From Actinomycetospora sp. NBRC 106375 (GTDB taxonomy: Bacteria > Actinomycetota > Actinomycetes > Mycobacteriales > Pseudonocardiaceae), in NCBI RefSeq assembly GCF_030269665.1, contig NZ_BSTS01000016.1:62001-126000 (forward strand): 64,000 nucleotides of DNA, in the 5' to 3' direction. Below the pieces are notes generated by a model that was not told the origin of the DNA, made no database searches, and was given only the letters and a program-made list of their open reading frames with translations. Position 1 is the first letter of the stretch. Each line of letters opens with the position of its first letter. Positions 1 through 64,000 of the stretch are shown one piece after another. Made by a program: the position numbers and the translations under genes.

Positions 1-494
1 TCAACGGCAAGTGGGGCGTGACGCCGCTCTTCATCGTCGTCGCGGTGATCCTCTCGGTGGACCTCGTGTTCGCCCTCGACTCGATCCCGGCGATCTTCGG
101 CATCACGCAGAACGCGTACATCGTCTTCACCGCCAACGCGTTCGCGCTGCTCGGCCTGCGGGCGCTGTACTTCCTGCTCGTCGGCCTGCTCGACCGCCTC
201 GTGCACCTGTCCTACGGCCTGGCGTTCATCCTCGCCTTCATCGGCGTCAAGCTGATCCTTCTCTATCTGCACGAGGACGTCTCGACCTCGATCCCCGAGG
301 TGCCGACCTGGCTCTCGCTGGTCGTCATCGTCGTGACGCTGGCGGTGGTGACGGTGACGAGCCTGCGGGCGACCCGCAAGGCCCCGGACGACGCCCCCGA
401 GGCGACGCCCGAGCTCGAGACCGGCGCGCAGGACGCGTCGCCGGAGCCGCCCGCCTCCGGCAGCACCGAGCAGGAGTCGCGCTCCTCGTCCTAG
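1..494 (+). CDS. TerC-family integral membrane protein, 3' part only
   Basis: The gene runs in from outside the window, so its start is missing; the reading frame is open from base 3. The visible 163 residues hold four or so hydrophobic segments. The conserved TerC stretch VDLVFALDSIPAIFG contains the acidic pair typical of the family, and NAFALLGLRALYFLL follows. After the last membrane segment (about residues 105-120) comes a charged, low-complexity cytoplasmic tail rich in Glu, Pro and Ser. TerC proteins are linked to tellurite resistance and to metal (manganese) export across the membrane; the substrate here cannot be read from sequence. The stop codon TAG forms part of the promoter-like box of the next gene. 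Confidence 0.93.
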   Translation, partial: NGKWGVTPLFIVVAVILSVDLVFALDSIPAIFGITQNAYIVFTANAFALLGLRALYFLLVGLLDRLVHLSYGLAFILAFIGVKLILLYLHEDVSTSIPEVPTWLSLVVIVVTLAVVTVTSLRATRKAPDDAPEATPELETGAQDASPEPPASGSTEQESRSSS

Positions 495-497
495 GGT
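492..497 (+). promoter_or_regulatory. -10-like box TAGGGT for a leaderless start
   Basis: TAGGGT overlaps the terC stop codon and ends 6 nt before the ATG of the DUF309 gene, so transcription would begin at or next to the start codon. The TANNNT form fits the actinobacterial housekeeping sigma factor. No convincing -35 hexamer is visible. Confidence 0.45.
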
Positions 498-503
498 CGG
501 GTC

Positions 504-959
504 ATGGCCGACCGGGACCGGGACGAGGCAGGGCGGGCGCGCAACGCGCGTCCCCGCGACGCGTCCGGCCGCCCGCTCCCGCGGAGGGCCACGGGGGTCA
601 CGCGCCCCGACGAGGAGGAGGACCTCACGCCCGACGAGGCGTTCGCCCGGGCACAGGCCCTGCTCGACGACGACCGCCCGTTCGACGCGCACGACGTCCT
701 CGAGGGGCGGTGGAAAGCCGCGCCGGAGGAGGAGAAGCTCCTCTGGAAGGGCCTCGCCCAGCTCGCGGTCGGCCTCACCCACGAGCAGCGCGGCAACGCG
801 CGCGGCGCGTCGGCCCTGCTGCGGCGCGGCGCGGCGACCGTGAGCGAGGCGCCCGACGCCGCCGCCCGCTACGGCGTCGACCCGACGGCGCTCTCCGGCT
901 GGGCGACCGCCCGCGAGGCGTCGGGCCCCAGCGCTCCGGGTCTGGTGCTGCGCACGTGA
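504..959 (+). CDS. DUF309 domain protein
   Basis: 151 residues. The first 50 residues are charged and probably disordered. The DUF309 helical region spans about residues 48-130, with the family pattern of a His-x-x-x-Glu pair (FDAHDVLEGRW) and then WKGLAQLAVGLTHEQRGN. DUF309 proteins are small all-alpha proteins of unknown function; some have been proposed to bind metal through these residues. It follows terC by 9 bp but probably has its own leaderless promoter. The stop codon lies inside an inverted repeat that separates it from pcaB. Confidence 0.85.
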   Translation: MADRDRDEAGRARNARPRDASGRPLPRRATGVTRPDEEEDLTPDEAFARAQALLDDDRPFDAHDVLEGRWKAAPEEEKLLWKGLAQLAVGLTHEQRGNARGASALLRRGAATVSEAPDAAARYGVDPTALSGWATAREASGPSAPGLVLRT

Positions 960-996
960 GCACGTCGAGGTGCCGGAGCACTCCGAGGTGCTCACG
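955..996. repeat. Nested inverted repeat around the DUF309 stop codon
   Basis: Outer arms CGTGAGCAC (955-963) and GTGCTCACG (988-996) are a perfect 9-bp match. Between them a smaller hairpin GTGC-CGGA-GCAC can form. It covers the DUF309 stop and the first possible GTG start of pcaB at 970. It could be a terminator, an operator for the pca genes, or both. Confidence 0.55.
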
Positions 997-1020
997 AGCC
1001 CGAAGGGCACACTGCTCGAC

Positions 1021-2367
1021 GTGACCACGCCGGGCCTGTTCGACGCCGTGCTCGCCCGCGGCGGTGCGCGGGACGCGACGAGCGACCGGGCGTGGGTGCG
1101 GGCGCTGCTCGACGTCGAGGCCGCCCTCGCCGCGGCCGCCGCGGACGTCGGCACGCTCGACCGCGACGACGCCGACGCCATCGCGGCGGCCTGCGAGCAG
1201 GCACCCGATCCCGGCGAGCTCGGCGAGGCCGCCGCGGCGTCGGGGAACCCCGTGGTGCCGCTGGTCGCCCAGCTCCGTCAGCGACTCGAGGGGTCCGCCG
1301 CCTCCGGGGTCCACCGCGGCGCCACCAGCCAGGACGTGCAGGACACCGCGGCGATGCTGGTGGCCCGCGACGCGGTCGGCGTCGTCGTCACCGATCTCCG
1401 CGCCGCCGCCGACGCCACGGCCGCTCTCGCCGCGGCCCACCGCGACCGCCCCGCGGCCGGCCGGACCCTGCTGCAGCAGGCCGCCCCGATCACCGCCGGG
1501 CTGCGGGCCGCGGGCTGGACGGCCGGTCTGGACGCGGCGGCCGAGGCGCTCGACGCCTGGCGCCCGGCCGTGCAGCTCGGCGGCGCGGTCGGGAACCTCG
1601 CCGCGTTCGACGGTCACGGACGGGCGGTCCGCGCCGCGCTCGCCCGGCGGCTCGGTCTCGTCGAGCCGGTGCTCGCCTGGCACACCGAGCGCGGGCGCGT
1701 CGCCGAGCTCGCCGGCCTCCTCGGCCGTGCCGGCGCCGCGACCGGGTCCGTCGCCACCGACCTCGTGCTGCTCGCGCAGACCGAGGTCGGGGAGGTGCGC
1801 GAGGACGTCCCGGGCCGCGGCGGGTCGTCGACCCTGCCCCACAAGCGCAACCCGGTCGCGGCGGTCTCCGCGCGGGCGGCCGCGATCGCCGCGCCGGGCC
1901 TCGTCGCCTCGGTGCTCACGGCGGCGTCGCTGCACGAGCACGAGCGCGCGGCCGGCCCGTGGCACGCCGAGTGGCGCCCGCTCACCGAGCTGCTGCGCAC
2001 CGTCGGCTCCGGCGCGTCCTGGCTGGCCGACGCCCTGACACACCTCGCCGTCGACCCGGAGCGCATCGCCGCGTCCCTCGACGTCACCGGCGGCCTGCTG
2101 CTCGCCGAGCAGGCCACCACCGGGCTGCGCGGGCGGCTGGGTCACGCGTCGGCGAAGGACCTGGTCACGACGGCTGCGGCGACGGCACAGGACGAGCGCC
2201 GCCCGTTCGCCGACGTGCTCACCGAGGCCCTCGCGGGCCTCGACGACCCGCCCGACGACCCCGCCGCCGAGGTCGCGGCGCTGCTCGACCCGGCGGGCGC
2301 GATCGGCGAGGCGCCCGCCCTCGTCGACGATCTCCTCTCGTCCCGCGCTCGGAAAGGACCGTCGTGA
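1021..2367 (+). CDS. pcaB: 3-carboxy-cis,cis-muconate cycloisomerase
   Basis: Fumarase/aspartase superfamily enzyme of the protocatechuate branch of the beta-ketoadipate pathway; it cyclises 3-carboxy-cis,cis-muconate to 4-carboxymuconolactone in the cytoplasm. The signature GSSTLPHKRNP (roughly residues 270-280) and upstream family blocks GATSQDVQDTA and LGGAVGNLAAF are present. About 448 residues, normal for the family. A GTG at 970 would add 17 residues, but family alignment begins near VTTPGLFDAVLARGG, so the GTG at 1021 is preferred; neither has a strong ribosome binding site. The stop overlaps the start of pcaC. No other pca genes are in the window, so this may be a detached part of the pathway. 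Confidence 0.9.
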   Translation: MTTPGLFDAVLARGGARDATSDRAWVRALLDVEAALAAAAADVGTLDRDDADAIAAACEQAPDPGELGEAAAASGNPVVPLVAQLRQRLEGSAASGVHRGATSQDVQDTAAMLVARDAVGVVVTDLRAAADATAALAAAHRDRPAAGRTLLQQAAPITAGLRAAGWTAGLDAAAEALDAWRPAVQLGGAVGNLAAFDGHGRAVRAALARRLGLVEPVLAWHTERGRVAELAGLLGRAGAATGSVATDLVLLAQTEVGEVREDVPGRGGSSTLPHKRNPVAAVSARAAAIAAPGLVASVLTAASLHEHERAAGPWHAEWRPLTELLRTVGSGASWLADALTHLAVDPERIAASLDVTGGLLLAEQATTGLRGRLGHASAKDLVTTAAATAQDERRPFADVLTEALAGLDDPPDDPAAEVAALLDPAGAIGEAPALVDDLLSSRARKGPS

Positions 2368-2786
2368 GCCCGCACCCCTCGACCCGGCACTGGGACCCGG
2401 ACGGCGAGGACGTCCGCCGCGCGGTCCTGGGCGACGAGCACGTCGACCGCGCCGTCGCCGCCACCGACGACGTCACCGCCGACTTCCAGGACTTCATCAC
2501 CCGGTACGCCTGGGGCGGCATCTGGACCCGGCCGGGCCTGCCCCGCCGGGACCGCAGCATCGTGACGCTCTCGGTGCTCGCCGCCCTGCACCACGACGGC
2601 GAGCTCGGGCTGCACGTGCGCGCCGCCCGCCGCAACGGCCTGACCCGCCAGGAGATCCAGGAGGTCCTGCTCCAGGTCGGCGTCTACGCCGGCGTGCCGG
2701 CGGCCAACCGGGCGTTCGCGGTGGCGCAGCGGGTCCTCGCCGAGCTGGGGGAGGAGGACGACCCCGAGGACGGCCACCCGACCTGA
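2364..2786 (+). CDS. pcaC: Carboxymuconolactone decarboxylase family protein (PcaC)
   Basis: 140 residues starting at a GTG that overlaps the pcaB stop (GTGA); GGAAAGGA lies just upstream as ribosome binding site. Residues 40-130 are the CMD domain: WGGIWTRPGLPRRDRSIVTL, then ALHHDGELGLHVRAARRNG, then the EVLLQVGVYAGVPAANRAF stretch. PcaC decarboxylates 4-carboxymuconolactone to the enol-lactone, the step after PcaB, so the pair acts in sequence and is translationally coupled. A short acidic tail follows the domain. Confidence 0.9.
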   Translation: MSPHPSTRHWDPDGEDVRRAVLGDEHVDRAVAATDDVTADFQDFITRYAWGGIWTRPGLPRRDRSIVTLSVLAALHHDGELGLHVRAARRNGLTRQEIQEVLLQVGVYAGVPAANRAFAVAQRVLAELGEEDDPEDGHPT

Positions 2787-2872
2787 CCGCGCCACGCTGG
2801 TCGGCGGTGCGCGCCGTTACCGTGGGCAGTTCAGTACGGTCGCCGCGGCGACGACCACGACGGGCGGGGGCG

Positions 2873-3556
2873 ATGGAGCGCGCGGGAACGGCGGCACGGC
2901 CGCGACGGCACGGGTTCCGGCGCGCGGCGCTGGCGGGCGCGGTCGCGGGGCTGGCGCTGCTGGCCGGCGCCTGCTCGTCCGGGCCGACGCTCGAGACCCC
3001 GCCGATCCCGACCTTCCCGGGCCCGGGCGCCGCGCCGGCGACCAGCGCGCCGCCGCCCCGCAACAGCATCCTGCCCACCGAGTGCGACCAGGTGCTGGCG
3101 TCCGACCAGCTGCCGAACTACCTCGGGCTGCCGTTGGGCACCGTGCGCGTCACCGCCCTGCGCGACGTCCCGGCTCCCTCGGTCGGCCGCGTCGAGCGCG
3201 TCACCTGCAACTACACCTCGCTCGGTGGCCCGGGCGCCCCGCCGCCCAACACCCTCGTGCTCAAGGTGCTGACCAGTGGCTACACCTCCCCGGAGGCCGC
3301 CGCGGCGCAGTCCCGGGTGAACCGCGACGCCCAGGCGAGCTCCGGCGTGCCCGCCCAGCCGGTGCCGTTCGGTGCCGCCGAGGCCGTGTACTACCCCGAC
3401 CCCGAGGGCCCCGTCCTCGTCGTCGTGTACGGCCGGGTGACGGCCAGCTTCACGCTCACCCCCGACCGTCCGGTGCCGGTGGACCAGGCGCAGCCGGTGC
3501 TCACCGACCTGGCGCTCCGCGCTTTGCCGGTGCTCGTCCCGCAGGCCGGGCAGTAG
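2873..3556 (+). CDS. DUF3558-like secreted lipoprotein
   Basis: About 227 residues from the ATG at 2873; an upstream in-frame GTG at 2807 gives an unlikely Arg-rich leader. Twin Arg-containing basic start, hydrophobic core AALAGAVAGLALLAGA and then Cys form a lipoprotein signal peptide (lipobox AGAC). A Pro-rich linker follows. The mature domain carries a Cys pair (TECDQVL and VTCNYTS) and resembles the DUF3558 family of actinobacterial cell-surface lipoproteins, whose role is unknown. It ends 19 bp before the converging hydrolase gene. Confidence 0.75.
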   Translation: MERAGTAARPRRHGFRRAALAGAVAGLALLAGACSSGPTLETPPIPTFPGPGAAPATSAPPPRNSILPTECDQVLASDQLPNYLGLPLGTVRVTALRDVPAPSVGRVERVTCNYTSLGGPGAPPPNTLVLKVLTSGYTSPEAAAAQSRVNRDAQASSGVPAQPVPFGAAEAVYYPDPEGPVLVVVYGRVTASFTLTPDRPVPVDQAQPVLTDLALRALPVLVPQAGQ

Positions 3557-3574
3557 CCCGCGCCGGTCGGGTGA

Positions 3575-4385
3575 TCACGGCCCGGCGCCCCGGACGGCGT
3601 CGGCGAACGCCGCCGGGTGGGTGGCCGCGGCCAGGTGCCCGCCGGGGAAGGTGACGAGCGGGCAGCCCGTCCGATCGGCGAGCGCGACCGCGCAGCGGTG
3701 GGGCAGCTCGCCCGCCGAGTCCGCGCCGGCCGCGGCGACGAGGCCCGGGACCGCCGGCGAGGGCGCCCGGGTCGGCGTCGCTGGTGAGGGCGGGCACGAG
3801 CAGGTCGCCGAGGAACGACGCGACGTCGCGGTCGGTCTCCCCGGTGTCCGGGGCCACCGGTGGGGGATCGGTGCCCCGCACCAGCGCATCGAGCCGCACC
3901 ATCCCGGCTGCTGCGCCGCCGGCGCGGAAGGCGGCGCGCACGTCCTCGACGTCGTCGCGGAGGTCCTCGGGGAGCAGCCGGACGAGCGGCGGCTCGTGGG
4001 CGATCACGTCCGTCACCAGGTCCGGGCGGGCGCGGGCGAGCGTCAGCGCCACGATGGCGCCGCCGCTGCACCCGACGAGACGGGCGGGGCCGGCCCCGAG
4101 CGCGTCGAGCAGGGCGGCGACGTCGCCGGCCAGCGCCGCGGGCGTGAGGTCGCCGTGGTCGAGGCGCTCGCTGTCGCCGAAGCCGCGCGGGTCGGAGGTG
4201 AGGACCGTGTGGTCGGTCGCCAGCGCGCCGGCCAGCGCGGCGTACCCGGCGCGCGTCACCGGCGCGCCCACCAGGACCAGGAGCGGCCCGGAGCCCCGCA
4301 GCTCGTAGGGGACCGTCCCGCCGGGCACGTTGAGCCGGTGCACGGCGACGCCCGGATCTCCCGCACCGATGTCCCCGCCTGGCAC
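3575..4385 (-). pseudogene. Alpha/beta hydrolase, interrupted by a 1-base frameshift
   Basis: The N-terminal part reads as a normal alpha/beta hydrolase: LLVLVGAPVTRAGYAALAGAL, then SDPRGFGDSER, then the nucleophile elbow GCSGG. Near 3752-3760 the frame breaks. The missing C-terminal part continues one base out of phase, including the catalytic-His region VTFPGGHLAAATHP, and ends at 3575. Removing one base from the GCCGGCGG run restores a 269-residue protein. In the unshifted frame the product would run on to 3501 and lack the catalytic His. It is either a fresh pseudogene or a sequencing error in a GC run. It diverges from the MFS gene. Confidence 0.8.
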
Positions 4386-4507
4386 GGCTCCGCCCTCCTC
4401 GTCCGGTTCCGGCGGACCCTAGGTCTCCGGGCCCGATGACGTCACAGCGATTTCGGCAGGACCGGCGCTTACGATAGTTGCCCGAACCTAAAGATCGCGG
4501 AGGCGAC

Positions 4508-6601
4508 GTGACGAGCACGCTGGGGGACGGGCGCCCGTCCCCGTCGGTGGCGCCGGCGGTGGCGCACCTCGGTCCGCGGTACAAGTGGATCGCGCTGACC
4601 AACACGACGCTCGGCGTGCTGATCGTGACGATCAACATGTCGATCCTGCTGATCGCGCTGCCGGACATCTTCCGCGGCATCGCGCTCGACCCGCTGCAGC
4701 CGCAGAACATCAGCTACCTGCTGTGGCTGATCATGGGCTACCTCGTGGTGACCGCGGTCCTCGTCGTCACCTTCGGCCGCGTCGGCGACATGTTCGGGCG
4801 CACCCGGATGTACACGCTCGGGTTCGCGGTGTTCACCGTGTTCTCGATCCTGCTGGCCGTCACCTGGCTGCAGGGCGACGCGGGCGCGATCTGGCTGATC
4901 ACGATGCGCGTGCTGCAGGGCATCGGCGGCGCGCTGCTGCTCGCGAACTCGACGGCGATCCTCACCGACGCGTTCCCGTCCCACCAGCGCGGCCTCGCTC
5001 TGGGCATCAACTCGATCGCCGCCATCGCGGGCTCGTTCCTCGGCCTGATCATCGGCGGCGTGCTCGCCCCGGTCGCGTGGCACCTGGTGTTCATCGTGTC
5101 CGTGCCGATCGGCATCGGCGGCACGATCTGGGCCTGGTTCAAGCTCGAGGAGACCAGCGAGCGCCACGAGGGCCGCATCGACTGGTGGGGCAACATCACC
5201 TTCGCCGTCGGCCTCGTCGCGGTGCTCATGGGCATCACGTACGGGATCCAGCCCTACGGCGGGCACGTCATGGGCTGGACAAGCCCGACCGTGCTCGTCT
5301 GCCTCATCGGCGGTGTCGTGGTCCTCGCGGTCTTCGTGGCGGTCGAGCGGCGCGTCGCGCACCCGATGTTCCACCTGTCGCTGTTCGGCATCCGCTCGTT
5401 CACCGCGGGGAACATCGCCAACCTGCTCTCCGCGCTCGGGCGCGGCGGCCTGCAGTTCATCCTCATCATCTGGCTGCAGGGCATCTGGCTGCCCCGCCAC
5501 GGCTACGACTACGAGTCGACGCCCCTGTGGGCCGGCATCTACATGGTCCCGCTGACCATCGGCTTCCTCATCGCCGGACCGGTCTCGGGCTACCTCTCCG
5601 ACCGCCACGGCGCCCGCTGGTACGCCGCGGGCGGCATGCTCGTGGCCGCTGCGAGCTTCCTCGCCATGGGGTTCCTGCCGGTCGACTTCCCCTATCCGCT
5701 GTTCGCGGTGCTCCTCGCCGTCAACGGCCTCGCGATGGGGCTGTTCTCCTCGCCCAACCGGGCCTCGATCATGAACAGCGTCCCGGCCCGCCAGCGCGGC
5801 GCGGCCGCGGGGATGACCGCGACGTTCATGAACGGCGCGACGGTGCTCTCGATCGGCATCTTCTTCTCGATGCTGATCCTCGGGCTCGCGTCGACGCTGC
5901 CCACGGCGCTCTTCGGCGGGCTCACCGGCCAGGGCGTCCCGGCCGATGTCGCGGGCCGCATCGCCGAGCTCCCGCCGGTGAGCACGCTGTTCGCCGCGCT
6001 GCTGGGCTACAACCCGATCGAGACGCTGCTCGGTCCCGGCGTGCTGGCCCAGGTCGGCCCGCAACAGGCGGAGTTCCTCACCGGCCGCAGCTTCTTCCCC
6101 CAGCTCATCTCCGGCCCGTTCGCCGACGGTCTGTTCCTCGCGCTCGGCTTCGCCGCGGTCTGCTGCCTGGTGGCCGCGATCGCCTCGTTGTTCGACAGCG
6201 CGAAGCCCTCGCTGGAGCAGGCCGAGGCGCTCGGGGAGGAGCTGGGGCGCGAGGAGGACGAGGTCCGGCCGGTCGCCGCTCCGGCCCCCGGTCCCGGTGC
6301 CGCGCCGGTCGCCGGCGGGCGTCCCGTCGCCGTGGCCGGGCGCATCCTGGCGCCCGACGAGGCGCCGGCCGCGGCCGTGCTGACGCTCGTCGACGACCGC
6401 GGCCACGAGGCCGACCGCGCCGAGACCGACGCGGCGGGCCGCTTCACCCTCAGCGCCGACGGGCGCTCGGGCGACTACCTGGTGATCGCGACGCCGCGCG
6501 GGCGCGGCACGGCGGCCCCGGCCGCCACCCGCGTCACCGTCAACGGCTCGCCGGTGCACGTGGACGTCGTGCTGCAGGAGCGTGCGGCCCTGCCGCGCTG
6601 A
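4508..6601 (+). CDS. DHA2-type MFS transporter with C-terminal carboxypeptidase-regulatory-like module
   Basis: 697 residues from a GTG with CGGAGG upstream. Fourteen hydrophobic segments spread over about residues 30-560 match the drug:H+ antiporter-2 class (EmrB/QacA type); the motif GRVGDMFGRTRMY between helices 2 and 3 is MFS motif A. After a short Pro/Ala linker, residues about 604-697 form a beta-sandwich module of the carboxypeptidase-regulatory-like type (PVAVAGRILAPDE ... AVLTLVDDRGHEADRAETD ... GDYLVIATP ... VHVDVVL). Such a tail is not a usual part of MFS pumps. DHA2 pumps normally have a cytoplasmic C-terminus, so the module is predicted inside the cell. Substrate unknown. Confidence 0.88.
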   Translation: MTSTLGDGRPSPSVAPAVAHLGPRYKWIALTNTTLGVLIVTINMSILLIALPDIFRGIALDPLQPQNISYLLWLIMGYLVVTAVLVVTFGRVGDMFGRTRMYTLGFAVFTVFSILLAVTWLQGDAGAIWLITMRVLQGIGGALLLANSTAILTDAFPSHQRGLALGINSIAAIAGSFLGLIIGGVLAPVAWHLVFIVSVPIGIGGTIWAWFKLEETSERHEGRIDWWGNITFAVGLVAVLMGITYGIQPYGGHVMGWTSPTVLVCLIGGVVVLAVFVAVERRVAHPMFHLSLFGIRSFTAGNIANLLSALGRGGLQFILIIWLQGIWLPRHGYDYESTPLWAGIYMVPLTIGFLIAGPVSGYLSDRHGARWYAAGGMLVAAASFLAMGFLPVDFPYPLFAVLLAVNGLAMGLFSSPNRASIMNSVPARQRGAAAGMTATFMNGATVLSIGIFFSMLILGLASTLPTALFGGLTGQGVPADVAGRIAELPPVSTLFAALLGYNPIETLLGPGVLAQVGPQQAEFLTGRSFFPQLISGPFADGLFLALGFAAVCCLVAAIASLFDSAKPSLEQAEALGEELGREEDEVRPVAAPAPGPGAAPVAGGRPVAVAGRILAPDEAPAAAVLTLVDDRGHEADRAETDAAGRFTLSADGRSGDYLVIATPRGRGTAAPAATRVTVNGSPVHVDVVLQERAALPR

Positions 6602-6681
6602 GGCGAGCGGTCGTGTGGGGACCCCCACTCGGACGTCTTCGGTAATCCGATGGCAAAGAAGCGCTGCCACCGTCGGAGCGC

Positions 6682-7770
6682 GTGACCGGCTTCGACGAAC
6701 CCGAGCGCCGCCCGCGCACGCTGAGCGCCGTGACGATCCTGCTCACCGCCGCGGCGGGGGCGATCGACGTGGTGACCTACTTCGCCTTCAACCAGGTCTT
6801 CGCCAGCACGATGACCGGCAACCTGGTGCTCCTCGGTCTCGGGCTGGGCCAGGGGGACTGGACGCAGATCGCCGACAACATCTGCGCGATCGGCGGGTAC
6901 TGCGGCGGGCTGATCGCCGGCACGGTGTTCTGCGGGCTCGCGATGCGGCGCTGGCCCTGGCGCAACGCGGTGGGCGCGACGCTGACCTTCGAGCTCGCGC
7001 TGCTGCTCCTGCTGGGCGCGTTCTGGTACGGCGTCGATGACGACAGCCCGCTCGTGCAGTGGAAGGTCGTCGTGCTCGTCGTCGGTGCCGGGCTCGCGAT
7101 GGGCGTGCAGGCCGCCGCCGTGCGCTACGTCGGGCCGGCGGGAACGCCGACGAGCTTCATGTCCGGGACGATCACGAACTGGGTCTCGAGCCTCGTCGAG
7201 CTGCACAAGCCGTTCCGATGGAACTGGAACTCCCCGCTGCGCCTGCTCGCGGTGATCGTCGCGGCGGCCGGCAACGCCGTCGTCCAGCGCTTCGCCCCGG
7301 ACTGGTCGTTCGTGGCGCCCGTCGTGCTCGTGGCGATCGCGATCGTGCTGATGGCGGTCGTGACCCGGGCCAACAGCGGCGGGCTGACCGTCGGCGCGCC
7401 CCAGTTCGACCCGGACCCGCGCGCGGAGGTGCCCGACGCCGAGGTCGAGGAGGAGGACGCCGTCGGCGGCGCCGGACCCGTCCACGGGCGCGTGGTGGGC
7501 CTGGACGGCGACGCCCGCCCGGCCGTCCTGACCCTGGTCTCCGGCGGCGGCGAGCAGGTCGACCGCGTGCACACCGAGGTCGACGGCAGCTACCGCCTGG
7601 ACCCGGGCGAGTCGGGGGACTTCATGCTGATCTGCACCCCGCACCGCATGGGTGGCGGCGCCGCGCGCCCCCGCGCCGTGCTGATCTCGGTCGACGGCCG
7701 CCCGGTCGTGCACGACCTCGTCCTCGGCGCCGCCCCGGGCGAGGCGGGCCACCACCGGGCGCCGACCTGA
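6682..7770 (+). CDS. YoaK/DUF1275 membrane protein with the same C-terminal beta-sandwich module
   Basis: 362 residues, GTG start. Residues 13-230 carry six or seven membrane helices with the DUF1275 hallmarks AAGAIDVVTYFAF, STMTGNLVLLG and TSFMSGTITN. An acidic linker (EVPDAEVEEEDAVGG) leads to a module at about 266-352: PVHGRVVGLDGDARPAVLTL, then DGSYRLDPGESGDFMLICTP, then VSVDGRPVVHDLVL (I for V at the first position). The module is clearly of the same subfamily as the one on the preceding MFS gene. DUF1275 function is not established. It lies 80 bp after the MFS gene and may share its transcript. Confidence 0.85.
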   Translation: MTGFDEPERRPRTLSAVTILLTAAAGAIDVVTYFAFNQVFASTMTGNLVLLGLGLGQGDWTQIADNICAIGGYCGGLIAGTVFCGLAMRRWPWRNAVGATLTFELALLLLLGAFWYGVDDDSPLVQWKVVVLVVGAGLAMGVQAAAVRYVGPAGTPTSFMSGTITNWVSSLVELHKPFRWNWNSPLRLLAVIVAAAGNAVVQRFAPDWSFVAPVVLVAIAIVLMAVVTRANSGGLTVGAPQFDPDPRAEVPDAEVEEEDAVGGAGPVHGRVVGLDGDARPAVLTLVSGGGEQVDRVHTEVDGSYRLDPGESGDFMLICTPHRMGGGAARPRAVLISVDGRPVVHDLVLGAAPGEAGHHRAPT

Positions 7771-7779
7771 CTCGCCCTC

Positions 7780-7819
7780 GTGAGTAGTTGCGGCCCCTAT
7801 GGGGGCCCCGACTGCTCAC
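7780..7819. terminator. Bidirectional hairpin between converging genes
   Basis: Arms of 18 nt at 7780-7797 and 7802-7819 around the loop TATG pair with three imperfect positions, one of them G-U. There is no T tract. It sits exactly between the converging yoaK-like and yceI-like genes. Confidence 0.7.
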
Positions 7820-7824
7820 ATGGG

Positions 7825-8664
7825 TCAGGCCGCGCGGACCGCCTCGATGTCGATCTCGATCCGCAGGGTCCGGCCGACCGCGAAGATGCCCGCGATCACC
7901 GACTGGTTCCAGCGGATGTCGAAGTCGTCGCGGGAGAGCTGGGTCGTCGCGCTGAAGCCGGCGCGCTCGCCGCCCCAGAGGTCGGGCCCGGCGCCGTGGT
8001 AGACGACGTCGAGGTCGACGGTGTTTCGCACGCCCTTGAGCTCGAGGTCGCCGGTCATCGTCCAGTGGTCGGGGGTGTGGCCCGTGATCGCCGTGGACGT
8101 GAAGTCGATGCGCGGGAACGCGACGACGTCGAGGAAGTCGCCGGCGCGCAGGTGCGCGTCGCGCGTGTCGTCGTCGGTGTCGACGCTGGACGGGTCGATG
8201 GAGGCGTGGACGCGGCTGCCCGCCAGGTCGGCACCCATCTCGATGGACCCGGTGAACTGGCGCAGGCGCCCGTGCACCTTGGTGATCCCGAGGTGGAACG
8301 CCGAGGCGGCGATCCGCGAGTGCACGGGGTCGATGTCCCAGCGCCCGGGTGCGGGCAGGCTCAGGGCGCCGGTGCGGGTGAGCACGACGCGACCGAGGTC
8401 GCCGGAGCCGGCGAGCGGACGGGCCGCCGGGGTGTGGCCGACCGCCGAGGTGATCACGGTCGACGGCCCCTCGGGGAGCCCGTCGACGAGGAACGTACCG
8501 TCGCCGCCGACCGTCGCGCCGCCGATCTGGGTGCCGGCGGCGTCGATGACGGTGACGACCGCGAACGGCACGGGCCACCCGTCGCTGGTGACCGCGGCGC
8601 CCCGCACCCAGCCACCACCACGTGCGCCGGGAGCTGTCGGGGCCGTCCGCTCCCCGGCGCTCAC
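7825..8664 (-). CDS. YceI family protein with N-terminal carboxypeptidase-regulatory-like module
   Basis: 279 residues. The GTG start overlaps the stop of the upstream gene (GTGA), so the two are translationally coupled. Residues about 15-95 form one beta-sandwich module (VRGAAVTSDGWPVPFAVVTV ... GTFLVDGLPEGPSTVITSA). Residues about 105-279 are a YceI domain: WDIDPVHSRIAASAFHLGI, then GSIEMGADLAGSRVHASID, then the C-terminal FDIRWNQ block. YceI proteins are lipocalin-like and bind isoprenoid or other amphiphilic ligands. No signal peptide is visible, so it is predicted cytoplasmic, unlike the periplasmic E. coli YceI. Confidence 0.88.
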   Translation of the reverse strand: MSAGERTAPTAPGARGGGWVRGAAVTSDGWPVPFAVVTVIDAAGTQIGGATVGGDGTFLVDGLPEGPSTVITSAVGHTPAARPLAGSGDLGRVVLTRTGALSLPAPGRWDIDPVHSRIAASAFHLGITKVHGRLRQFTGSIEMGADLAGSRVHASIDPSSVDTDDDTRDAHLRAGDFLDVVAFPRIDFTSTAITGHTPDHWTMTGDLELKGVRNTVDLDVVYHGAGPDLWGGERAGFSATTQLSRDDFDIRWNQSVIAGIFAVGRTLRIEIDIEAVRAA

Positions 8665-9635
8665 CAGCGCTCGCCGCCGGTCTGGGGGGCCTCGGTGACG
8701 TCGTCGGTGTCGAGGTGGTGGACGTGCCGCCCGCCGAAGCCGTTGCCGTTGCCCGCGGCCGCGCCGTCGTCGCCGCGCGGGGCGTCGGGACGCGCCGGGG
8801 TGCCACCCGAGCCGGCCCCGTCCACCGCCGGCGGCATCAGGCTGAGCACGACGTCCGACGGGTGCCCGGGGCCGATCTCGATCTCCGAGGCCACCGGCGC
8901 GTAGCCGCTCGCGGTGATCGTGTAGATGCCGTGGGCCACGTCGTCGAAGCGGAACGAGCCGTCCTCGCCGGTGACGCGCGAGCCGACGACGTGCCCGTCC
9001 TCGCTGACCAGCGTCGCCAGCGCCTCGGCCACGGGACGCCCGGCGCCCGCCGAGCGCACCGTCCCGGAGAGCTGGGTCCGCGTCGCCAGCGCGACGTCGT
9101 GGGTGACGTGCCCCTCGCCCGGCACGCGCACCGTCTCGGCGACGGGCGCCAGGCGCGGGGCGGCGGCGGTGAGCGTGTAGGTGCCCTCGGTGAGGTCGGA
9201 GAAGCGGTAGGCGCCGTCGCCGCCCGAGCGCGTCACCGCGACGACGGTGCCGCGCACGTCGGTGAGCGTCAGCACGACGTCGCCCCACCCGCTGACGCCA
9301 CTGGCATCACTGCCGCCGTTGGTGCCGCCGCCGTGGCGCACGCCGACCGTGCCGCCGAGGGTGGCGCCGCCGCCGGTGAGCCCGACGTCGTGGCGCAGCG
9401 GGCGGTCGGCGACCGCGACGAGCGAGGCCGTCGGCTGGTGCGTCGACGAGGCGCAGATGACCAGGTACGTCCCGCCCGTCGGCGGCACGAGCTGGTAGTG
9501 CCCGCCCTCGTCGGCGGAGGCGCGGTCGAGCTGGTCGCCGGAGAGGTCGCACAGCGTCAGCGCCGCGCCGGGCACGGGCGCGCCGTCACCCCGGGTGACC
9601 CGACCGAAGATCATGATCGGTTCCTGTCCGTCCAC
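8661..9635 (-). CDS. Soluble protein built of three carboxypeptidase-regulatory-like modules
   Basis: 324 residues from a GTG with GAGAGG 9 nt upstream; an ATG seven codons later (9614) is possible. Three modules are visible: about residues 7-92 (IMIFGRVTRGDGAPVPGAAL ... GGTYLVICASS), 95-187 with a Gly/Ser-rich insertion (ATLGGTVGVRHGGG), and 188-275 (TQLSGTVRSAGAGRPVAEAL ... GIYTITASGYAPV). A disordered acidic/His-containing tail follows. No signal peptide, membrane helix or catalytic domain. It resembles the tail of the MFS transporter at about 22-24 kb without the pump. It is the first gene of a two-gene operon with the YceI protein. Confidence 0.82.
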   Translation of the reverse strand: MDGQEPIMIFGRVTRGDGAPVPGAALTLCDLSGDQLDRASADEGGHYQLVPPTGGTYLVICASSTHQPTASLVAVADRPLRHDVGLTGGGATLGGTVGVRHGGGTNGGSDASGVSGWGDVVLTLTDVRGTVVAVTRSGGDGAYRFSDLTEGTYTLTAAAPRLAPVAETVRVPGEGHVTHDVALATRTQLSGTVRSAGAGRPVAEALATLVSEDGHVVGSRVTGEDGSFRFDDVAHGIYTITASGYAPVASEIEIGPGHPSDVVLSLMPPAVDGAGSGGTPARPDAPRGDDGAAAGNGNGFGGRHVHHLDTDDVTEAPQTGGERW

Positions 9636-9778
9636 CGACGTCCACCTCTCTGGCAACGCACCATCGCACTCGAGCGGGCCGGCGACCCGTCGACACCATC
9701 GTCCTCCGGCCACTCCCGCGACGCCCGGGCACGGTCCCTCCACCGACGAGGGATTCCGTTCCGGACACGCACGGGATT

Positions 9779-9798
9779 TGCTTGGATAGTACAAGCAT
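9779..9798. promoter_or_regulatory. Candidate operator TGCTTG-N7-CAAGCA
   Basis: Perfect inverted repeat TGCTTGGATAGTACAAGCA at 9779-9797. The minus strand of 9789-9798 reads ATGCTTGTAC, the same 10-mer that occurs upstream of the marR gene at 21031-21040. It lies in the divergent region between the module protein (minus) and the acyl-CoA dehydrogenase (plus). TACTAT on the minus strand could be a -10 box. The rest of 9636-9862 shows nothing else recognisable. Confidence 0.5.
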
Positions 9799-9862
9799 CA
9801 TCTCGCGCCGGCTCGTCGGTGATCGGATGGCGGGCGCCCGCCGACCGCGCCACGCTGGGGGC

Positions 9863-11107
9863 ATGCCCGAGCTCCCGTCCGACTTCCCGGCCCTGCCGCA
9901 GCCCGCCCTCGACCTCGACCCGGACCGGCGCGCGGTGGCGGACTTCTACGACTACGCCGACCTGCTCACCGACGAGGAGACGGCGACGCTGCGGCGCCTG
10001 CGGTCCTATCTCGCGCAGGACGTCGCGCCGCTGGTCGAGAACGCCTGGGAGCGCGCCGAGTTCCCGATGCAGCTGGTCAAGGGCTTCGCGGAGCTCGACC
10101 TCGCCGGGCTGCCCTACGGTCTCGGCACCGCGACCGACGAGCCCGCCCGCCGGCTCTTCCTCGGGTTCCTGCACGCCGAGATCGCGCGGGTCGACCCGTC
10201 GGTGAACAGCTTCTTCGGCATCCACACCGGCCTCGCGATGGGCTCGATCTGGGCCGGCGGGACCTCCGAGCAGCGGCAGCGCTGGCTGCCGTCGATGGCG
10301 CGGATGGAGACGATCGGCGCCTTCGGGCTCACCGAGCCGCACGGCGGGTCCGACGTCGCGGGCGGGATGGAGACCACCGCGCGCCGCGACGGGGACCACT
10401 GGGTGCTCGACGGCGACAAGCGCTGGATCGGCAACGCGACCTTCGCCGACGTGGTCGTCATCTGGGCGCGCGACCTCGAGACCGGCGAGGTGCGCGGGTT
10501 CGTCGTCCCGCGCGAGACCGAGGGCATGACGATCGCCAAGATCGAGGGCAAGACGGCGCTGCGCATCGTCCAGAACGCCGACATCGCGCTGCGCGGCGTG
10601 CGCGTCCCCGACGACCACCGCCTCGCGGGCGGCACGGGCACGTTCGCCGACGCGGGCGGGGTCCTGCGGGTCACCCGCGGCAACGCCTCCTGGGGCGCGA
10701 CCGGCACGCAGATGGGCGCCTACGAGCTCGCGCTGTCCTACGCCGGGCAGCGGGAGCAGTTCGGCCGCCCGATCGCCGGGTTCCAGCTCATGCAGGACCT
10801 GCTCGTCTCGATGCTCGGCAACGTCACCGCGTCGCTGGGGATGGCCGTGCGCAACGCCCAGCTCCTGGACGCGGGACGGGGCTCCGACGCCCACTCGGCG
10901 CTGGCCAAGGAGTTCTGCGCGAGCCGCATGCGCGAGACCGTGGCCTGGGCCCGCCAGCTCGTCGGCGGCAACGGGGTGATCCTCGGCAACGGTGTCGCGC
11001 GCTACTTCGCCGACGCCGAGGCCCTCTACTCCTTCGAGGGCACGCGGGAGATGAACACGCTGATCGTGGGGAAGGCGGTCACCGGCCAGAGCGCGTTCGT
11101 ACGCTGA
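9863..11107 (+). CDS. Acyl-CoA dehydrogenase (glutaryl-CoA dehydrogenase/ACX4-like)
   Basis: 414 residues from the ATG at 9863; an in-frame GTG at 9782 would add 27 unlikely residues. FAD-dependent flavoprotein. Conserved blocks are FGLTEPHGGSD (flavin/substrate binding), RWIGNATFADV, REQFGRPIAGFQLMQD, and near the C-terminus YSFEGTREMNTLIVG, whose Glu matches the catalytic base of the glutaryl-CoA dehydrogenase group. The substrate could be glutaryl-CoA or another short acyl-CoA. It is divergent from the module/YceI operon. Confidence 0.88.
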   Translation: MPELPSDFPALPQPALDLDPDRRAVADFYDYADLLTDEETATLRRLRSYLAQDVAPLVENAWERAEFPMQLVKGFAELDLAGLPYGLGTATDEPARRLFLGFLHAEIARVDPSVNSFFGIHTGLAMGSIWAGGTSEQRQRWLPSMARMETIGAFGLTEPHGGSDVAGGMETTARRDGDHWVLDGDKRWIGNATFADVVVIWARDLETGEVRGFVVPRETEGMTIAKIEGKTALRIVQNADIALRGVRVPDDHRLAGGTGTFADAGGVLRVTRGNASWGATGTQMGAYELALSYAGQREQFGRPIAGFQLMQDLLVSMLGNVTASLGMAVRNAQLLDAGRGSDAHSALAKEFCASRMRETVAWARQLVGGNGVILGNGVARYFADAEALYSFEGTREMNTLIVGKAVTGQSAFVR

Positions 11108-11135
11108 GGGTGATGTCGACGGATCGCGCCGCCCG

Positions 11136-12047
11136 GTGACCGGCCACCCGACGGTGGCCGTCGCCCTCGCGCTCTGCTCGGTCGTCGCCTACGCGTTCTC
11201 GGCGGCGCTGCAGCGCCGGGAGACCGCGCGGGCCGCGGAGCCCGTCGAGTCGGCGGGCGGCTGGGGGTTCTTCCGGTCCCTGCTGCGCCGCCGGTGGTGG
11301 TGGGCCGGGGTCGCCTGCATGGTCGCGGGCGCGGTGATCCACATCGGCGCGCTCGGCTTCGGGTCGATCACGCTGGTCCAGCCGATCGGCGTGACGACGC
11401 TGATCCTCGCGCTGCCGCTCGACTCGTGGCTCGAGAAGCGGCGCATCCGCGCCGGCGAGTGGGTGGGCGCCGTCGTGCTGGTCGCGGGTCTGGTCGGGCT
11501 GCTGACGCTCGCGGCGCACGGCCCGCCGTCGCGGACCCCGCCGGCGCCGGTCGTGCTCGGGGCGATCGCCGTGATCGCGGTGACCGCTCTGGTGCTCGCC
11601 GCCGCCGGGGCCCGCGGGCGCCCGATCGTGCGGGCCGTGGTCCGCGCGGCGGCGTCCGGCCTGTGCGCCGGCGCGACGTCCGGGCTGGTGCGGCTGATCA
11701 TCCGGCTCATCGCCGACGGCCGCTCGCCCGCCCTGATCGCGACGGTGGTCGTCGCGGCGCTCGTGCTGCCGGTGGCCTCGATCCTGCTGGTGCAGACCGC
11801 GTTCCGGGACGGCGGCCTCGACGCCGGGCTGGCCACCCAGATCACCGCCGACCAGGCCGCCGCGGCCGCGATCGGGATCGTGGTGCTCGGCGAGCGCTAC
11901 ACCCTCGGCGCGGCCGGGGCCGCGCTGGCGTCGGTCAGCGCGGTCGTCGCGCTGGTCGGACTGGTGACGCTGATCCGCGCCGGGCCGACCCCCGAGCAGC
12001 GGGCCGCCCTGGCGTCGCCTACCGCAGCACCAGCACCAGGCCGGTGA
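11136..12047 (+). CDS. DMT-superfamily (EamA-like) permease
   Basis: 303 residues, GTG start. About nine hydrophobic segments. The first half holds the EamA-type pattern AGAVIHIGALGFGSITLVQPIG, the second half QITADQAAAAAIGIVVLGE, so the two halves are the usual internal repeat of drug/metabolite transporters. Function could be metabolite export; the substrate is unknown. Its 3' end overlaps the converging DUF202 gene by 29 bp. Confidence 0.8.
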   Translation: MTGHPTVAVALALCSVVAYAFSAALQRRETARAAEPVESAGGWGFFRSLLRRRWWWAGVACMVAGAVIHIGALGFGSITLVQPIGVTTLILALPLDSWLEKRRIRAGEWVGAVVLVAGLVGLLTLAAHGPPSRTPPAPVVLGAIAVIAVTALVLAAAGARGRPIVRAVVRAAASGLCAGATSGLVRLIIRLIADGRSPALIATVVVAALVLPVASILLVQTAFRDGGLDAGLATQITADQAAAAAIGIVVLGERYTLGAAGAALASVSAVVALVGLVTLIRAGPTPEQRAALASPTAAPAPGR

Positions 12048-12342
12048 CCAGCGCCAGCACCGCCACCGCGCCGCCGAGCACCGGCACGGCACGATCGGCG
12101 GCGAGCGGTGAGGGCAGCGGGCTGCGGCTCAGGCGCACGGTCCGGCGCCGTCCGTAGAGGGCGACGACGACGGCGAGCACGGCGGCCGCGCCGGCGAGCA
12201 CCAGGGCCGGCCAGGAGCCCTCGTGCGTCACCTCGCGGACCGCCAGCAGCAGCGCGTTCGCCCCGACGCCCAGCGAGGTCCGGCTCCACGCGAGGCCGGT
12301 GCGCTCGGCCTGCAGGCCGGCGTCCGACGGGGACGCGCTCAC
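12019..12342 (-). CDS. DUF202 family small membrane protein (second of pair)
   Basis: 107 residues with a GTG start overlapping the stop of the other DUF202 gene (GTGA). The family signature LQAERTGLAWSRTSLGVGANALLL is split over the first helix, followed by two more helices and a basic loop (YGRRRTVRLSRSP). DUF202 proteins (YidH type) are three-helix membrane proteins of unknown function, often found in pairs like this. Confidence 0.85.
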   Translation of the reverse strand: MSASPSDAGLQAERTGLAWSRTSLGVGANALLLAVREVTHEGSWPALVLAGAAAVLAVVVALYGRRRTVRLSRSPLPSPLAADRAVPVLGGAVAVLALVTGLVLVLR

Positions 12343-12710
12343 GCCCCGCCCCGCAGGACGACGAGGGCGAGCCCGAAGAGCGCCAGCACGACGAGTCCGG
12401 CGGCGAGCACCCACGGCAGGCGCTGGCGGGGCAGCGGACGTCCGCGGCGGATCGCGAACTCGACCCCGCGCCAGCGCAGGACCCCGCCCGCGGCCGTCAC
12501 GACCGCGAGCGCCACGAGGAAGGCGCCGAGGACGCCGCGCATGCCGGGCACCGCGAACTCGGGCAGCAGCTGCACCACGGCCACCCCGGCGGCGAGCAGC
12601 GACAGGGAGGTGCGCAGCCACGCGAGGAACGTGCGCTCGTTGGCGAGCGTGAAGCGGTAGTCCGGCTCGTGCTCCTCGTCGGTCTCGTGCCCGTCGGAGG
12701 CCTCGGCCAC
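12339..12710 (-). CDS. DUF202/YidH family membrane protein (first of pair)
   Basis: 123 residues, GTG start preceded by GGGAGGGAG. Acidic N-terminus, then the DUF202 signature FTLANERTFLAWLRTSLSLL, and three hydrophobic segments. It probably forms a hetero-complex with the overlapping downstream DUF202 gene; that is inference from the coupling. It follows the broken sulfite-oxidase-type gene on the same strand by 105 bp. Confidence 0.87.
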   Translation of the reverse strand: MAEASDGHETDEEHEPDYRFTLANERTFLAWLRTSLSLLAAGVAVVQLLPEFAVPGMRGVLGAFLVALAVVTAAGGVLRWRGVEFAIRRGRPLPRQRLPWVLAAGLVVLALFGLALVVLRGGA

Positions 12711-12815
12711 GGACGACTCCCTCCCGCGTGCGGACGTGACCTGCGCATGCTGCCGGGTGGGGACCGGCTCCGGGCCGGGCGCCTCGGATCGGGCCCCACG
12801 GATCCGGCCGTCGGG

Positions 12816-13939
12816 TCACCCCTGGGCGGACCGGACCGCGTGCAGCGTCACCCGGGCCCAGGCGTTGTTGACGTAGCCCTTCGGGTTCCAGACCTCCGCG
12901 GGGTCGGCGGGCTGGACCCCGGCCGCCGAGTCCCACGCCCGCGCGACCACCCGCGTCGACCCGGGCGGCAGGTCGAGCACGGCCGACCAGAGCCGCCAGC
13001 TCCAGCGGCTCGCCTGCGGCGCGAGGTCGGCCTCGGCCCACGTGGCGCCGTCGTCGGTGGAGACGTCGACGCGCACCACCGTCCGGTCGCCCCCGGCCAG
13101 GGCGTAGCCGGTCACGGCGACCGGTCCCGCGGGGACCTCCGCGCCGTCCGCGGGGGCGAGGACGTCGGCGTTCACCGCGATCGCCCCGAGCGCGATCCCG
13201 CGGCCGCGTCCGGGCGTGGCGTCGGCGGGCAGGAGGCGGTAGGCGACGGCCTGGTAGTGGCCGTCCGAGGGCCGGTCGCGGACGGTGACCCGCTCGAGCC
13301 ACTTCACGCTGCGCGCGCCGATCCAGCCGGGGACGACGACCCGCACCGGGGCGCCGTGCGCGGCCGGCAGCGGGGCGTCGTTCATCGACCAGGCGAGCAG
13401 GCGAGCAGCACCTCGGGGGCCAGGGCCTTCTCCAGCGGCACCGACACCGCGTAGGGCTCCGGCTGGTCCGGTTCGGCGGAGACGTCGGCGCCGGTGAACG
13501 CGACGTCGGTGGCGGCCGGCTCGACGCCCGACTCCCGCAGCACGTCGGCGAGCCGCACGCCGGACCACCGCGCGGTCCCGGTGGCGCCGGGGCCCCACGG
13601 GGTCTCGCCGGGCAGGTCGGCGACCTCCGTCAGGCCGGCCCGGCGGTTGCCCGCGCACTGCAGGGTCACGACCTCGGCGTGCTCCGTGAACCGCACGCGG
13701 AGCTCGTCGAGCGTCCACGTCGCCGGGCGCCCGACGAGCCCGTCCGCGCGCAGCGACCAGGTCGCGGGGTCGATGCGGGGGCGCTCGACGGCGTGGTTGC
13801 GGTGGTAGAAGACCTCGACGGGGGTCAGATCCCGGCCCGCGAGCGCCGTCCGCGGCGGCTCCGCGTTGTACGGCCGCGACGAGTGGACCGTCATGTCGGC
13901 GGGCTCGGTGGACACGGTCCTCCCCGGGGTCGACGACAC
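12816..13939 (-). pseudogene. Sulfite-oxidase-type molybdopterin enzyme, frameshifted by an 8-bp duplication
   Basis: The N-terminal half reads VEVFYHRNHAVERPRIDP and VTLQCAGNRRAGL; the Cys is the molybdenum ligand of the sulfite oxidase family. After LAPEVLLA the frame hits a stop. The rest continues in another frame: WSMNDAPLPAAHGAPVRVVV, then the dimerisation (Mo-co_dimer) domain VDVSTDDGATWAEADL, ending with NAWARVTLHAVR. Deleting one copy of an 8-bp tandem repeat restores a single 371-residue protein. The start is uncertain (GTG at 13939 or 13915, ATG at 13894). If the shift is real, neither half can be a working enzyme. Confidence 0.85.
13392..13407. repeat. 8-bp tandem duplication GGCGAGCA x2 causing a frameshift
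   Basis: GGCGAGCA occurs at 13392-13399 and again at 13400-13407. With one copy the coding sequence reads VLLAWSMND without interruption. With two it reads VLLACSPGR and then stop. Confidence 0.9.
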
Positions 13940-14133
13940 GCGGTGAGTGCCCGGCGGGGTCGGTTGATCCGACCGGGTGGACCTCGGTGTCGGGCCTGTG
14001 ACAGGTCCTCGCGCACGGGCCGATCAAGATCGATATCGGCGGCGTCGGGAGCCCGGTGTGCCCAGGTCAGCCGGGGTGGGAAACCCGGTCCACCGGGTGC
14101 CGGACACCCCGACGGGCAGCTCGGGCGGAGTCG

Positions 14134-14139
14134 TAGGGT
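14134..14139 (+). promoter_or_regulatory. -10-like box TAGGGT for a leaderless small gene
   Basis: TAGGGT ends 7 nt before the ATG at 14147. This is the same spacing seen before several other genes here. Confidence 0.4.
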
Positions 14140-14146
14140 GCCGCGC

Positions 14147-14314
14147 ATGACGCAGACGCCGATCTACGAGGAAGTCCGCCGGGCGTTCGGCCGCGCCGAC
14201 CGTGGCCTCGAGAGGCGGACGTTCCGCGAGGCGTCGAGCGGGGCCGAGGAACGCCCCTCCCGCCCCGTGATGCTGCGCGGCAACGGCGGTCGGCACCGGC
14301 GCTCCGGCGACTGA
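14147..14314 (+). CDS. Small basic hypothetical protein, 55 residues
   Basis: Starts MTQTPIYEEVRRAFGRADRG and ends in a basic, Gly-rich tail. No family recognised. Support for it being real is the promoter box placed for a leaderless start, coding-like third-position GC, and the lack of any other gene in this 500-bp interval. It has no membrane helix or Cys pair. It could be a small nucleic-acid-binding protein given its charge, but that is only a guess. Confidence 0.45.
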   Translation: MTQTPIYEEVRRAFGRADRGLERRTFREASSGAEERPSRPVMLRGNGGRHRRSGD

Positions 14315-14437
14315 CCACCCGACCCTCGCCGTGCTGCTCGCGGGCCCGGACCACGGCACCTCCGGGGCGTGGGGCATGGTGGTGCCCGGTTCCGTCCCTG
14401 ACGACGGGGCCGGTCGCCGAGGTCAGCGAGGGCAGTC

Positions 14438-16033
14438 ATGAGCGAGCAACCCGGGCCCGCGGGGCCGCCCGGGCCCGGACGCGGGCGGCACTCCGCGCCC
14501 GGTCCGGACGCCGACGCCCCGGCTCCTGACGCCCCCCGCCACGCCGGCGAGCCCGACCGTGCCGGTCGCCCGCCCGCGCCGCCCTCGCAGCCGGCGCCGC
14601 CGTCGCCGCCGTCGCCACCATCACCGCCGCCGACGTCGCCCGCCGGACCGGGCGGCCCACCGCGTCACGCCGGTCCCGGGCCCGGCGGGCCGCCGAACCC
14701 CCAGGGTCCGCCACCGGGACCGCCGCCCCCGGGAGCCGGCCGTCCCGGTCCGGGCGGCCCGGGCGCTCCGGGACCCGCTCGCCCCGGCCCGCCGCCCGTC
14801 GTCGCCCCCGGCTACGGACCCGGCGGTCCTGGAGGCCCGGGGGGTCCTGGGGCCCCGGGAGGCCCGCCGCCGGGCCGCCCCGGTCCGCAGGGGCGGGGTC
14901 CGGCGCGACCCGAGGGCGACCCGTCCGGCCCGCGTCCCGGCGAGTCCCCGACCCGCGCCGTCCGACCCGGCGAGGACGAGCTCACCAGCCACCGGGCCGA
15001 CGCCGCGGGGGACGGACAGGCCCCGGCGTCCGGCCTGTCGATGGTCAAGGTCACCGGGCAGGCCGCCGCGGCCACGACCACCGCGGCCGTCGGCTCGTTC
15101 ATCGGCGGCGCGGGCGGCACCGTGATCGGCGCCGGGATCGCTGCCATCGTCACGACGATCGGCGACGCCTTCTACCAGCGCTCGATCGAGCGGACGCGCG
15201 ACACCGTCCGGCGCCGGCTGCGCTCCGGGCGGCGTGACGGCGAGGACGGCGAGGACGGCGCCGAGCCACCGCGCGAACCGGCGACCGTGCTCGCGGGCAC
15301 CGGCGCGGACCGGCCCGGTGCCGGCACGAGCGTCATGGCGAGCCGGCCCCGGGGCGGCGCGCCGGCCCCCGACGACCAGCCGACCGTCGTGCTCGGCGCC
15401 GACGGCCCCACGCGGGTCACCCCGGCGGCGGGCGGCGGTCCGGGCGGCGACGACCCGACGCGCGTCACGCCCGCGCCCGCGACGCAGGCGATGGGCGCCG
15501 AGGACCCGACGCGGGTCACGGGCGCGCCGGCCACGCAGGCGATGGGCGGCGGTCCGGGTGCCGACGACCCGACCCGCGCCGTCGGCCCGGGCACGCGGGT
15601 CCTGTCCGGGCCCGAGGACGACGAGACCGTCGTGCACCGCGCTCCGGGTGGCCCCGGCGGGCCCGACGACCCGGACGACCCCGACGGCGAGCCGGCGCGT
15701 CCGACGCCCTGGCGGCGCTACGGCATCCTCGCGGCGACCGCGCTGCTGATCTTCCTCATCGCGATGCTGGCGATCACGGGCATCGAGCGGGTCAAGGGGT
15801 CGCCGCTCTCGGGCGGCGAGTCGGGGACCAGTGTCGGCGCCGTGTTCGGGACGGCCGCACCCGAGACCACGACGAGCGGCGCGCCCGAGACCACGACCAG
15901 CGCGCCGGCCGAGGGCGGGGAGACGACCACGTCGGAGAGCCGCACGACGACCTCGCGCACCTCGGAGTCGAGGGAGACGACCACCACGGGCGCGCCGCGC
16001 CTGGTGCCCTCGGGGCTGCTGCCGGGTAACTGA
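14438..16033 (+). CDS. Pro/Gly-rich single-pass membrane protein with repeated D-P-T-R motifs
   Basis: 531 residues, not matched to a named family. Residues 1-180 are almost only Pro, Gly, Ala and Arg (cytoplasmic, disordered). About 205-250 is a Gly/Ala-rich hydrophobic stretch (SFIGGAGGTVIGAGIAAIVT) followed by a basic helix. About 285-415 is an acidic linker in which DxPTxV-like motifs recur: DQPTVVL, DGPTRVT, DDPTRVT, EDPTRVT, DDPTRAV and DDETVVH. A single membrane helix (about 430-450) precedes a Thr/Ser-rich outer tail. The repeated Thr sites look like Ser/Thr-kinase targets for FHA-domain binding; this is inference. Confidence 0.75.
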   Translation: MSEQPGPAGPPGPGRGRHSAPGPDADAPAPDAPRHAGEPDRAGRPPAPPSQPAPPSPPSPPSPPPTSPAGPGGPPRHAGPGPGGPPNPQGPPPGPPPPGAGRPGPGGPGAPGPARPGPPPVVAPGYGPGGPGGPGGPGAPGGPPPGRPGPQGRGPARPEGDPSGPRPGESPTRAVRPGEDELTSHRADAAGDGQAPASGLSMVKVTGQAAAATTTAAVGSFIGGAGGTVIGAGIAAIVTTIGDAFYQRSIERTRDTVRRRLRSGRRDGEDGEDGAEPPREPATVLAGTGADRPGAGTSVMASRPRGGAPAPDDQPTVVLGADGPTRVTPAAGGGPGGDDPTRVTPAPATQAMGAEDPTRVTGAPATQAMGGGPGADDPTRAVGPGTRVLSGPEDDETVVHRAPGGPGGPDDPDDPDGEPARPTPWRRYGILAATALLIFLIAMLAITGIERVKGSPLSGGESGTSVGAVFGTAAPETTTSGAPETTTSAPAEGGETTTSESRTTTSRTSESRETTTTGAPRLVPSGLLPGN

Positions 16034-16039
16034 GGGCTC

Positions 16040-16669
16040 GTGCGCACCGACTTCGAGCCCGACGCCCTCGGCGCCGTGGGCTTCTACAAGTTCCTGACCT
16101 CGGTGATCGTCCCGCGGGCGATCGCGTGGGTCGTGACGCGCTCGGCCGACGGGACCGACAACCTCGCGCCGCACTCGTTCTTCACGGTCGCGAGCACCGA
16201 CCCGCCGATCGTGCAGTTCACGTCGGTCGGCGAGAAGGACTCGCTGCGCAACGTTCAGGCCACCGGCGAGTTCACGGTGTGCCTGACGCCCGAGCCGCTG
16301 CTCGAGACGATCAACGCGACCGCGACCGACTTCCCGTCGCACGAGAGCGAGATCGACGCGACCGGGGTGACCCGGGAGCCGTCGCGGTGCATCGCGACGC
16401 CGCGGATCGCGGAGTCACCGGTCGCCCTCGAGTGCCGTCTCGAGCAGGCGATGCCGGTGGGCAACTGCCACCTCGTGCTCGGGCGGGTCGTGCACGCCGT
16501 CGTCTCCGACGACGCGCTGGTCGACGGCCGCCCCGACGTGCAGCGCCTCGCGCCGCTCGCCCGCCTGGGCGGCAACCAGTGGTCGACGATCGGCGAGGTG
16601 CTCGACACCCCCCGCATCCGCTACGCCGACTGGCCCGGTCACTTCTCCGGGGCGTCGTCCAGCAGCTGA
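16040..16669 (+). CDS. Flavin reductase family protein (FMN-binding)
   Basis: 209 residues, GTG start. The fold is the split-barrel flavin reductase/DIM6-NTAB type: IVPRAIAWVVTRSADG near the start, then NLAPHSFFTVASTDPPIVQF for FMN binding, then GEKDSLRNVQATGEFTVCL. Such proteins use NAD(P)H to reduce FMN for partner monooxygenases or act as small oxidoreductases. It starts 6 bp after the Pro-rich membrane gene. Its end overlaps the converging thioesterase gene by 31 bp. Confidence 0.85.
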   Translation: MRTDFEPDALGAVGFYKFLTSVIVPRAIAWVVTRSADGTDNLAPHSFFTVASTDPPIVQFTSVGEKDSLRNVQATGEFTVCLTPEPLLETINATATDFPSHESEIDATGVTREPSRCIATPRIAESPVALECRLEQAMPVGNCHLVLGRVVHAVVSDDALVDGRPDVQRLAPLARLGGNQWSTIGEVLDTPRIRYADWPGHFSGASSSS

Positions 16670-17103
16670 GCGGCCTTCTCGGCGTCGGCGAGGGCTAGCA
16701 GACGCCCGCGCGGGTCGGCGACGAGGCGGCGCGTGGTGTGGTCGAGCAGGCCCATGACGCCCGTGATCGTCGCGGCGACGACGTCACCGCGCCGCAGCTC
16801 CGTGTCCATCCGGAACGTCTTGCCCTCCCCGAAGCGCAGGTCGAGCGTGATCTCGACCTCGTCGCCGGCCCGGAGCTCGGCGAGGAAGCGGACCGTCGTC
16901 TCGAGGATGATCGGCCCGATGCCGGCGGCGGTCAGGTCGGCGATGCCCACCCCCAGCGCGCGGAGGCTCTCCGTGCGCCCGTGCTCGCCGTACTGGTGGT
17001 ACACCGCGTGGTTCACGTGGCCGTTGGCGTCGCACTCGTAGCCGCGCACCGTCACCGTCGTCGAGAACACGCCCGTCTCCCGTCGCCGCCCTGCCGTGAT
17101 CAT
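16639..17103 (-). CDS. Acyl-CoA thioesterase, hotdog fold
   Basis: 154 residues. The 4-hydroxybenzoyl-CoA-thioesterase-like pattern VRGYECDANGHVNHAVYHQY contains the Asp-x-x-Gly-His-Val-Asn active-site block; residues 60-130 (ETTVRFLAELRAGDEVEITL) form the hotdog strands. It would hydrolyse acyl-CoA thioesters in the cytoplasm. It stands divergent from the LLM oxidoreductase gene with only 23 bp between starts, so promoters must overlap. Confidence 0.87.
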   Translation of the reverse strand: MITAGRRRETGVFSTTVTVRGYECDANGHVNHAVYHQYGEHGRTESLRALGVGIADLTAAGIGPIILETTVRFLAELRAGDEVEITLDLRFGEGKTFRMDTELRRGDVVAATITGVMGLLDHTTRRLVADPRGRLLALADAEKAAQLLDDAPEK

Positions 17104-17126
17104 CGCGATCGTGACAGGCTGCGCGC

Positions 17127-18182
17127 GTGCGCATCGGGATGGGGCTGAACTACAGCGGCGGGTTCGAGGAGACGGTGGCGGAGCTCGCCGAGCACGAGGC
17201 GGCCGGGCTCGACATCGCGTTCGTGCCCGAGGCCTACAGCTTCGACGCGGTGAGCCAGCTCGGCTTCATCGCCGCGCGCACGAGCCGGCTCGAGATCGCG
17301 TCGGGCATCCTGCAGATCTACACCCGCACCCCGTCGCTCACGGCCATGACCGCCGCCGGGCTCGACTACGTCTCGGGCGGGCGCTTCACGCTCGGCATCG
17401 GGGCGTCGGGACCGCAGGTCATCGAGGGCTTCCACGGGGTGCGCTACGACGCGCCGCTCGGGCGCACGCGCGAGATCGTCGACATCTGCCGGCAGGTGTG
17501 GCGCCGCGAGAAGGTGCAGCACTCCGGCCGGTACTACAACGTCCCGCTGCCCGCCGACCAGGGCACCGGGCTCGGCAAGCCGTTGAAGATCATCAACCAC
17601 CCGGTGCGCGACCGGATCCCGATCGTCCTGGCCGCGATCGGGCCCAAGAACGTCGCCCTCACCGCCGAGATCGCCGAGGGCTGGCTGCCGATCCTGTTCG
17701 TGCCCGAGCGGGCCCACGAGGTGTGGGGCGAGTCGCTGGCGGCCGGGAAGGCGAAGCGCGACCCGTCGCTCGGCGAGCTGCAGACCTACCTGCAGGCGTC
17801 GCTGTGCATCACCGAGGACACGGACGTCGCGCAGCAGATGCTCGACGGCATGCGCCCGTTCGTCGCGCTCTACGTCGGCGGCATGGGCGCGAAGGGCAAG
17901 AACTTCTACAACGAGCTCGCCCAGCGCTACGGCTACGAGGCCGAGGCCGAGAAGGTCCAGGACCTCTACCTCGACGGCAAGAAGGACGAGGCCGCCGCGG
18001 CGGTGCCCGAGGACCTGGTCAAGGCGATGTCGCTGATCGGGCCCCGCTCCTACGTCGCCGAGCGCCTGCAGGCCTTCGCGGGCGCGGGCGTCACGACGAT
18101 CAACGTCACGCCCCTCGCGGGGACACCCGCGGAGCGGGTGTCGTTGGTGGGGCAGGTCAAGGAACTCGCCGCCGATCTGTAG
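17127..18182 (+). CDS. LLM-class (luciferase-like) F420-type oxidoreductase
   Basis: 351 residues starting at GTG (RIGMGLNYSGGFEETV). Family blocks include GLDIAFVPEAYSFDA, RTSRLEIASGILQI, TPSLTAMTAAGLDYVSGGRF and LGIGASGPQVIEGFHGV. In this actinobacterial setting F420 is the likely cofactor, though FMN cannot be excluded. It leads a three-gene run with MaoC and thiolase, suggesting a role in lipid or acyl-CoA oxidation. CAGGCT six nt before the GTG may be a weak -10 for leaderless transcription. Confidence 0.88.
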   Translation: MRIGMGLNYSGGFEETVAELAEHEAAGLDIAFVPEAYSFDAVSQLGFIAARTSRLEIASGILQIYTRTPSLTAMTAAGLDYVSGGRFTLGIGASGPQVIEGFHGVRYDAPLGRTREIVDICRQVWRREKVQHSGRYYNVPLPADQGTGLGKPLKIINHPVRDRIPIVLAAIGPKNVALTAEIAEGWLPILFVPERAHEVWGESLAAGKAKRDPSLGELQTYLQASLCITEDTDVAQQMLDGMRPFVALYVGGMGAKGKNFYNELAQRYGYEAEAEKVQDLYLDGKKDEAAAAVPEDLVKAMSLIGPRSYVAERLQAFAGAGVTTINVTPLAGTPAERVSLVGQVKELAADL

Positions 18183-18192
18183 GGGTGCCCCG

Positions 18193-18645
18193 ATGCGTGT
18201 GTTCGCCGACGTCGATGAGCTGCGTGCTGCCGTGGGGGAGGACCTCGGCACGAGCGAGTGGGTGACCGTCGACCAGCGCCGCGTCGACATCTTCGCCGAC
18301 GCCACCGACGACCATCAGTGGATCCACGTCGACCCCGAGGCCGCCGAGAAGGGGCCGTTCGGGCGCACCGTCGCCCACGGGTTCCTCACCGTCGCCCTCA
18401 TGCCCAAGTTCGGGTGGGACACCTTCGAGGTGAAGGGCGTCTCGATGACGGTGAACTACGGGCTCAACAAGGTGCGCTTCCCCGCACCGGTGCCGGTCCC
18501 CAGCCGTGTGCGAGGTCACTGCCGTCTGGTGGACGTCACCGACGTCCCGAACGGCGTGCAGGCGACGATCGGGGGGACGGTGGAGATCGAGGGGTGGCCG
18601 AAGCCGGCGTGCGTCGCCGAGGTCATCCTCCGGTACGCGCTCTAG
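18193..18645 (+). CDS. MaoC-family (R)-enoyl-CoA hydratase-like protein
   Basis: 150 residues. The hotdog hydratase-2 motif is visible: FADATDDHQWIHVDPEAA with the catalytic Asp and His, then GPFGRTVAHGFLTVALMP. It hydrates enoyl-CoA in fatty-acid or sterol side-chain degradation. It is 10 bp after the LLM gene and 18 bp before the thiolase, consistent with one operon supplying successive beta-oxidation steps. Confidence 0.9.
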   Translation: MRVFADVDELRAAVGEDLGTSEWVTVDQRRVDIFADATDDHQWIHVDPEAAEKGPFGRTVAHGFLTVALMPKFGWDTFEVKGVSMTVNYGLNKVRFPAPVPVPSRVRGHCRLVDVTDVPNGVQATIGGTVEIEGWPKPACVAEVILRYAL

Positions 18646-18663
18646 CACTCGAGGAGGTCGGCC

Positions 18664-19875
18664 GTGGCCGATGCGGTGATCTGCGAGCCCCTGCGCACCC
18701 CGGTGGGGGGTTTCGGGGGCGCGTTGCGCGACGTGGCGCCCCAGACGCTGGCGGCGACGGTGATCCGGGAGCTGGTGTCGCGCACCGGCATCACCGCCGA
18801 CCAGGTCGACGACGTGGCGTTCGGGCACTGCTACCCGACGATGGACGCGCCGGCGATCGGCCGGGTGGCGGCGCTGGACGCGGGCCTCGAGGTGACGGTG
18901 CCGGGCATCCAGGTCGACCGGCGCTGCGGCTCGGGGCTGCAGGCGGTGCTGTACGCGGCGATGGCGGTGCAGACCGGCGGGGCGTCGCTGGTGCTGGCCG
19001 GGGGCGCGGAGTCGATGTCGGGCGCGACCTACTACTCGCAGGCGCCGCGGTGGGGCACCAAGGCCGGCGGGTTCGAGTTCAAGGACGCGCTGGCCGAGGG
19101 CCGGGTGCACGCCGGCGGGGTGAACCACCCGGTGTGGGGCGGGATGATCGAGACCGCGGAGAACGTCCGCGAGCGGTACTCGATCCCGCGGGAGGAGCAG
19201 GACCGGTTGGCGGTGCGCAGCCACGAGAAGGCGACCGCGGCGGTGAAGGACGGCCGGTTCGCCGACGAGCTGGTGGCGGTGACGGTGCCCGGGCGCAAGT
19301 CCGACACGATCGTCGACGCCGACGAGCACATCCGGCCGGACGCGTCGCTGGAGTCGCTGGAGAAGCTGCGCCCGATCCGGGGCAAGCAGGACCCGGCGGC
19401 GACGGTGACCGCGGGCAACGCGTCGGGGCAGAACGACGGCGCGGCGGTGTGCATCGTGACCACGCCGGAGAAGGCCGCGGAGCTGGGGCTGCGGCCGCTG
19501 GCGCGGCTGGTGTCGTGGGGCCTGGCCGGTGTCGGTCCGGAGGTGATGGGGATCGGGCCGGTGCCCGCGACCTCCGCTGCTCTCGACCGGGCCGGGCTCT
19601 CGCTCTCGGACATCGATGTGATCGAGCTGAACGAGGCGTTCGCCGCCCAGGCGCTCGGGGTCGGGCGCGAGTGGGGGATCGACCTGGTCACCGACGAGCG
19701 GGTGAACCCGAACGGTTCGGGGATCTCGCTGGGCCACCCGGTCGGCGCCACCGGCGTGCGGATCCTGGCGACGATGCTGCGCGAGATGGACCGCCGCGAG
19801 GCCCGCTACGGCCTGGAGACCATGTGCATCGGCGGCGGCCAGGGCCTCGCCGCCGTCTTCGAGCGGCTCGCCTGA
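18664..19875 (+). CDS. Acetyl-CoA C-acetyltransferase (thiolase)
   Basis: 403 residues, GTG start with GAGGAGG upstream. Active-site Cys in DRRCGSGLQAVLYAAM, the NEAFAAQAL block, His in GHPVGATGVRI and the second Cys in CIGGGQGLAAVF are all present. It cleaves 3-ketoacyl-CoA or condenses acetyl-CoA, finishing the beta-oxidation steps suggested by the two preceding genes. A 53-bp palindromic repeat begins two bases after its stop. Confidence 0.93.
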   Translation: MADAVICEPLRTPVGGFGGALRDVAPQTLAATVIRELVSRTGITADQVDDVAFGHCYPTMDAPAIGRVAALDAGLEVTVPGIQVDRRCGSGLQAVLYAAMAVQTGGASLVLAGGAESMSGATYYSQAPRWGTKAGGFEFKDALAEGRVHAGGVNHPVWGGMIETAENVRERYSIPREEQDRLAVRSHEKATAAVKDGRFADELVAVTVPGRKSDTIVDADEHIRPDASLESLEKLRPIRGKQDPAATVTAGNASGQNDGAAVCIVTTPEKAAELGLRPLARLVSWGLAGVGPEVMGIGPVPATSAALDRAGLSLSDIDVIELNEAFAAQALGVGREWGIDLVTDERVNPNGSGISLGHPVGATGVRILATMLREMDRREARYGLETMCIGGGQGLAAVFERLA

Positions 19876-19876
19876 G

Positions 19877-19929
19877 TGTCAGCGAAGTGCCGTCACGGAC
19901 GCTGAGCGTCTGTATCCGTACTTCGATCA
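19877..19929 (+). repeat. R1 palindromic repeat, copy a (53 bp)
   Basis: Begins TGTCAGCGAAGTGCCGT and ends ACTTCGATCA, with a GACGCTGAGCGTC core. It can fold into a long imperfect hairpin and lies directly after the thiolase stop. All four R1 copies in the window are exactly 53 bp and share the first 17 and last 10 bases. Confidence 0.9.
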
Positions 19930-19970
19930 CCGCGGTGCGCGGGGCAGACGCGGGGTCCGAGCGGCGGCAG

Positions 19971-20023
19971 TGATCGAAGTCCCGTTGCGGACGCTGAGCG
20001 TCTGCAACGGCACTTCGCTGACA
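19971..20023 (-). repeat. R1 palindromic repeat, copy b (53 bp, inverted)
   Basis: Read on the minus strand it begins TGTCAGCGAAGTGCCGT, 6 bases after the stop of the enoyl-CoA hydratase gene. Its hairpin arms (21 bp) have only two mismatches, the best paired of the four copies. With copy a it forms an inverted pair 41 bp apart between two converging genes. Confidence 0.9.
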
Positions 20024-20029
20024 AACCCG

Positions 20030-20809
20030 CTACCTGCCCTGCCAGCGGGGTTCGCGTTTCTCGCGGGCGGCGGCCGTGCCCTCGGCGGCATCCTCGGTCG
20101 CGCCGGCCACGCGCCGCATCGTCTCGCCGAACCGGATCGCCTCGGTCTGGGGCAGGTCGTCCGCGCGGCGCGCCATCTCCTTGATCGCGCGCTGGGCCAG
20201 CGGCGCACCGGCGAGCAGACGGTCGGCGAGGGCTCGGGCCTCGCTCATCAGGTCGTCGTGCGGCACCACCCGCGAGACCAGACCCATCTCGCGGGCCCGC
20301 TCGGCGTCGACGCGCTCGCCGGTCAGCAGGAGCTCCATCGCCGGCTGCCACCCGATGCGCTGGGGGAGCCGGAGCGCGCCGACGATCGTCGGGATGCCCA
20401 GGCGCACCTCGGGGAAGCCGAACGTCGCCCGGTCGCTGGCGATCACGAGGTCGCACCACGTCACCAGCGTCAGCCCGTAGCCCAGGCAGTGGCCGTTCAC
20501 CGCGGCGACGACCGGCTTGAAGATCTCCCAGCCGCTCTCGAACGAGTTCACCGTCGGGCGCTCCCAGAACGAGCCGGGGAACTCGCCGGCCGGGTTGCCC
20601 TCGCCGCCCGCGTCCGCGCCCACGCAGAACGCCCGTCCCGCGCCGGTGACGATGCCTACCCAGGCCTCGTCGTCGGCGCGGAACCGGTCGAACGCCTCGT
20701 TGAGCCCCTCGCGCATCGCGCCGTCGATGGCGTTGAGCTTCTCGGGGCGGTCGTAGGTGATCGTCGCGACGTGCCCGTCGCGCTCGTAGGTGACGCGCTC
20801 GCTCTCCAC
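20030..20809 (-). CDS. Enoyl-CoA hydratase/isomerase family protein
   Basis: 259 residues from the GTG at 20809; longer in-frame extensions lack support. Crotonase blocks: ATITYDRPEKLNAIDGAM, GAGRAFCVGAD, and the oxyanion-hole stretch AAVNGHCLGYGLTLV, with FPEVRLGIPTIVGA following. It has one Glu in the region of the two catalytic Glu of true hydratases, so hydratase or isomerase activity cannot be told apart. It converges on the thiolase operon, again pointing to acyl-CoA metabolism. Confidence 0.88.
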   Translation of the reverse strand: MESERVTYERDGHVATITYDRPEKLNAIDGAMREGLNEAFDRFRADDEAWVGIVTGAGRAFCVGADAGGEGNPAGEFPGSFWERPTVNSFESGWEIFKPVVAAVNGHCLGYGLTLVTWCDLVIASDRATFGFPEVRLGIPTIVGALRLPQRIGWQPAMELLLTGERVDAERAREMGLVSRVVPHDDLMSEARALADRLLAGAPLAQRAIKEMARRADDLPQTEAIRFGETMRRVAGATEDAAEGTAAAREKREPRWQGR

Positions 20810-20817
20810 GGTCCGAC

Positions 20818-20823
20818 ACCGTA
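20818..20823 (-). promoter_or_regulatory. -10-like TACGGT 8 nt before the hydratase start
   Basis: On the minus strand TACGGT ends 8 nt before the GTG at 20809, suggesting a leaderless or nearly leaderless transcript. No clear -35. Confidence 0.35.
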
Positions 20824-21030
20824 GGGCGGGCGCCGTTCCGGTGACGGGCGCCCGTCGCCCGTCCATCCGCTCGAAGGTGCCCTTCGCTCGACAACCCGCG
20901 GCGTGCCCCAGCGGCACCACACGGGCGAACCGGGCGGTCCCGGACGGCGCGCCGGCACCCCCGGCGCGACGATCGCGGATGTGACGCGCTCGAAGGGATG
21001 ACCGAGTGGCGGTCGGACGACCCCAGGTGC

Positions 21031-21064
21031 ATGCTTGTACCCAGCAACCGATTGTACGGAGCAT
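21031..21064. promoter_or_regulatory. Candidate MarR operator ATGCTTGTAC-N13-GTACGGAGCAT
   Basis: Two half-sites in inverted orientation, 21031-21040 and 21054-21064, lie immediately before the marR start codon and would allow autoregulation. The left half is identical to a 10-mer in the divergent region at 9789-9798. TTGTAC also occurs twice as a direct repeat (21035-21040, 21052-21057). The remaining 220 bp back to the hydratase gene show no gene or clear signal. Confidence 0.5.
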
Positions 21065-21067
21065 GCA

Positions 21068-21601
21068 ATGGATTCCTCGCGGCTCCCGGCCCCGCCGCCG
21101 GGTGCGGACGACCGCTGGTTCGTGTCCGACCGTCTCGGGCACCAGCTGATCCGTGTCATGCGGGCCATGGAGCGGGCGAAGGCGGCCAAGTCCGTCGGCG
21201 TCGACGGCGTCGAGAGGGCGGCCTACGTCCTGCTCGCCCGCCTCGTCCTCGAGGGTCCGCGACGGTCGAACGCGCTGGCCGAGTCGGTGCATTCCGACCC
21301 GTCCACCGTCAGCCGCCAGGTCGCCGGGCTCGTCCGGGCCGGGCTCGTCGAGCGCCGCCCGGACCCCGAGGACGGCCGCGCCACCCTGCTCGCGCCCACC
21401 GCCGAGGGCCTGCGTGTCTTCCAGGCCAACCGCGACCGCCGGAACCGCCAGATCAGCGCCATGACCGAGCACTGGGACGAGGCCGACCGCACGCGGCTCG
21501 TCGAGCTGCTCGAGCGCCTGGCCGGCGACATCGAGCACCAGCACGCCACCACCACCCCCGCCCCGCCGTCGGCCGCCGTGAGCGGCCAGGAGGCCTCATG
21601 A
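21068..21601 (+). CDS. MarR-family transcriptional regulator
   Basis: 177 residues from the ATG at 21068, with GGAG seven nt upstream. Winged-helix region: VERAAYVLLARLVLEGPRRS, then the recognition helix HSDPSTVSRQVAGLVRAGLV, then the wing RRPDPEDGRATLLAPTAEG. MarR dimers typically repress neighbouring efflux genes until a ligand binds. Its stop overlaps the start of the MFS gene (ATGA), so the pump is almost surely its target. Confidence 0.9.
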   Translation: MDSSRLPAPPPGADDRWFVSDRLGHQLIRVMRAMERAKAAKSVGVDGVERAAYVLLARLVLEGPRRSNALAESVHSDPSTVSRQVAGLVRAGLVERRPDPEDGRATLLAPTAEGLRVFQANRDRRNRQISAMTEHWDEADRTRLVELLERLAGDIEHQHATTTPAPPSAAVSGQEAS

Positions 21602-24396
21602 GTTCGCCCGCCGTCGCCGCAGCTCCCCCGGCGGCCGCCCCCACCCCGAACAGCATCGGCTTCACCCACCGGCAGATCCTCGTGATCCTCTCGGGCCTGA
21701 TGCTGGGGATGTTCCTGGCCGCCCTCGACCAGAACATCGTCTCCACCTCGATCCGCACCATCGCCGACGACCTGCAGGGCCTCAACCTGCAGGCGTGGGC
21801 CACGACGGCGTACCTGATCACTGCGACGATCTCGACCCCGCTCTACGGCAAGCTCTCGGACCAGTACGGGCGCAAGCCGTTCTTCCTCTTCGCGATCGGC
21901 ACCTTCGTCCTCGGCTCGGTGCTCTGCACGATCTCGACGTCGATGTACGAGCTCGCGGCGTTCCGCGCCGTGCAGGGCCTCGGCGCCGGCGGCCTCATGT
22001 CGCTGGCCCTGACGATCATCGGTGACATCGTCCCGCCGCGGGAGCGCGCCCGCTACCAGGGCTTCTTCCTCGCGGTGTTCGGCACGGCGAGCGTCATCGG
22101 CCCGGTGGTCGGCGGGTTCCTCGCCGGCCAGAGCGAGATCCTCGGCATCACCGGCTGGCGCTGGGTCTTCCTCGTCAACGTCCCGATCGGCATCGTCGCC
22201 TTCGCGGTCGTCATGCGGGTGCTCAACCTCCCGCACACCCGCCGTGAGCACCGCATCGACTTCCGGGGCGCGGTCGCCCTCGCCGTCGCCCTCGTGCCGC
22301 TGCTGATCATCGCCGAGCAGGGCCGCGAGTGGGGCTGGGGCTCCGTCTCGGCGATCGTCTGCTACGTCATCGGCGCCGTCGGCCTCGTCGCGTTCTACCT
22401 GGCCGAGCGGTCCTACGGCGAGGACGCGCTGCTGCCGCTGCGGCTCTTCCGCAACGGCGTGTTCAGCCTGACGTCGATCATCGCGGTGATCACCGGCATC
22501 GGCATGTTCGGCGGCATCGCGATCGTCCCGCAGTACCTGCAGATCGTCACCGGCGCGACCCCCACCGAGGCCGGCCTGCAGATGATCCCGCTGGTCGGCG
22601 GGATCATGACCGCCTCGATCATCTCGGGCCAGCTCACCAGCCGGACCGGCCGCTACAAGATCTTCCCGGTGATCGGCCTCGGGCTGATGACCGTCGGCAT
22701 GCTGCTGTTCCATTTCCTCCTGCACGCCGACACCCCGTACTGGGAGATCGCCGTGCTGATGGTCGTGTTCGGCCTCGGGCTCGGGAACTGCATGCAGACC
22801 CTCGTGCTCGCGGTACAGAACGCGGTGCCGGCCAAGGACATGGGTGTCGCGACGGCGTCGGCCACGTTCTTCCGGCAGATGGGCGGCACGCTCGGCGTGG
22901 CGGTCTTCCTCTCGGTGCTGTTCTCCACCGTCGGCGACAAGATCCGCGAGGCCTTCACCCAGATCGCCCCGACGCCCGCGTTCCAGGCGGCCGTGGCCGA
23001 CCCGACGATCGCGGCGAACCCGGCCAACCAGGTCGCGCTGAACCCGGCCGCCGGCGCGGTCCAGGTGGCGCAGGACTCCTCGGTGCTGCAGCGGATGGAC
23101 GGGCGGCTCGCCGAGCCGTTCCTCGTCGGGTTCTCGAACGCGATGGACCTGGTCTTCCTCATCGCCGCGTGCATCATCGTCGTCGGCTTCGTGCTCGTGC
23201 TGTTCCTGCGGGAGGTCCCGCTGCGCACCCAGTCGGGCATCCAGGCCCGCGACGCCGAGGACACGAGCACGCCGACCGGCGCGGCCGTCGGCGGCGCCAC
23301 CGCCGGCGCGGCCGCGCACAACACGGTCAACGACGCGCCGCCCGTGCCCGCCGCCGACGGCGCGCGGTCCGGCGCGCACGGTCTGGCGGCGTCGACCGTC
23401 CCGATGGCCCCGATGCCCGCCGCCGCGCCCGGCCCCGCGTGGCAGGCCCGGCGGCCGGAGCCGGCCTGGGGCCCGCCGAGCACGGCCGACGCCGTCCGGC
23501 AGCCCGTCCGGCAGCCCGTCCGGCAGCCCCTGCGGCCCAGCCCGGCGCCGCGGGGGGCGGCCGGGCCGACGGTCCACGGCCGGGTCTCCGGCGTCGGTGG
23601 CAGCCCGGTCACGGCCGACGACGAGGTGACGGTGTCGTTGCACGGTCTGGACGGCGCGCCGCTGCAGCGCACCGGCCTCGACCCGGACGGGGCGTTCGCC
23701 CTGCAGGCGCCGGCCTCGGGCACCTACGTGCTCATCGCCAGCTCGCCGCGACGGCGCCCGTTCGCCGAGCTCGTGAGCGTCGACGGCGTGCCTGTGCGTC
23801 GCGACGTCGCCCTGGCCCGGGTGGCGACGCTCGGCGGGCGGGTCGCGGAGGCCGACGGCACCCCCGTCGCCGGCGCGACCGTCACGGTCACCGACCCCGG
23901 CGGCGGTGTCGTCGCCGTGCGGCGCAGCGACGCCGACGGCGCCTGGGAGAGCGGGGAGTGCGAGCCGGGCAGCTACACGGTCACGGTGCTCGCGCCCGGC
24001 CGGTCGCCGCAGGCCGCCCGGGTCGTGGTCGGCGAGGACGGCGCCCGCCAGGACGTGACGGTGCCGCCTGCCCGGTACTCGCTCTCCGGGGCCGTGCGCG
24101 GGACCGGGGGGACGCCGGTGCCCGAGTCGCTGGTGGTGCTCGTGGGCCGTGACGGCGCGGTGGTCGCCTCGGCGGTCACCGGCCCGGACGGGCGGTTCCG
24201 TCTCGACGGCATCACCCCCGGGCGGCACATGCTCACCGCGAGCGGCTTCGCGCCGGTCACCGAGCAGGTCGTCGTCGACGGCACCGGACGCGACCTGGAG
24301 CTGACGGTGACCCCGCCCCGCCCGGCCACGCGCGAGGACGCCGACGGCGCGGGCGGACGCCACGAGGCGCCGGCCCACGAGGCGCTGACGCGCTGA
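21598..24396 (+). CDS. EmrB/QacA-type MFS exporter with three C-terminal carboxypeptidase-regulatory-like modules
   Basis: 932 residues, about 400 more than a typical DHA2 pump. ATG start with CCAGGAGG upstream. Fourteen hydrophobic segments cover about residues 25-545; motif A is GKLSDQYGRKPFF and motif C-like GFFLAVFGTASVIGPVVGG. A disordered Ala/Pro linker follows, including three VRQP repeats. Then come three beta-sandwich modules: about 657-742 (TVHGRVSGVGGSPV ... GTYVLIASSP), 742-825 (ATLGGRVAEADGTPVAGATV) and 826-910 (YSLSGAVRGTGGTPVPESLV). The first matches the modules at 4.5-9.6 kb most closely. MarR context suggests drug or toxic-lipid export. Confidence 0.9.
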   Translation: MSSPAVAAAPPAAAPTPNSIGFTHRQILVILSGLMLGMFLAALDQNIVSTSIRTIADDLQGLNLQAWATTAYLITATISTPLYGKLSDQYGRKPFFLFAIGTFVLGSVLCTISTSMYELAAFRAVQGLGAGGLMSLALTIIGDIVPPRERARYQGFFLAVFGTASVIGPVVGGFLAGQSEILGITGWRWVFLVNVPIGIVAFAVVMRVLNLPHTRREHRIDFRGAVALAVALVPLLIIAEQGREWGWGSVSAIVCYVIGAVGLVAFYLAERSYGEDALLPLRLFRNGVFSLTSIIAVITGIGMFGGIAIVPQYLQIVTGATPTEAGLQMIPLVGGIMTASIISGQLTSRTGRYKIFPVIGLGLMTVGMLLFHFLLHADTPYWEIAVLMVVFGLGLGNCMQTLVLAVQNAVPAKDMGVATASATFFRQMGGTLGVAVFLSVLFSTVGDKIREAFTQIAPTPAFQAAVADPTIAANPANQVALNPAAGAVQVAQDSSVLQRMDGRLAEPFLVGFSNAMDLVFLIAACIIVVGFVLVLFLREVPLRTQSGIQARDAEDTSTPTGAAVGGATAGAAAHNTVNDAPPVPAADGARSGAHGLAASTVPMAPMPAAAPGPAWQARRPEPAWGPPSTADAVRQPVRQPVRQPLRPSPAPRGAAGPTVHGRVSGVGGSPVTADDEVTVSLHGLDGAPLQRTGLDPDGAFALQAPASGTYVLIASSPRRRPFAELVSVDGVPVRRDVALARVATLGGRVAEADGTPVAGATVTVTDPGGGVVAVRRSDADGAWESGECEPGSYTVTVLAPGRSPQAARVVVGEDGARQDVTVPPARYSLSGAVRGTGGTPVPESLVVLVGRDGAVVASAVTGPDGRFRLDGITPGRHMLTASGFAPVTEQVVVDGTGRDLELTVTPPRPATREDADGAGGRHEAPAHEALTR
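23494..23529 (+). repeat. 12-bp tandem repeat x3 (VRQP)
   Basis: GTCCGGCAGCCC is repeated three times inside the linker of the MFS exporter, the third copy exact. Copy number could vary without breaking the frame. Confidence 0.85.
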
Positions 24397-24409
24397 CGTC
24401 GAGGTGGGC

Positions 24410-24437
24410 GCTGCGGGTCGTCCCGACGACCCGCAGC
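24410..24437. terminator. 13-bp hairpin between MFS exporter and ppa
   Basis: Arms GCTGCGGGTCGTC (24410-24422) and GACGACCCGCAGC (24425-24437) around a 2-base loop are a perfect match. It lies between converging genes and has no T tract, so it could act in both directions. Confidence 0.7.
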
Positions 24438-24458
24438 CTCACCCGGTCGGCCGGCCCC

Positions 24459-24959
24459 TCAGTGCCCGGCCTTCTCGCCGCGCTTCTTCGAGGCCTCGAT
24501 CTCGTGCTCGGCGTCGGCGCGCCCGACCCACTGCGCGCCCTCGACGCTCTTGCCGGGCTCGAGGTCCTTGTAGACCTCGAAGAAGTGCTGGATCTCGAGG
24601 CGGTCGTACTCCGAGAGGTGGTGGATGTCCCGGAGGTGCTCCTGGCGCGGGTCGCCCGCCGGGACGCAGAGCACCTTGTCGTCGCCGCCGGCCTCGTCGG
24701 TCATGCGGAACATGCCGATGGCGCGGGCGGACACCACGCAGCCCGGGAACGTCGGCTCCTGGATGAGGACCAGCGCGTCGAGCGGGTCGCCGTCCTGCCC
24801 GAGGGTGTTCTCGATGTAGCCGTAGTCGGCCGGGTACTGCGTGGCCGTGAAGAGGGTCCGGTCCAGGCGCAGCCGTCCGGAGGTGTGGTCCATCTCGTAC
24901 TTGTTGCGGACCCCCTTGGGGATCTCGATCAGCACGTCGAACTCCACGGTGCCGTTCAC
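24459..24959 (-). CDS. ppa: Inorganic pyrophosphatase
   Basis: 166 residues from the GTG at 24959 ([12 protein letters not shown] after four residues); upstream in-frame starts give an unlikely Arg-rich leader. Family I soluble pyrophosphatase: [13 protein letters not shown], then the metal-binding signature [21 protein letters not shown] (split by one Gly) with its Asp residues. It hydrolyses PPi to drive biosynthesis. It is divergent from dacB, exactly as ppa and Rv3627c are in mycobacteria. Confidence 0.95.
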
Positions 24960-25154
24960 CGCTCCCTGTCTCGCTCGCTCGTCGGGGTCCCGCCGGACCG
25001 TGCGACCGTGCACGCCGGCGGCCCCGTGGGCCGGCCGAGAACCCTCGACCGGCCTCTAGTGTGGAGCACCGGCCGGGGTGACCCGGCACACGACGGCGGT
25101 GACCTCTCCCTCGTCCGGGTGAGGTGAACGGCAGGTGAGGAGGGGGTCCGCACC

Positions 25155-26621
25155 GTGAGCGGCGACGGTCAGCGCACGGACACCGGGTCGTCGTCCGCTG
25201 TTCGCCGGTGGACGCGCCGGGTGCTCGTGGTCGCCGTGGTCCTCGTCCTGATCGGCGGCCTCGGCGTCGGGCTCTCGCTCACCGCGCCGTCGGCGGCCCG
25301 CGCCGTCGGCCTGCCCACCTGGCTCGTCGGCGGCGCCGCCGCGGACCCGCCCGACCCCGCGACGCCCCGGCTGCAGCTCGCGGCGGCCGGCGCCGACGCG
25401 CCCGTGCCGACGCAGGACGGGCTCGCCACCGCCCTCGACGCCCGCGCCGCCGCGCTGGGCGACCTCACCGGCGCCGTCGTCGACCCCGCCACGAACACCA
25501 CGCTCTGGCAGCGCAAGCCCGACGAGGGCCAGGTCCCGGCGTCGGTGACCAAGGTGCTCACCACGTCCGCCGCGCTGCTGCGGCTCGACCCGACGATGCG
25601 GTGGACGACGAGCGTGGTCGCCGGGCCGACGCCGGACTCGGTCGTGTTGGTCGGCGGCGGCGACCCCACGCTCTCGTCGCTACCCGCGCCCCAGCAGTCG
25701 GTCTACCCCGACGCCGCGCGCCTCGACGACCTCGTCGCCGCGGTGGACGCCGCCCGTGCCGGGCAGCCGCCGGTGCGGCACGTCTACGTCGACGTCTCGC
25801 GCTACGAGAACGGCGGCGGCAACGGGCAGGCGGCCGGCTGGGACCCCGTCGACATCGCCGGCGGCAACTTCGCGCCGATCGTCCCCGTGATGCTCGACGG
25901 CGGCCGGGTCGACCCGACCGCCGTGGACGGCTCCCGCGTCGCCACCCCCGCCTCCGTCGCCGCCCGCGAGCTCGGCGTCCGCCTCACCCGCGGCGGGACG
26001 GCGCCGACCGTGACGATCGGGAACGCGCCGCCCGGGGCGCCGGTGCTCGGCGAGGTCCGGTCGCCGCCGGTCACCGAGCTCGTGCGCACCGCCCTGCAGA
26101 ACTCCGACAACGTGCTCGCCGAGGCGCTGGGCCGCGAGGTCGCGCGGACGGTCGGGGAGCCGACGACGTTCGAGGGCGCTGCCCGGGCCGTGACGCGGGT
26201 GCTGAACGACGCGCGGATCCCCACCACCGGCGTCGCGCTCTCCGACACCAGCGGGCTCTCGGTGAACGACCGCATCCCGGCCGGCGTCCTGGCGAACGTC
26301 CTGGCGCCCGCCGCGGCGCCGACCGGCCCCGACCCGCGCACCGCGACCCTGCGGCCCCTGCTCGACGGGCTGCCCGTGGCCGGGGGTGGCGGCACCCTCG
26401 CCGAGCGCTACCTCCCGGGCTCGGCGTCCGCCGACGGCCGGGGCTGGGTCCGGGCCAAGACCGGCACGCTCACCGCGGCCAACGCGCTGGCCGGCATCGT
26501 CGGCACCGAGGACGGGCGCACGCTCGTGTTCGCCTTCATGAGCAACGGCGCCGCACCGGGCACCGCGCCGCCGGGGCTCGACGCCCTGGCCACCTCGCTG
26601 CACGAGTGCGGGTGCCGCTGA
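25155..26621 (+). CDS. dacB: D-alanyl-D-alanine carboxypeptidase/endopeptidase (PBP4, DacB)
   Basis: 488 residues, GTG start with GTGAGGAGGGGGT region upstream. A membrane anchor or uncleaved signal spans about residues 23-45. The three penicillin-binding motifs are in order: SVTK (about residue 131, nucleophile Ser), SDN in LQNSDNVLAEALGR, and KTG in RAKTGTLTAANALAG. It trims peptidoglycan stem peptides outside the membrane. It heads the dacB-DUF2342-tilS-hpt run. Confidence 0.93.
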   Translation: MSGDGQRTDTGSSSAVRRWTRRVLVVAVVLVLIGGLGVGLSLTAPSAARAVGLPTWLVGGAAADPPDPATPRLQLAAAGADAPVPTQDGLATALDARAAALGDLTGAVVDPATNTTLWQRKPDEGQVPASVTKVLTTSAALLRLDPTMRWTTSVVAGPTPDSVVLVGGGDPTLSSLPAPQQSVYPDAARLDDLVAAVDAARAGQPPVRHVYVDVSRYENGGGNGQAAGWDPVDIAGGNFAPIVPVMLDGGRVDPTAVDGSRVATPASVAARELGVRLTRGGTAPTVTIGNAPPGAPVLGEVRSPPVTELVRTALQNSDNVLAEALGREVARTVGEPTTFEGAARAVTRVLNDARIPTTGVALSDTSGLSVNDRIPAGVLANVLAPAAAPTGPDPRTATLRPLLDGLPVAGGGGTLAERYLPGSASADGRGWVRAKTGTLTAANALAGIVGTEDGRTLVFAFMSNGAAPGTAPPGLDALATSLHECGCR

Positions 26622-26639
26622 GCGCCCGCTCACCACACG

Positions 26640-26645
26640 TACGGT
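26640..26645 (+). promoter_or_regulatory. -10-like TACGGT before the DUF2342 gene
   Basis: TACGGT ends 6 nt before a GTG at 26652 and 3 nt before a GTG at 26649. The spacing favours 26652 as a leaderless start, though the difference is one residue. Confidence 0.4.
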
Positions 26646-26648
26646 GGA

Positions 26649-27731
26649 GTGGTGGCCGTCGAAGTGACTTCCGCCGCCCCCCGTGGCGCGGGCATGCCCG
26701 TCGACTGGGACCTCGCCGCCGGCACCGGGGCCCGCCTCGTGCCCGCCGGGCCCGCGGTCACCCCCGCGCAGGCCGCCACCGAGGTGGCCCGCCTGCGCGA
26801 CGGCGCCCGGGTCTCCGAGCAGCACGTCCGCGCCCTCACCGGGCTCGGCGCCGGGCTGCCGGTGCCGGAGGCGGACGTCGTCGACCGGCCCGACTGGATC
26901 CGCTCCGCGGTCGACGGGATCGCCGCGCTGCTCGACGACGCGCCCGTGCCCCGCCCGCCGGACGGCCTCGTCGGCGACGCCGTCGGCCGCGTCACGCGCT
27001 CGGCCGCCGGCATCCAGATGGGCACGCTGCTGGCGTTCCTCGGCAGCCGGGTGCTCGGCCAGTACGACCCGTTCGGCGGCCCCGAACGCGCGGGCCGTCT
27101 CCTGCTCGTCGCGCCCAACGTCGTGGCCGCGCGGCAGGCGCTGGACGTCGACGCCGACGACTTCGCGCTGTGGGTCTGCCTGCACGAGGCCACCCACCGG
27201 CTCCAGTTCACCGCCGTGCCCTGGCTGCGCGACCACTTCCGCACCGAGGTGGCCGCCTTCGCCGGCGGGTTCGACCGCTCGGCCTCCGGCGCGGTCGACC
27301 GCCTGCCCGAGATCGTCAAGGCCGTGCGCCGCGACCCGCCGCGCGACGGGCTGGCGCTGGTCGAGATGTTCCAGGGCGCCGAGCAGCGGGCCGTGCTCGA
27401 CCGCCTGCTCGCCCTGACCACGCTGCTCGAGGGCCACGCGGAGCACGTCATGGACGCGGTCGGGCCAGCCGTCGTCCCGACGGTCGCCACCATCCGCGCG
27501 CGCTTCACCACCCGGCGCCGCGGCGGGAGCGTCCTCGACCGCCTGCTGCGCACGCTGCTCGGCGTCGACGCGAAGATCCGCCAGTACGAGCAGGGGCGCG
27601 TGTTCGTCGACCACGTCGTCGACCAGGTCGGACTGTCCGGCCTCAACGCCGTGTGGACCGCGCCGGAGACGCTGCCGCTGCGCGCCGAGATCACCGACCC
27701 GGACGCCTGGCTGCGCCGCGTCCACGCCTGA
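26649..27731 (+). CDS. Zinc-dependent metalloprotease-like protein (DUF2342)
   Basis: 360 residues. The zincin motif HEATH is in VCLHEATHRLQFTAVPWLRD (about residue 180), and a downstream Glu-rich helix contains EGHAEHVMDAV, the likely third ligand region. It belongs to the actinobacterial DUF2342 family (also annotated as F420-biosynthesis-associated), represented by Rv3626c in the same position. Substrate unknown. No signal peptide, so cytoplasmic. It lies between dacB and tilS. Confidence 0.85.
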   Translation: MVAVEVTSAAPRGAGMPVDWDLAAGTGARLVPAGPAVTPAQAATEVARLRDGARVSEQHVRALTGLGAGLPVPEADVVDRPDWIRSAVDGIAALLDDAPVPRPPDGLVGDAVGRVTRSAAGIQMGTLLAFLGSRVLGQYDPFGGPERAGRLLLVAPNVVAARQALDVDADDFALWVCLHEATHRLQFTAVPWLRDHFRTEVAAFAGGFDRSASGAVDRLPEIVKAVRRDPPRDGLALVEMFQGAEQRAVLDRLLALTTLLEGHAEHVMDAVGPAVVPTVATIRARFTTRRRGGSVLDRLLRTLLGVDAKIRQYEQGRVFVDHVVDQVGLSGLNAVWTAPETLPLRAEITDPDAWLRRVHA

Positions 27732-27744
27732 CCCGAGCCGGCCC

Positions 27745-28761
27745 GTGCGCGCGCCCGACCCCGTCGCCGAGGTTCGCCGGGCGGTGCGCGAGGTCCTGGT
27801 CGATGCAGCGAACGGGTATCTCGCTGCTTCTAGGCGTACGAAGTCCCCGTTGATCATCGCCTGTTCCGGCGGCGCGGACTCCCTCGCGCTGGCCGCGGCA
27901 GCGGTACACGTCGCGGACGGCCCGGTGCACGGGGTCGTCGTCGACCACCGGCTCCAGGACGGTTCGGGGGAGCGGGCGGAGCGGGCGGCGGCGCAGCTGC
28001 GGGATCTCGGCGCGGCGTCCGCGGACGTCGTCGGCGTCGACGTCGGGACCGACGGCGGGCCGGAGGCCGCGGCCCGGACGGCGCGCTACGACGCCCTGCG
28101 CGCGGCGTCGCGGGCGCGTGACGACGCCCCGGTGCTGCTCGGACACACCCTCGACGACCAGGCCGAGACCGTGCTCCTGGGTCTGGGCCGCGGGTCGGGC
28201 GCGCGGTCGCTGGCCGGGATGGCGGCGTGGGACCCGCCGTGGTGCCGCCCGCTGCTCGGCGTCCGTCGCGCGACGACGCGGGCCGCGTGCGCCGCCGCGC
28301 ACCTCACCCCGTGGGACGACCCCCACAACGAGGACCCACGGTTCACGCGGGTGCGGCTGCGCCGCGAGGTGCTGCCCCTGTTGGAGGAGGTCCTCGCCGG
28401 CGGTGTCGCGCCCGCGCTGGCCCGCACCGCGGCGCAGCTGGCCGACGACGACGCCGCGCTCTCGGCGCTCGCGAGCGTGCGCCTGGACACACTGGTCGAC
28501 GCCGCGGGCGGGCTCGACGCCGTCGCGCTCGTCACGGATCCGCCCGCGATCCGGCGTCGCGTGCTGCGGGCGTGGCTGGTGGGACGTGGGGTGCCGGAAT
28601 TGTCCGATGCCCACCTGCGCGCCGTGGACGGGCTCGTCGCCGCCTGGCGGGGGCAGGGCGCTCCGCCACTTCCCGGCGGGTTGGAGGTCGTCCGGGCGCA
28701 TGGGAAGCTGCACACGCTCCGGGCCCGCGGCCCGGCGCGACCCCTGCCACCCCACCGGTGA
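27745..28761 (+). CDS. tilS: tRNA(Ile)-lysidine synthetase with a repeat-derived N-terminal segment
   Basis: 338 residues, GTG start. It converts the wobble C of tRNA-Ile(CAU) to lysidine using ATP and lysine. The PP-loop SGGADS is at about residues 42-47 in [18 protein letters not shown]; later family blocks [20 protein letters not shown] and [17 protein letters not shown] are intact. Residues about 21-38 ([17 protein letters not shown]) are encoded by a 52-bp repeat present elsewhere in the window and replace the usual segment before the PP-loop. The frame stays open. Its stop overlaps a possible hpt start. Confidence 0.92.
27805..27856 (+). repeat. R2 repeat, copy 1, inside tilS (52 bp)
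   Basis: 47 of 52 bases match the copy at 61013-61064, including an unbroken 27-base block at the left and 14 bases at the right. It contains a GCAGCGA...TCGCTGC hairpin and an AACGGG...CCCGTT pair. It is read in frame by tilS. Confidence 0.88.
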
Positions 28762-28775
28762 GGAGCACCGCAACG

Positions 28776-29321
28776 GTGTACGACGGCGACATCGCGTCCG
28801 TACTGATCACCGAGGAGCAGCTCCAGGGCAAGATCGCCGAGCTCGCCGCGCAGATCGCCGACGACTACGGCGAGAGCGACCAGGACCTCGTCCTCGTCGG
28901 CGTCCTCAAGGGCGCGGTGATGTTCATGACGGACCTCGCCCGCCGGCTCCCGATGCCCACGCAGCTCGAGTTCATGGCGGTGAGCTCGTACGGGTCGTCG
29001 ACGTCGTCCTCGGGGGTCGTGCGCATCCTCAAGGACCTCGACCGCGACATCTCCGGACGTCGCGTGCTCATCGTCGAGGACATCATCGACTCCGGACTCA
29101 CCCTGTCCTGGCTGCGCAAGAACCTGGAGTCGCGCGGGCCGGCCTCCCTCGAGGTCGTCACGCTCCTGCGCAAGCCCGAGGCGGCCAAGCTCGACGTGGA
29201 CGTCGCCTACGTCGGCTTCGACATCCCGAACGAGTTCGTCGTCGGCTTCGGCCTCGACTACGCCGAGCGTTACCGCGACCTGCCCTACATCGGGACGCTC
29301 GACCCGCGCGTCTACGCGTGA
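28776..29321 (+). CDS. hpt: Hypoxanthine phosphoribosyltransferase
   Basis: 181 residues from the GTG at 28776 ([17 protein letters not shown]), with GAGGAG ten nt upstream inside the tilS end; a GTG at 28758 overlapping the tilS stop would add six residues. The PRPP-binding motif [17 protein letters not shown] is clear, as is [16 protein letters not shown]. It salvages hypoxanthine/guanine to IMP/GMP. The tilS-hpt pairing is conserved in actinobacteria; here ftsH is separated from it by 6.5 kb of inserted genes. Confidence 0.95.
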
Positions 29322-29337
29322 TCACTGAACGATCACT
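29319..29337 (+). repeat. Direct repeat GATCACT-GAAC-GATCACT at the hpt stop
   Basis: Two GATCACT copies 4 nt apart overlap the hpt stop codon. TGATCACTGAACG here matches TGATCACCGAACG at the right end of R2 copy 2 (61059-61071) at 12 of 13 bases. Confidence 0.5.
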
Positions 29338-29380
29338 CATCTGACACGGCCCCGGGCGCAGCGGCCGAGTGAGGTGCCGC

Positions 29381-29386
29381 TACCGT
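29381..29386 (+). promoter_or_regulatory. -10-like TACCGT for the export operon
   Basis: TACCGT ends 7 nt before the ATG at 29394, the leaderless spacing seen elsewhere. No clear -35. Confidence 0.45.
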
Positions 29387-29393
29387 CCGCCAC

Positions 29394-31073
29394 ATGGCCG
29401 GTGCGCGTCGCTCTCTGTGGCTCGTCAACGGGCTGATCGTGCTGGTCGTGCTGCTCGCGGCCGGTGGGACGGTGTACGCCCTGACGGGCAGCGGCGGCAC
29501 CGCCGACCAAGGGCTGCGCACGACCCCGGTGGGACGCGGCACGGTCACCCAGACCGTGACGGCCTCCGGTGCGGTCACCAGCGCGCGCGGCTCCACGCTG
29601 AACTTCGCGAGCAGCGGTCGGGTCGAGGACGTCCGTGTCAAGCTCGGCGACACCGTCACGGCGGGCGAGATCGTCGCGACCCTCGATCCGGAGTACGCCG
29701 ACGCCAACCTCGACGCCGCCCGGGCGCAGCGGGATTCCGCGCGCCAGCAGTTGGCCGATGCGCGCGAGGCGCGGGACAACCCGACGACGACCGCCGCAAC
29801 CCAGGCGCCGGCCGCGGGGGCGCAGGCGGGAGGGACGACGGGCACGGCGACGGGGAACCAGCCGGGTGCCGTCACGCAGCCTGGAGCGGCGCAGCCTGCC
29901 CAGCCGGCCGCGCCGGCACAGCCGGGCCAGGCGCAGCCTGCACCAGGCCAGTCCCAGCCGCACCCGGCCCAACAACAGCCCCAGCAACAGGGCGCGCCGC
30001 TCGTCGAGATCAACAGGTTCTCCTCCGGCGCGGCCGCCCAGCCCCAGGCCGCCGATCCCACGCCGACGCCCACGCCCGGAGCCGGCTCCGGATCGACGGG
30101 CACGAGCGGCGGTTCCGCGGGCGCGGGTGGCGGCGCCGCGACGACGCCCGAGGGCCAGGTGGCCTCCGCCGAGGCGTCGCTCGCGCAAGCCGAGGCGTCG
30201 GTCATCCAGGCCGAGCAGTCGGCGGAGAACCTCGAGCTCTCGTCGCCGCAGGACGGCACGGTGGTCAGTCTCGACATCGGTCCGGGGCAGCTGGTGCCCG
30301 CCGGCGGCACGACGAGCAGTTCGACGACGTCGGGCAACCCGACCGGCGGCACGCTCCCCGACGGCACCGCCGCGGGCGGGGGCGCCGCCGCCTCGAGCGG
30401 CGCGAGCGGCGGCTCCGCGGCGTCGTCCGGTGCGGCCGCGGGCGGCGGCTCGGGCGCGGCGTCGGGCGGCGGGACGACCGTCACCGGCACGCCGACGACG
30501 CCCGCCGCGATGACTGTGCTCGACCTCTCGTCGCTGCAGATCCGCGCCGACGTGCCCGAGCTCGACGTGGGGCGCCTCGCCGCCGGCCAGGCGGTGGCCG
30601 TGTCGGTCAACGCGCTGCCGGGGCAGTCGCTCCCGGGTGTCGTGAGCAGCGTCGACCTCCTGCCCGGGACGGGGACGTCCGTGCAGTACGGCACGAACGT
30701 CGCCCTCACGGGGCTCCCGCCGAACCTCCGTCCCGGGATGTCGGCGAGCGTGGCGGTCGACGTGGCCCAGGCTCCGAACGTGCTGTTCCTGCCGTCGGCG
30801 GCCATCACGCCGACCGGCGGCGCGGGCGCGACGTCGGGCACCGTGCAGGTCCTCGGTCCCGACGGCGTCCCCCAGGCCCGGACGGTCGGGCTGGGCCTGA
30901 GCTCGGACACCACCACGGAGATCCGCTCCGGGCTCGCGCCCGGCGAGCTCGTCGTGCTGCCCGGCGCGACCGCGGAGATCGTCCCGGGGCAGGGCCCGCC
31001 GGGCCAGCAGCGCAACGGCGGCAACGGCGGCAACGGCGGCGGGAACCGCTCCGGGGGCGGCGGCGGCGGATGA
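29394..31073 (+). CDS. Periplasmic-adaptor-like (HlyD/MacA) protein with long low-complexity insert
   Basis: 559 residues. One N-terminal membrane helix (about 8-30) places the rest outside. The lipoyl half VTQTVTASGAVTSARGSTLNF and GRVEDVRVKLGDTVTAGEIV is at 45-95, and its partner ASVIQAEQSAENLELSSPQDGTV is near 265-285 (both stretches split in the family by a helical hairpin). Between them lies about 130 residues of Gln/Pro/Ala/Gly-rich sequence in place of a regular coiled coil. The beta-barrel domain is at about 380-480, then a Gly/Asn-rich tail. It would link the MacB-like permease to the cell envelope. Confidence 0.83.
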   Translation: MAGARRSLWLVNGLIVLVVLLAAGGTVYALTGSGGTADQGLRTTPVGRGTVTQTVTASGAVTSARGSTLNFASSGRVEDVRVKLGDTVTAGEIVATLDPEYADANLDAARAQRDSARQQLADAREARDNPTTTAATQAPAAGAQAGGTTGTATGNQPGAVTQPGAAQPAQPAAPAQPGQAQPAPGQSQPHPAQQQPQQQGAPLVEINRFSSGAAAQPQAADPTPTPTPGAGSGSTGTSGGSAGAGGGAATTPEGQVASAEASLAQAEASVIQAEQSAENLELSSPQDGTVVSLDIGPGQLVPAGGTTSSSTTSGNPTGGTLPDGTAAGGGAAASSGASGGSAASSGAAAGGGSGAASGGGTTVTGTPTTPAAMTVLDLSSLQIRADVPELDVGRLAAGQAVAVSVNALPGQSLPGVVSSVDLLPGTGTSVQYGTNVALTGLPPNLRPGMSASVAVDVAQAPNVLFLPSAAITPTGGAGATSGTVQVLGPDGVPQARTVGLGLSSDTTTEIRSGLAPGELVVLPGATAEIVPGQGPPGQQRNGGNGGNGGGNRSGGGGGG

Positions 31074-31804
31074 CGTCGCCCGACGAGTCGGGCCCCGGGG
31101 CAGGCCAGACCCTCGCGGTGGAGCACGTCATCGACGTCCGCGGTCTCTCCAAGGTCTACGGCGAGGGCGACACCGCGGTCCACGCACTCCGGGACGTCGA
31201 CCTCACCGTGCGGCGCGGCGAGTACGTCGCCGTGATCGGGCAGTCCGGGTCGGGGAAGTCGACGCTGCTCAACATGCTCGGCTGCCTCGATGCGCCGAGC
31301 TCGGGGCGCTACCTGCTCGAGGGCCTCGACGTCGCGTACCTCGACGAGCGCCAGCAGGCCGTGCTCCGGAACCGCCAGATCGGCTTCATCTTCCAGGCGT
31401 TCAACCTCATCCCGCGCACGAACGCGCTGGCCCAGGTCGAGCTGCCCCTCGTGTACGCGGGGGTCGGGCGACGGGTCCGGCGGGAGCGGGCGGAGGCGGC
31501 GCTCGCGCTGGTCGGGCTCTCCGAGCGCGCCGACCACCGCCCCAACCAGCTCTCCGGCGGCCAGCAGCAGCGGGTGGCGGTGGCACGGGCCCTCGTCACC
31601 GGCCCGGCGCTGCTGCTCGCGGACGAACCCACCGGCAACCTCGACTCGACGAGCACCGGCGACGTCCTGGCCCTCTTCGACCGCCTGCACGCGGCCGGGC
31701 GCACGATCGTGCTGATCACCCACGACGACGAGGTCGCGGCGCGGGCCGAGCGCGTCGTCGTCGTCACCGACGGGCGGCTGCACGAGGTCGGGGTCCCCGG
31801 GTGA
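31070..31804 (+). CDS. MacB-type ABC transporter ATP-binding protein
   Basis: 244 residues; ATG overlaps the adaptor stop (ATGA). Walker A GQSGSGKSTLLNMLGCLDAP, Q-loop FIFQAFNLIPRTNALAQVEL, signature LSGGQQQRVAVARAL, Walker B LLLADEPTGNLDS and the H-loop LITHDDEVA are all intact. It belongs to the LolD/MacB/FtsE group that powers mechanotransmission permeases. Confidence 0.95.
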   Translation: MTSPDESGPGAGQTLAVEHVIDVRGLSKVYGEGDTAVHALRDVDLTVRRGEYVAVIGQSGSGKSTLLNMLGCLDAPSSGRYLLEGLDVAYLDERQQAVLRNRQIGFIFQAFNLIPRTNALAQVELPLVYAGVGRRVRRERAEAALALVGLSERADHRPNQLSGGQQQRVAVARALVTGPALLLADEPTGNLDSTSTGDVLALFDRLHAAGRTIVLITHDDEVAARAERVVVVTDGRLHEVGVPG

Positions 31805-33009
31805 GCCTCGTCGAGATCGTCCGCTTCGCGCTGCGCGGACTGTGGGCCAACCGGCTGCGCTCGCTGCTGACGATGCTCGGGATCATCATCGGGATCGCGG
31901 CCGTCATCCTGCTGACCGCGCTGGGCAACGGGGCCTCGCAGTACATCCAGAGCCAGATCGCGGGCCTCGGCGCCAACAGCATCACCGTCCTCCCGCGCCA
32001 GCCCCCGCAGAGCGCCGGCACCGACGGGCGGCCGCTCACGACCGCCGACGTGGACGCGCTCTCCGACCCCCAGGGCGCGCCGGACATCGCATCGGTCTCC
32101 GGCGTCGTCACCTCGTCGGTGACGGTGGACGCGGGCCGGGCGAGCAGCGGCGCGACGATCGTCGGTAGCACCCCGTCGTACTTCCCGGGCGCCAACGTTC
32201 AGATCGCCACGGGCCGCGCCTACACCGAGGCCGACGTCGCGGCCGGGCGCAAGGTCGCGCTGCTGGGCGCCACCGTCGTCGAGGACCTCTTCGGCGTGGG
32301 TGCCGACCCCGTCGGCCGCACGGTGCTCGTGAACGGCGTGCCGTTCGACGTCATCGGGACGCTGGTCCCGTCCGGTAACGGGGGCGGGCTCTCGAACCCG
32401 GACGAGAACGTGCTCACGCCGCTGACCGCGGTCCAGGGATCGCTCACGGGGTTCGGCGACCTCAGCCAGATCGTGGTCCAGGCCCGCTCCACGGAGGGGC
32501 AGGCCGCCGCCGAGACCGAGGTCAACTCGATCCTCGACCGCCGGCACGGGATCGACAACGCGGACGACCGGGACTACCAGGTGATCAGCGCCCGGCAGCT
32601 CGCCGACGTCCTCGACCAGACCCTCGGGGCCTTCACCCTGCTGCTCGCCGCGATCGCGGCGATCTCGCTGGTGGTCGGGGGCATCGGGATCACGAACATC
32701 ATGCTCGTGTCGGTCACCGAACGGACCCGCGAGATCGGCATCCGGAAGGCCCTCGGCGCCCCGCCGTCGGCGATCCTCGGCCAGTTCCTCGTCGAGTCGA
32801 TCATCCTCAGCCTCGTCGGTGGCGCGATCGGTGTCGCCGTCGGCTACGCCGGCACGCTCGTGCCGCTCGGTGACTTCCGCCCCGTCGTGCTGCCCTCCGC
32901 CGTCGTCGCCGCGGTCGCCGTGTCGGCGGCCATCGGCATCTTCTTCGGCGCCTACCCCGCCCGCCGGGCCGCACGGCTGCGGCCCATCGACGCCCTGCGT
33001 CGCGAGTGA
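31801..33009 (+). CDS. MacB-type ABC permease (FtsX domain)
   Basis: 402 residues; GTG overlaps the ATPase stop. Helix 1 at about 20-45 (LTMLGIIIGIAAVILLTALG), a large extracytoplasmic MacB core domain (46-270), then three helices with the FtsX signature GGIGITNIMLVSVTERTREIG split over helix 2 and its loop, and PARRAARLRPIDALRRE at the end. With the adaptor and ATPase it forms a complete MacAB-like exporter. Substrate could be a peptide, antibiotic or lipoprotein. Confidence 0.93.
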   Translation: MSLVEIVRFALRGLWANRLRSLLTMLGIIIGIAAVILLTALGNGASQYIQSQIAGLGANSITVLPRQPPQSAGTDGRPLTTADVDALSDPQGAPDIASVSGVVTSSVTVDAGRASSGATIVGSTPSYFPGANVQIATGRAYTEADVAAGRKVALLGATVVEDLFGVGADPVGRTVLVNGVPFDVIGTLVPSGNGGGLSNPDENVLTPLTAVQGSLTGFGDLSQIVVQARSTEGQAAAETEVNSILDRRHGIDNADDRDYQVISARQLADVLDQTLGAFTLLLAAIAAISLVVGGIGITNIMLVSVTERTREIGIRKALGAPPSAILGQFLVESIILSLVGGAIGVAVGYAGTLVPLGDFRPVVLPSAVVAAVAVSAAIGIFFGAYPARRAARLRPIDALRRE

Positions 33010-33032
33010 GCCCCGCGACCTCGGGAGGACCC

Positions 33033-33776
33033 GTGAACCAGCCCAGCGACGCCGACGGCAGCGACGCGACGTCCGCCGCCGACGCCCCGGACGCCCAGCC
33101 CACCCGCGAGCAGCCGGCGGCGTCGTCGACGGGCTCATCCGGGACAGAGGCGCCCGGCAACCCGTCGTCCGGCACCCCGTCATCGGGGAGCGCGTCGTCC
33201 GGCACCGCCTCGTCCGGTGCCGCGTCGTCGTCGCCGGAGTCCGACGGAGCGGTGACCGACCGCTTCCCGGTGCCCCCGCCCCCGGCCCGGCGGTCGGCGC
33301 CCGCACCGTCGCCCCGACCCTCCGCGCCCGACGGGCCGCGCACCTCGCAGGACCGTGCCGCGGAGGTCCTCGACCGCCCCGTGGACGACATGGACCTCGC
33401 GACGCGCCTGCGCCGTCCCGGCCTCGCGCGCTCGACCCGGATCCTGCTGCTCGTGCTCGGCGCCGTCGCGTGCCTCGCGATCGGGACGTTCATCGGCCGG
33501 GCGACGGCCCCGGACACCGGCCCGGGCTCCGTGCCCGACGTCCTCGGCGTCGTCGAGTCCGTCCAGCCCACGGGCGGCGGCTTCCCGATCGTCACGGTGC
33601 GCGCGGGGGACGGCACCCAGTCGGTGCTGCGGACGACGGCGGGCACCGACGTCGCCGTGCCCCGCCCCGGCGGGCCCGCGGGGTTGCGTCCCGGCCAGCA
33701 GGTCACCGTGCACGCCGAGCGTGGCGCCGACGGCGCGGTCACCGCCGTGCGCGTCGACGTCCCGGCGGGCTCCTGA
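33033..33776 (+). CDS. Single-pass membrane protein with disordered N-terminus and small outer domain
   Basis: About 247 residues from the GTG at 33033, which has GGGAGG five nt upstream; a GTG at 33006 overlaps the permease stop and is the other choice. Residues 1-130 are Ser/Thr/Ala/Pro-rich with Gly-Ser-Ser repeats. A membrane helix (about 146-166, ILLLVLGAVACLAIGTFIG) leads to an outer domain with VVESVQPTGGGFPIVTVRAG and LRPGQQVTVHAERG, resembling DUF5666-like small beta domains. It is the last gene of the export operon and may be an accessory to it. Confidence 0.75.
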   Translation: MNQPSDADGSDATSAADAPDAQPTREQPAASSTGSSGTEAPGNPSSGTPSSGSASSGTASSGAASSSPESDGAVTDRFPVPPPPARRSAPAPSPRPSAPDGPRTSQDRAAEVLDRPVDDMDLATRLRRPGLARSTRILLLVLGAVACLAIGTFIGRATAPDTGPGSVPDVLGVVESVQPTGGGFPIVTVRAGDGTQSVLRTTAGTDVAVPRPGGPAGLRPGQQVTVHAERGADGAVTAVRVDVPAGS

Positions 33777-33791
33777 CGCCTCGCCGTCGGG

Positions 33792-33843
33792 GGAGCGGGG
33801 GACGCCTGACTGCGCCAGACGCAGCGAAGGCGCCCCTCGCTCC
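33792..33843. repeat. R3 palindromic repeat, diverged copy
   Basis: GGAGCG...CGCTCC ends with GACGCAGCGAAGGCGCCCCT inside, similar to the tandem units at 43762-43964. It follows the stop of the export operon by 16 bp, a position suited to a terminator. Confidence 0.7.
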
Positions 33844-33886
33844 GGACGACCCACGGCGCCGCCGCCCCGCCCGAGCACGCCGCGCC

Positions 33887-33945
33887 GCGAGAAGCACGTT
33901 CCGCATGATCGACGGGCTCCGCAGCCTGCGGAACGTGCCCCTCGC
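33887..33945. terminator. Long hairpin, arms GCACGTTCCGCA/TGCGGAACGTGC
   Basis: Perfect 12-bp arms at 33894-33905 and 33927-33938, extended by GCGAG/CTCGC after a small bulge; 21-nt loop. Could be a terminator for the upstream operon or a processed stem. Confidence 0.55.
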
Positions 33946-34101
33946 GCGCCCCGCGGCGTCCCTCGCGGCGGTGATCCGTCCGAGATGGTGGATTTCCTGA
34001 TGTCTGATGTCGGCGTCTCGCCTCCGGCGCCGCAGCTCCGCTCCAGCTGCGTGCCGCGGGTGTCCGCCACGCTGATCCACCCCGGCGCGCCCCGTCCCCG
34101 C

Positions 34102-34107
34102 TAACCT
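34102..34107 (+). promoter_or_regulatory. -10-like TAACCT for the HerA-type gene
   Basis: TAACCT ends 6 nt before the GTG at 34114, the leaderless spacing. No clear -35. Confidence 0.45.
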
Positions 34108-34113
34108 GCCCCC

Positions 34114-35679
34114 GTGGCCGACCAGGGTGCTGCTGCAGAGATCGCCGCCGGGTACGCGACCGAGGCGGGTGCGCTCGAACTGGGGACCGTCGTGATCGAC
34201 GGCGCCGTCGATCCGACCGCCCGGGTGCGCATCCCGTTCGCGACGCTCAACCGCCACGGGCTGGTGGCCGGCGCGACGGGGACCGGGAAGACGAAGACGC
34301 TGCAGAACCTCGCCGAGCAGTGCTCGGCGCACGGTGTCCCGGTGCTGCTCGCCGACATCAAGGGCGACCTGTCCGGGCTCGCTCGCGAGGGCGAGAAGAA
34401 CGACCGCGTCACCCAGCGCGCCACCGACACCGGCGACGACTGGGCGCCGACCGCCTACCCCGTGCAGTTCCTCTCGCTCGGCGCGGGGATCGGCATCCCC
34501 GTGCGGGCGACGATCACCGGGTTCGGGCCGATCCTGCTGTCGAAGGTGCTGGGGCTCAACGAGACCCAGGAGTCGACGCTCGGCCTGATCTTCCACTGGG
34601 CCGACCAGCAGGGGCTGGCGCTGCTCGACACCAAGGACCTGCGCTCGGTGATCCAGCACCTGCTCTCCGACGAGGGCAAGGAGGCGCTCAAGGGCATCGG
34701 CGGGGTCTCGACGTCGACGGCGGGCGTCATCCTGCGGGCGCTGGTCAATCTCGAGGCGCGCGGCGGCGACGAGTTCTTCGGCGAGCCCGAGTTCGACCCC
34801 GCCGACCTGCTGACCGTCGAGCCCGACGGCAAGGGCCGCGTGACGCTGCTGGAGCTCGCCGACCAGCAGGCCGACCCGATGCTCTACTCGACGTTCCTCA
34901 TGTGGCTGCTCGCCGAGCTCTTCGAGGACCTCCCCGAGGCCGGCGACATCGAGAAGCCGAAGCTCGTCTTCTTCTTCGACGAGGCGCACCTGCTCTTCAG
35001 CGACGCCTCGAAGGCGTTCCTCGACCGCATCGAGCAGACGGTCAAGCTCATCCGGTCCAAGGGCGTCGGTGTCTTCTTCTGCACCCAGCAGCCCACCGAC
35101 GTCCCCAACGACGTGCTCTCCCAGCTCGGCGCGCGGGTGCAGCACGCGCTGCGGGCGTTCACGCCGGACGACCAGAAGGCGCTGACGCGCACCGCGCGCA
35201 CCTACCCCAAGAGCGCCGTGTACGACATCGAGACCTCGCTGACGTCGCTGGGCACCGGCGAGGCGATCGTCACCGTGCTGTCCGAGCGCGGCGCCCCGAC
35301 GCCGGTGGCCTGGACCCGGGTGCGCGCACCGCGCTCGCTGATGGCCGCGATCGGCGAGCCGGCCGTCACCGACGCCGCGAAGGCGTCGCCGCTGTGGCCG
35401 AAGTACGGCGAGGCGGTCGACCGCGAGTCGGCCTACGAGAAGCTCTCGGCGTCGACCGGCGCGTCGAGCGCCCCGGCGCCCGCCGAGCCCCTGCCCCCGG
35501 GCCAGCCCCCGCAGGAGGCGCCGCCGCAGGCCCCGCCGCCCGCGCAGGACGAGGAGCCGGGGTTCATCGAGAAGACGATGAAGAGCTCGTGGTTCCAGTC
35601 GGTCGTGCGGACGGTCGCCCGCGAGGCGACCCAGGAGATCACCCGGGGCATGTTCGGGACGGCCCGCCGCCGGCGCTGA
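34114..35679 (+). CDS. HerA-like/DUF853 ATPase
   Basis: 521 residues, GTG start. Walker A is GATGTGKTKTLQNLAEQ (about residue 53) and Walker B LVFFFDEAHLLFSD (about 287); FCTQQPTDVPNDVLSQLG is the sensor-type motif of HerA/FtsK-superfamily proteins. The family (E. coli YjgR type) is predicted to be a DNA-translocating or DNA-processing ATPase but is not characterised. A Pro-rich linker and a short amphipathic C-terminal segment (WFQSVVRTVAREATQEITRG) follow the core. It stands alone between the export operon and ftsH. Confidence 0.9.
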   Translation: MADQGAAAEIAAGYATEAGALELGTVVIDGAVDPTARVRIPFATLNRHGLVAGATGTGKTKTLQNLAEQCSAHGVPVLLADIKGDLSGLAREGEKNDRVTQRATDTGDDWAPTAYPVQFLSLGAGIGIPVRATITGFGPILLSKVLGLNETQESTLGLIFHWADQQGLALLDTKDLRSVIQHLLSDEGKEALKGIGGVSTSTAGVILRALVNLEARGGDEFFGEPEFDPADLLTVEPDGKGRVTLLELADQQADPMLYSTFLMWLLAELFEDLPEAGDIEKPKLVFFFDEAHLLFSDASKAFLDRIEQTVKLIRSKGVGVFFCTQQPTDVPNDVLSQLGARVQHALRAFTPDDQKALTRTARTYPKSAVYDIETSLTSLGTGEAIVTVLSERGAPTPVAWTRVRAPRSLMAAIGEPAVTDAAKASPLWPKYGEAVDRESAYEKLSASTGASSAPAPAEPLPPGQPPQEAPPQAPPPAQDEEPGFIEKTMKSSWFQSVVRTVAREATQEITRGMFGTARRRR

Positions 35680-35867
35680 ACGCCCACCCGGGCCGGCGGG
35701 TTCCGCGGCGGCCCGTGGCGGGAACCGCTGTCGCGGCACCGGGGTACATTGAGCAGATCAGGGCCCCACGGACGTCCGTGCGTGCGCGGACCCCGAGCCG
35801 AGACGACTGACACCGACCGCAGGGTCCACCCGGGGAGGGTCGAGGGCCGCCTGGAGGCCGCAACCGC

Positions 35868-38426
35868 ATGGACCGCAAGCGCCTTCTCCGCAATCCACTC
35901 ATCTGGATCGTGGTGTTCTTCCTGGTCTACCTCGGCATCTCGTCGCTGCTCAGCGACACCCGCGGGTACACCGAGGCCCCGACGTCGCTCGCCCTGCAGC
36001 AGGTCGAGGCCCACAACGCGTCCGAGATCACGATCGAGGACAAGGAGCAGCGCCTCCGCCTGACGCTGACCAACCCCGTGCAGGTCCCCGGGGTCGAGGG
36101 CTCCCAGCCGACGACGACCAACCAGATCTACGCGCAGTACCCCGCGGCGGCGACCGACCAGGTGTTCACGCTGGTCCGGGAGAACCCGGCGACGTCCGGC
36201 TTCGACACCCGCGTCACGCAGGACTCGATCCTCACCCAGATGTTGATCTACCTGATCCCGCTGGGTCTGGTGCTCCTGCTGCTGTTCTGGATGATGAACT
36301 CCCAGGGCGGGGGCAACCGCGTCCTGTCCTTCGGCAAGTCCAAGGCCAAGCAGCTCAACAAGGACATGCCGAAGACCACCTTCGCCGACGTCGCGGGAGC
36401 GAACGAGGCGGTGGAGGAGCTCTACGAGATCAAGGACTTCCTCCAGAACCCGACGCGCTACCAGCAGCTCGGCGCGAAGATCCCCAAGGGCGTCCTGCTC
36501 TACGGCCCGCCCGGCACCGGCAAGACGCTGCTGGCCCGCGCGGTCGCCGGCGAGGCGGGCGTGCCGTTCTACACGATCTCCGGGTCGGACTTCGTCGAGA
36601 TGTTCGTCGGCGTCGGTGCCTCCCGCGTGCGCGACCTGTTCGAGCAGGCGAAGCAGAACTCCCCGTGCATCGTGTTCGTCGACGAGATCGACGCCGTCGG
36701 CCGCCACCGCGGCGCCGGCATGGGCGGCGGCCACGACGAGCGCGAGCAGACGCTCAACCAGCTGCTCGTCGAGATGGACGGCTTCGACTCCCGCGGCGGG
36801 ATCATCCTCATCGCGGCCACCAACCGGCCGGACATCCTCGACCCCGCGCTGCTGCGCCCCGGCCGGTTCGACCGCCAGATCCCGGTCGCGGCGCCCGACC
36901 TCGCGGGCCGGCGCGCGATCCTCGCGGTCCACTCAGCGGGCAAGCCCCTGGCCCCGGACGCCGACCTCGACGGCCTCGCCAAGCGCACCGTCGGGTTCTC
37001 CGGCGCCGACCTCGCGAACGTCATCAACGAGGCCGCACTGCTCACCGCGCGGCTGAGTCAGCAGCAGATCAACGGGTCGTCGCTCGAGGAGTCGGTCGAC
37101 CGCGTGATCGGCGGCCCGGCCCGCAAGAGCCGCATCATCTCCGAGCAGGAGAAGAAGGTCGCGGCGTACCACGAGGCGGGCCACGCGCTGGCCGCGTGGG
37201 CGATGCCCGACATCGAGCCCGTCTACAAGGTCACGATCCTGCCGCGCGGGCGCACCGGCGGGCACGCCCTCGTCGTCCCCGAGGACGACAAGGAGCTCAT
37301 GACGCGCTCCGAGATGATCGCCCGCCTGGTGTTCGCCATGGGCGGACGGTCGGCCGAGGAGCTCGTGTTCCACGAGCCCACCACCGGCGCGTCCTCGGAC
37401 ATCGAGCAGGCGACGAAGATCGCCCGCGCGATGGTCACCGAGTACGGCATGAGCGCGAAGCTCGGCGCCGTGAAGTACGGCCAGGAGCAGGGCGAGCCCT
37501 TCCTCGGCCGCACCGCGGGGCGTCAGGCGGACTACTCGCTCGAGGTGGCCCACGAGATCGACGAGGAGGTGCGCAAGCTCATCGAGGCCGCGCACACCGA
37601 GGCGTGGGACATCCTCAACACCCACCGCGACGCGCTCGACGCCCTGACCGGCGAGCTCATCGAGCACGAGACGCTGCAGCGCCGCGACCTCGAGCGCGTC
37701 TTCGCGTCGGTCACCAAGCGGCCGCGGATCACGGCGTTCAACGACTTCGGCGAGCGCCTGCCCTCCGACCGGCCGCCGATCAAGACGCGGCGCGAGCTGG
37801 CCACCGAGCGCGGCGAGCCCTGGCCGCCGCCCGGCGAGCAGGACGACCGCACCCCCGCGGGCTCGGTCTCGGGCAACGGGCACGCCAGCAACGGCTCCTA
37901 CGGGGCGCACTCGGCGAGCAACGGGCACGGCACCGAGGCGGGCGCCGGCTACGGCAGCGGCCCGGGCCACGACGTCGGGGCGCCGACGCCGCCGCAGGGC
38001 ACGCCGACCACCGGCATCCCTGACGTCTACCGGACGGGCGCCAACGGACGTCGCGGCGCCTCGGGCGCGGCGGGGAGCGCGGGCGACGGCGGCGACAAGC
38101 CCTCGTCGGTGGCGCCGAACTACGGTGCCCCGCCCGGGTGGACCCCGGCCACGGTCCCGCACGGCACCACCTGGAACCCGGGCGGCGCGGGCCGCTCCGG
38201 CGGGCCGTCCCCGTACGGATCGGGGTCGGAGGCGTCCGGCTGGTCGTCCGGCTCGTCACGCTCGCCTGGCGAGAGCGGTGCCAACCCGTACGGTGACCCG
38301 GATGGCCGAACCCGGGAGGGCCGGTCGGACGGCTGGCCCAGCCCGAGCTGGGGTCACGACGGTTCCGACGGCACGTCCGGCTCCTCGGGCTCCGAGGGGC
38401 GCGACACCTCGCGCGGTCAGGGCTGA
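35868..38426 (+). CDS. ftsH: ATP-dependent zinc metalloprotease FtsH
   Basis: 852 residues. Two N-terminal membrane helices (about 10-26 and 122-145) bracket a small outer domain. AAA domain: Walker A GPPGTGKT (about 212), Walker [14 protein letters not shown], second region of homology [19 protein letters not shown]. The protease zinc site HEAGH is at about 434. The conserved part ends near residue 640; the last 200 residues are a Gly/Ser/Asn/Pro-rich disordered tail, long even for actinobacterial FtsH. It degrades membrane and regulatory proteins. It opens the ftsH-fol gene run. Confidence 0.97.
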
Positions 38427-38475
38427 GAGAGCCGGCGCGCGCGCCGGCCGGGTGGAGGAAGACCGCGAGGGAGAC

Positions 38476-39180
38476 GTGACGACCAGTCAGGACCAGGACG
38501 CGCCACACGGAGCCGGACCGTCGCTGCGCAACGGCGACGCGGACGGCCGCCGGGGACGCCCGACCGACAGCGGTGGCGGGCCGGTCGGGGTGGCGCTCGC
38601 CCCGGGTTGGGAGGGCTTCGACGCGCCCCGCGCCGAGGCCGCGGTGCGCGAGCTGCTCATCGCGATCGGGGAGGACCCGGACCGTGAGGGCCTGCGCGAC
38701 ACCCCGGCCCGCGTGGCGCGCTCGTACCAGGAGCTGTTCGCGGGGCTGGGGACCGACCCGGCCGAGGTGCTGGAGCGCACGTTCGACGAGGGACACGAGG
38801 AGCTCGTGCTCGTCCGCGACATCCCGATGTTCTCGATGTGCGAGCACCACCTGCTGCCCTTCCACGGCGTCGCCCACGTGGCCTACATCCCGGGGCCGAA
38901 GGGTTTCGTCACGGGGCTGAGCAAGCTCGCCCGGCTCGTCGACCTCTACGCCCGCCGGCCCCAGGTCCAGGAGCGGCTGACCAGCCAGATCGCGGACGCC
39001 CTCGCCGAGCGCCTCGACACCCGCGGCGCGCTCGTCGTGATCGACGCCGAGCACCAGTGCATGTCCGCGCGCGGGGTGCGCAAGCCCGGCGCGCGCACCA
39101 CGACGTCCGCGGTGCGGGGGATCCTCAAGTCGTCGGCCAGCACGCGGGCGGAGGCCCTCAACCTCATCCGGAGCGGCTGA
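38476..39180 (+). CDS. folE: GTP cyclohydrolase I
   Basis: 234 residues from the GTG at 38476 with GAGGGAG upstream. The first 45 residues are a disordered extension. Signature motifs: [20 protein letters not shown] with the zinc Cys-Glu-His-His, then [20 protein letters not shown], and [18 protein letters not shown]. It converts GTP to dihydroneopterin triphosphate, the first folate step. It leads the folE-folP-folB-folK operon, with a 1-bp gap to folP. Confidence 0.96.
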
Positions 39181-39181
39181 C

Positions 39182-40069
39182 GTGGGTGCCCCCACCGGGC
39201 CCGACCAGCCGCGGGCCCACGGTCTGCCCGACCCCGGGCGCTGCGTCGTCATGGGCGTGCTCAACGTGACCCCGGACTCCTTCTCCGACGGCGGCCGGTG
39301 GCTGGACCGCGACCACGCGGTGGCGCACGGGATCGGCCTCGCCCGGCGCGGCGCGGACCTGGTCGACGTCGGCGGGGAGTCCACCCGCCCGGGCGCGCAG
39401 CGCGTCGACGCCGACACCGAGATCGCGCGCGTGGTCCCGGTGATCCGCGACCTCGCGCAGGACGGCGTGCGGGTCAGCGTGGACACCACGCGTGCGGCCG
39501 TCGCCGCCGCGGCCGTCGAGGCCGGCGCCACCATGATCAACGACGTGTCCGGCGGGCTGGCCGACCCGCACATGGCGCGCACGGTCGCCGAGGCCGGCGT
39601 GCCGTGGGTGATCATGCACTGGCGGGGCCCCAGCGACCGGATGACCGAGCTCGCGTCGTACGAGGACGTCGTCGGCGAGGTCCGCGCCGAGATGGTCGAG
39701 CAGGTCGACCGCGCGGTGCTCGCGGGGGTCGACCCGTCCCTGCTCGTGCTCGACCCGGGTCTCGGGTTCGCCAAGACCGCGGCGCACAACTGGCAGCTGC
39801 TGCGCAAGCTGTCGGTGTTCACCGCGCTCGGCTTCCCGGTGCTGGTCGGGGCGTCGCGCAAGCGGTTCCTGGGCGCGCTGCTCGCCGACGACGACGGCAC
39901 GCCGCGCCCGCCCGACGGGCGCGAGGTCGCGACCGCCGCCGTCTCCGCGCTCGCCGCCGCCGCCGGCGCGTGGGGCGTGCGGGTGCACGAGGTCGGTCCG
40001 TCGCTGGACGCGGTCGCGGTCGCCACCGCGTGGTCCTGGGGCACCTCGAAGGCGGAGATCGAGCCGTGA
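39182..40069 (+). CDS. folP: Dihydropteroate synthase
   Basis: 295 residues, GTG start one base after the folE stop. [15 protein letters not shown] (pterin site), [24 protein letters not shown] and [11 protein letters not shown] are the classical DHPS blocks. It joins p-aminobenzoate to the pterin; this is the sulfonamide target. Its stop overlaps the folB start. Confidence 0.97.
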
Positions 40070-40443
40070 GCCCGCTCGCCGACCGCATCGCGCTGCGCGG
40101 CCTGCGCGTGCGAGGCCACCACGGCGTGTTCGACCACGAGCGCCGCGACGGCCAGGACTTCGTGCTCGACCTGGTGCTGGAGCTGGACCTCGCCGCGGCC
40201 GGCGCGTCCGACGACCTCGCCGACACCGTCGACTACGGCGCGCTCGCCGACACCGCCGCCGCGGTGGTCGCCGGCCCGCCGCGCCGCCTCATCGAGGCCG
40301 TCGCCGCCGAGGTCGCGGCGCGGGTGCTCTCCGACGCGCGGGTGGTCGCGGTCGAGGTGACGCTGCACAAGCCCCAGGCCCCCATCGCCGTGCCGTTCGA
40401 CGACGTGGCGGTGGTGGTGCGCCGGGAGCGGGGACGTCCATGA
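40066..40443 (+). CDS. folB: Dihydroneopterin aldolase
   Basis: 125 residues from a GTG overlapping the folP stop. [20 protein letters not shown] includes the active-site Tyr-equivalent/Glu region, and [11 protein letters not shown] holds the catalytic Lys-Pro. It cleaves dihydroneopterin to 6-hydroxymethyl-dihydropterin plus glycolaldehyde, the substrate step for FolK encoded next. Confidence 0.95.
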
Positions 40444-40453
40444 GGTCCCGATC

Positions 40454-40957
40454 GTGAGCCGGGCCGTCCTCTCGCTGGGCTCCAACGTCGGCGACCGGGC
40501 CGCGAACCTGCGCGGTGCGCTGGCGACGCTGCGGGCGGCCGGGGCGCGGGTCGTCGCCGTCTCGCCGGTCTACGCCACCGCGCCGTGGGGCGGCGTCGAG
40601 CAGGACGACTTCCTCAACGCGGTGGTCGTCGTCGAGGACCCGGCGTCGCGACCGCGCGACTGGCTCACACGCGCCCGCGCCGCCGAGAGCCGCGCCGGGC
40701 GCACCCGCGACGTCCGCTGGGGTCCGCGCACCCTCGACGTCGACGTCCTCGACGTCGACGGCACCATCAGCGCCGACCCCGAGCTGACCCTGCCCCATCC
40801 CCGGGCCCACGAGCGGGCGTTCGTGCTCGTGCCCTGGCTCGACGTCGAGCCCGACGCGGCCGTCGCCGGGCGCGGGCCCGTGCGTGACCTGCTCGCGGCC
40901 CTGCCCGCGTCCGAGCGCGACGGCGTCCGGCGCGACGCGACGGAGCTGTCGGGATGA
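40454..40957 (+). CDS. folK: HPPK, 6-hydroxymethyl-dihydropterin pyrophosphokinase
   Basis: 167 residues, GTG start. SLGSNVGDRAANL, RWGPRTLDVDVLDVDG (Mg/ATP binding Asp pair) and LPHPRAHERAFVLVPW are the family signatures. It adds pyrophosphate from ATP to the pterin for FolP. Its stop overlaps the next start (ATGA). Confidence 0.96.
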   Translation: MSRAVLSLGSNVGDRAANLRGALATLRAAGARVVAVSPVYATAPWGGVEQDDFLNAVVVVEDPASRPRDWLTRARAAESRAGRTRDVRWGPRTLDVDVLDVDGTISADPELTLPHPRAHERAFVLVPWLDVEPDAAVAGRGPVRDLLAALPASERDGVRRDATELSG

Positions 40958-41430
40958 GGACGTCCACCAGCCCCTCGCTCCTGGTCGTGGCCGCGGTCGC
41001 CGCCGGGCTGGCCGTGAACATCCTGCTCCAGGCCGCGTACGGCGACCTCCCGCCGCTGCCCCTGCTCGCCGGTCTGACGCCGCTCGTCCTCGGGATCGCC
41101 GAGCTGGTGCTGGCGGTCGTCCTGCGCGCCCGGATCCGGCACCGGCGGGGAGCGCGGCCGGTCGACGCGCTCGCGACGGCGCGCGCGGTGGCGCTCGCGA
41201 AGGCGTCGTCGCTGGCCGGGTCACTGGTCGGCGGCGCGTGGCTGGGCGTCCTGGCCTACGTGTTCCCGCTGCGCGACAGCGTGGACGCCGCGGCGGCGGA
41301 CACGGGGAGCGCGATCGTCGGCGTCGTCGGGTCCGCGGTGCTCGTCGGGGCCGGGCTCTGGCTCGAGCACTGCCTGCGCACGCCCGACGAGCCCGGCGAC
41401 GACCCCGACCGCCCGCCGCGACGGTCCTGA
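40954..41430 (+). CDS. DUF3180 membrane protein
   Basis: 158 residues, ATG overlapping folK. Four hydrophobic segments with a basic loop (RARIRHRRGARPVDALATAR) and ALAKASSLAGSLVGGAWLG, the DUF3180 hallmark. Function unknown; it always follows folK in this lineage (Rv3605c position). Confidence 0.9.
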   Translation: MRTSTSPSLLVVAAVAAGLAVNILLQAAYGDLPPLPLLAGLTPLVLGIAELVLAVVLRARIRHRRGARPVDALATARAVALAKASSLAGSLVGGAWLGVLAYVFPLRDSVDAAAADTGSAIVGVVGSAVLVGAGLWLEHCLRTPDEPGDDPDRPPRRS

Positions 41431-41461
41431 CCGGGGCACCGGCCGGGGCGGACCCGGCCGC

Positions 41462-41467
41462 TATCCT
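41462..41467 (+). promoter_or_regulatory. -10-like TATCCT, leaderless spacing
   Basis: TATCCT ends 6 nt before the ATG at 41474. This is the best -10 match among the leaderless candidates. Confidence 0.5.
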
Positions 41468-41473
41468 GCAGCG

Positions 41474-42433
41474 ATGAGCACCCCGGACGGGGGACGCGCG
41501 GACGTCGGCCCCGACCGCCGCCGCGTCGTGCTGCTGGGCACCGCGGTGGTGCTCGCGCTCCTCGCCGGGGTCGCCGTGGTGCTCGCCGACGACGCCCGCT
41601 GGCTGCGCCTGGGCATCGTCGCCGCGCTCTGGACCGTCGTGCTCGTGGTGGTCGCCCTCGCTCGACGTGTGCGCTCCGAGGCCGCCGTCGCCGCCGAGGC
41701 GGAGGACGTGGCGGCGGAGCTGGCCGCGGCCGAGGAGGACGCCGAGGAACGGGTTGAGGCCCTGCGCCGCGAGCACGACGAGCGCCTCGCCCGCGAGGTC
41801 GCGGCCCGCGAGGAGGCCGAGCACATCGCGGAGAGGGCCCGCGAGGACGTCGCCGGCCTGCGCGAGGAGCTCGACCGGGTGCGCGTCCACGCCGACGCGG
41901 TGACGCTCCAGGCCGGCGTGCCCGTCGTCGCGCCGCAGCCGCGGGGCGCGCGCCTGCGGGTCGTGGGCGACTCCGGCCCGCAGCCCCGGGTCCCCGCCGC
42001 ACCCGCGATGCCCGTGATGCCCGCGTCCGCCGCGGTGCCGCCGCCTGCCCCGGTCCGCCCGGTCGCCCCGTTGGCGGACCCCTTCCCCGCGCCCCGCTCC
42101 GGCGGCCCCGACTCGGGCCCTGCCGGCCGCCCCCTGCGCCCCGCCGGTCCGCCCCCGGAGGCTCCGCTCGCCGCGGACCCGTCGGTGCTCGCCGCGGGGT
42201 CGTTCCTCGACCAGTACGTCCGCTCGGCCGGGTACGAGCCCGTCCCCGAGCCCCCTGCGCGGCGCGATCTCCCGCCCGAGCTGCCGGCCGAGCGTTCCGA
42301 CGAGCGCCGGGCCCGCCGCGCCGCCCCGCGGCCCGGCGAAGCCGCCACCTCCGGCGGCCGCACCGTCGCCGAGCTCCTCGCGGCGCACGCCGCGGCGGGC
42401 GGCACCGGTGGGCGTCGCCGCCGCGAGCCCTGA
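41474..42433 (+). CDS. Two-helix membrane protein with coiled coil (DUF6779/Rv3604c-like)
   Basis: 319 residues. Two close membrane helices (about 17-35 and 41-60) are followed by a long Glu/Arg/Ala coiled coil (about 65-140, EHDERLAREVAAREEAEHIA) and then a Pro-rich disordered region. The C-terminal end carries short conserved blocks SFLDQYVRSAGYEPVPEPP and TVAELLAAHAAAGG. Position and composition match Rv3604c. Role unknown; a scaffold at the cell envelope is a guess. Confidence 0.8.
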   Translation: MSTPDGGRADVGPDRRRVVLLGTAVVLALLAGVAVVLADDARWLRLGIVAALWTVVLVVVALARRVRSEAAVAAEAEDVAAELAAAEEDAEERVEALRREHDERLAREVAAREEAEHIAERAREDVAGLREELDRVRVHADAVTLQAGVPVVAPQPRGARLRVVGDSGPQPRVPAAPAMPVMPASAAVPPPAPVRPVAPLADPFPAPRSGGPDSGPAGRPLRPAGPPPEAPLAADPSVLAAGSFLDQYVRSAGYEPVPEPPARRDLPPELPAERSDERRARRAAPRPGEAATSGGRTVAELLAAHAAAGGTGGRRRREP

Positions 42434-42513
42434 TCACGGCGCGCACGAGCACGGACGGGGCGTCCGGGGGCGATCCGGGGCACGGCGGGCGGGCCGCGCC
42501 GCGGAAGGGCCGT

Positions 42514-42519
42514 TACCCT
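42514..42519 (+). promoter_or_regulatory. -10-like TACCCT, 8 nt before the PrsW start
   Basis: TACCCT is followed after 8 nt by the GTG at 42528, suggesting leaderless transcription. CGCAGG lies between but is too close to the GTG to be a good ribosome binding site. Confidence 0.4.
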
Positions 42520-42527
42520 CCCGCAGG

Positions 42528-43745
42528 GTGATCGCCCCTCCCGTCCGCCTGGCGCCCCAGCAGCGCCGGACGCTCGTGTGGCCGGTCGTCGGCCTGATCG
42601 TCCTCGGCATCTGCGGCCTCGTGACCGTCGGACTCGCGAGCTCGGAGATCGGCGTCGTCGGGGTCGTCATCGGCGTCGTCCTGGCCCTCCTGCCGGTCGC
42701 CCCGGTGGTCGCGGCCTTCCTCTGGATCGACCGCTTCGAGCCCGAGCCGCCGCGCCTGCTCCTCGCGGCGTTCCTGTGGGGCGCCGGGTTCTCGGCGCTG
42801 GTCGCCGTCGTCATCAACTCGAGCGCGATCATCGCCGCCGAGCTGCTCCTCGGGCGCGGGCAGGGCGACGTGGTCGGTGCGGTGATCTCGGCGCCGCTGG
42901 TCGAGGAGTTCGTGAAGGGCGCGTTCGTCGTCGGGCTGCTGCTGGTCCGGCGCCGGGAGTTCGACGGGATCGTCGACGGCGTCGTCTACGCGGGCATCAC
43001 CGCGGCGGGCTTCGCCTTCACCGAGAACATCATCTACTTCGGGCGCGCCTTCACCGAGGCCGAGGGCGCGGTGGGGCCCGCGGTGCTCGCGACGTTCGTG
43101 CTGCGCGGCGTGCTCTCCCCGTTCGCGCACCCGCTCTTCACCGCGATGACCGGCATCGGGGTGGGCATCGCGTCGCAGACCCGCTCGCGGGTGGTCGGCA
43201 CGGCCGCGGTGCTCGGCGGCTACGTGCTCGCGGTGATCCTGCACGCGCTGTGGAACTCCTCGACGCAGCTCGGCGCCGGGTTCTTCGGCATCTACGTGCT
43301 GATCATGCTGCCGCTGTTCGCCGGGATGATCGGGCTCGTCGTGTGGCAACGACGACGGGAGGCCGACGTGCTCGCCCGCCAGATGCCCGGGTTCGCCGCC
43401 GCGGGCTGGATCGCGCCGAGCGAGGTGCCGCTCCTCTCGAGCCTCGCCGGGCGCCGGCGCTGGCGCTCGGCGGTCAACCGCCGGGCCGGGGCCGTCGCCG
43501 CCCGGGCGGTCGAGGACTACCAGCACGCCGTCACCGAGCTCGCGTTCCTGCGCGCCCGCGCCGAACGCGGTGCGCTGCCGCCCCGCGCCGACTGGCATGC
43601 CGAGCTGCTCGACAACGTCGTGCGCACCCGCCTGGCCGCGGTCAACGCGCCGGGCGTCCAGGGCCCCACCGGCGCCCCGCCGCCCCCACACGGCGCCCCG
43701 CCGCCGTCCTGGCCCGGCGGCCCGCCCCGCCCGCCGGCGGTCTGA
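42528..43745 (+). CDS. PrsW-family intramembrane metalloprotease
   Basis: 405 residues from the GTG at 42528. About eight hydrophobic segments. The PrsW active-site set is complete: APLVEEFVKGAFVVGLLLV (Glu-Glu), AGFAFTENIIYFGRAF (Glu), LSPFAHPLFTAMTGIG (His) and LAVILHALWNSSTQLG (His). PrsW cleaves anti-sigma factors within the membrane; the target here is unknown. The C-terminal 90 residues are cytoplasmic and end in a Pro-rich tail. It is inserted between the Rv3604c-like and DUF2520 genes. Confidence 0.92.
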   Translation: MIAPPVRLAPQQRRTLVWPVVGLIVLGICGLVTVGLASSEIGVVGVVIGVVLALLPVAPVVAAFLWIDRFEPEPPRLLLAAFLWGAGFSALVAVVINSSAIIAAELLLGRGQGDVVGAVISAPLVEEFVKGAFVVGLLLVRRREFDGIVDGVVYAGITAAGFAFTENIIYFGRAFTEAEGAVGPAVLATFVLRGVLSPFAHPLFTAMTGIGVGIASQTRSRVVGTAAVLGGYVLAVILHALWNSSTQLGAGFFGIYVLIMLPLFAGMIGLVVWQRRREADVLARQMPGFAAAGWIAPSEVPLLSSLAGRRRWRSAVNRRAGAVAARAVEDYQHAVTELAFLRARAERGALPPRADWHAELLDNVVRTRLAAVNAPGVQGPTGAPPPPHGAPPPSWPGGPPRPPAV

Positions 43746-44155
43746 TCGGCGCCCGGGCGTGGGAGCGAGGGACGCCCTCGCTGCGCCCGACGCAGTGAAG
43801 GACGCCCTCGCTCCCGCGGGCGCCGACCTGGGCTGCGGAGCGAGGGACGCCCTCGCTGCGCCCGACGCAGTGAAGGACACCCTCGCTCCCGCGGGCGCCG
43901 ACCTGGGCTGCGGCGCGAGGGACGCCCTCGCTGCGCCCCACGCAGTGAAGGACGCCCTCGCTCCACGACCCCGCCCACCGCGCCCACCGCGCCCCGACAC
44001 CCGGCGCCGACGACCCGCTCACGGTCGGTGCCCAGCAGGCGTGAACCCGCTCACCGCGGGCTCCGCGCGACGCGGGGACGGTTACCGTGGGCGGCAGTGA
44101 TCGTCCGGTACCCGCGGGAGCGGGACGGGAACGAGCCGAACGAGTGAGGTGGCGC
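43746..44155. other. Intergenic region of 410 bp dominated by tandem palindromes
   Basis: Three R3 units occupy 43762-43964. The remainder up to the DUF2520 start is GC-rich with a possible -10 TACCGT (44083-44088). The long minus-strand reading frame across the region is only the 75-bp repeat read as 25-residue units, not a gene. Confidence 0.7.
43762..43964. repeat. R3 tandem array: three 53-bp palindromes, 75-bp period
   Basis: Units at 43762-43814, 43837-43889 and 43912-43964 are separated by 22-bp spacers that are the same in both gaps. Each unit starts GGAGCGAGGGACGCCCTCGC (GGCGCG in the third) and ends CGCCCTCGCTCC, giving nested hairpins. Differences between units are only a few bases, so the array arose recently. 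It follows the prsW-like stop by 16 bp. Confidence 0.92.
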
Positions 44156-45127
44156 GTGGGCACCGACGCCGGCGAGGACGCCGGGCGGTGGGAAGGGGCC
44201 GGAGCCGGCCCGTCACCCACCCCTCGGGAAGGCTCACGGCTCGCGGTCGGGGTGGTCTCCGCGGGCCGGGTGGGCGCCGTGCTCGGCGCCGCGCTCGCGA
44301 ACGCCGGGCACACGGTCGTCGCCGCTTCCGCGGTCTCCCGCGCCTCCCGCGCCCGCGCCGAGGAGCTGCTGCCCGGCGCCGAGATCCTCCCGCCCGACGA
44401 GGTCGTGCGCCGCGCCGACCTCGCGCTGCTCGCGGTCCCGGACGACGTCCTGCCCGGCCTGGTCCGGGGGCTCGCCGCGTCGGACTGCCTGCGTCCGGGC
44501 CAGATCGTGGTGCACACGTGCGGCGCCGAGGGCGTCGGCGTGCTCGCGCCCGCCGCGGAGCACGACGTCCTGCCGATCGCGCTGCACCCGGCGATGACGA
44601 TCACCGGGCGCGCCGAGGACGTCACTCGCCTCGCCGGCGCCTGCGTCGGCATCACCGCCCCGGAGGGCCTCAGCGAGGACGCCGACGCCGCCTGGCTCGT
44701 CGGCGAGGCGCTGGTCGTGGAGATGGGCGCCGAGCCCGTCCGCGTCCCCGAGGCCGCCCGCCCGCTGTACCACGCGGCGCTCGCGCACGGGGCGAACCAC
44801 CTGACGACGCTGGTCCGCGAGGCCGCCGACCTGCTGTCCGGCGCGGGCATCGAGTCCGCCGAGCGCGTGCTCGCCCCGCTGCTGTCCGCGGCGCTCGACA
44901 ACGCCCTGCGCCACGGCGACCGCGCGCTCACCGGGCCGGTGGTGCGCGGCGACGCCGGCACGGTGGCGACACACTTGCGCCACCTCGACGAGCGCGCCCC
45001 CGAGGCCGCCCCGCTCTACCGGGCCCTCGCCCGGCGCACCGCCGAGCGCGCCCGCGCCGGCGGGCTGCTCGACCCCGCCGCCGCGCAGGACGTGGTGTCC
45101 GCCCTCGCCGAGAGGCCCCGCCCGTGA
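44156..45127 (+). CDS. Rossmann-like DUF2520 oxidoreductase-type protein
   Basis: 323 residues from the GTG at 44156 (GAGGTGG upstream). The NAD(P)-type fold begins [20 protein letters not shown] with the Gly motif; [17 protein letters not shown] and [11 protein letters not shown] follow. The C-terminal helical domain ([19 protein letters not shown]) is the DUF2520 part, related to ketopantoate-reductase-like dimerisation domains. It overlaps panC (GTGA); a role as ketopantoate reductase in pantothenate synthesis has been suggested for such neighbours but is unproven. Confidence 0.88.
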
Positions 45128-46038
45128 CCCGACCGTCCAGCCTGCGCACGAACCTCGTGAGCCGGCCGCGCCCGCAGTACACGGCCGACGACCTCACCGT
45201 GCACCGCGACCCCACCGCCCTGCGTCGCGTCACGAAGGCGCTGCGGGGCGGCGGCCGGCGCGTCACGCTCGTCCCGACCATGGGCGCCCTGCACGAGGGC
45301 CACCGCGAACTCATGCGCCGTGCCCGCACCATCCCCGGATCGACGACGGTCGTCTCGATCTTCGTGAACCCGCGCCAGTTCGGTCCGGACGAGGACTTCG
45401 ACCGCTACCCCCGGGCCTTCGAGGGCGACCTCGAGATGTGCCGCGAGGAGGGCGTCGAGCTGGTCTTCGCGCCCGAGGTCGACGCCATGTACCCGGAGGG
45501 CTTCAGCACCTCGATCGACCCTGGTCCGCTGGGGGCCGAGCTCGAGGGCGCGGTCCGCCCCGGGCACTTCGCCGGCATGCTGACCGTGGTCAACAAGCTC
45601 TTCGCGATCGTCGTGCCCGACGTGGCCTTCTTCGGCGAGAAGGACTACCAGCAGCTGACGCTGATCCGCCGCATGGTGCGCGACCTCGACATCGACGTCC
45701 ACGTCGTGGGCGTGCCGACGGTCCGCGAGGAGGGCGGGCTCGCGCTGTCGAGCCGCAACGCCTACCTCGCCGACGACGACCGCCGCGCCGCGGTCGCGCT
45801 CTCGGCGGCGCTCTCGGCAGGCCAGCACGCCGGCGAGCAGGGTCCGGCGGCCGTGCTCGAGGCCGCGCGGGCCGTGCTCGCCACGGAGCCGAGCCTGCAG
45901 CTCGACTACCTCGAGCTGCGCGACGTGGACCTCGGTCCCACCCCCGACATCGGCCCCGCGCGCCTGCTCGTCGCGGCCCGGGCCGGCACCACCCGCCTGA
46001 TCGACAACGCCGCCGTGTCCGTCGTGAGGAGAGTCTGA
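45124..46038 (+). CDS. panC: Pantothenate synthetase
   Basis: 304 residues, GTG overlapping the DUF2520 stop. [20 protein letters not shown] is the ATP-binding HIGH-like motif; [40 protein letters not shown] and [10 protein letters not shown] are the other family blocks. It joins pantoate and beta-alanine using ATP. The next gene makes the beta-alanine. Confidence 0.97.
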
Positions 46039-46039
46039 C

Positions 46040-46666
46040 GTGCAGCGCACGATGCTGAAGTCCAAGATCCACCGCGCGACGGTGACCGACGCGAACCTGC
46101 ACTACGTCGGCTCGGTGACCGTCGACGAGGACCTCATGCGGGCCGCCGACCTCCTGCCCGGCGAGCAGGTGGCCATCGTCGACGTCACCAACGGCGCCCG
46201 CCTCGAGACCTACGTGATCACCGGCGCGGCCGGCTCCGGCGTCATCGGGATCAACGGCGCCGCGGCGCACCTCGTCTCGCCCGGCGACCTCGTCATCCTC
46301 ATCTCCTACGGGGTCATGGACGACGCCGAGGCCCGCGCGTACCAGCCGCGCGTGGTCTTCGTCGACGACCGCAACCGCGTCCTCGACCGCGGCGCCGACC
46401 CGACGCACGTCCCCGACGACGCACCCGCGACGTCGCTGCTGCGCCCGGGCACGGACGCCCAGGGAGCGCGCCCGGCCCGTCACCGCGAGCCCGCCGCCGG
46501 ACCGGCCATGACGACGGTCGGCGCCGGGCTCGCCAGCACCGCCGGGAGCCACCGCGGTTCGGCGGCCCGCCGCGCCGCCGAACCGCGGGCGGGGGAGCGC
46601 CGCCGGGACTCCTCGGAGACCACCGACGCCCGCCGCCTCGACGCGTTGCTGTCCACGGACAACTGA
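46040..46666 (+). CDS. panD: Aspartate 1-decarboxylase with long C-terminal extension
   Basis: 208 residues, GTG start two bases after panC. The core (1-120) has [20 protein letters not shown] followed by Ser, the Gly-Ser self-cleavage site that makes the pyruvoyl group, then [17 protein letters not shown] and [17 protein letters not shown]. Typical PanD is 115-140 residues; the extra 70 or so are Arg/Ala/Pro-rich and probably disordered. It decarboxylates aspartate to beta-alanine for PanC. Confidence 0.96.
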
Positions 46667-46691
46667 GCGCCCGGGCAGAGCGAGACCATCC

Positions 46692-47525
46692 GTGCTGCTC
46701 TGCGTCGACGTCGGCAACACCCAGACCGCGCTCGCGCTCTACCCCGACGACGGCGACGGCCCCGCGGTCTGGGACGCGCGCCTGCGCACCGAGCCGCGGG
46801 CGACGGGCGACGAGATGGCGCTGCTCGTCCGCGGGCTGCTGGGGGCGCGCGTCGCCGACGTGACGGCCGTGGCGGCGCTCTCGACGGTGCCGGTGCTGCT
46901 GCGCGAGCTGCGCGGGATGGTCACGCGGCACTTCGCGGGCCTCGACCACCTCCTGGTCGAGCCAGGGGTGCGGACCGGCGTCCCGCTGCTGGTGGACAAC
47001 CCCAAGGAGGTCGGCGCCGACCGCGTGGTGCAGGCGCTCGCGGCCCACGAGCGCGTCGGCGGGCCCTGCGTCGTGGTCACGTTCGGGACGTCGACGACGG
47101 TGGACGCGGTCTCGGTGCGCGGGGAGTTCCTCGGCGGCGCGATCGCCGCGGGCGTCGGCGTCTCGGCGGAGGCGCTCGCGGTGCGCGCAGCCGCGCTGCG
47201 GCCGGTGGAACTGGTCGTGCCGCGCTCCGTGCTCGGGCGCAACACCGTCGAGAGCATGCAGGCCGGGCTCGTGATCGGCGCGGCGGCGCAGGTCGACGGT
47301 CTGGTCTCCCGGGTGAGCCGCGAGATCACGGCACGGGATCCGGAGGGCCGCAGCCCGGTCGCGGTCGTCGCGTCGGGCGGCTTCGCGCCCGTCGTCGTCG
47401 AGGAGTGCACGACGATCACCGACCACGTGCCGGACCTGACGCTGCTCGGCCTGCGCTCGGTGCACCGGCGCCGCACGGAGCGCCGCGACGACCGCGCCGC
47501 GAAGCGGGCCGCCCGGCCGTCCTGA
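46692..47525 (+). CDS. coaX: Type III pantothenate kinase
   Basis: 277 residues, GTG start. VDVGNTQTALALYP is the phosphate-1 motif of the ASKHA fold; VDNPKEVGADRVVQALAAHE and VVTFGTSTTVDAVS follow, then GGAIAAGVGVSAEAL. It phosphorylates pantothenate, the first step to CoA, so DUF2520-panC-panD-coaX is one pathway block. Ends 17 bp before a strong hairpin. Confidence 0.95.
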   Translation: MLLCVDVGNTQTALALYPDDGDGPAVWDARLRTEPRATGDEMALLVRGLLGARVADVTAVAALSTVPVLLRELRGMVTRHFAGLDHLLVEPGVRTGVPLLVDNPKEVGADRVVQALAAHERVGGPCVVVTFGTSTTVDAVSVRGEFLGGAIAAGVGVSAEALAVRAAALRPVELVVPRSVLGRNTVESMQAGLVIGAAAQVDGLVSRVSREITARDPEGRSPVAVVASGGFAPVVVEECTTITDHVPDLTLLGLRSVHRRRTERRDDRAAKRAARPS

Positions 47526-47541
47526 CGCGCCGGACGGCGGC

Positions 47542-47586
47542 CTACTGGCTGGTATCCCTCGCCACGCGAGGGATACCAGCCAGTAG
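47542..47586. terminator. Perfect 21-bp hairpin between coaX and the GAF regulator
   Basis: Arms at 47542-47562 and 47566-47586 match without error around the 3-base loop CAC. No T tract. It sits between converging genes and is the most perfect stem in the window. Confidence 0.8.
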
Positions 47587-47624
47587 CCGCCACAGCGAGG
47601 CGACGGCGGCGGGCGAGCCCCGGG

Positions 47625-49136
47625 TCAGCGCACCGGCACGTCGAGCTCGTCGCGCCGCGGGTCGCCGTCGGGCAGCAACCGGCGCAGGCGCACGACCAGG
47701 TCGGGGTCGGACCCGGCGGTCCCGCTCTGGGCGAGGGCCCACAGCGCCTCGGCGTCGCCGCGGCGCAGGACGGCCCCGCGGACGGCGACCTCGAGGTGGT
47801 CGCGCTCCACGCGGACGTCCGGGGCGTCGGAGGCGGGCAGCAGGGCCCCGCGGCGCAGGATGTGCGGCGCCGGCACCTTGCCCTCCCGCAGGGCGGCGCG
47901 GACGTCGAGGAAATCGGCGTCGACGCGGGCGCGCAACCGGTAGGGCTGGGCGCTGATGATCGAGCAGCCGAGGGAGCTGCGCAGGCGGTGCACCTCGGAG
48001 CGCACCGTGACGGGGTTGCCGGCGTCGCCGTAGAGCGCGGAGGCGAGACGGTCGGCGGTGAGGCCGTCGGGGTGCAGGGCCAGCAGCGTCAGGATCTCGG
48101 CGTGGCGCAGGCTCAGACGCACGGGCCGGCCGTCGAGCCGCGCCACCGGGCGCTCGGCGCCCAGGAACGGCAGGGCGAGCGTCGGGCGTGACGACGTCCG
48201 CGGGGCGAGGCGCAGGAGCCAGCCCTCGGCCAGCGGCTCGAGGACGCCCTCGCCGCGCTCGCCGAGGTCGACGCGGTCGCCGTCCCCGGGGATCGCGACC
48301 CGCTCGGGCAGCCAGCCGGTCGGCTCCGCGGCGAGCACGCGCCCGCCCGGGGCGAGCAGCGCGCCTGGCTCGCCGCGCAGGCCGTCGAGGTGGGGCCGGT
48401 TGCGGGCCCGCAGCCGCTCGTCGCGCTCGACGACACGGGCGTGCAGGTGCACCTCGGCGAGCTCCGCGGCCGCCTTGACCAGCGCGAGCGTGCTCGGGTG
48501 GAAGGTCTGCAGGGGGCCGGTGAGGTCGATGGCGGCGACGACCTCGCCGGAGTCCGGGTCGTGGATCGGGGCCGCCGCGCAGGTCCACGAGTGGTACAGC
48601 CGCACGAGGTGCTCGGCGGAGTGGATCTGCACCGCCCGCCCGGACGCCAGCGCCGTCCCCATCGCGTTGGTGCCGATGGAGTCCTCGCTCCAGCGCGTGC
48701 CCTCCACGAGCTCGCACGCGTCGCCGCGGCGCAGGACGTCGGTGTTCCCCTCGCGCCAGAGGATGTGTCCGCGCGCGTCGGTCACGATCATCATGTGCAC
48801 GGCCTCGTCGGCCACGTCGAGCAGCGTGCGCCGCAGCAGCGGCAGCACCGGCGCCAGCAGGTGCCCGCCGCGCACGTCCGCCAGCTCGTCGCTCTGGAAC
48901 ACGTGGCGCGGGCGCCCGTGGTCCGGGTCGACGTGGGCATCGAGCGAGCGCTGCCAGGAAGCCGATACGAGGTCGCGGGGCGAGCCCGGGCTCGCGGTGC
49001 CGGACAGGACCGCGTCACGGATGCGTTCGAGCAGGTGCGCACGCTCGACCGGGTCCGACGGTTCGAGCGGGGTCGACAGCGTGCCGGGAACGGTCAGGCG
49101 GGTGGTCCCGCGCGCGCCACGCTGGCTCTCCGGCAT
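47625..49136 (-). CDS. GAF-domain transcriptional regulator (AcoR-like N-terminus, winged-helix C-terminus)
   Basis: 503 residues from the ATG at 49136. The N-terminal sensor (about 70-240) is GAF-like: HMMIVTDARGHILWREGNTD, WSEDSIGTNAMGTALASGR and AAAPIHDPDSGEVVAAIDLT, as in AcoR-type regulators. Unlike AcoR there is no sigma-54 AAA domain. Instead about 310-400 looks like a winged helix (RHAEILTLLALHPDGLTADR, SEVHRLRSSLG). It is divergent from the aldehyde dehydrogenase gene and is probably its activator, sensing an alcohol or aldehyde signal. Confidence 0.85.
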   Translation of the reverse strand: MPESQRGARGTTRLTVPGTLSTPLEPSDPVERAHLLERIRDAVLSGTASPGSPRDLVSASWQRSLDAHVDPDHGRPRHVFQSDELADVRGGHLLAPVLPLLRRTLLDVADEAVHMMIVTDARGHILWREGNTDVLRRGDACELVEGTRWSEDSIGTNAMGTALASGRAVQIHSAEHLVRLYHSWTCAAAPIHDPDSGEVVAAIDLTGPLQTFHPSTLALVKAAAELAEVHLHARVVERDERLRARNRPHLDGLRGEPGALLAPGGRVLAAEPTGWLPERVAIPGDGDRVDLGERGEGVLEPLAEGWLLRLAPRTSSRPTLALPFLGAERPVARLDGRPVRLSLRHAEILTLLALHPDGLTADRLASALYGDAGNPVTVRSEVHRLRSSLGCSIISAQPYRLRARVDADFLDVRAALREGKVPAPHILRRGALLPASDAPDVRVERDHLEVAVRGAVLRRGDAEALWALAQSGTAGSDPDLVVRLRRLLPDGDPRRDELDVPVR

Positions 49137-49308
49137 CGGCGCCCCCTGCGCTGGACGTGGCGGCCTGCGGGTGCCGTCACGGCACCGATCCTGCCCGCCC
49201 GGTCGTCGGGAGGACCCCTCCCGACGAATGGTGCTGCATCCCCTCCGCTTAGGCAACCCTTCATCAAAACCTCGGACGCGGATCCTTGACAAGAGAAACG
49301 CCGCAGAT

Positions 49309-49329
49309 GCGTTGCAACGCCGGTGCAAC
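49309..49329. promoter_or_regulatory. Candidate operator: palindrome GCGTTGCAACGC and GTTGCA-N7-TGCAAC
   Basis: A perfect 12-bp palindrome at 49309-49320 overlaps a second inverted pair, GTTGCA (49311-49316) and TGCAAC (49324-49329). TTGACA lies just upstream at 49286-49291 as a possible -35, but no good -10 is placed for it, consistent with an activated promoter. The site is about 80 bp before the aldehyde dehydrogenase ATG. Confidence 0.5.
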
Positions 49330-49400
49330 CCTGGCGCACCTAGTGTCCGCGGTCACGTGGTCCCACTCACGTAATCCCATGATGTGGAGGGAAATCACCG

Positions 49401-50924
<1,524 letters not shown>

Positions 50925-50962
50925 TCCTCCCGCGGGTTCCCCACCAGGAGGAGGTGGTCACC

Positions 50963-51400
50963 ATGACCCAGATCAGCACGAGCACCGACGTCACCGAGCA
51001 GGTGCCGGAGGTGCCGGGGTCGGGGACGGGTCGCGTCGCCCTGTCGCCGCAGGCCTCCGAGCTCCTGGTGCAGCTCACCGACATCCACGGCCCGCTGATG
51101 TTCCACCAGTCCGGCGGGTGCTGCGACGGCAGCGCCCCGATGTGCTACCCGGACGGGGACTTCAAGATCGGGGGCCAGGACGTGCACCTCGGTGACCTCG
51201 TGGTGGAGGGCCTGGAGAAGCCGATCGGCTTCTACATGTCCGCCTCGCAGTTCGAGTACTGGAAGCACACGCACATCACCGTCGACGTGGTGAAGGGCCG
51301 CGGCAGCGGATTCTCGGTGGAGGCCCCCGAGGGCGTCCGCTTCATCATCCGCTCGCGGCTGTTCACCGACGAGGAGATGCGCGACCTGGGTGACCTGTAG
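50963..51400 (+). CDS. DUF779 family protein
   Basis: 145 residues from the ATG at 50963, preceded by AGGAGGAGGTGG. The family core is [20 protein letters not shown] with three Cys that may bind a metal, then [20 protein letters not shown] and [20 protein letters not shown]. Its function is not known; the constant pairing with this aldehyde dehydrogenase type suggests a helper in aldehyde oxidation. Confidence 0.9.
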
Positions 51401-51418
51401 CGCTCACCCGAGCACGAT

Positions 51419-51463
51419 CGAGGGGCGCCCCCGCTGCGCAGCACGCAGCGAGGGCGCCCCTCG
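51419..51463. terminator. R3-related palindrome after DUF779
   Basis: CGAGGGGCGCCC ... GGGCGCCCCTCG arms with GCTGCG/CGCAGC inside form a stem of about 20 bp with one extra base pair mismatch. Related in sequence to the R3 units at 43762-43964. It lies 18 bp after the DUF779 stop. Confidence 0.7.
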
Positions 51464-51498
51464 CACGTTCGGCCCCCTCCCGACGAAGGAGTTCGACG

Positions 51499-52098
51499 AT
51501 GAGCACCCCGTCCACGACCCTGCGCGAGCTGACCGGCCTGCCCGCGTCGCCCGCCTCCCTGCGCGAGTCCGCGCTGGTGATGATCGACCTCCAGAACACG
51601 TACACCCGCGGCGTGATGGCCCTCGAGAACGTCGAGCCCGCCATCGACGAGGCGGCGGGGCTCCTCGACCGCGCGCGCAGCGCCGGGATCCCGATCGTCC
51701 ACGTCCAGCACGACGCGGGCGCCGGCACGCCCTACGACGTCCGCGACGAGATCGGCGCGATCGTCGACCGCGTGGCCCCGCGCGACGGCGAGCACCGCAT
51801 CGTCAAGAACTTCCCGAACTCCTTCGTCGGCACCGACCTCGACGAGTACCTGCGCGGCGTCGACGCCACCAACCTCGTGCTCGCGGGCTTCATGACACAC
51901 ATGTGTGTGAACTCCACGGCCCGTGGCGCCTTCAACGCGGGATTCGCGCCCTCGGTGGTCGCGGCGGCCACCGCGACCCGCGCGCTGCCGGGTCCGGACG
52001 GCGCAGTTCCGGCGTCCTCCCTGCAGAGTGCCAGCCTCGCCGGGATCGCGGACATGTTCGCCGTCGTCGTTCCGGACGCCAAGGGCATCCCGGACTGA
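51499..52098 (+). CDS. Isochorismatase-family cysteine hydrolase
   Basis: 199 residues, ATG start with GAAGGAG upstream. The catalytic triad is visible: Asp in [13 protein letters not shown], Lys in [18 protein letters not shown] and Cys in [17 protein letters not shown] with the preceding cis-peptide pattern. Members cleave C-N or vinyl-ether bonds (nicotinamidase, biuret hydrolase, isochorismatase); the substrate here is unknown. It may be cotranscribed with the aldehyde dehydrogenase genes past the R3 palindrome. Confidence 0.9.
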
Positions 52099-52156
52099 CC
52101 CGCAATTTTCGTCGACGAAGTCCCGGTCGTCGGCGAGGACGCGCGACGCACATCAC

Positions 52157-52186
52157 TCGACAAACTCCCGTTCCCGGAAATAGGGT
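52157..52186 (+). promoter_or_regulatory. lsr2 promoter: TCGACA-N18-TAGGGT
   Basis: TCGACA (52157-52162) and TAGGGT (52181-52186) match the housekeeping -35/-10 pattern with 18-nt spacing. The transcript would have a leader of about 30 nt before the GTG. A short AT-rich run (CAATTTTCG) just upstream at 52103-52111 could be an Lsr2 self-binding site. Confidence 0.6.
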
Positions 52187-52223
52187 CCGGCCGACCATTT
52201 CGGGTCGGGCTTCGGAGGTCGTG

Positions 52224-52580
52224 GTGGCGCAGAAAGTCGTGGTTTCCCTCGTCGACGACCTGGACGCATCGGAGGCCGACGAGACCGTCGAGTTCGGCCT
52301 CGACGGCGCCACCTACGAGATCGATCTCTCCGAGGCGAACGCCGCAGCCCTCCGCGACGGCCTGGCCGATTTCGTCGCCCACGCCCGGCGCAGCGGCGGC
52401 CGCCGGAGATCCGCCCCCGCGGCGTCGGCGAGCAGCCCCCGGCGCGGCGGCGGCCGCGCGGCGGTCGACCGCGAGCAGAACCAGGCCATCCGCGAGTGGG
52501 CGCGCAAGCAGGGCATGACCGTCTCCGAGCGCGGTCGCATCCCCAGCGAGGTCTCCGAGGCCTACCACAAGGCCCACTGA
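52224..52580 (+). CDS. lsr2: Lsr2 nucleoid-associated protein
   Basis: 118 residues from the GTG at 52224 with GGAGG six nt upstream. N-terminal dimerisation domain: [35 protein letters not shown]-terminal DNA-binding domain: [20 protein letters not shown] then IPSEV, including the RGR minor-groove clamp. It is an H-NS-like silencer of AT-rich and horizontally acquired DNA and is next to clpC as in mycobacteria. Confidence 0.96.
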
Positions 52581-52632
52581 CCGGCGCTCCGCTCCAGGCA
52601 GGCCCCGGGCAGGCCCCGGTCAGGCGCCGGTC
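52579..52632. terminator. Convergent stem between lsr2 and the Crp-type gene
   Basis: GACCGGCGC (52579-52587) pairs perfectly with GCGCCGGTC (52624-52632). The 36-nt loop holds a direct repeat GGCAGGCCCCGG. It overlaps both stop regions. Confidence 0.5.
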
Positions 52633-53354
52633 GCGTAGGCGAGGAGCGCGGGCCGGTCGATCGTCGCGGCCCGCCCGCCCGGATGGACCACCAGGAGGCG
52701 ACGCTCCGCGAGCGTGCGCAGGGCCGTGTTGAGGGTCTGACGGGCGATCCCGAGACGCTGGGCCAGCAGCGTCTGGGGCCCGCCGAAGTCGACGTGCCCT
52801 CCGGGGCCGGCGAGCTCGAGCAGGAGGTCGGCCAGCCGCCGGGTGACCGGCAGGAACGCGCGTCCGAGCGTCGCGCGGTTCTGGAGACGCACTATCCGCA
52901 CGAGGTCGGAGAGCAGGGCGAGCAGCGTGTCGGGGCTGGTGCGCAGGGCCCGGATCGCGGGTCCCGCCGGCACCGCGAGCACGGTGGTGTCGCGCACCGC
53001 CACGGCGTCCTCGGTCCGCGGGCCCGGCCGCAGCACCTCGAAGTAGCCGAAGGCGTGCCCCTCGGCGGCGACCCCGACGTCGACGACGTCGCCCCCCGGC
53101 GAGACGGCCCGCGACACCACGCTGCCGCGGAGCAGGACGAACAGCGCGTCGCCGACGTCGCCCGTGCTGAACACCGCCTCCCCGGCCCCGTACCGGCGCC
53201 CGACCGCGGCGTCGGCGAGCGCGCCGAGCGCCGCGGGCTCGAGTCCCTGCAGCTGCGGGCACGCCGCGAGGGCCGCGCGGACCCCGGCCTGACCGTTCCG
53301 TACCGGCGCCTGCGCGTCCGCCGTCACCGCCACCCCCGGATCCCCTCGGACCAC
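52620..53354 (-). CDS. Crp/Fnr-family transcriptional regulator
   Basis: About 244 residues; the GTG at 53354 is the longest start and later GTGs are possible. Cyclic-nucleotide-binding-type domain at 35-145 (AGEAVFSTGDVGDALFVLLR), central dimer helix, then a winged helix at 165-235 with RRLADLLLELAGPGGHVDFG and LAQRLGIARQTLNTALRTLA. The typical cAMP-contacting Arg-Ser pair is not obvious, so the ligand may not be cAMP. It converges on lsr2 and is divergent from clpC. Confidence 0.85.
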   Translation of the reverse strand: MVRGDPGVAVTADAQAPVRNGQAGVRAALAACPQLQGLEPAALGALADAAVGRRYGAGEAVFSTGDVGDALFVLLRGSVVSRAVSPGGDVVDVGVAAEGHAFGYFEVLRPGPRTEDAVAVRDTTVLAVPAGPAIRALRTSPDTLLALLSDLVRIVRLQNRATLGRAFLPVTRRLADLLLELAGPGGHVDFGGPQTLLAQRLGIARQTLNTALRTLAERRLLVVHPGGRAATIDRPALLAYATGA

Positions 53355-53832
53355 CCCGCCGGAAGATCACTCGTCCGGCCCAGCACCGCTGTCACCGCGA
53401 CGACTGCCCGTCGATCATGACCTTCTCGGCGTTCCGCGTCGACGTCCGCGTCGGATCCGCGACAGCCGTCGACCTCCCAGGATGTCCGGCGGCCCCGTGA
53501 CGGGTCGGTGAGCGTCTCCCGGTTCGCCGGTGGCGAACGGATGGACGGGATGAGGCGAACGTCTCCCGTGGTTGGAACCCACATGACCCCGTTCTCGACG
53601 AGCCGGGGACACGATCGGGCCTGTCCTCCGGTGGCGCCCGTCACGGTGGTGCAACCGTCGTCATCCCGTGGCGTCACGCGCGACGACTAGGATGTCCGTA
53701 CGGTGCTCTGCGAGTCTGGGGCATCGTGGGGGTCCCGATCTGGCATCGGGCACTTGCCAAGGGACCACCGCGGTCGTCACCACGAGGGCGGCCACGGTGG
53801 AGGACCGCCGGCGCAGCAGTCAGGAGTGACGA
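53355..53832. other. 478-bp regulatory region upstream of clpC
   Basis: No gene is seen on either strand. It holds a ClgR-type operator (listed separately), a second GGCGAAC half-site at 53554-53560, and a -10-like TAGGAT at 53688-53693 which would give a leader of about 130 nt before clpC. Confidence 0.6.
53522..53538. promoter_or_regulatory. ClgR-type operator GTTCGC-CGGTG-GCGAAC
   Basis: A perfect inverted repeat with 5-nt spacer, matching the GTTCGC-N5-GCG site known for ClgR, the activator of clp genes in Streptomyces and corynebacteria. It lies about 295 bp before the clpC ATG and about 150 bp before the TAGGAT box. Confidence 0.7.
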
Positions 53833-56370
53833 ATGTTCGAGAGGTTCACCGACCGCGCGAGGCGGGTGGTCGTCCTGGCCCAAGAAGAGGCCCGGATGCT
53901 CAACCACAACTACATCGGGACCGAGCACATCCTGCTCGGGCTGATCCACGAGGGCGAGGGCGTCGCGGCCAAGGCCCTCGAGTCGCTGGGCATCGCTCTC
54001 GAGGGCGTGCGCCAGCAGGTCGAGGAGATCATCGGCCAGGGTCAGCAGGCCCCCAGTGGACACATCCCGTTCACCCCGCGCGCCAAGAAGGTGCTGGAGC
54101 TGTCGCTGCGCGAGGCGCTGCAGCTCGGGCACAACTACATCGGCACCGAGCACATCCTGCTCGGGCTGATCCGCGAGGGTGAGGGCGTCGCCGCGCAGGT
54201 GCTCGTCAAGCTCGGCGCGGACCTCAACCGTGTGCGGCAGCAGGTGCTGCAGCTGCTCTCGGGCTACCAGGGCAAGGAGCCCGCGGAGTCCGGCAGCCAG
54301 CGCGGCGAGGGCACCCCCTCGTCCTCCCTGGTGCTCGACCAGTTCGGTCGCAACCTCACCCAGTCGGCCCGCGAGGGCAAGCTGGACCCGGTCATCGGCC
54401 GGGAGAAGGAGATCGAGCGGGTCATGCAGGTCCTGTCCCGCAGGACCAAGAACAACCCGGTGCTCATCGGCGAGCCCGGCGTCGGCAAGACCGCCGTCGT
54501 CGAGGGCCTCGGCCAGGCCATCGTCAAGGGCGAGGTGCCCGAGACGCTGAAGGACAAGCAGCTCTACACCCTCGACCTCGGGTCGCTGGTGGCGGGCTCG
54601 CGCTACCGCGGTGACTTCGAGGAGCGCCTCAAGAAGGTCCTCAAGGAGATCCGCACCCGCGGCGACATCATCCTGTTCATCGACGAGCTCCACACGCTCG
54701 TCGGCGCGGGTGCCGCCGAGGGCGCGATCGACGCCGCGTCGATCCTCAAGCCGATGCTGGCCCGCGGCGAGCTGCAGACCATCGGCGCGACCACGCTCGA
54801 CGAGTACCGCAAGCACGTCGAGAAGGACGCCGCGCTCGAGCGCCGCTTCCAGCCGATCCAGGTGGGGGAGCCCTCGGTGGCCCACTCCATCGAGATCCTC
54901 AAGGGGCTGCGCGACCGCTACGAGGCGCACCACCGCGTCTCCATCACGGACCCGGCGCTGGTCGCGGCGGCCACCCTGGCCGACCGCTACATCAACGACC
55001 GCTTCCTGCCGGACAAGGCCATCGACCTCATCGACGAGGCCGGCGCCCGCATGCGCATCCGCCGCATGACCGCGCCGCCGGACCTGCGCGAGTTCGACGA
55101 GAAGATCGCCGACGTCCGTCGCGAGAAGGAGTCCGCGATCGACGCGCAGGACTTCGAGAAGGCGGCGCGCCTGCGCGACGAGGAGAAGACCCTCATCGGG
55201 CAGAAGTCCGAGCGCGAGAAGCAGTGGAAGTCCGGTGACCTCGACGTCGTCGCGGAGGTCGACGACGAGCAGATCGCCGAGGTGCTGGCCAACTGGACCG
55301 GCATCCCGGTGTTCAAGCTGACCGAGGAGGAGACCACCCGTCTCCTGCGCATGGAGGACGAGCTCCACAAGCGCATCATCGGGCAGGAGGACGCGGTCAA
55401 GGCCGTGTCCCAGTCCATGCGCCGCACCCGCGCCGGCCTCAAGGACCCGAAGCGTCCCTCGGGCTCGTTCATCTTCGCCGGTCCCTCGGGTGTCGGGAAG
55501 ACGGAGCTCACCAAGGCGCTCGCGGAGTTCCTGTTCGGCGACGACGACGCGCTCGTCCAGATCGACATGGGCGAGTTCCACGACCGCTACACCGCCTCGC
55601 GGCTCTTCGGCGCGCCCCCCGGGTACGTCGGCTACGAGGAGGGCGGCCAGCTCACCGAGAAGGTGCGCCGCAAGCCGTTCTCGGTGGTCCTCTTCGACGA
55701 GATCGAGAAGGCCCACTCCGAGGTCTACAACACGCTCCTGCAGGTGCTCGAGGACGGCCGCCTGACCGACGGTCAGGGCCGCATCGTCGACTTCAAGAAC
55801 ACGGTCATCGTGTTCACGTCGAACCTCGGTACGCAGGACATCTCGAAGGCGGTCGGCCTCGGTTTCCAGTCCGGTCAGGACTCGGGATCGAACTACGAGC
55901 GCATGAAGAACAAGGTGACGGACGAGCTCAAGAAGCACTTCCGCCCCGAGTTCCTCAACCGCATCGACGACATCATCGTGTTCCACCAGCTGCGCGAGGA
56001 CGAGATCGTGCAGATGGTCGACCTGATGATCGGCCGCACCGAGAAGCAGCTCCAGAACAAGGACATGTCCCTGGAGCTCACCGACAACGCCAAGAAGCTG
56101 CTCGCCCAGCGCGGTTTCGACCCCGTGCTCGGTGCCCGGCCGCTGCGCCGCACCATCCAGCGCGAGATCGAGGACCAGCTCTCCGAGAAGATCCTCTTCG
56201 GCGAGGTCGAGTCCGGCCAGATCGTCCTGGTCGACGTCGAGGGCTGGGAGCCCGAGACCGACGACAACGGGGTCACCAAGCAGGCCCCGGAGTCGGCGAC
56301 CTTCACCTTCCGCGGTGAGGCCAAGCCGACCCCGGTGCCGGACACCCCCGAGGTCGCCGCGGCGGAGTAA
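53833..56370 (+). CDS. clpC: ATP-dependent Clp protease ATPase subunit ClpC
   Basis: 845 residues, ATG start with AGGAG upstream. Two N-terminal Clp-N repeats ([20 protein letters not shown] and its echo [20 protein letters not shown]). First AAA domain: Walker A GEPGVGKT (about 213), Walker [19 protein letters not shown]/middle domain about 420-455. Second AAA domain: [20 protein letters not shown] (about 550), [11 protein letters not shown]. It unfolds substrates for ClpP and is an essential protease component in actinobacteria. An exceptional UUCG-loop hairpin follows it. Confidence 0.97.
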
Positions 56371-56392
56371 CCCCGCCCGGTCCCCGTCACCC

Positions 56393-56430
56393 CGGAGCCC
56401 CGGTCCCCGTTCGCGGGGGCCGGGGCTCCG
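56393..56430 (+). terminator. clpC terminator, 17-bp stem with UUCG loop
   Basis: Arms 56393-56409 and 56414-56430 pair along all 17 positions (one G-U) and close with C(UUCG)G, an extra-stable tetraloop. It starts 23 bp after the clpC stop and is followed by R1 copy c. Confidence 0.8.
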
Positions 56431-56445
56431 GCGTGTGCGGGGGTT

Positions 56446-56498
56446 TGTCAGCGAAGTGCCGTCGCGGACACTCAGCGTCCGTATCGGTACTTCGATCA
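56446..56498 (+). repeat. R1 palindromic repeat, copy c (53 bp)
   Basis: Same ends as the other R1 copies, oriented as if belonging to clpC. Its last three bases TCA are the stop codon (TGA on the minus strand) of the AbiEi/DUF559-like gene, so the repeat supplies that gene's end. Confidence 0.9.
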
Positions 56499-57476
56499 CC
56501 CGGCGAGGGCCGGTCCGGGCCCGTACAGGACGCGGGCTGGCGGCAGTGCGGCGGCGACGGCGAGGTGGGCCAGGAGGTCCTCGTGGAGCCCCCGCGGGTC
56601 GTCCGTTCGCTGGCGGGGGCGCGAACCGAGCACGTGCAACCCGACTGCGCGGAGCCTGCGCTGGCGCGCCAACGTCTCTCGCACCTGCTCGGGGGTCGCG
56701 AGATGGTGTTCCACTGAGTCGATCTCCCAGACGAACCCGAACTCCTTGACGAGGCCGTCCACGGTGGCCAGGAAGTGTCCGTTCTCGTCGTACACGCTGA
56801 CGTTCCACTCCATCGGCGGGAGGTCGTCGAACGCCTCCCAGAAGTCGCGTGCGGTGAACTCGGCGGGCGAGAGCACGCCGGCACCAGCGGCCTCGAGCAC
56901 GCGTCGAGGCGCGGCGCTGCCCTTCCGCGGCCCGAGCTCCAGCTCGAGCCAGAGCTCGTCGAGCACGACCATCGCGCGTTGGACGGCTTCGGTGACGACG
57001 GCGGCAATCTCCTCGTGGTCCTTGAGGCGCCTGATGTGGTCGACGATGCATCGCGGTAGCGGCGCCACCGGCAGTCCGTCGCGGAGGCGCGGACGCGGAA
57101 GCCGGACGGTCCGTTCGAACCGCGCCCGACCAGTGCTGAGGGCCCTGTGCTCGAGCGGGATGAGGACGTGATCGAAGGCCGGATCGCCCCCGCGGCGGAG
57201 GCCGTGGTGCCGCGCCCCGCTCAGACCGGTCAGCATCGCGCTCTCGCCGCCGCGGACGAGTGCGGCGGTCTCGTGCTGCAGCGGTGTCGGGGTGCCATTC
57301 GTTAGCATCAGGGTCGCAGGCAGCAGCAGTGTCCACGGGCCGTCCTGCTGGGTTCGCCGGTACACCGTCCGCTCGGGGACGCCGAGCCGCACGAGCTCGC
57401 GCGCCGAGAGGATGCCGTTCCAGCTGGCTGCCTGGAGGGCGTCAGCGTCCGTCGCCCAATCCCCGCGTCGCACCAT
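56496..57476 (-). CDS. AbiEi/DUF559-like protein, function unknown
   Basis: 326 residues. The N-terminal region (GILSARELVRLGVPERTVYR, then WTLLLPATLMLTNGTPTPLQ) resembles the AbiEi-type antitoxin winged helix common in actinobacteria. The C-terminal part (about 225-300) has VYDENGHFLATVDGLVKEFG and FVWEIDSVEHH, a pattern like DUF559 (Vsr/PD-(D/E)XK-type) domains. No toxin partner is next to it. It is flanked on both sides by inverted R1 repeats. Catalytic activity is uncertain. Confidence 0.65.
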   Translation of the reverse strand: MVRRGDWATDADALQAASWNGILSARELVRLGVPERTVYRRTQQDGPWTLLLPATLMLTNGTPTPLQHETAALVRGGESAMLTGLSGARHHGLRRGGDPAFDHVLIPLEHRALSTGRARFERTVRLPRPRLRDGLPVAPLPRCIVDHIRRLKDHEEIAAVVTEAVQRAMVVLDELWLELELGPRKGSAAPRRVLEAAGAGVLSPAEFTARDFWEAFDDLPPMEWNVSVYDENGHFLATVDGLVKEFGFVWEIDSVEHHLATPEQVRETLARQRRLRAVGLHVLGSRPRQRTDDPRGLHEDLLAHLAVAAALPPARVLYGPGPALAG

Positions 57477-57669
57477 GACGGCGATCGTGGGCCGAGAACG
57501 GGCGTACGCGTGAGCGGCTCGGATGTCGCCTGTGGACAGGCTGGCGGGGTGTGGAGAGACGCGCCTCGTGCCGAAGCCGCCACGGCTCCGATCGGGTCAA
57601 CGAGGTCTGCGGTCGGCCCACGCAGAGCGGACTCACCGATGACGAGTGACCGGGGAGGTGCCGTGCCCA

Positions 57670-57722
57670 TGATCGAAGTACCGATACGGACGCTGAGCGT
57701 CTGCAACGGCACTTCGCTGACA
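57670..57722 (-). repeat. R1 palindromic repeat, copy d (53 bp, inverted)
   Basis: On the minus strand it begins TGTCAGCGAAGTGCCGT five bases after the stop of the WYL regulator gene. It differs from copy c at only a few central bases. The 190 bp between it and the AbiEi-like start show no gene. Confidence 0.9.
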
Positions 57723-57727
57723 CAACC

Positions 57728-58723
57728 TCAGCCGCTGTAGAGCCCGGCGAGGGCGGCGGCGACGCCGGCCATCTGCTCGCGGAGGGCCACGGGGGCGAGG
57801 ACCTCGACGTCGGCGCCGAGGGTGAGGAGCTCGGAGCGGGCGTGGGCGAGGGACTCGATCGGGATCACGGCGCGGGTCCAGCCGTCGGCGTCGGTGGGCC
57901 AGCTGCCCTCGGCGAGCGCGCGGGCGGTGTGCGGGCGCAGGACGGCCGGGGCCAGCTCCATCGCGCGCGGGGACAGGCGCACGGTGGCCTCGGCCTGGTA
58001 CAGCGCGTCGGTGAGCTCCTGGGTGCGCTGGTGCCAGTACTTCCAGAGGTCGAAGCCCTCGGGGCGGTCGAAGCGCACGTCGAGGGTCTCGAGGTCGAGG
58101 ATGCGCGCGATCCGGTACGTGCGCGGCTCGGCGTCGCTGTCGCCGGAGGAAACGGCGACGAGGTACCAGGTCCCCGCCTTGAGCACGAGGCCGAGGGGTT
58201 CGAGCTCGCGCTCCACCTCGGGCTCGCGCCCGCCGGTGGCCCAGCGCCGGTAGCGCACGCGCACCACGCGCTGGTTCCACACCGCGTCGGCGACCCCGGT
58301 GAGGGTGGGGACGTGGTCGGCCTCGCGGAACCAGCCGGGGGCGTCGAGGTGGAAGCGCTCGGCGATGCGGCCGGCGCGGTCGGACAGCTCGCCGGGCAGT
58401 GCCGCCTGCACCTTGAGCTGCGCTGCCGCCAGCACGCGCCCCAGGCCGAGCTCGGCCGCCGCGTCCGGCATCCCGGACAGTGCGAGCGCGTCGGCCTCGT
58501 CGGCCGTCATCCCGGTGAGGTGGGTCCGGTAGCCCTCCAGCAGCGAGTAGCCGCCCTCGGGGCCGCGGTCGGCGTACACGGGCACGCCCGAGGCCGACAG
58601 CGCGTCCATGTCGCGGTAGATCGTGCGGATCGAGACCTCGAGCTCGTCGGCGAGCTCCCGCGCGGTCAGGCGACCACGGCTCTGCAACAGGAGCAGCACG
58701 GAGAGGAGGCGGCTGGCGCGCAC
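57728..58723 (-). CDS. WYL-domain (YafY-type) transcriptional regulator
   Basis: 331 residues, GTG start. N-terminal HTH_11: RLLSVLLLLQSRGRLTAREL, EVSIRTIYRDMDALSASGVP, then a wing YADRGPEGGYSLLEGY. The WYL domain spans about 145-215 (VRYRRWATGGREPEVEREL, LVLKAGTWYLVAVSSG), followed by the WCX C-terminal region. WYL proteins sense small ligands or nucleic acids and often regulate DNA repair or defence genes. Targets are unknown; it neighbours a YihY gene. Confidence 0.9.
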   Translation of the reverse strand: MRASRLLSVLLLLQSRGRLTARELADELEVSIRTIYRDMDALSASGVPVYADRGPEGGYSLLEGYRTHLTGMTADEADALALSGMPDAAAELGLGRVLAAAQLKVQAALPGELSDRAGRIAERFHLDAPGWFREADHVPTLTGVADAVWNQRVVRVRYRRWATGGREPEVERELEPLGLVLKAGTWYLVAVSSGDSDAEPRTYRIARILDLETLDVRFDRPEGFDLWKYWHQRTQELTDALYQAEATVRLSPRAMELAPAVLRPHTARALAEGSWPTDADGWTRAVIPIESLAHARSELLTLGADVEVLAPVALREQMAGVAAALAGLYSG

Positions 58724-58756
58724 ACGTCAGTGGTACCCCATGGCTGACAGGAGCTG

Positions 58757-59836
58757 TCAGGCACGTCCCCCGTCCGGGCTCACGGTTTCGCCCACCTGCT
58801 GTTGCGGCGGCGACGGCTGGAGCTCGTCGGGGATGCCGTCGGCGTCCTCGTCGCGCAGCAACGGGTCGCCCATGCCGGCGCGTGCCGCCTCCAGCTGTGC
58901 GGCCAGCGCGACCCCGAGGAGCAGCGCGACGCCGGTGACGGTGGCCCACAGCAGCAGCGCCATGATCCCGGCGAGCGGCCCGTAGGTGTCGCTGAAGTCG
59001 CCGGAGACCGCGACGTAGAGCGCGACACCGCCCGACGCGGCGAGCCAGAGCACCACGGTCAGCCCGGCGCCGAGCGCGAGCCACGAGAGTCCCGGCTGGT
59101 GGCGCCGCGGGGAGTACCGGAACAGCACCGTCACCGCGACGACGAGCGCCGCGAGGCCCACCGGCCAGCGCAGGACGTCGAACACCGTCTCGGCGACGTC
59201 ACCCCAGCGGTAGACGTCCTCCACGGCGTCGCCGAGCGGGCCGCCCGCGATGATCAGCACGAGGCCCACGCCGAGCGCGGTCCCGGCCGTCAGCGTCAGG
59301 ACCGCGGCGCGCAGGTACTTGCGCACGAACGGCCGGTCCCGCTCGGTGCCGTAGATCCGGTTGGTGCCGCGCTCGAGCTGGGCGATCGCGCTGGTCATCG
59401 CCAGGAACGCGGTGATCAGCCCGAACGCGACGGCGAACTCGCCGACGTTCTCACTGCGGGAGTCCGCCGCTTCACCGTCCTCCTCGGGCAGCTCCGCCGG
59501 ACCGCGGGCGACGACGTCGGCGAGCAGCTGGTCGCCCGCGCCCGGGGACACGGCCACGACCGTCCGCGCGACGACCTGCGCGACCGACTCCGCGCCCACC
59601 GCCGTCGCGAGCCCGCTGCCGGCGATCACGAGCGGGACGATCGCGAGCGCGAGCTGCAGCGCGAACCCCCGCGCGTGGCTGAAGCCGTCGCCGTAGCGGA
59701 AGCGCAGCAGGGCGTCGCGCAACAGCGTGCGCAGCCCGACGCGCCGCGCGGTGTGCCACGCGTCGTCGGCCTGCAGCGCGTCCCCGTCCATGTCCGTGGT
59801 GACGGGCACCGCGCGCACCGAGCTCACGAGAGCCAT
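58757..59836 (-). CDS. YihY/virulence factor BrkB family membrane protein
   Basis: About 359 residues from an ATG at 59836; the ATG at 59839 or one near 59791 is also possible and no ribosome binding site decides. Five or six membrane helices with the family blocks FSHARGFALQLALAIVPLVI, FLAMTSAIAQLERGTNRIYG and DTYGPLAGIMALLLWATVTG. The C-terminus is charged and cytoplasmic. YihY proteins were once thought to be RNase BN; true function is unknown. Divergent from the YcaQ-type gene. Confidence 0.88.
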   Translation of the reverse strand: MALVSSVRAVPVTTDMDGDALQADDAWHTARRVGLRTLLRDALLRFRYGDGFSHARGFALQLALAIVPLVIAGSGLATAVGAESVAQVVARTVVAVSPGAGDQLLADVVARGPAELPEEDGEAADSRSENVGEFAVAFGLITAFLAMTSAIAQLERGTNRIYGTERDRPFVRKYLRAAVLTLTAGTALGVGLVLIIAGGPLGDAVEDVYRWGDVAETVFDVLRWPVGLAALVVAVTVLFRYSPRRHQPGLSWLALGAGLTVVLWLAASGGVALYVAVSGDFSDTYGPLAGIMALLLWATVTGVALLLGVALAAQLEAARAGMGDPLLRDEDADGIPDELQPSPPQQQVGETVSPDGGRA

Positions 59837-59891
59837 CATCGCGGAAAGAACCTGACCGCACGTGTCAGCCACGGTGCGGCAGGCTGCTCCC

Positions 59892-60998
59892 ATGGTGGAG
59901 ACGCTGACCCGCGAGCAGGTCCTGGCGCACCGCATCGCCGCCCAGGGGCTGCACCGCGACCGCCCGCTCGACGCGCTGTTCTCACTGGGGCTCCAGGACT
60001 CGGGACCGACGGCACGGCTGGCGCTCGCCGCCCGCACCGACGGCGAGGTCGATCCCGTGGCGCGCGGGCTCGTCGACGGCTGGACGCACCGCGGCGCCCC
60101 GCACCACCACCCGCCGGCCGAGCGCAACGCCGTCGCCGCGGCGGCCCGGCCGTTCGACGACGCCGACGCGGCCGCGCGCCTGAACTGGAGCGGACCCGAG
60201 CAGCGTCGGGTCGGCATCCCCGCCCGCGAGTCGATCGACCGCGCCGCCGACGCCCTCGCCGAGGTGGTGACCGAGCCGATGACCAAGGGCACCGCGAGCG
60301 GCGCCGTGACGAAGCTGCTCCCCGACGTCCTGCTCCGCGACTGCCGGGGCTGCGCGACCGTCCACGTCAACGAGCAGCTCTTCCGGCTCTCGGCGTTCCC
60401 GGTCGGTGTCGGCCTCGACCCGACCGGCAGGACGCTCCTGCTCACCCCGCCACCCGCCGGCTGGGAGCGTCCCGTCGACGGCGACCCGGCCCGCGCCGCC
60501 CGGCTGGTGCTCGACTACCTGCGCGTCCTCGGTCCCGCCGGTCCACGGGAGGTCGCCGACTTCGTGGGGACGACCCCCACCATCTTCGCGCCGGCCTGGG
60601 ACGCGGCGTTGCCGGAGCTCGCGGAGGTCGACGTGGAGGGGCGGCGTGCGTGGCTGCCCGCCGACGACCTCGACGCCGCGCTCGGCGCGCCCGACCCCGA
60701 CGTCGTCCGCCTCCTCCCGCCGCTCGACCCGATGCTCCAGGCCCGCGACCGCGAGATCCACGCGCCGGACGAGTCGCTGCGCAAGGACCTGTACAAGATC
60801 ATCGGCAACCCTGGCGCGATCCTCGCCGACGGCGAGATCGTCGGCACCTGGCGGCCGAAGGCGTCCGGGAAGAAGCTGACCCTCGAGCTCGCGCTCATGA
60901 TGCCTCTGGCGTCCGACGTCCGGGCCCGCCTCGACGACGAGGCCGAACGCGTCGCCGCCGCCCGCGGTCTGACGCTCGCCGGCCTCACGGGGGTGTGA
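59892..60998 (+). CDS. Winged-helix DNA-binding protein of the AlkX/YcaQ (HTH_42) type
   Basis: 368 residues from the ATG at 59892. It begins TLTREQVLAHRIAAQGLHRD, the HTH_42 start, with internal blocks DALFSLGLQDSGPTARLALA, LVLDYLRVLGPAGPREVADF and RLLPPLDPMLQARDREIHAP near the C-terminus. Relatives include the interstrand-crosslink glycosylase YcaQ (AlkZ). Whether the catalytic Gln-x-Gln/Asp set is complete cannot be decided by eye. A repeat of the tilS type follows its stop. Confidence 0.8.
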   Translation: MVETLTREQVLAHRIAAQGLHRDRPLDALFSLGLQDSGPTARLALAARTDGEVDPVARGLVDGWTHRGAPHHHPPAERNAVAAAARPFDDADAAARLNWSGPEQRRVGIPARESIDRAADALAEVVTEPMTKGTASGAVTKLLPDVLLRDCRGCATVHVNEQLFRLSAFPVGVGLDPTGRTLLLTPPPAGWERPVDGDPARAARLVLDYLRVLGPAGPREVADFVGTTPTIFAPAWDAALPELAEVDVEGRRAWLPADDLDAALGAPDPDVVRLLPPLDPMLQARDREIHAPDESLRKDLYKIIGNPGAILADGEIVGTWRPKASGKKLTLELALMMPLASDVRARLDDEAERVAAARGLTLAGLTGV

Positions 60999-61012
60999 GC
61001 GCGCCGGGTCCC

Positions 61013-61064
61013 GCAGCGAACGGGTATCTCGCTGCTTCTCCGCGCGCGAGGTCCCCGTTGATCA
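61013..61064 (+). repeat. R2 repeat, copy 2 (52 bp)
   Basis: 47/52 identical to the copy inside tilS. Here it is intergenic, 15 bp after the YcaQ-type stop, yet the same frame is still open ([18 protein letters not shown]). The rest of 60999-61186 shows no gene. Confidence 0.88.
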
Positions 61065-61186
61065 CCGAACGTCGGAAGTCGAGGTCGCCGCGCACGGAGA
61101 TCAGGAGCGTCGCCGTGCACCTCGTGGCGCCGTGTCGGTGCACGGCGGCGCTCGTGATCACCCGAGACCGGGCGAGCGGCCGCGCG

Positions 61187-62026
61187 TCATGGCGCCGGCA
61201 GGGCCGCGTCGATCGCCTCCAGCGTCGCGCGCGCCCCGGACGCCAGGGACACCCCGCGCCCGTGACGGATCTCCGGCTCGCGGACGTTGATCCGGATCAG
61301 GGCGCCGGAGGCGGCGGAGGCGAGCTCGGCGTGACGGCGCACGGTGGGGACGGCGGTGCCGGCGCCGAGCTCGACGACGACGAGGCGGGCCGCGGCGAGG
61401 CTCCGGAGCCAGGCCCGGTGCGCGGCCGTCCGCTCGCCGTGGTGCCCGGGCACCCAGGCGCCGTCGCCGAACATGAGGATGTTCGGCCGCGCGACCCGAC
61501 CGCACCGCGGGCACGTCGGCAGGGGAGGGCGGGCGCGCATGGTGTCCTCGTCGATGACGACGTCGACGTCGTCCGCGGGCCACGTGCCCTCGTGGCAGGG
61601 CGCCGTGCACTGCAGGGTGCCGATCGCGCCGTGGCACTCCACGACGTCGTCGTCGGCGAACCCGGCGACCTGGAACGCGCCGTCGACGTTGGACGTGAAC
61701 ACCTGCGTCGGCCACCGGTCGGCCCAGCGCCGCAGGACGGCGAACCCGGCGTGCGGCACCGTGCGGCGGTACAGCGCGAGGCGGTGGCCGTAGAAGCCCC
61801 AGGCGAGCTCGGGGTCGGCGTCGAAGTGCTCCGGGTCGGCGATCTCCTCGAAGCGCAGCCCGAGCCGCCGGTAGGGCGGGTACGCGCGCCAGAAGCCCTC
61901 GGGCCCCCGGAAGTCGGGCAGCCCGGAGTCGACGCCCATCCCCGCCCCGGCGCAGACCAGCAGCGCCTCGGCGCCGGCGAGCGCCTCCGCCGCGGCGGCG
62001 ACGCCCGCCGGGTCGGGATCGCTCAG
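61187..62026 (-). CDS. Sir2-family NAD-dependent protein deacylase with a probable CTG start
   Basis: 279 residues if it starts at the CTG (62024-62026) that overlaps the mhuD stop as CTGA. The first ATG/GTG in frame (61939) would begin inside the NAD motif AGAGMGVDSGLPDFRG and lose its essential Gly-Ala-Gly, so the CTG start is favoured. Catalytic His is in ECHGAIGTLQC; two Cys pairs (LQCTAPC and TCPRCG) make the zinc site; TSNVDGAFQVAG and GAGTAVPTVR bind NAD. It removes acyl groups from lysines. Part of the mutY-mhuD-sir2 operon. Confidence 0.85.
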   Translation of the reverse strand: MSDPDPAGVAAAAEALAGAEALLVCAGAGMGVDSGLPDFRGPEGFWRAYPPYRRLGLRFEEIADPEHFDADPELAWGFYGHRLALYRRTVPHAGFAVLRRWADRWPTQVFTSNVDGAFQVAGFADDDVVECHGAIGTLQCTAPCHEGTWPADDVDVVIDEDTMRARPPLPTCPRCGRVARPNILMFGDGAWVPGHHGERTAAHRAWLRSLAAARLVVVELGAGTAVPTVRRHAELASAASGALIRINVREPEIRHGRGVSLASGARATLEAIDAALPAP

Positions 62027-62337
62027 GAGCCGGACCCCTCCACACGCAGGACCAGCTCGAACTCCAGGAGGTCGGCGCCCGACGACACCGGCTGCTTGCG
62101 CTCACCGGCGTGCGCGGCGGCCGCGGCGCCCCCGTCCCGCCACGCGGCGAAGGCCTCCTCGGACTCCCACTTCGTGTAGACGAAGTACCGGTCGTCACCG
62201 GAGGTGGGGCGCAGCAGCTCGTAGCCGAGGAACCCGGGGGTGTCCTTGATCGCGTCGCCGCGGGCGGCGAAGCGCTTCTCCAGCTCGGGCCCGTTGCCCT
62301 CGGGGACCTTGATGGCGTTGATCTTCACGACGGCCAT
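62023..62337 (-). CDS. mhuD: Heme-degrading monooxygenase, MhuD type (ABM domain)
   Basis: 104 residues. The sequence VVKINAIKVPEGNGPELEKR and GFLGYELLRP, YFVYTKWESEEAFAAW follows mycobacterial MhuD (Rv3592) closely, from memory of that protein. The heme-handling residues correspond to Asn7, Trp66 and His76 (His75 in MhuD, one residue shifted). It would open heme to release iron. It lies 5 bp after mutY and overlaps sir2, and Rv3592 is also close to mutY. Confidence 0.88.
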   Translation of the reverse strand: MAVVKINAIKVPEGNGPELEKRFAARGDAIKDTPGFLGYELLRPTSGDDRYFVYTKWESEEAFAAWRDGGAAAAAHAGERKQPVSSGADLLEFELVLRVEGSGS

Positions 62338-62342
62338 GGGAC

Positions 62343-63308
62343 TCAGGGTACGTCGCCGGCCTCGCCCGGCAGCGCGAAGCGGCCGTCCGCGAGCTGCTCG
62401 ACGAGCCCGTCGACGAGCAGCGAGTCGAGGCACCGGGAGCGTTGGGCCGGGTCGGTGAGCCAGGCGGCCTCGAGGGCCTCGGCGGTCACCGGTCCTGGGG
62501 CGCCCCGCAGGACGTCGAGCAGCCGCCCGCGCACCTGCCGGTCCGTCCCGGCCCAGGTCTGCGCCTTGCGGATGGGCCCGTCCCACGCCGGACGGCCGAG
62601 CCGTTGCCAGGCGCAGCGGTCGGCGACAGGGCAGTCGGCGCACCGGGGGCCGCGCGCGACGCAGATCGTCGCGCCCAGCTCCATCAACGCCGCCGACATG
62701 GTCGCCGCGTCGTTCGTCCGGGTCGAGCTCCGCTCCGCTTCGTCTCCCGTCTCGTCGGCCGGCAGCAGCGCCTCGACGTCGGCCAGGTCCCGCGCGGCCG
62801 CGGCACCCGGCTCCGCGCGCCCGTGCACGGCGCGGGCGACGACGCGGCGGACGTTCGTGTCGACGACGGGGACGCGACGGCCGTGGGCGAACGCCGCGAC
62901 GGCCCGCGCGGTGTAGGTGCCGACGCCGGGCAGGGACTCGAGCGTCTCCACGTCCTCGGGCACGACGTCGTCGTGCTCGGACGTGATCGCCTGCGCCGCC
63001 GCGTGCAGGCGCAGCGCCCGGCGGGGGTAGCCGAGCTTGCCCCAGGCCCGCAGCACGTCCGAGGCCGGCGCCGCGGCCATCGCCGACGGGCGGGGCCAGC
63101 GCTCGAGCCACGCCCGCCACGGCTCCTCGACCCGCGCCACGGGCGTCTGCTGCAGCATGATCTCCGAGACCAGGACGCCCCAGGCCGTGGTCCCCGGTCG
63201 GCGCCACGGCAGGTCGCGGGCGTGGGCGCGGAACCAGGGCACGAGGACGTCGGCGAGCGTCCCGGGCCGTGCGGTCGGTGTGGACCCCGGCGTGGTGGTG
63301 GCGGCCAT
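62343..63308 (-). CDS. mutY: A/G-specific adenine DNA glycosylase
   Basis: 321 residues. LPWRRPGTTAWGVLVSEIML begins the glycosylase core; SEIMLQQTPVARV holds the catalytic Glu region, and LPGVGTYTARAVAAFA plus VVDTNVRRVVAR give the helix-hairpin-helix with the catalytic Asp. The 4Fe-4S cluster ligands are in CVARGPRCADCPVADRC. It excises adenine mispaired with 8-oxoguanine. First gene of the mutY-mhuD-sir2 operon and divergent from the last gene. Confidence 0.96.
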   Translation of the reverse strand: MAATTTPGSTPTARPGTLADVLVPWFRAHARDLPWRRPGTTAWGVLVSEIMLQQTPVARVEEPWRAWLERWPRPSAMAAAPASDVLRAWGKLGYPRRALRLHAAAQAITSEHDDVVPEDVETLESLPGVGTYTARAVAAFAHGRRVPVVDTNVRRVVARAVHGRAEPGAAAARDLADVEALLPADETGDEAERSSTRTNDAATMSAALMELGATICVARGPRCADCPVADRCAWQRLGRPAWDGPIRKAQTWAGTDRQVRGRLLDVLRGAPGPVTAEALEAAWLTDPAQRSRCLDSLLVDGLVEQLADGRFALPGEAGDVP

Positions 63309-63419
63309 CGACCGTCGATCCTGCCCCGCGCACCCGCCGTCGCCACCGTCGGGTGAAACGGACCGACGACCGCGTGGTGGTCGGTTGCGCGGAGCGAGCG
63401 CGATCCTACTTTCCGTGAC

Positions 63420-64000
63420 GTGTGGGAGCCGGCCGGACCGCTTCCGCCGTCGGTCTACTGGCGGCGGCGCTGCGTCGCGCTCGGCGTGGTCGTCGCGGTG
63501 CTCGGCGGGATCGTCTGGGCCGTCGTCGGGCTCGCCGGCGGCGGCGAGCCGGACCCCGCGACGGTCGAGGCCCGCGCCCGCGCGGCGGCGATGGCGAGCC
63601 AGCAGACCTCGACGCCTCCGACACCGCCTCCGGGCTCGGGGCCGGGCAGCGAGTCGGGACCGATCGCGGCCGCGTTGCCGTCCGTGATCCCGCCCGGCGG
63701 GGCCCCGGCCCTCACCCCGGGGCCGGACGGCGCCCTCTTCGTGCCCCCGGGCGGCGACGGCTTCCGGAACTTCCTGCCCCCAGGTGTGCCGGCGGGCTCC
63801 TCGGGGCCCCTGCTCGGGCCCGCCGTGACCTCGCCGACGCCCCCGGCCTCAGAGACCCCGCCGTCCGCGACCACGAACCCGACCACGAACCCGACCACGA
63901 CCACCACCGAGCAGCCCACCCCCGCGAGCGCACCGGCACCGGGACCCTGCGCCGACGGCGACCTGCGGGTCACCGCCCGGACCGACGCCCCGAGCTACGC
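63420..64000 (+). CDS. Rv3587c-like membrane protein, 5' part only
   Basis: The frame is open from a GTG at 63420 to the window edge (193 codons visible). LPPSVYWRRRCVALGVVVAV starts a single membrane helix (about 13-38). A long Ala/Pro/Gly/Thr-rich outer linker follows, with a repeated NPTTNPTTTTT stretch, then CADGDLRVTARTDAPSY at the edge, the start of a conserved outer domain. Composition and place next to mutY match Rv3587c, which precedes disA. No clear ribosome binding site. Confidence 0.8.
   Translation, partial: MWEPAGPLPPSVYWRRRCVALGVVVAVLGGIVWAVVGLAGGGEPDPATVEARARAAAMASQQTSTPPTPPPGSGPGSESGPIAAALPSVIPPGGAPALTPGPDGALFVPPGGDGFRNFLPPGVPAGSSGPLLGPAVTSPTPPASETPPSATTNPTTNPTTTTTEQPTPASAPAPGPCADGDLRVTARTDAPSY

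Follow-up and report, generated by a model that had tools for sequence, protein, structure and literature searches.

Analysis of the window, the whole stretch of 64,000 nucleotides from Actinomycetospora sp. NBRC 106375, and of related loci revealed a group of DHA2-type MFS pumps that end in transthyretin/prealbumin-like beta-sandwich modules, usually as a position-specific triad (m1-m2-m3) and, in the window pump DHA2a, as a single m1-type module. In some genera the pump gene has beside it a gene for a soluble protein made up of this triad, and one class of YceI (lipocalin-like) proteins bears a fourth module type, mY, with its gene nearly always directly behind a triad gene. Wherever the frame could be judged, these soluble partners were predicted from sequence to be devoid of a signal peptide.

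Nine modules were located on five proteins of the window, confirming the initial annotation, which had placed the same module on four neighbouring genes and three copies on a second pump. On the forward strand, DHA2a (pos. 4508–6601; MFS_1, 144.7 bits) carries its C-terminal module at 6326–6583 (profile match; m1 HMM, 63.1 bits), and a DUF1275/YoaK membrane protein (pos. 6682–7770) likewise has a C-terminal m1-type module (7477–7734; m1 HMM, 65.2 bits, and alignment). On the reverse strand, the free-standing three-module protein FREE (pos. 8661–9635, likely starting with the GTG at 9635) comprises m1 (9372–9617; 111.9 bits), m2 (9078–9365; 76.8 bits) and m3 (8835–9077; 94.6 bits), each scored with its own HMM, and its stop is overlapped by 4 bases by the GTG start of the gene for a YceI protein (pos. 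7825–8664) with an N-terminal mY module (8374–8610; mY HMM, 75.6 bits). The second DHA2 pump, MFS3 (pos. 21598–24396, forward), has an m1-m2-m3 tail at 23563–23823, 23827–24072 and 24079–24306 (70.5, 67.4 and 62.5 bits), and its gene overlaps by 4 bases that of a MarR-family regulator (pos. 21035–21601, forward; PF01047, 43.5 bits). A divergent neighbour, an acyl-CoA dehydrogenase gene identified with Pfam (pos. 9782–11107, forward), was present in the window and in all 15 same-genus loci. Positions 1–30000 of the window gave no Rfam match to RNA elements.

The MFS_1, DUF1275 (PF06912; 95.3 bits in YoaK, cut-off 25.4) and YceI (PF04264; 138.3 bits, cut-off 23.7) domains all exceeded the Pfam cut-offs in the window proteins. 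The CarboxypepD_reg cut-off (PF13620, 32.3 bits) was passed by FREE (111.9 bits, three stretches), MFS3 (100.4 bits, three stretches) and the YceI protein (33.5 bits); the DHA2a tail scored 27.2 bits, below it, and was borderline in the genome-wide search (32.1 bits, or 32.4 with neighbours in frame). Pfam gave no PF13620 match on the window YoaK; its module is nevertheless considered real, because the m1 HMM built from other genera gave 65 bits, against 33 at most in 20 generic PF13620 loci. FREE also matched PF07210 (DUF1416; 36.6 bits, cut-off 23). With the curated TIGR00711 model (cut-off 230.2), MFS3 scored 262.0 and DHA2a 162.4, so that DHA2a is DHA2-like and no member by this model; its core is 63–94% identical to those of nine relatives. 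The nearest solved chain to the YceI protein was TT1927b (1wub; 177.5 bits), which binds polyisoprenoid.

The initial annotation had described a single shared module with one sequence pattern. The modules are indeed related, but the pattern is in part general to PF13620, and four subtypes were distinguished, each keeping conserved position-specific residues across genera. HMMs were trained on 133 triads and 36 YceI modules, with Actinomycetospora loci excluded; some of these came from loci retrieved twice, and thinning left 33/35/30/21 sequences. These HMMs gave 112, 77 and 95 bits for FREE m1, m2 and m3, 76 bits for the mY of the YceI protein and 63–65 bits for the single tails (m1), compared with best background scores of 33 (m1), 54 (m2), 48 (m3) and 34 bits (mY). 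The background consisted of 20 of 29 given PF13620 loci; eight with a transporter or YceI core in the frame were left out, as was one that is itself a triad. Position by position, therefore, the modules lie closer to one another than to generic carboxypeptidase-regulatory domains, as had been expected, and the scores ruled out one module type common to all the proteins. What recurs is a set of types, borne by pump, free triad and mY-YceI.

That such fusions recur in relatives was borne out by profile searches across the family and the class: pumps of this group occur in numerous Streptomyces genomes and, within the window's family, in 34 of the 44 genera that were sampled. Outside the genus, a locus most commonly holds a DHA2-type pump with three terminal modules, often with a YceI gene with an N-terminal mY behind it. 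A three-module pump is followed by a free triad at three loci, and pump, free triad and mY-YceI stand in a row in five genomes, all of one genus (g28). Since other genera have both a three-module pump and a free triad, the idea that FREE is a pump fragment detached only in Actinomycetospora was rejected. At 9 of 30 loci read, the orthologue has the pump core and no tail. Among the 31 gene pairs read, 8, the window included, have a four-base start/stop overlap, and the other 23 have none. A MarR or TetR gene was present at 6 of 9 loci with Pfam-checked neighbours (ten neighbours, hand-picked), as well as beside MFS3.

The link between mY-YceI and triad genes was quantified in two samples, both including the own genome: 22/22 mY-YceI genes in the class sample and 61/66 in the family sample adjoin a triad gene, giving 82 of 87 distinct genes once the samples are merged with the own genome counted once. 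In the family count, "triad" stands for an adjacent frame bearing two or more modules, and some family loci counted here also served in HMM training. All five misses belong to one genus (g41), whose genomes contain 5–6 tail-profile matches each, three of which were located in frames of 877–887 aa. None of the 27 other YceI loci read had a triad neighbour; these comprised 19 loci of a second module-bearing type, hand-picked from 33 listed, and a further two second-type and six plain loci from the class sample. Fisher's test gave a p of about 2e-21 for the adjacency, a value overstated by the relatedness of the genomes. The second type, represented in the own genome by a protein with 24.3 bits to mY, had no triad neighbour at any of the 19 loci (0/19), and the notion that all module-bearing YceI proteins belong to the system was discarded. 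In the reverse direction, only 14 of the 78 named triad loci from other genera have a module-bearing YceI gene next to them (one in a split frame; contig ends cut some loci); therefore the triad does not need YceI.

YoaK, which had been counted as a part of the system, was not retained as a core part, because, in the 150-genome family sample, no genus other than Actinomycetospora showed the YoaK tail. There, it was present in 7/7 genomes of the genus, and the only two other matches both end before the tail; among aligned copies with intact frames, 9/9 have it, and it groups with the tail of the neighbouring pump, DHA2a. Profile matches and Pfam placed the module on 11 membrane proteins of the own genome, namely nine MFS proteins, one FUSC-type protein and YoaK, with single m1-type tails on several transporters. 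Membership of the FUSC-type tail is weak (m1, 25.8 bits, a score that background loci also reach with the cross-genus HMMs). A DUF1416 protein of the same genome scored 128.5 bits to DUF1416 and merely 21.5 bits to the tail profile.

Domains of this class are usually extracytoplasmic, and an arrangement with the modules outside the cell, binding the cell wall, was considered; most of the nearest folds with a solved structure belong to proteins of the cell surface or of a lumen (pilins, SdrD, NOMO2). In several free triads and mY-YceI proteins, so few residues precede the module that a signal peptide would not fit: the frame leaves 4 residues before m1 in one free triad, and mY begins at frame residue 6–8 (5–7 residues before mY) at six loci. 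The window YceI protein, as read, has no hydrophobic segment before mY. In an own-genome MFS protein (L018), a Usp domain separates the module from the membrane part, which likewise argues against an outside location. In DHA2 pumps, both ends are inside the cell. These pumps are described as 14-spanners in an excerpt of PMC11632069. A crude hydropathy count gave 15 membrane segments for the window pump, and the AlphaFold model of DHA2a showed about 14 long helices by count, with a pLDDT of 52.2 too poor to serve as evidence; the sidedness of the pump tails was taken from knowledge of DHA2 pumps because of this poor model. No net positive charge followed the last hydrophobic segment (mean -1.5, n=122), and charge was uninformative on tail topology. 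The model of FREE had a pTM of 0.57, so that its domain arrangement is uncertain. Thus the cytoplasmic placement made by the initial annotation is supported for the soluble parts and is carried over to the pump tails by DHA2 knowledge, and an extracytoplasmic placement appears very improbable.

With these observations, we tentatively favor, as a possibility somewhat short of probable, a cytosolic accessory system of DHA2-type pumps in Actinomycetes, in which the pump would have a docking tail in the cytosol, a soluble triad would serve as adaptor and a cytosolic YceI protein, tagged with a module, as carrier. Of this, the docking, the ligand and the transport step are inferred. The pump tail would lie on the cytosolic face, where the triad, pump-borne or free, would hold the YceI carrier with its mY tag where the pump opens to the cytosol; a lipophilic or amphiphilic compound, similar to an isoprenoid or a drug, would be captured in the YceI barrel and passed to the pump for proton-driven export, and the MarR/TetR regulators beside several pumps may sense this compound as toxic. 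YoaK and other transporters with m1-type tails in Actinomycetospora would, by these tails, belong to the same assemblies.

The modules could instead be cytosolic binding domains for the pump substrate or an effector, exerting allosteric control, with the free triad and YceI buffering the same ligand and no mutual docking. Transthyretin-like folds can bind small hydrophobic ligands, and the MarR/TetR neighbours, the position-specific residues conserved in each module and the single m1-type tails on several transporters would all suit such sensing or gating; alone, however, it leaves unexplained why one YceI class has its own module type, tied to triad genes in 82 of 87 cases, and we regard it as rather unlikely. 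Quite improbable, in our judgement, is that the modules merely stabilize or cluster membrane proteins as folding or oligomerization caps, with the gene order reflecting operon history. The spread of the module within a single genome, over nine MFS proteins, one FUSC-type protein and YoaK, and the lack of a tail in 9 of 30 pump orthologues read point that way, but the free triads and mY-YceI proteins are soluble and offer no membrane part that could be capped, the position-specific types are kept over genera, and the other module-bearing YceI genes show no triad adjacency (0/19 read). Anti-phage defence was dismissed, as five proteins gave no PADLOC match.

Comparison with known systems revealed partial likenesses. 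MFS3 resembles the DHA2 efflux pumps (OtrB/Tcr3, EmrB, QacA, LfrA) in the membrane part; it scored 501.5 bits to the OtrB model, below the cut-off of 999, and this model covers residues 10–555 of 932, stopping before the modules. We know of no cytosolic triad or YceI partner for pumps of these types. The YceI domain is shared with TT1927b, E. coli YceI and BcnA, from which the window protein differs by its N-terminal mY, the lack of a signal peptide as read and a triad or pump as gene partner; E. coli YceI is secreted. The best PDB sequence match of the triad profile was the NOMO/BOS complex (PDB 9c7v; 86.5 bits). NOMO, a membrane protein, carries a row of related beta sandwiches in the ER lumen; the complex differs in being eukaryotic, with no pump and no YceI. 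DUF1416 (SseC-like) proteins are small, occur in actinobacteria and share the fold class of the modules, but have a single module. In the BcnA-LcoA-PsrA system, the lipocalin gene is likewise generally linked to a membrane-protein gene, whereas the lipocalin BcnA is secreted, the partner is a cytochrome b561 and the hosts are Gram-negative, and shared modules go without mention in the abstract (PMC9113575). The window YceI gene is flanked by the FREE and YoaK genes, with no adjacent cytochrome b561. A MarR-controlled MFS pump, SCO4121 of S. coelicolor, is mentioned in the excerpt of PMC11632069. We found no description of the proposed system in open-licence PMC papers, a scope that mostly excludes subscription papers.

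MFS efflux pumps of this sort have, to our knowledge, usually been treated as working without cytosolic partners. With considerable reserve, we suggest that carrier-fed MFS pumps might represent a new kind of export machine, in which a tagged cytosolic YceI lipocalin delivers a lipophilic metabolite or toxin to a DHA2 pump via a three-module docking array of pump tail and free adaptor, and in which, in Actinomycetospora, a related address on about 11 membrane proteins forms a shared cytosolic export hub. The address code (m1, m2, m3, mY) makes docking directly testable. If the accessory system is real, these DHA2 pumps of actinobacteria operate together with an adaptor of their own in the cytosol and a carrier of the lipocalin type. 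Two sets of proteins that at present lack an assigned function, the free carboxypeptidase-regulatory proteins and the YceI proteins with a module, would then gain one, and a route would be suggested by which hydrophobic metabolites and antibiotics made inside producers reach their exporters.

Five proteins encoded in the window (G000:C16:62001-126000, in a 6.79-Mb genome) carry nine modules: one each at the tail of the DHA2-type pump DHA2a (4508-6601), at the tail of the DUF1275 protein YoaK (6682-7770, plus strand) and at the N-terminus of YceI (7825-8664, minus strand), three in the free-standing protein FREE (8661-9635, minus strand), and three in the tail of a second DHA2 pump, MFS3 (21598-24396); the genes and coordinates of the initial annotation were correct. 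A profile built from 11 tail modules matched 18 places in the own genome, and alignment of 16 own-genome modules revealed a V-T-L-V-D consensus and three invariant glycines. Pfam analysis of frames identified nine MFS carriers (DHA2a, MFS3 and those of loci L009, L010, L014, L015, L017, L018 and L067) and, as further own-genome carriers, a FUSC-type protein (L016), YoaK, FREE, YceI and, weakly, the DUF1416 protein of L013. A single chain on contig C6 (L018:5868-8261) comprises an MFS part, a universal stress protein domain and a tail module of the same type; the FUSC-type membrane protein on C12 (L016:5572-8013) has a C-terminal beta-sandwich module weakly of this type; and a protein of a same-genus genome (L068:9868-11397), in which Pfam detected no membrane family, has about eight hydrophobic segments and a C-terminal CarboxypepD_reg.

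Typing used one HMM per array position, trained only on triads (m1-m2-m3 arrays) and YceI modules (mY) from other genera. Each FREE module scored highest with its own position (m1 111.9, m2 76.8, m3 94.6 bits), and those of MFS3 were again in order (70.5, 67.4 and 62.5 bits). The top type was m1 for the tails of DHA2a (63.1 bits) and YoaK (65.2 bits), and mY for the window YceI module (75.6 bits). Background maxima from 20 generic PF13620 loci of the class were 32.6 (m1), 53.5 (m2), 47.6 (m3) and 33.7 (mY) bits; the FUSC tail (25.8) and a second YceI at L011 (at most 25.9) scored in the background range, and the L014 and L017 tails (m1; 48.5 and 46.8 bits) lay above background and below the remaining tails. 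By these scores the modules of pump, YoaK, YceI and free protein resemble one another more than generic carboxypeptidase-regulatory domains, in keeping with the initial claim, but as a set of module types.

Tail-profile matches occurred in 112 of 150 family genomes (34/44 genera; E 1e-5) and 71 of 296 class genomes (24/106 genera; E 1e-8), and three-module arrays in six genomes of a 149-genome phylum sample, all in the window's class (E 1e-25). The commonest form was a DHA2-type pump with m1-m2-m3 at the C-terminus, mostly followed by 2 to 8 residues, although some have up to 52 and L096 has 222. Among the genera named, drawn from the top 80 of at least 587 matches, are Streptomyces, Pseudonocardia, Saccharopolyspora, Actinopolyspora, Actinomadura and Gandjariella; one copy is annotated simply as "MFS transporter". 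Outside the genus, 14 of the 78 named loci had a module-bearing YceI following the triad, once in a split frame (L171). Co-occurrence of the fusions in relatives, as initially proposed, was found for MFS and YceI across genera, but the YoaK/DUF1275 tail was found only in Actinomycetospora: all seven genomes of this genus in the family sample had a tailed YoaK, and none was found outside it among the 150 family genomes, where two weaker matches end before the tail.

Within the genus (the window and 15 loci, L053 and L062 being cut by contig ends), the free triad and a divergent acyl-CoA dehydrogenase were present in 16/16 loci, a YceI gene adjoining the triad in 14, DHA2a in 13 and tailed YoaK in 10. 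The stretches covered at L055 and L057 lacked DHA2a and YceI, respectively; the L055 YceI module is divided between two frames. YoaK was duplicated in L050, L052 and L056, not found in L059, L061 and the contig-cut L062, and apparently broken in L054 and in one L056 copy. In the first-module tree, YoaK tails grouped as sister to the DHA2a tails of the genus (89/87; fork not starred, few columns), and by eye the alignments show in both a short insertion behind an (A/C)TP motif; judging from sequence, the tail was probably copied between these neighbouring genes. The acyl-CoA dehydrogenase (window 9782-11107), divergent from the free triad, may be functionally linked to it.

Among 30 pump-core orthologue loci read, 14 pumps had three modules, seven had one (all Actinomycetospora) and nine had none (L276, L278, L279, L281-L286). 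A free triad followed within about 1.5 kb in 11 of the 14 three-module loci versus 0/9 tailless ones. FREE is thus an old partner, and DHA2a in the window has the shorter tail. The order three-module pump, free triad, mY-YceI was seen in L245 (genome G042), L246 (G127) and, in two overlapping stretches each, G078, G158 and G143, all five of genus g28; L240, L242 and L243 have the pump then the triad, and L244 the triad then mY-YceI. Gene ends overlapped by four bases in 8/31 pairs, including FREE-YceI; the window's MarR and MFS3 genes overlap likewise.

Scored with a profile built from module-bearing YceI, proteins with a module fell into two separate groups, about 326 bits and above versus about 241-290, with plain YceI lower. 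A triad gene lay directly upstream of the top group in 22/22 cases of the class sample and beside it in 61/66 of the family sample including the own genome; pooled, 82 of 87 distinct mY-YceI genes had one. The five misses (G055, G088, G115, G150 and G165) belong to one genus, a sixth genome of which, G134, has the triad; they contain 5-6 tail-profile matches each, and the places given for G115, G150 and G165 fall in frames 877-887 aa long. These triad-free mY-YceI genes are at L364, L365, L366, L369 and L342 (genus g41); in L342 and L366 a short frame upstream matches the module very weakly (14 bits) and may be a remnant. No triad was found within about 3 kb of the second-type module YceI in 19 loci read, or, in the class sample, near second-type (0/2) or plain YceI (0/6). 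An own-genome member of the second type (L011:5181-6566, C24) has a different N-terminal module, and its class recurs in the family. Fisher tests of triad linkage, on related and hence non-independent genomes, gave p = 2e-21 when plain YceI was included and 5e-18 when it was left out.

The modules had been predicted to be cytoplasmic throughout. For the free triad and mY-YceI this stood: the L245 triad has four residues ahead of m1 in its entire open frame and mY starts at frame residue 6-8 in six YceI genes, so a signal peptide has no room. The L018 chain, in which the universal stress protein domain sits between the MFS part and the module, also favours the cytosolic side. For pump tails the assignment comes from DHA2 topology: these pumps have 14 spans and both ends inside the cell, which would make the tail cytosolic. 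Fourteen spans are described for DHA2 pumps in PMC11632069. The AlphaFold pump model was too poor to prove the tail side, and charge counts were uninformative. The predicted structure of FREE consists of three beta sandwiches (pLDDT 84.1, pTM 0.57). Its Foldseek matches were tandem folds of CnaB/pilin and SdrD; query TM among the 50 matches listed ranged from 0.12 to 0.36, so the match is limited to single domains. The closest solved chain by sequence was NOMO2 for the triad, and the nearest solved relative of the YceI part was TT1927b.

Pfam on ten hand-picked neighbours from nine loci identified MarR at L134, L160, L168, L066 and L065, TetR at L142 and L066, Usp at L137 and cupin at L130, with no match for the L242 neighbour; immediately upstream of a copy on a Streptomyces anthocyanicus plasmid lie TetR and MarR genes. 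These regulators are consistent with inducible export of toxic compounds. Against the model for the OtrB tetracycline pump, whose cut-off is 999, the MFS3 membrane part reached 501.5 bits and so fell below it.

The strongest fact is that dependence is one-sided: mY-YceI is almost always beside a triad, whereas the triad often occurs without YceI. This fits YceI as a client that would dock on the triad, a reading drawn from gene neighbourhood that we regard as possible, somewhat short of even. The modules may instead have a ligand-gating role, or may simply stabilise the proteins carrying them. No prior description of such a pump, triad and mY-YceI system was found in a search of open-licence papers, a scope that does not establish absence from print. 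The tailless pump orthologues provide natural controls for tail function.
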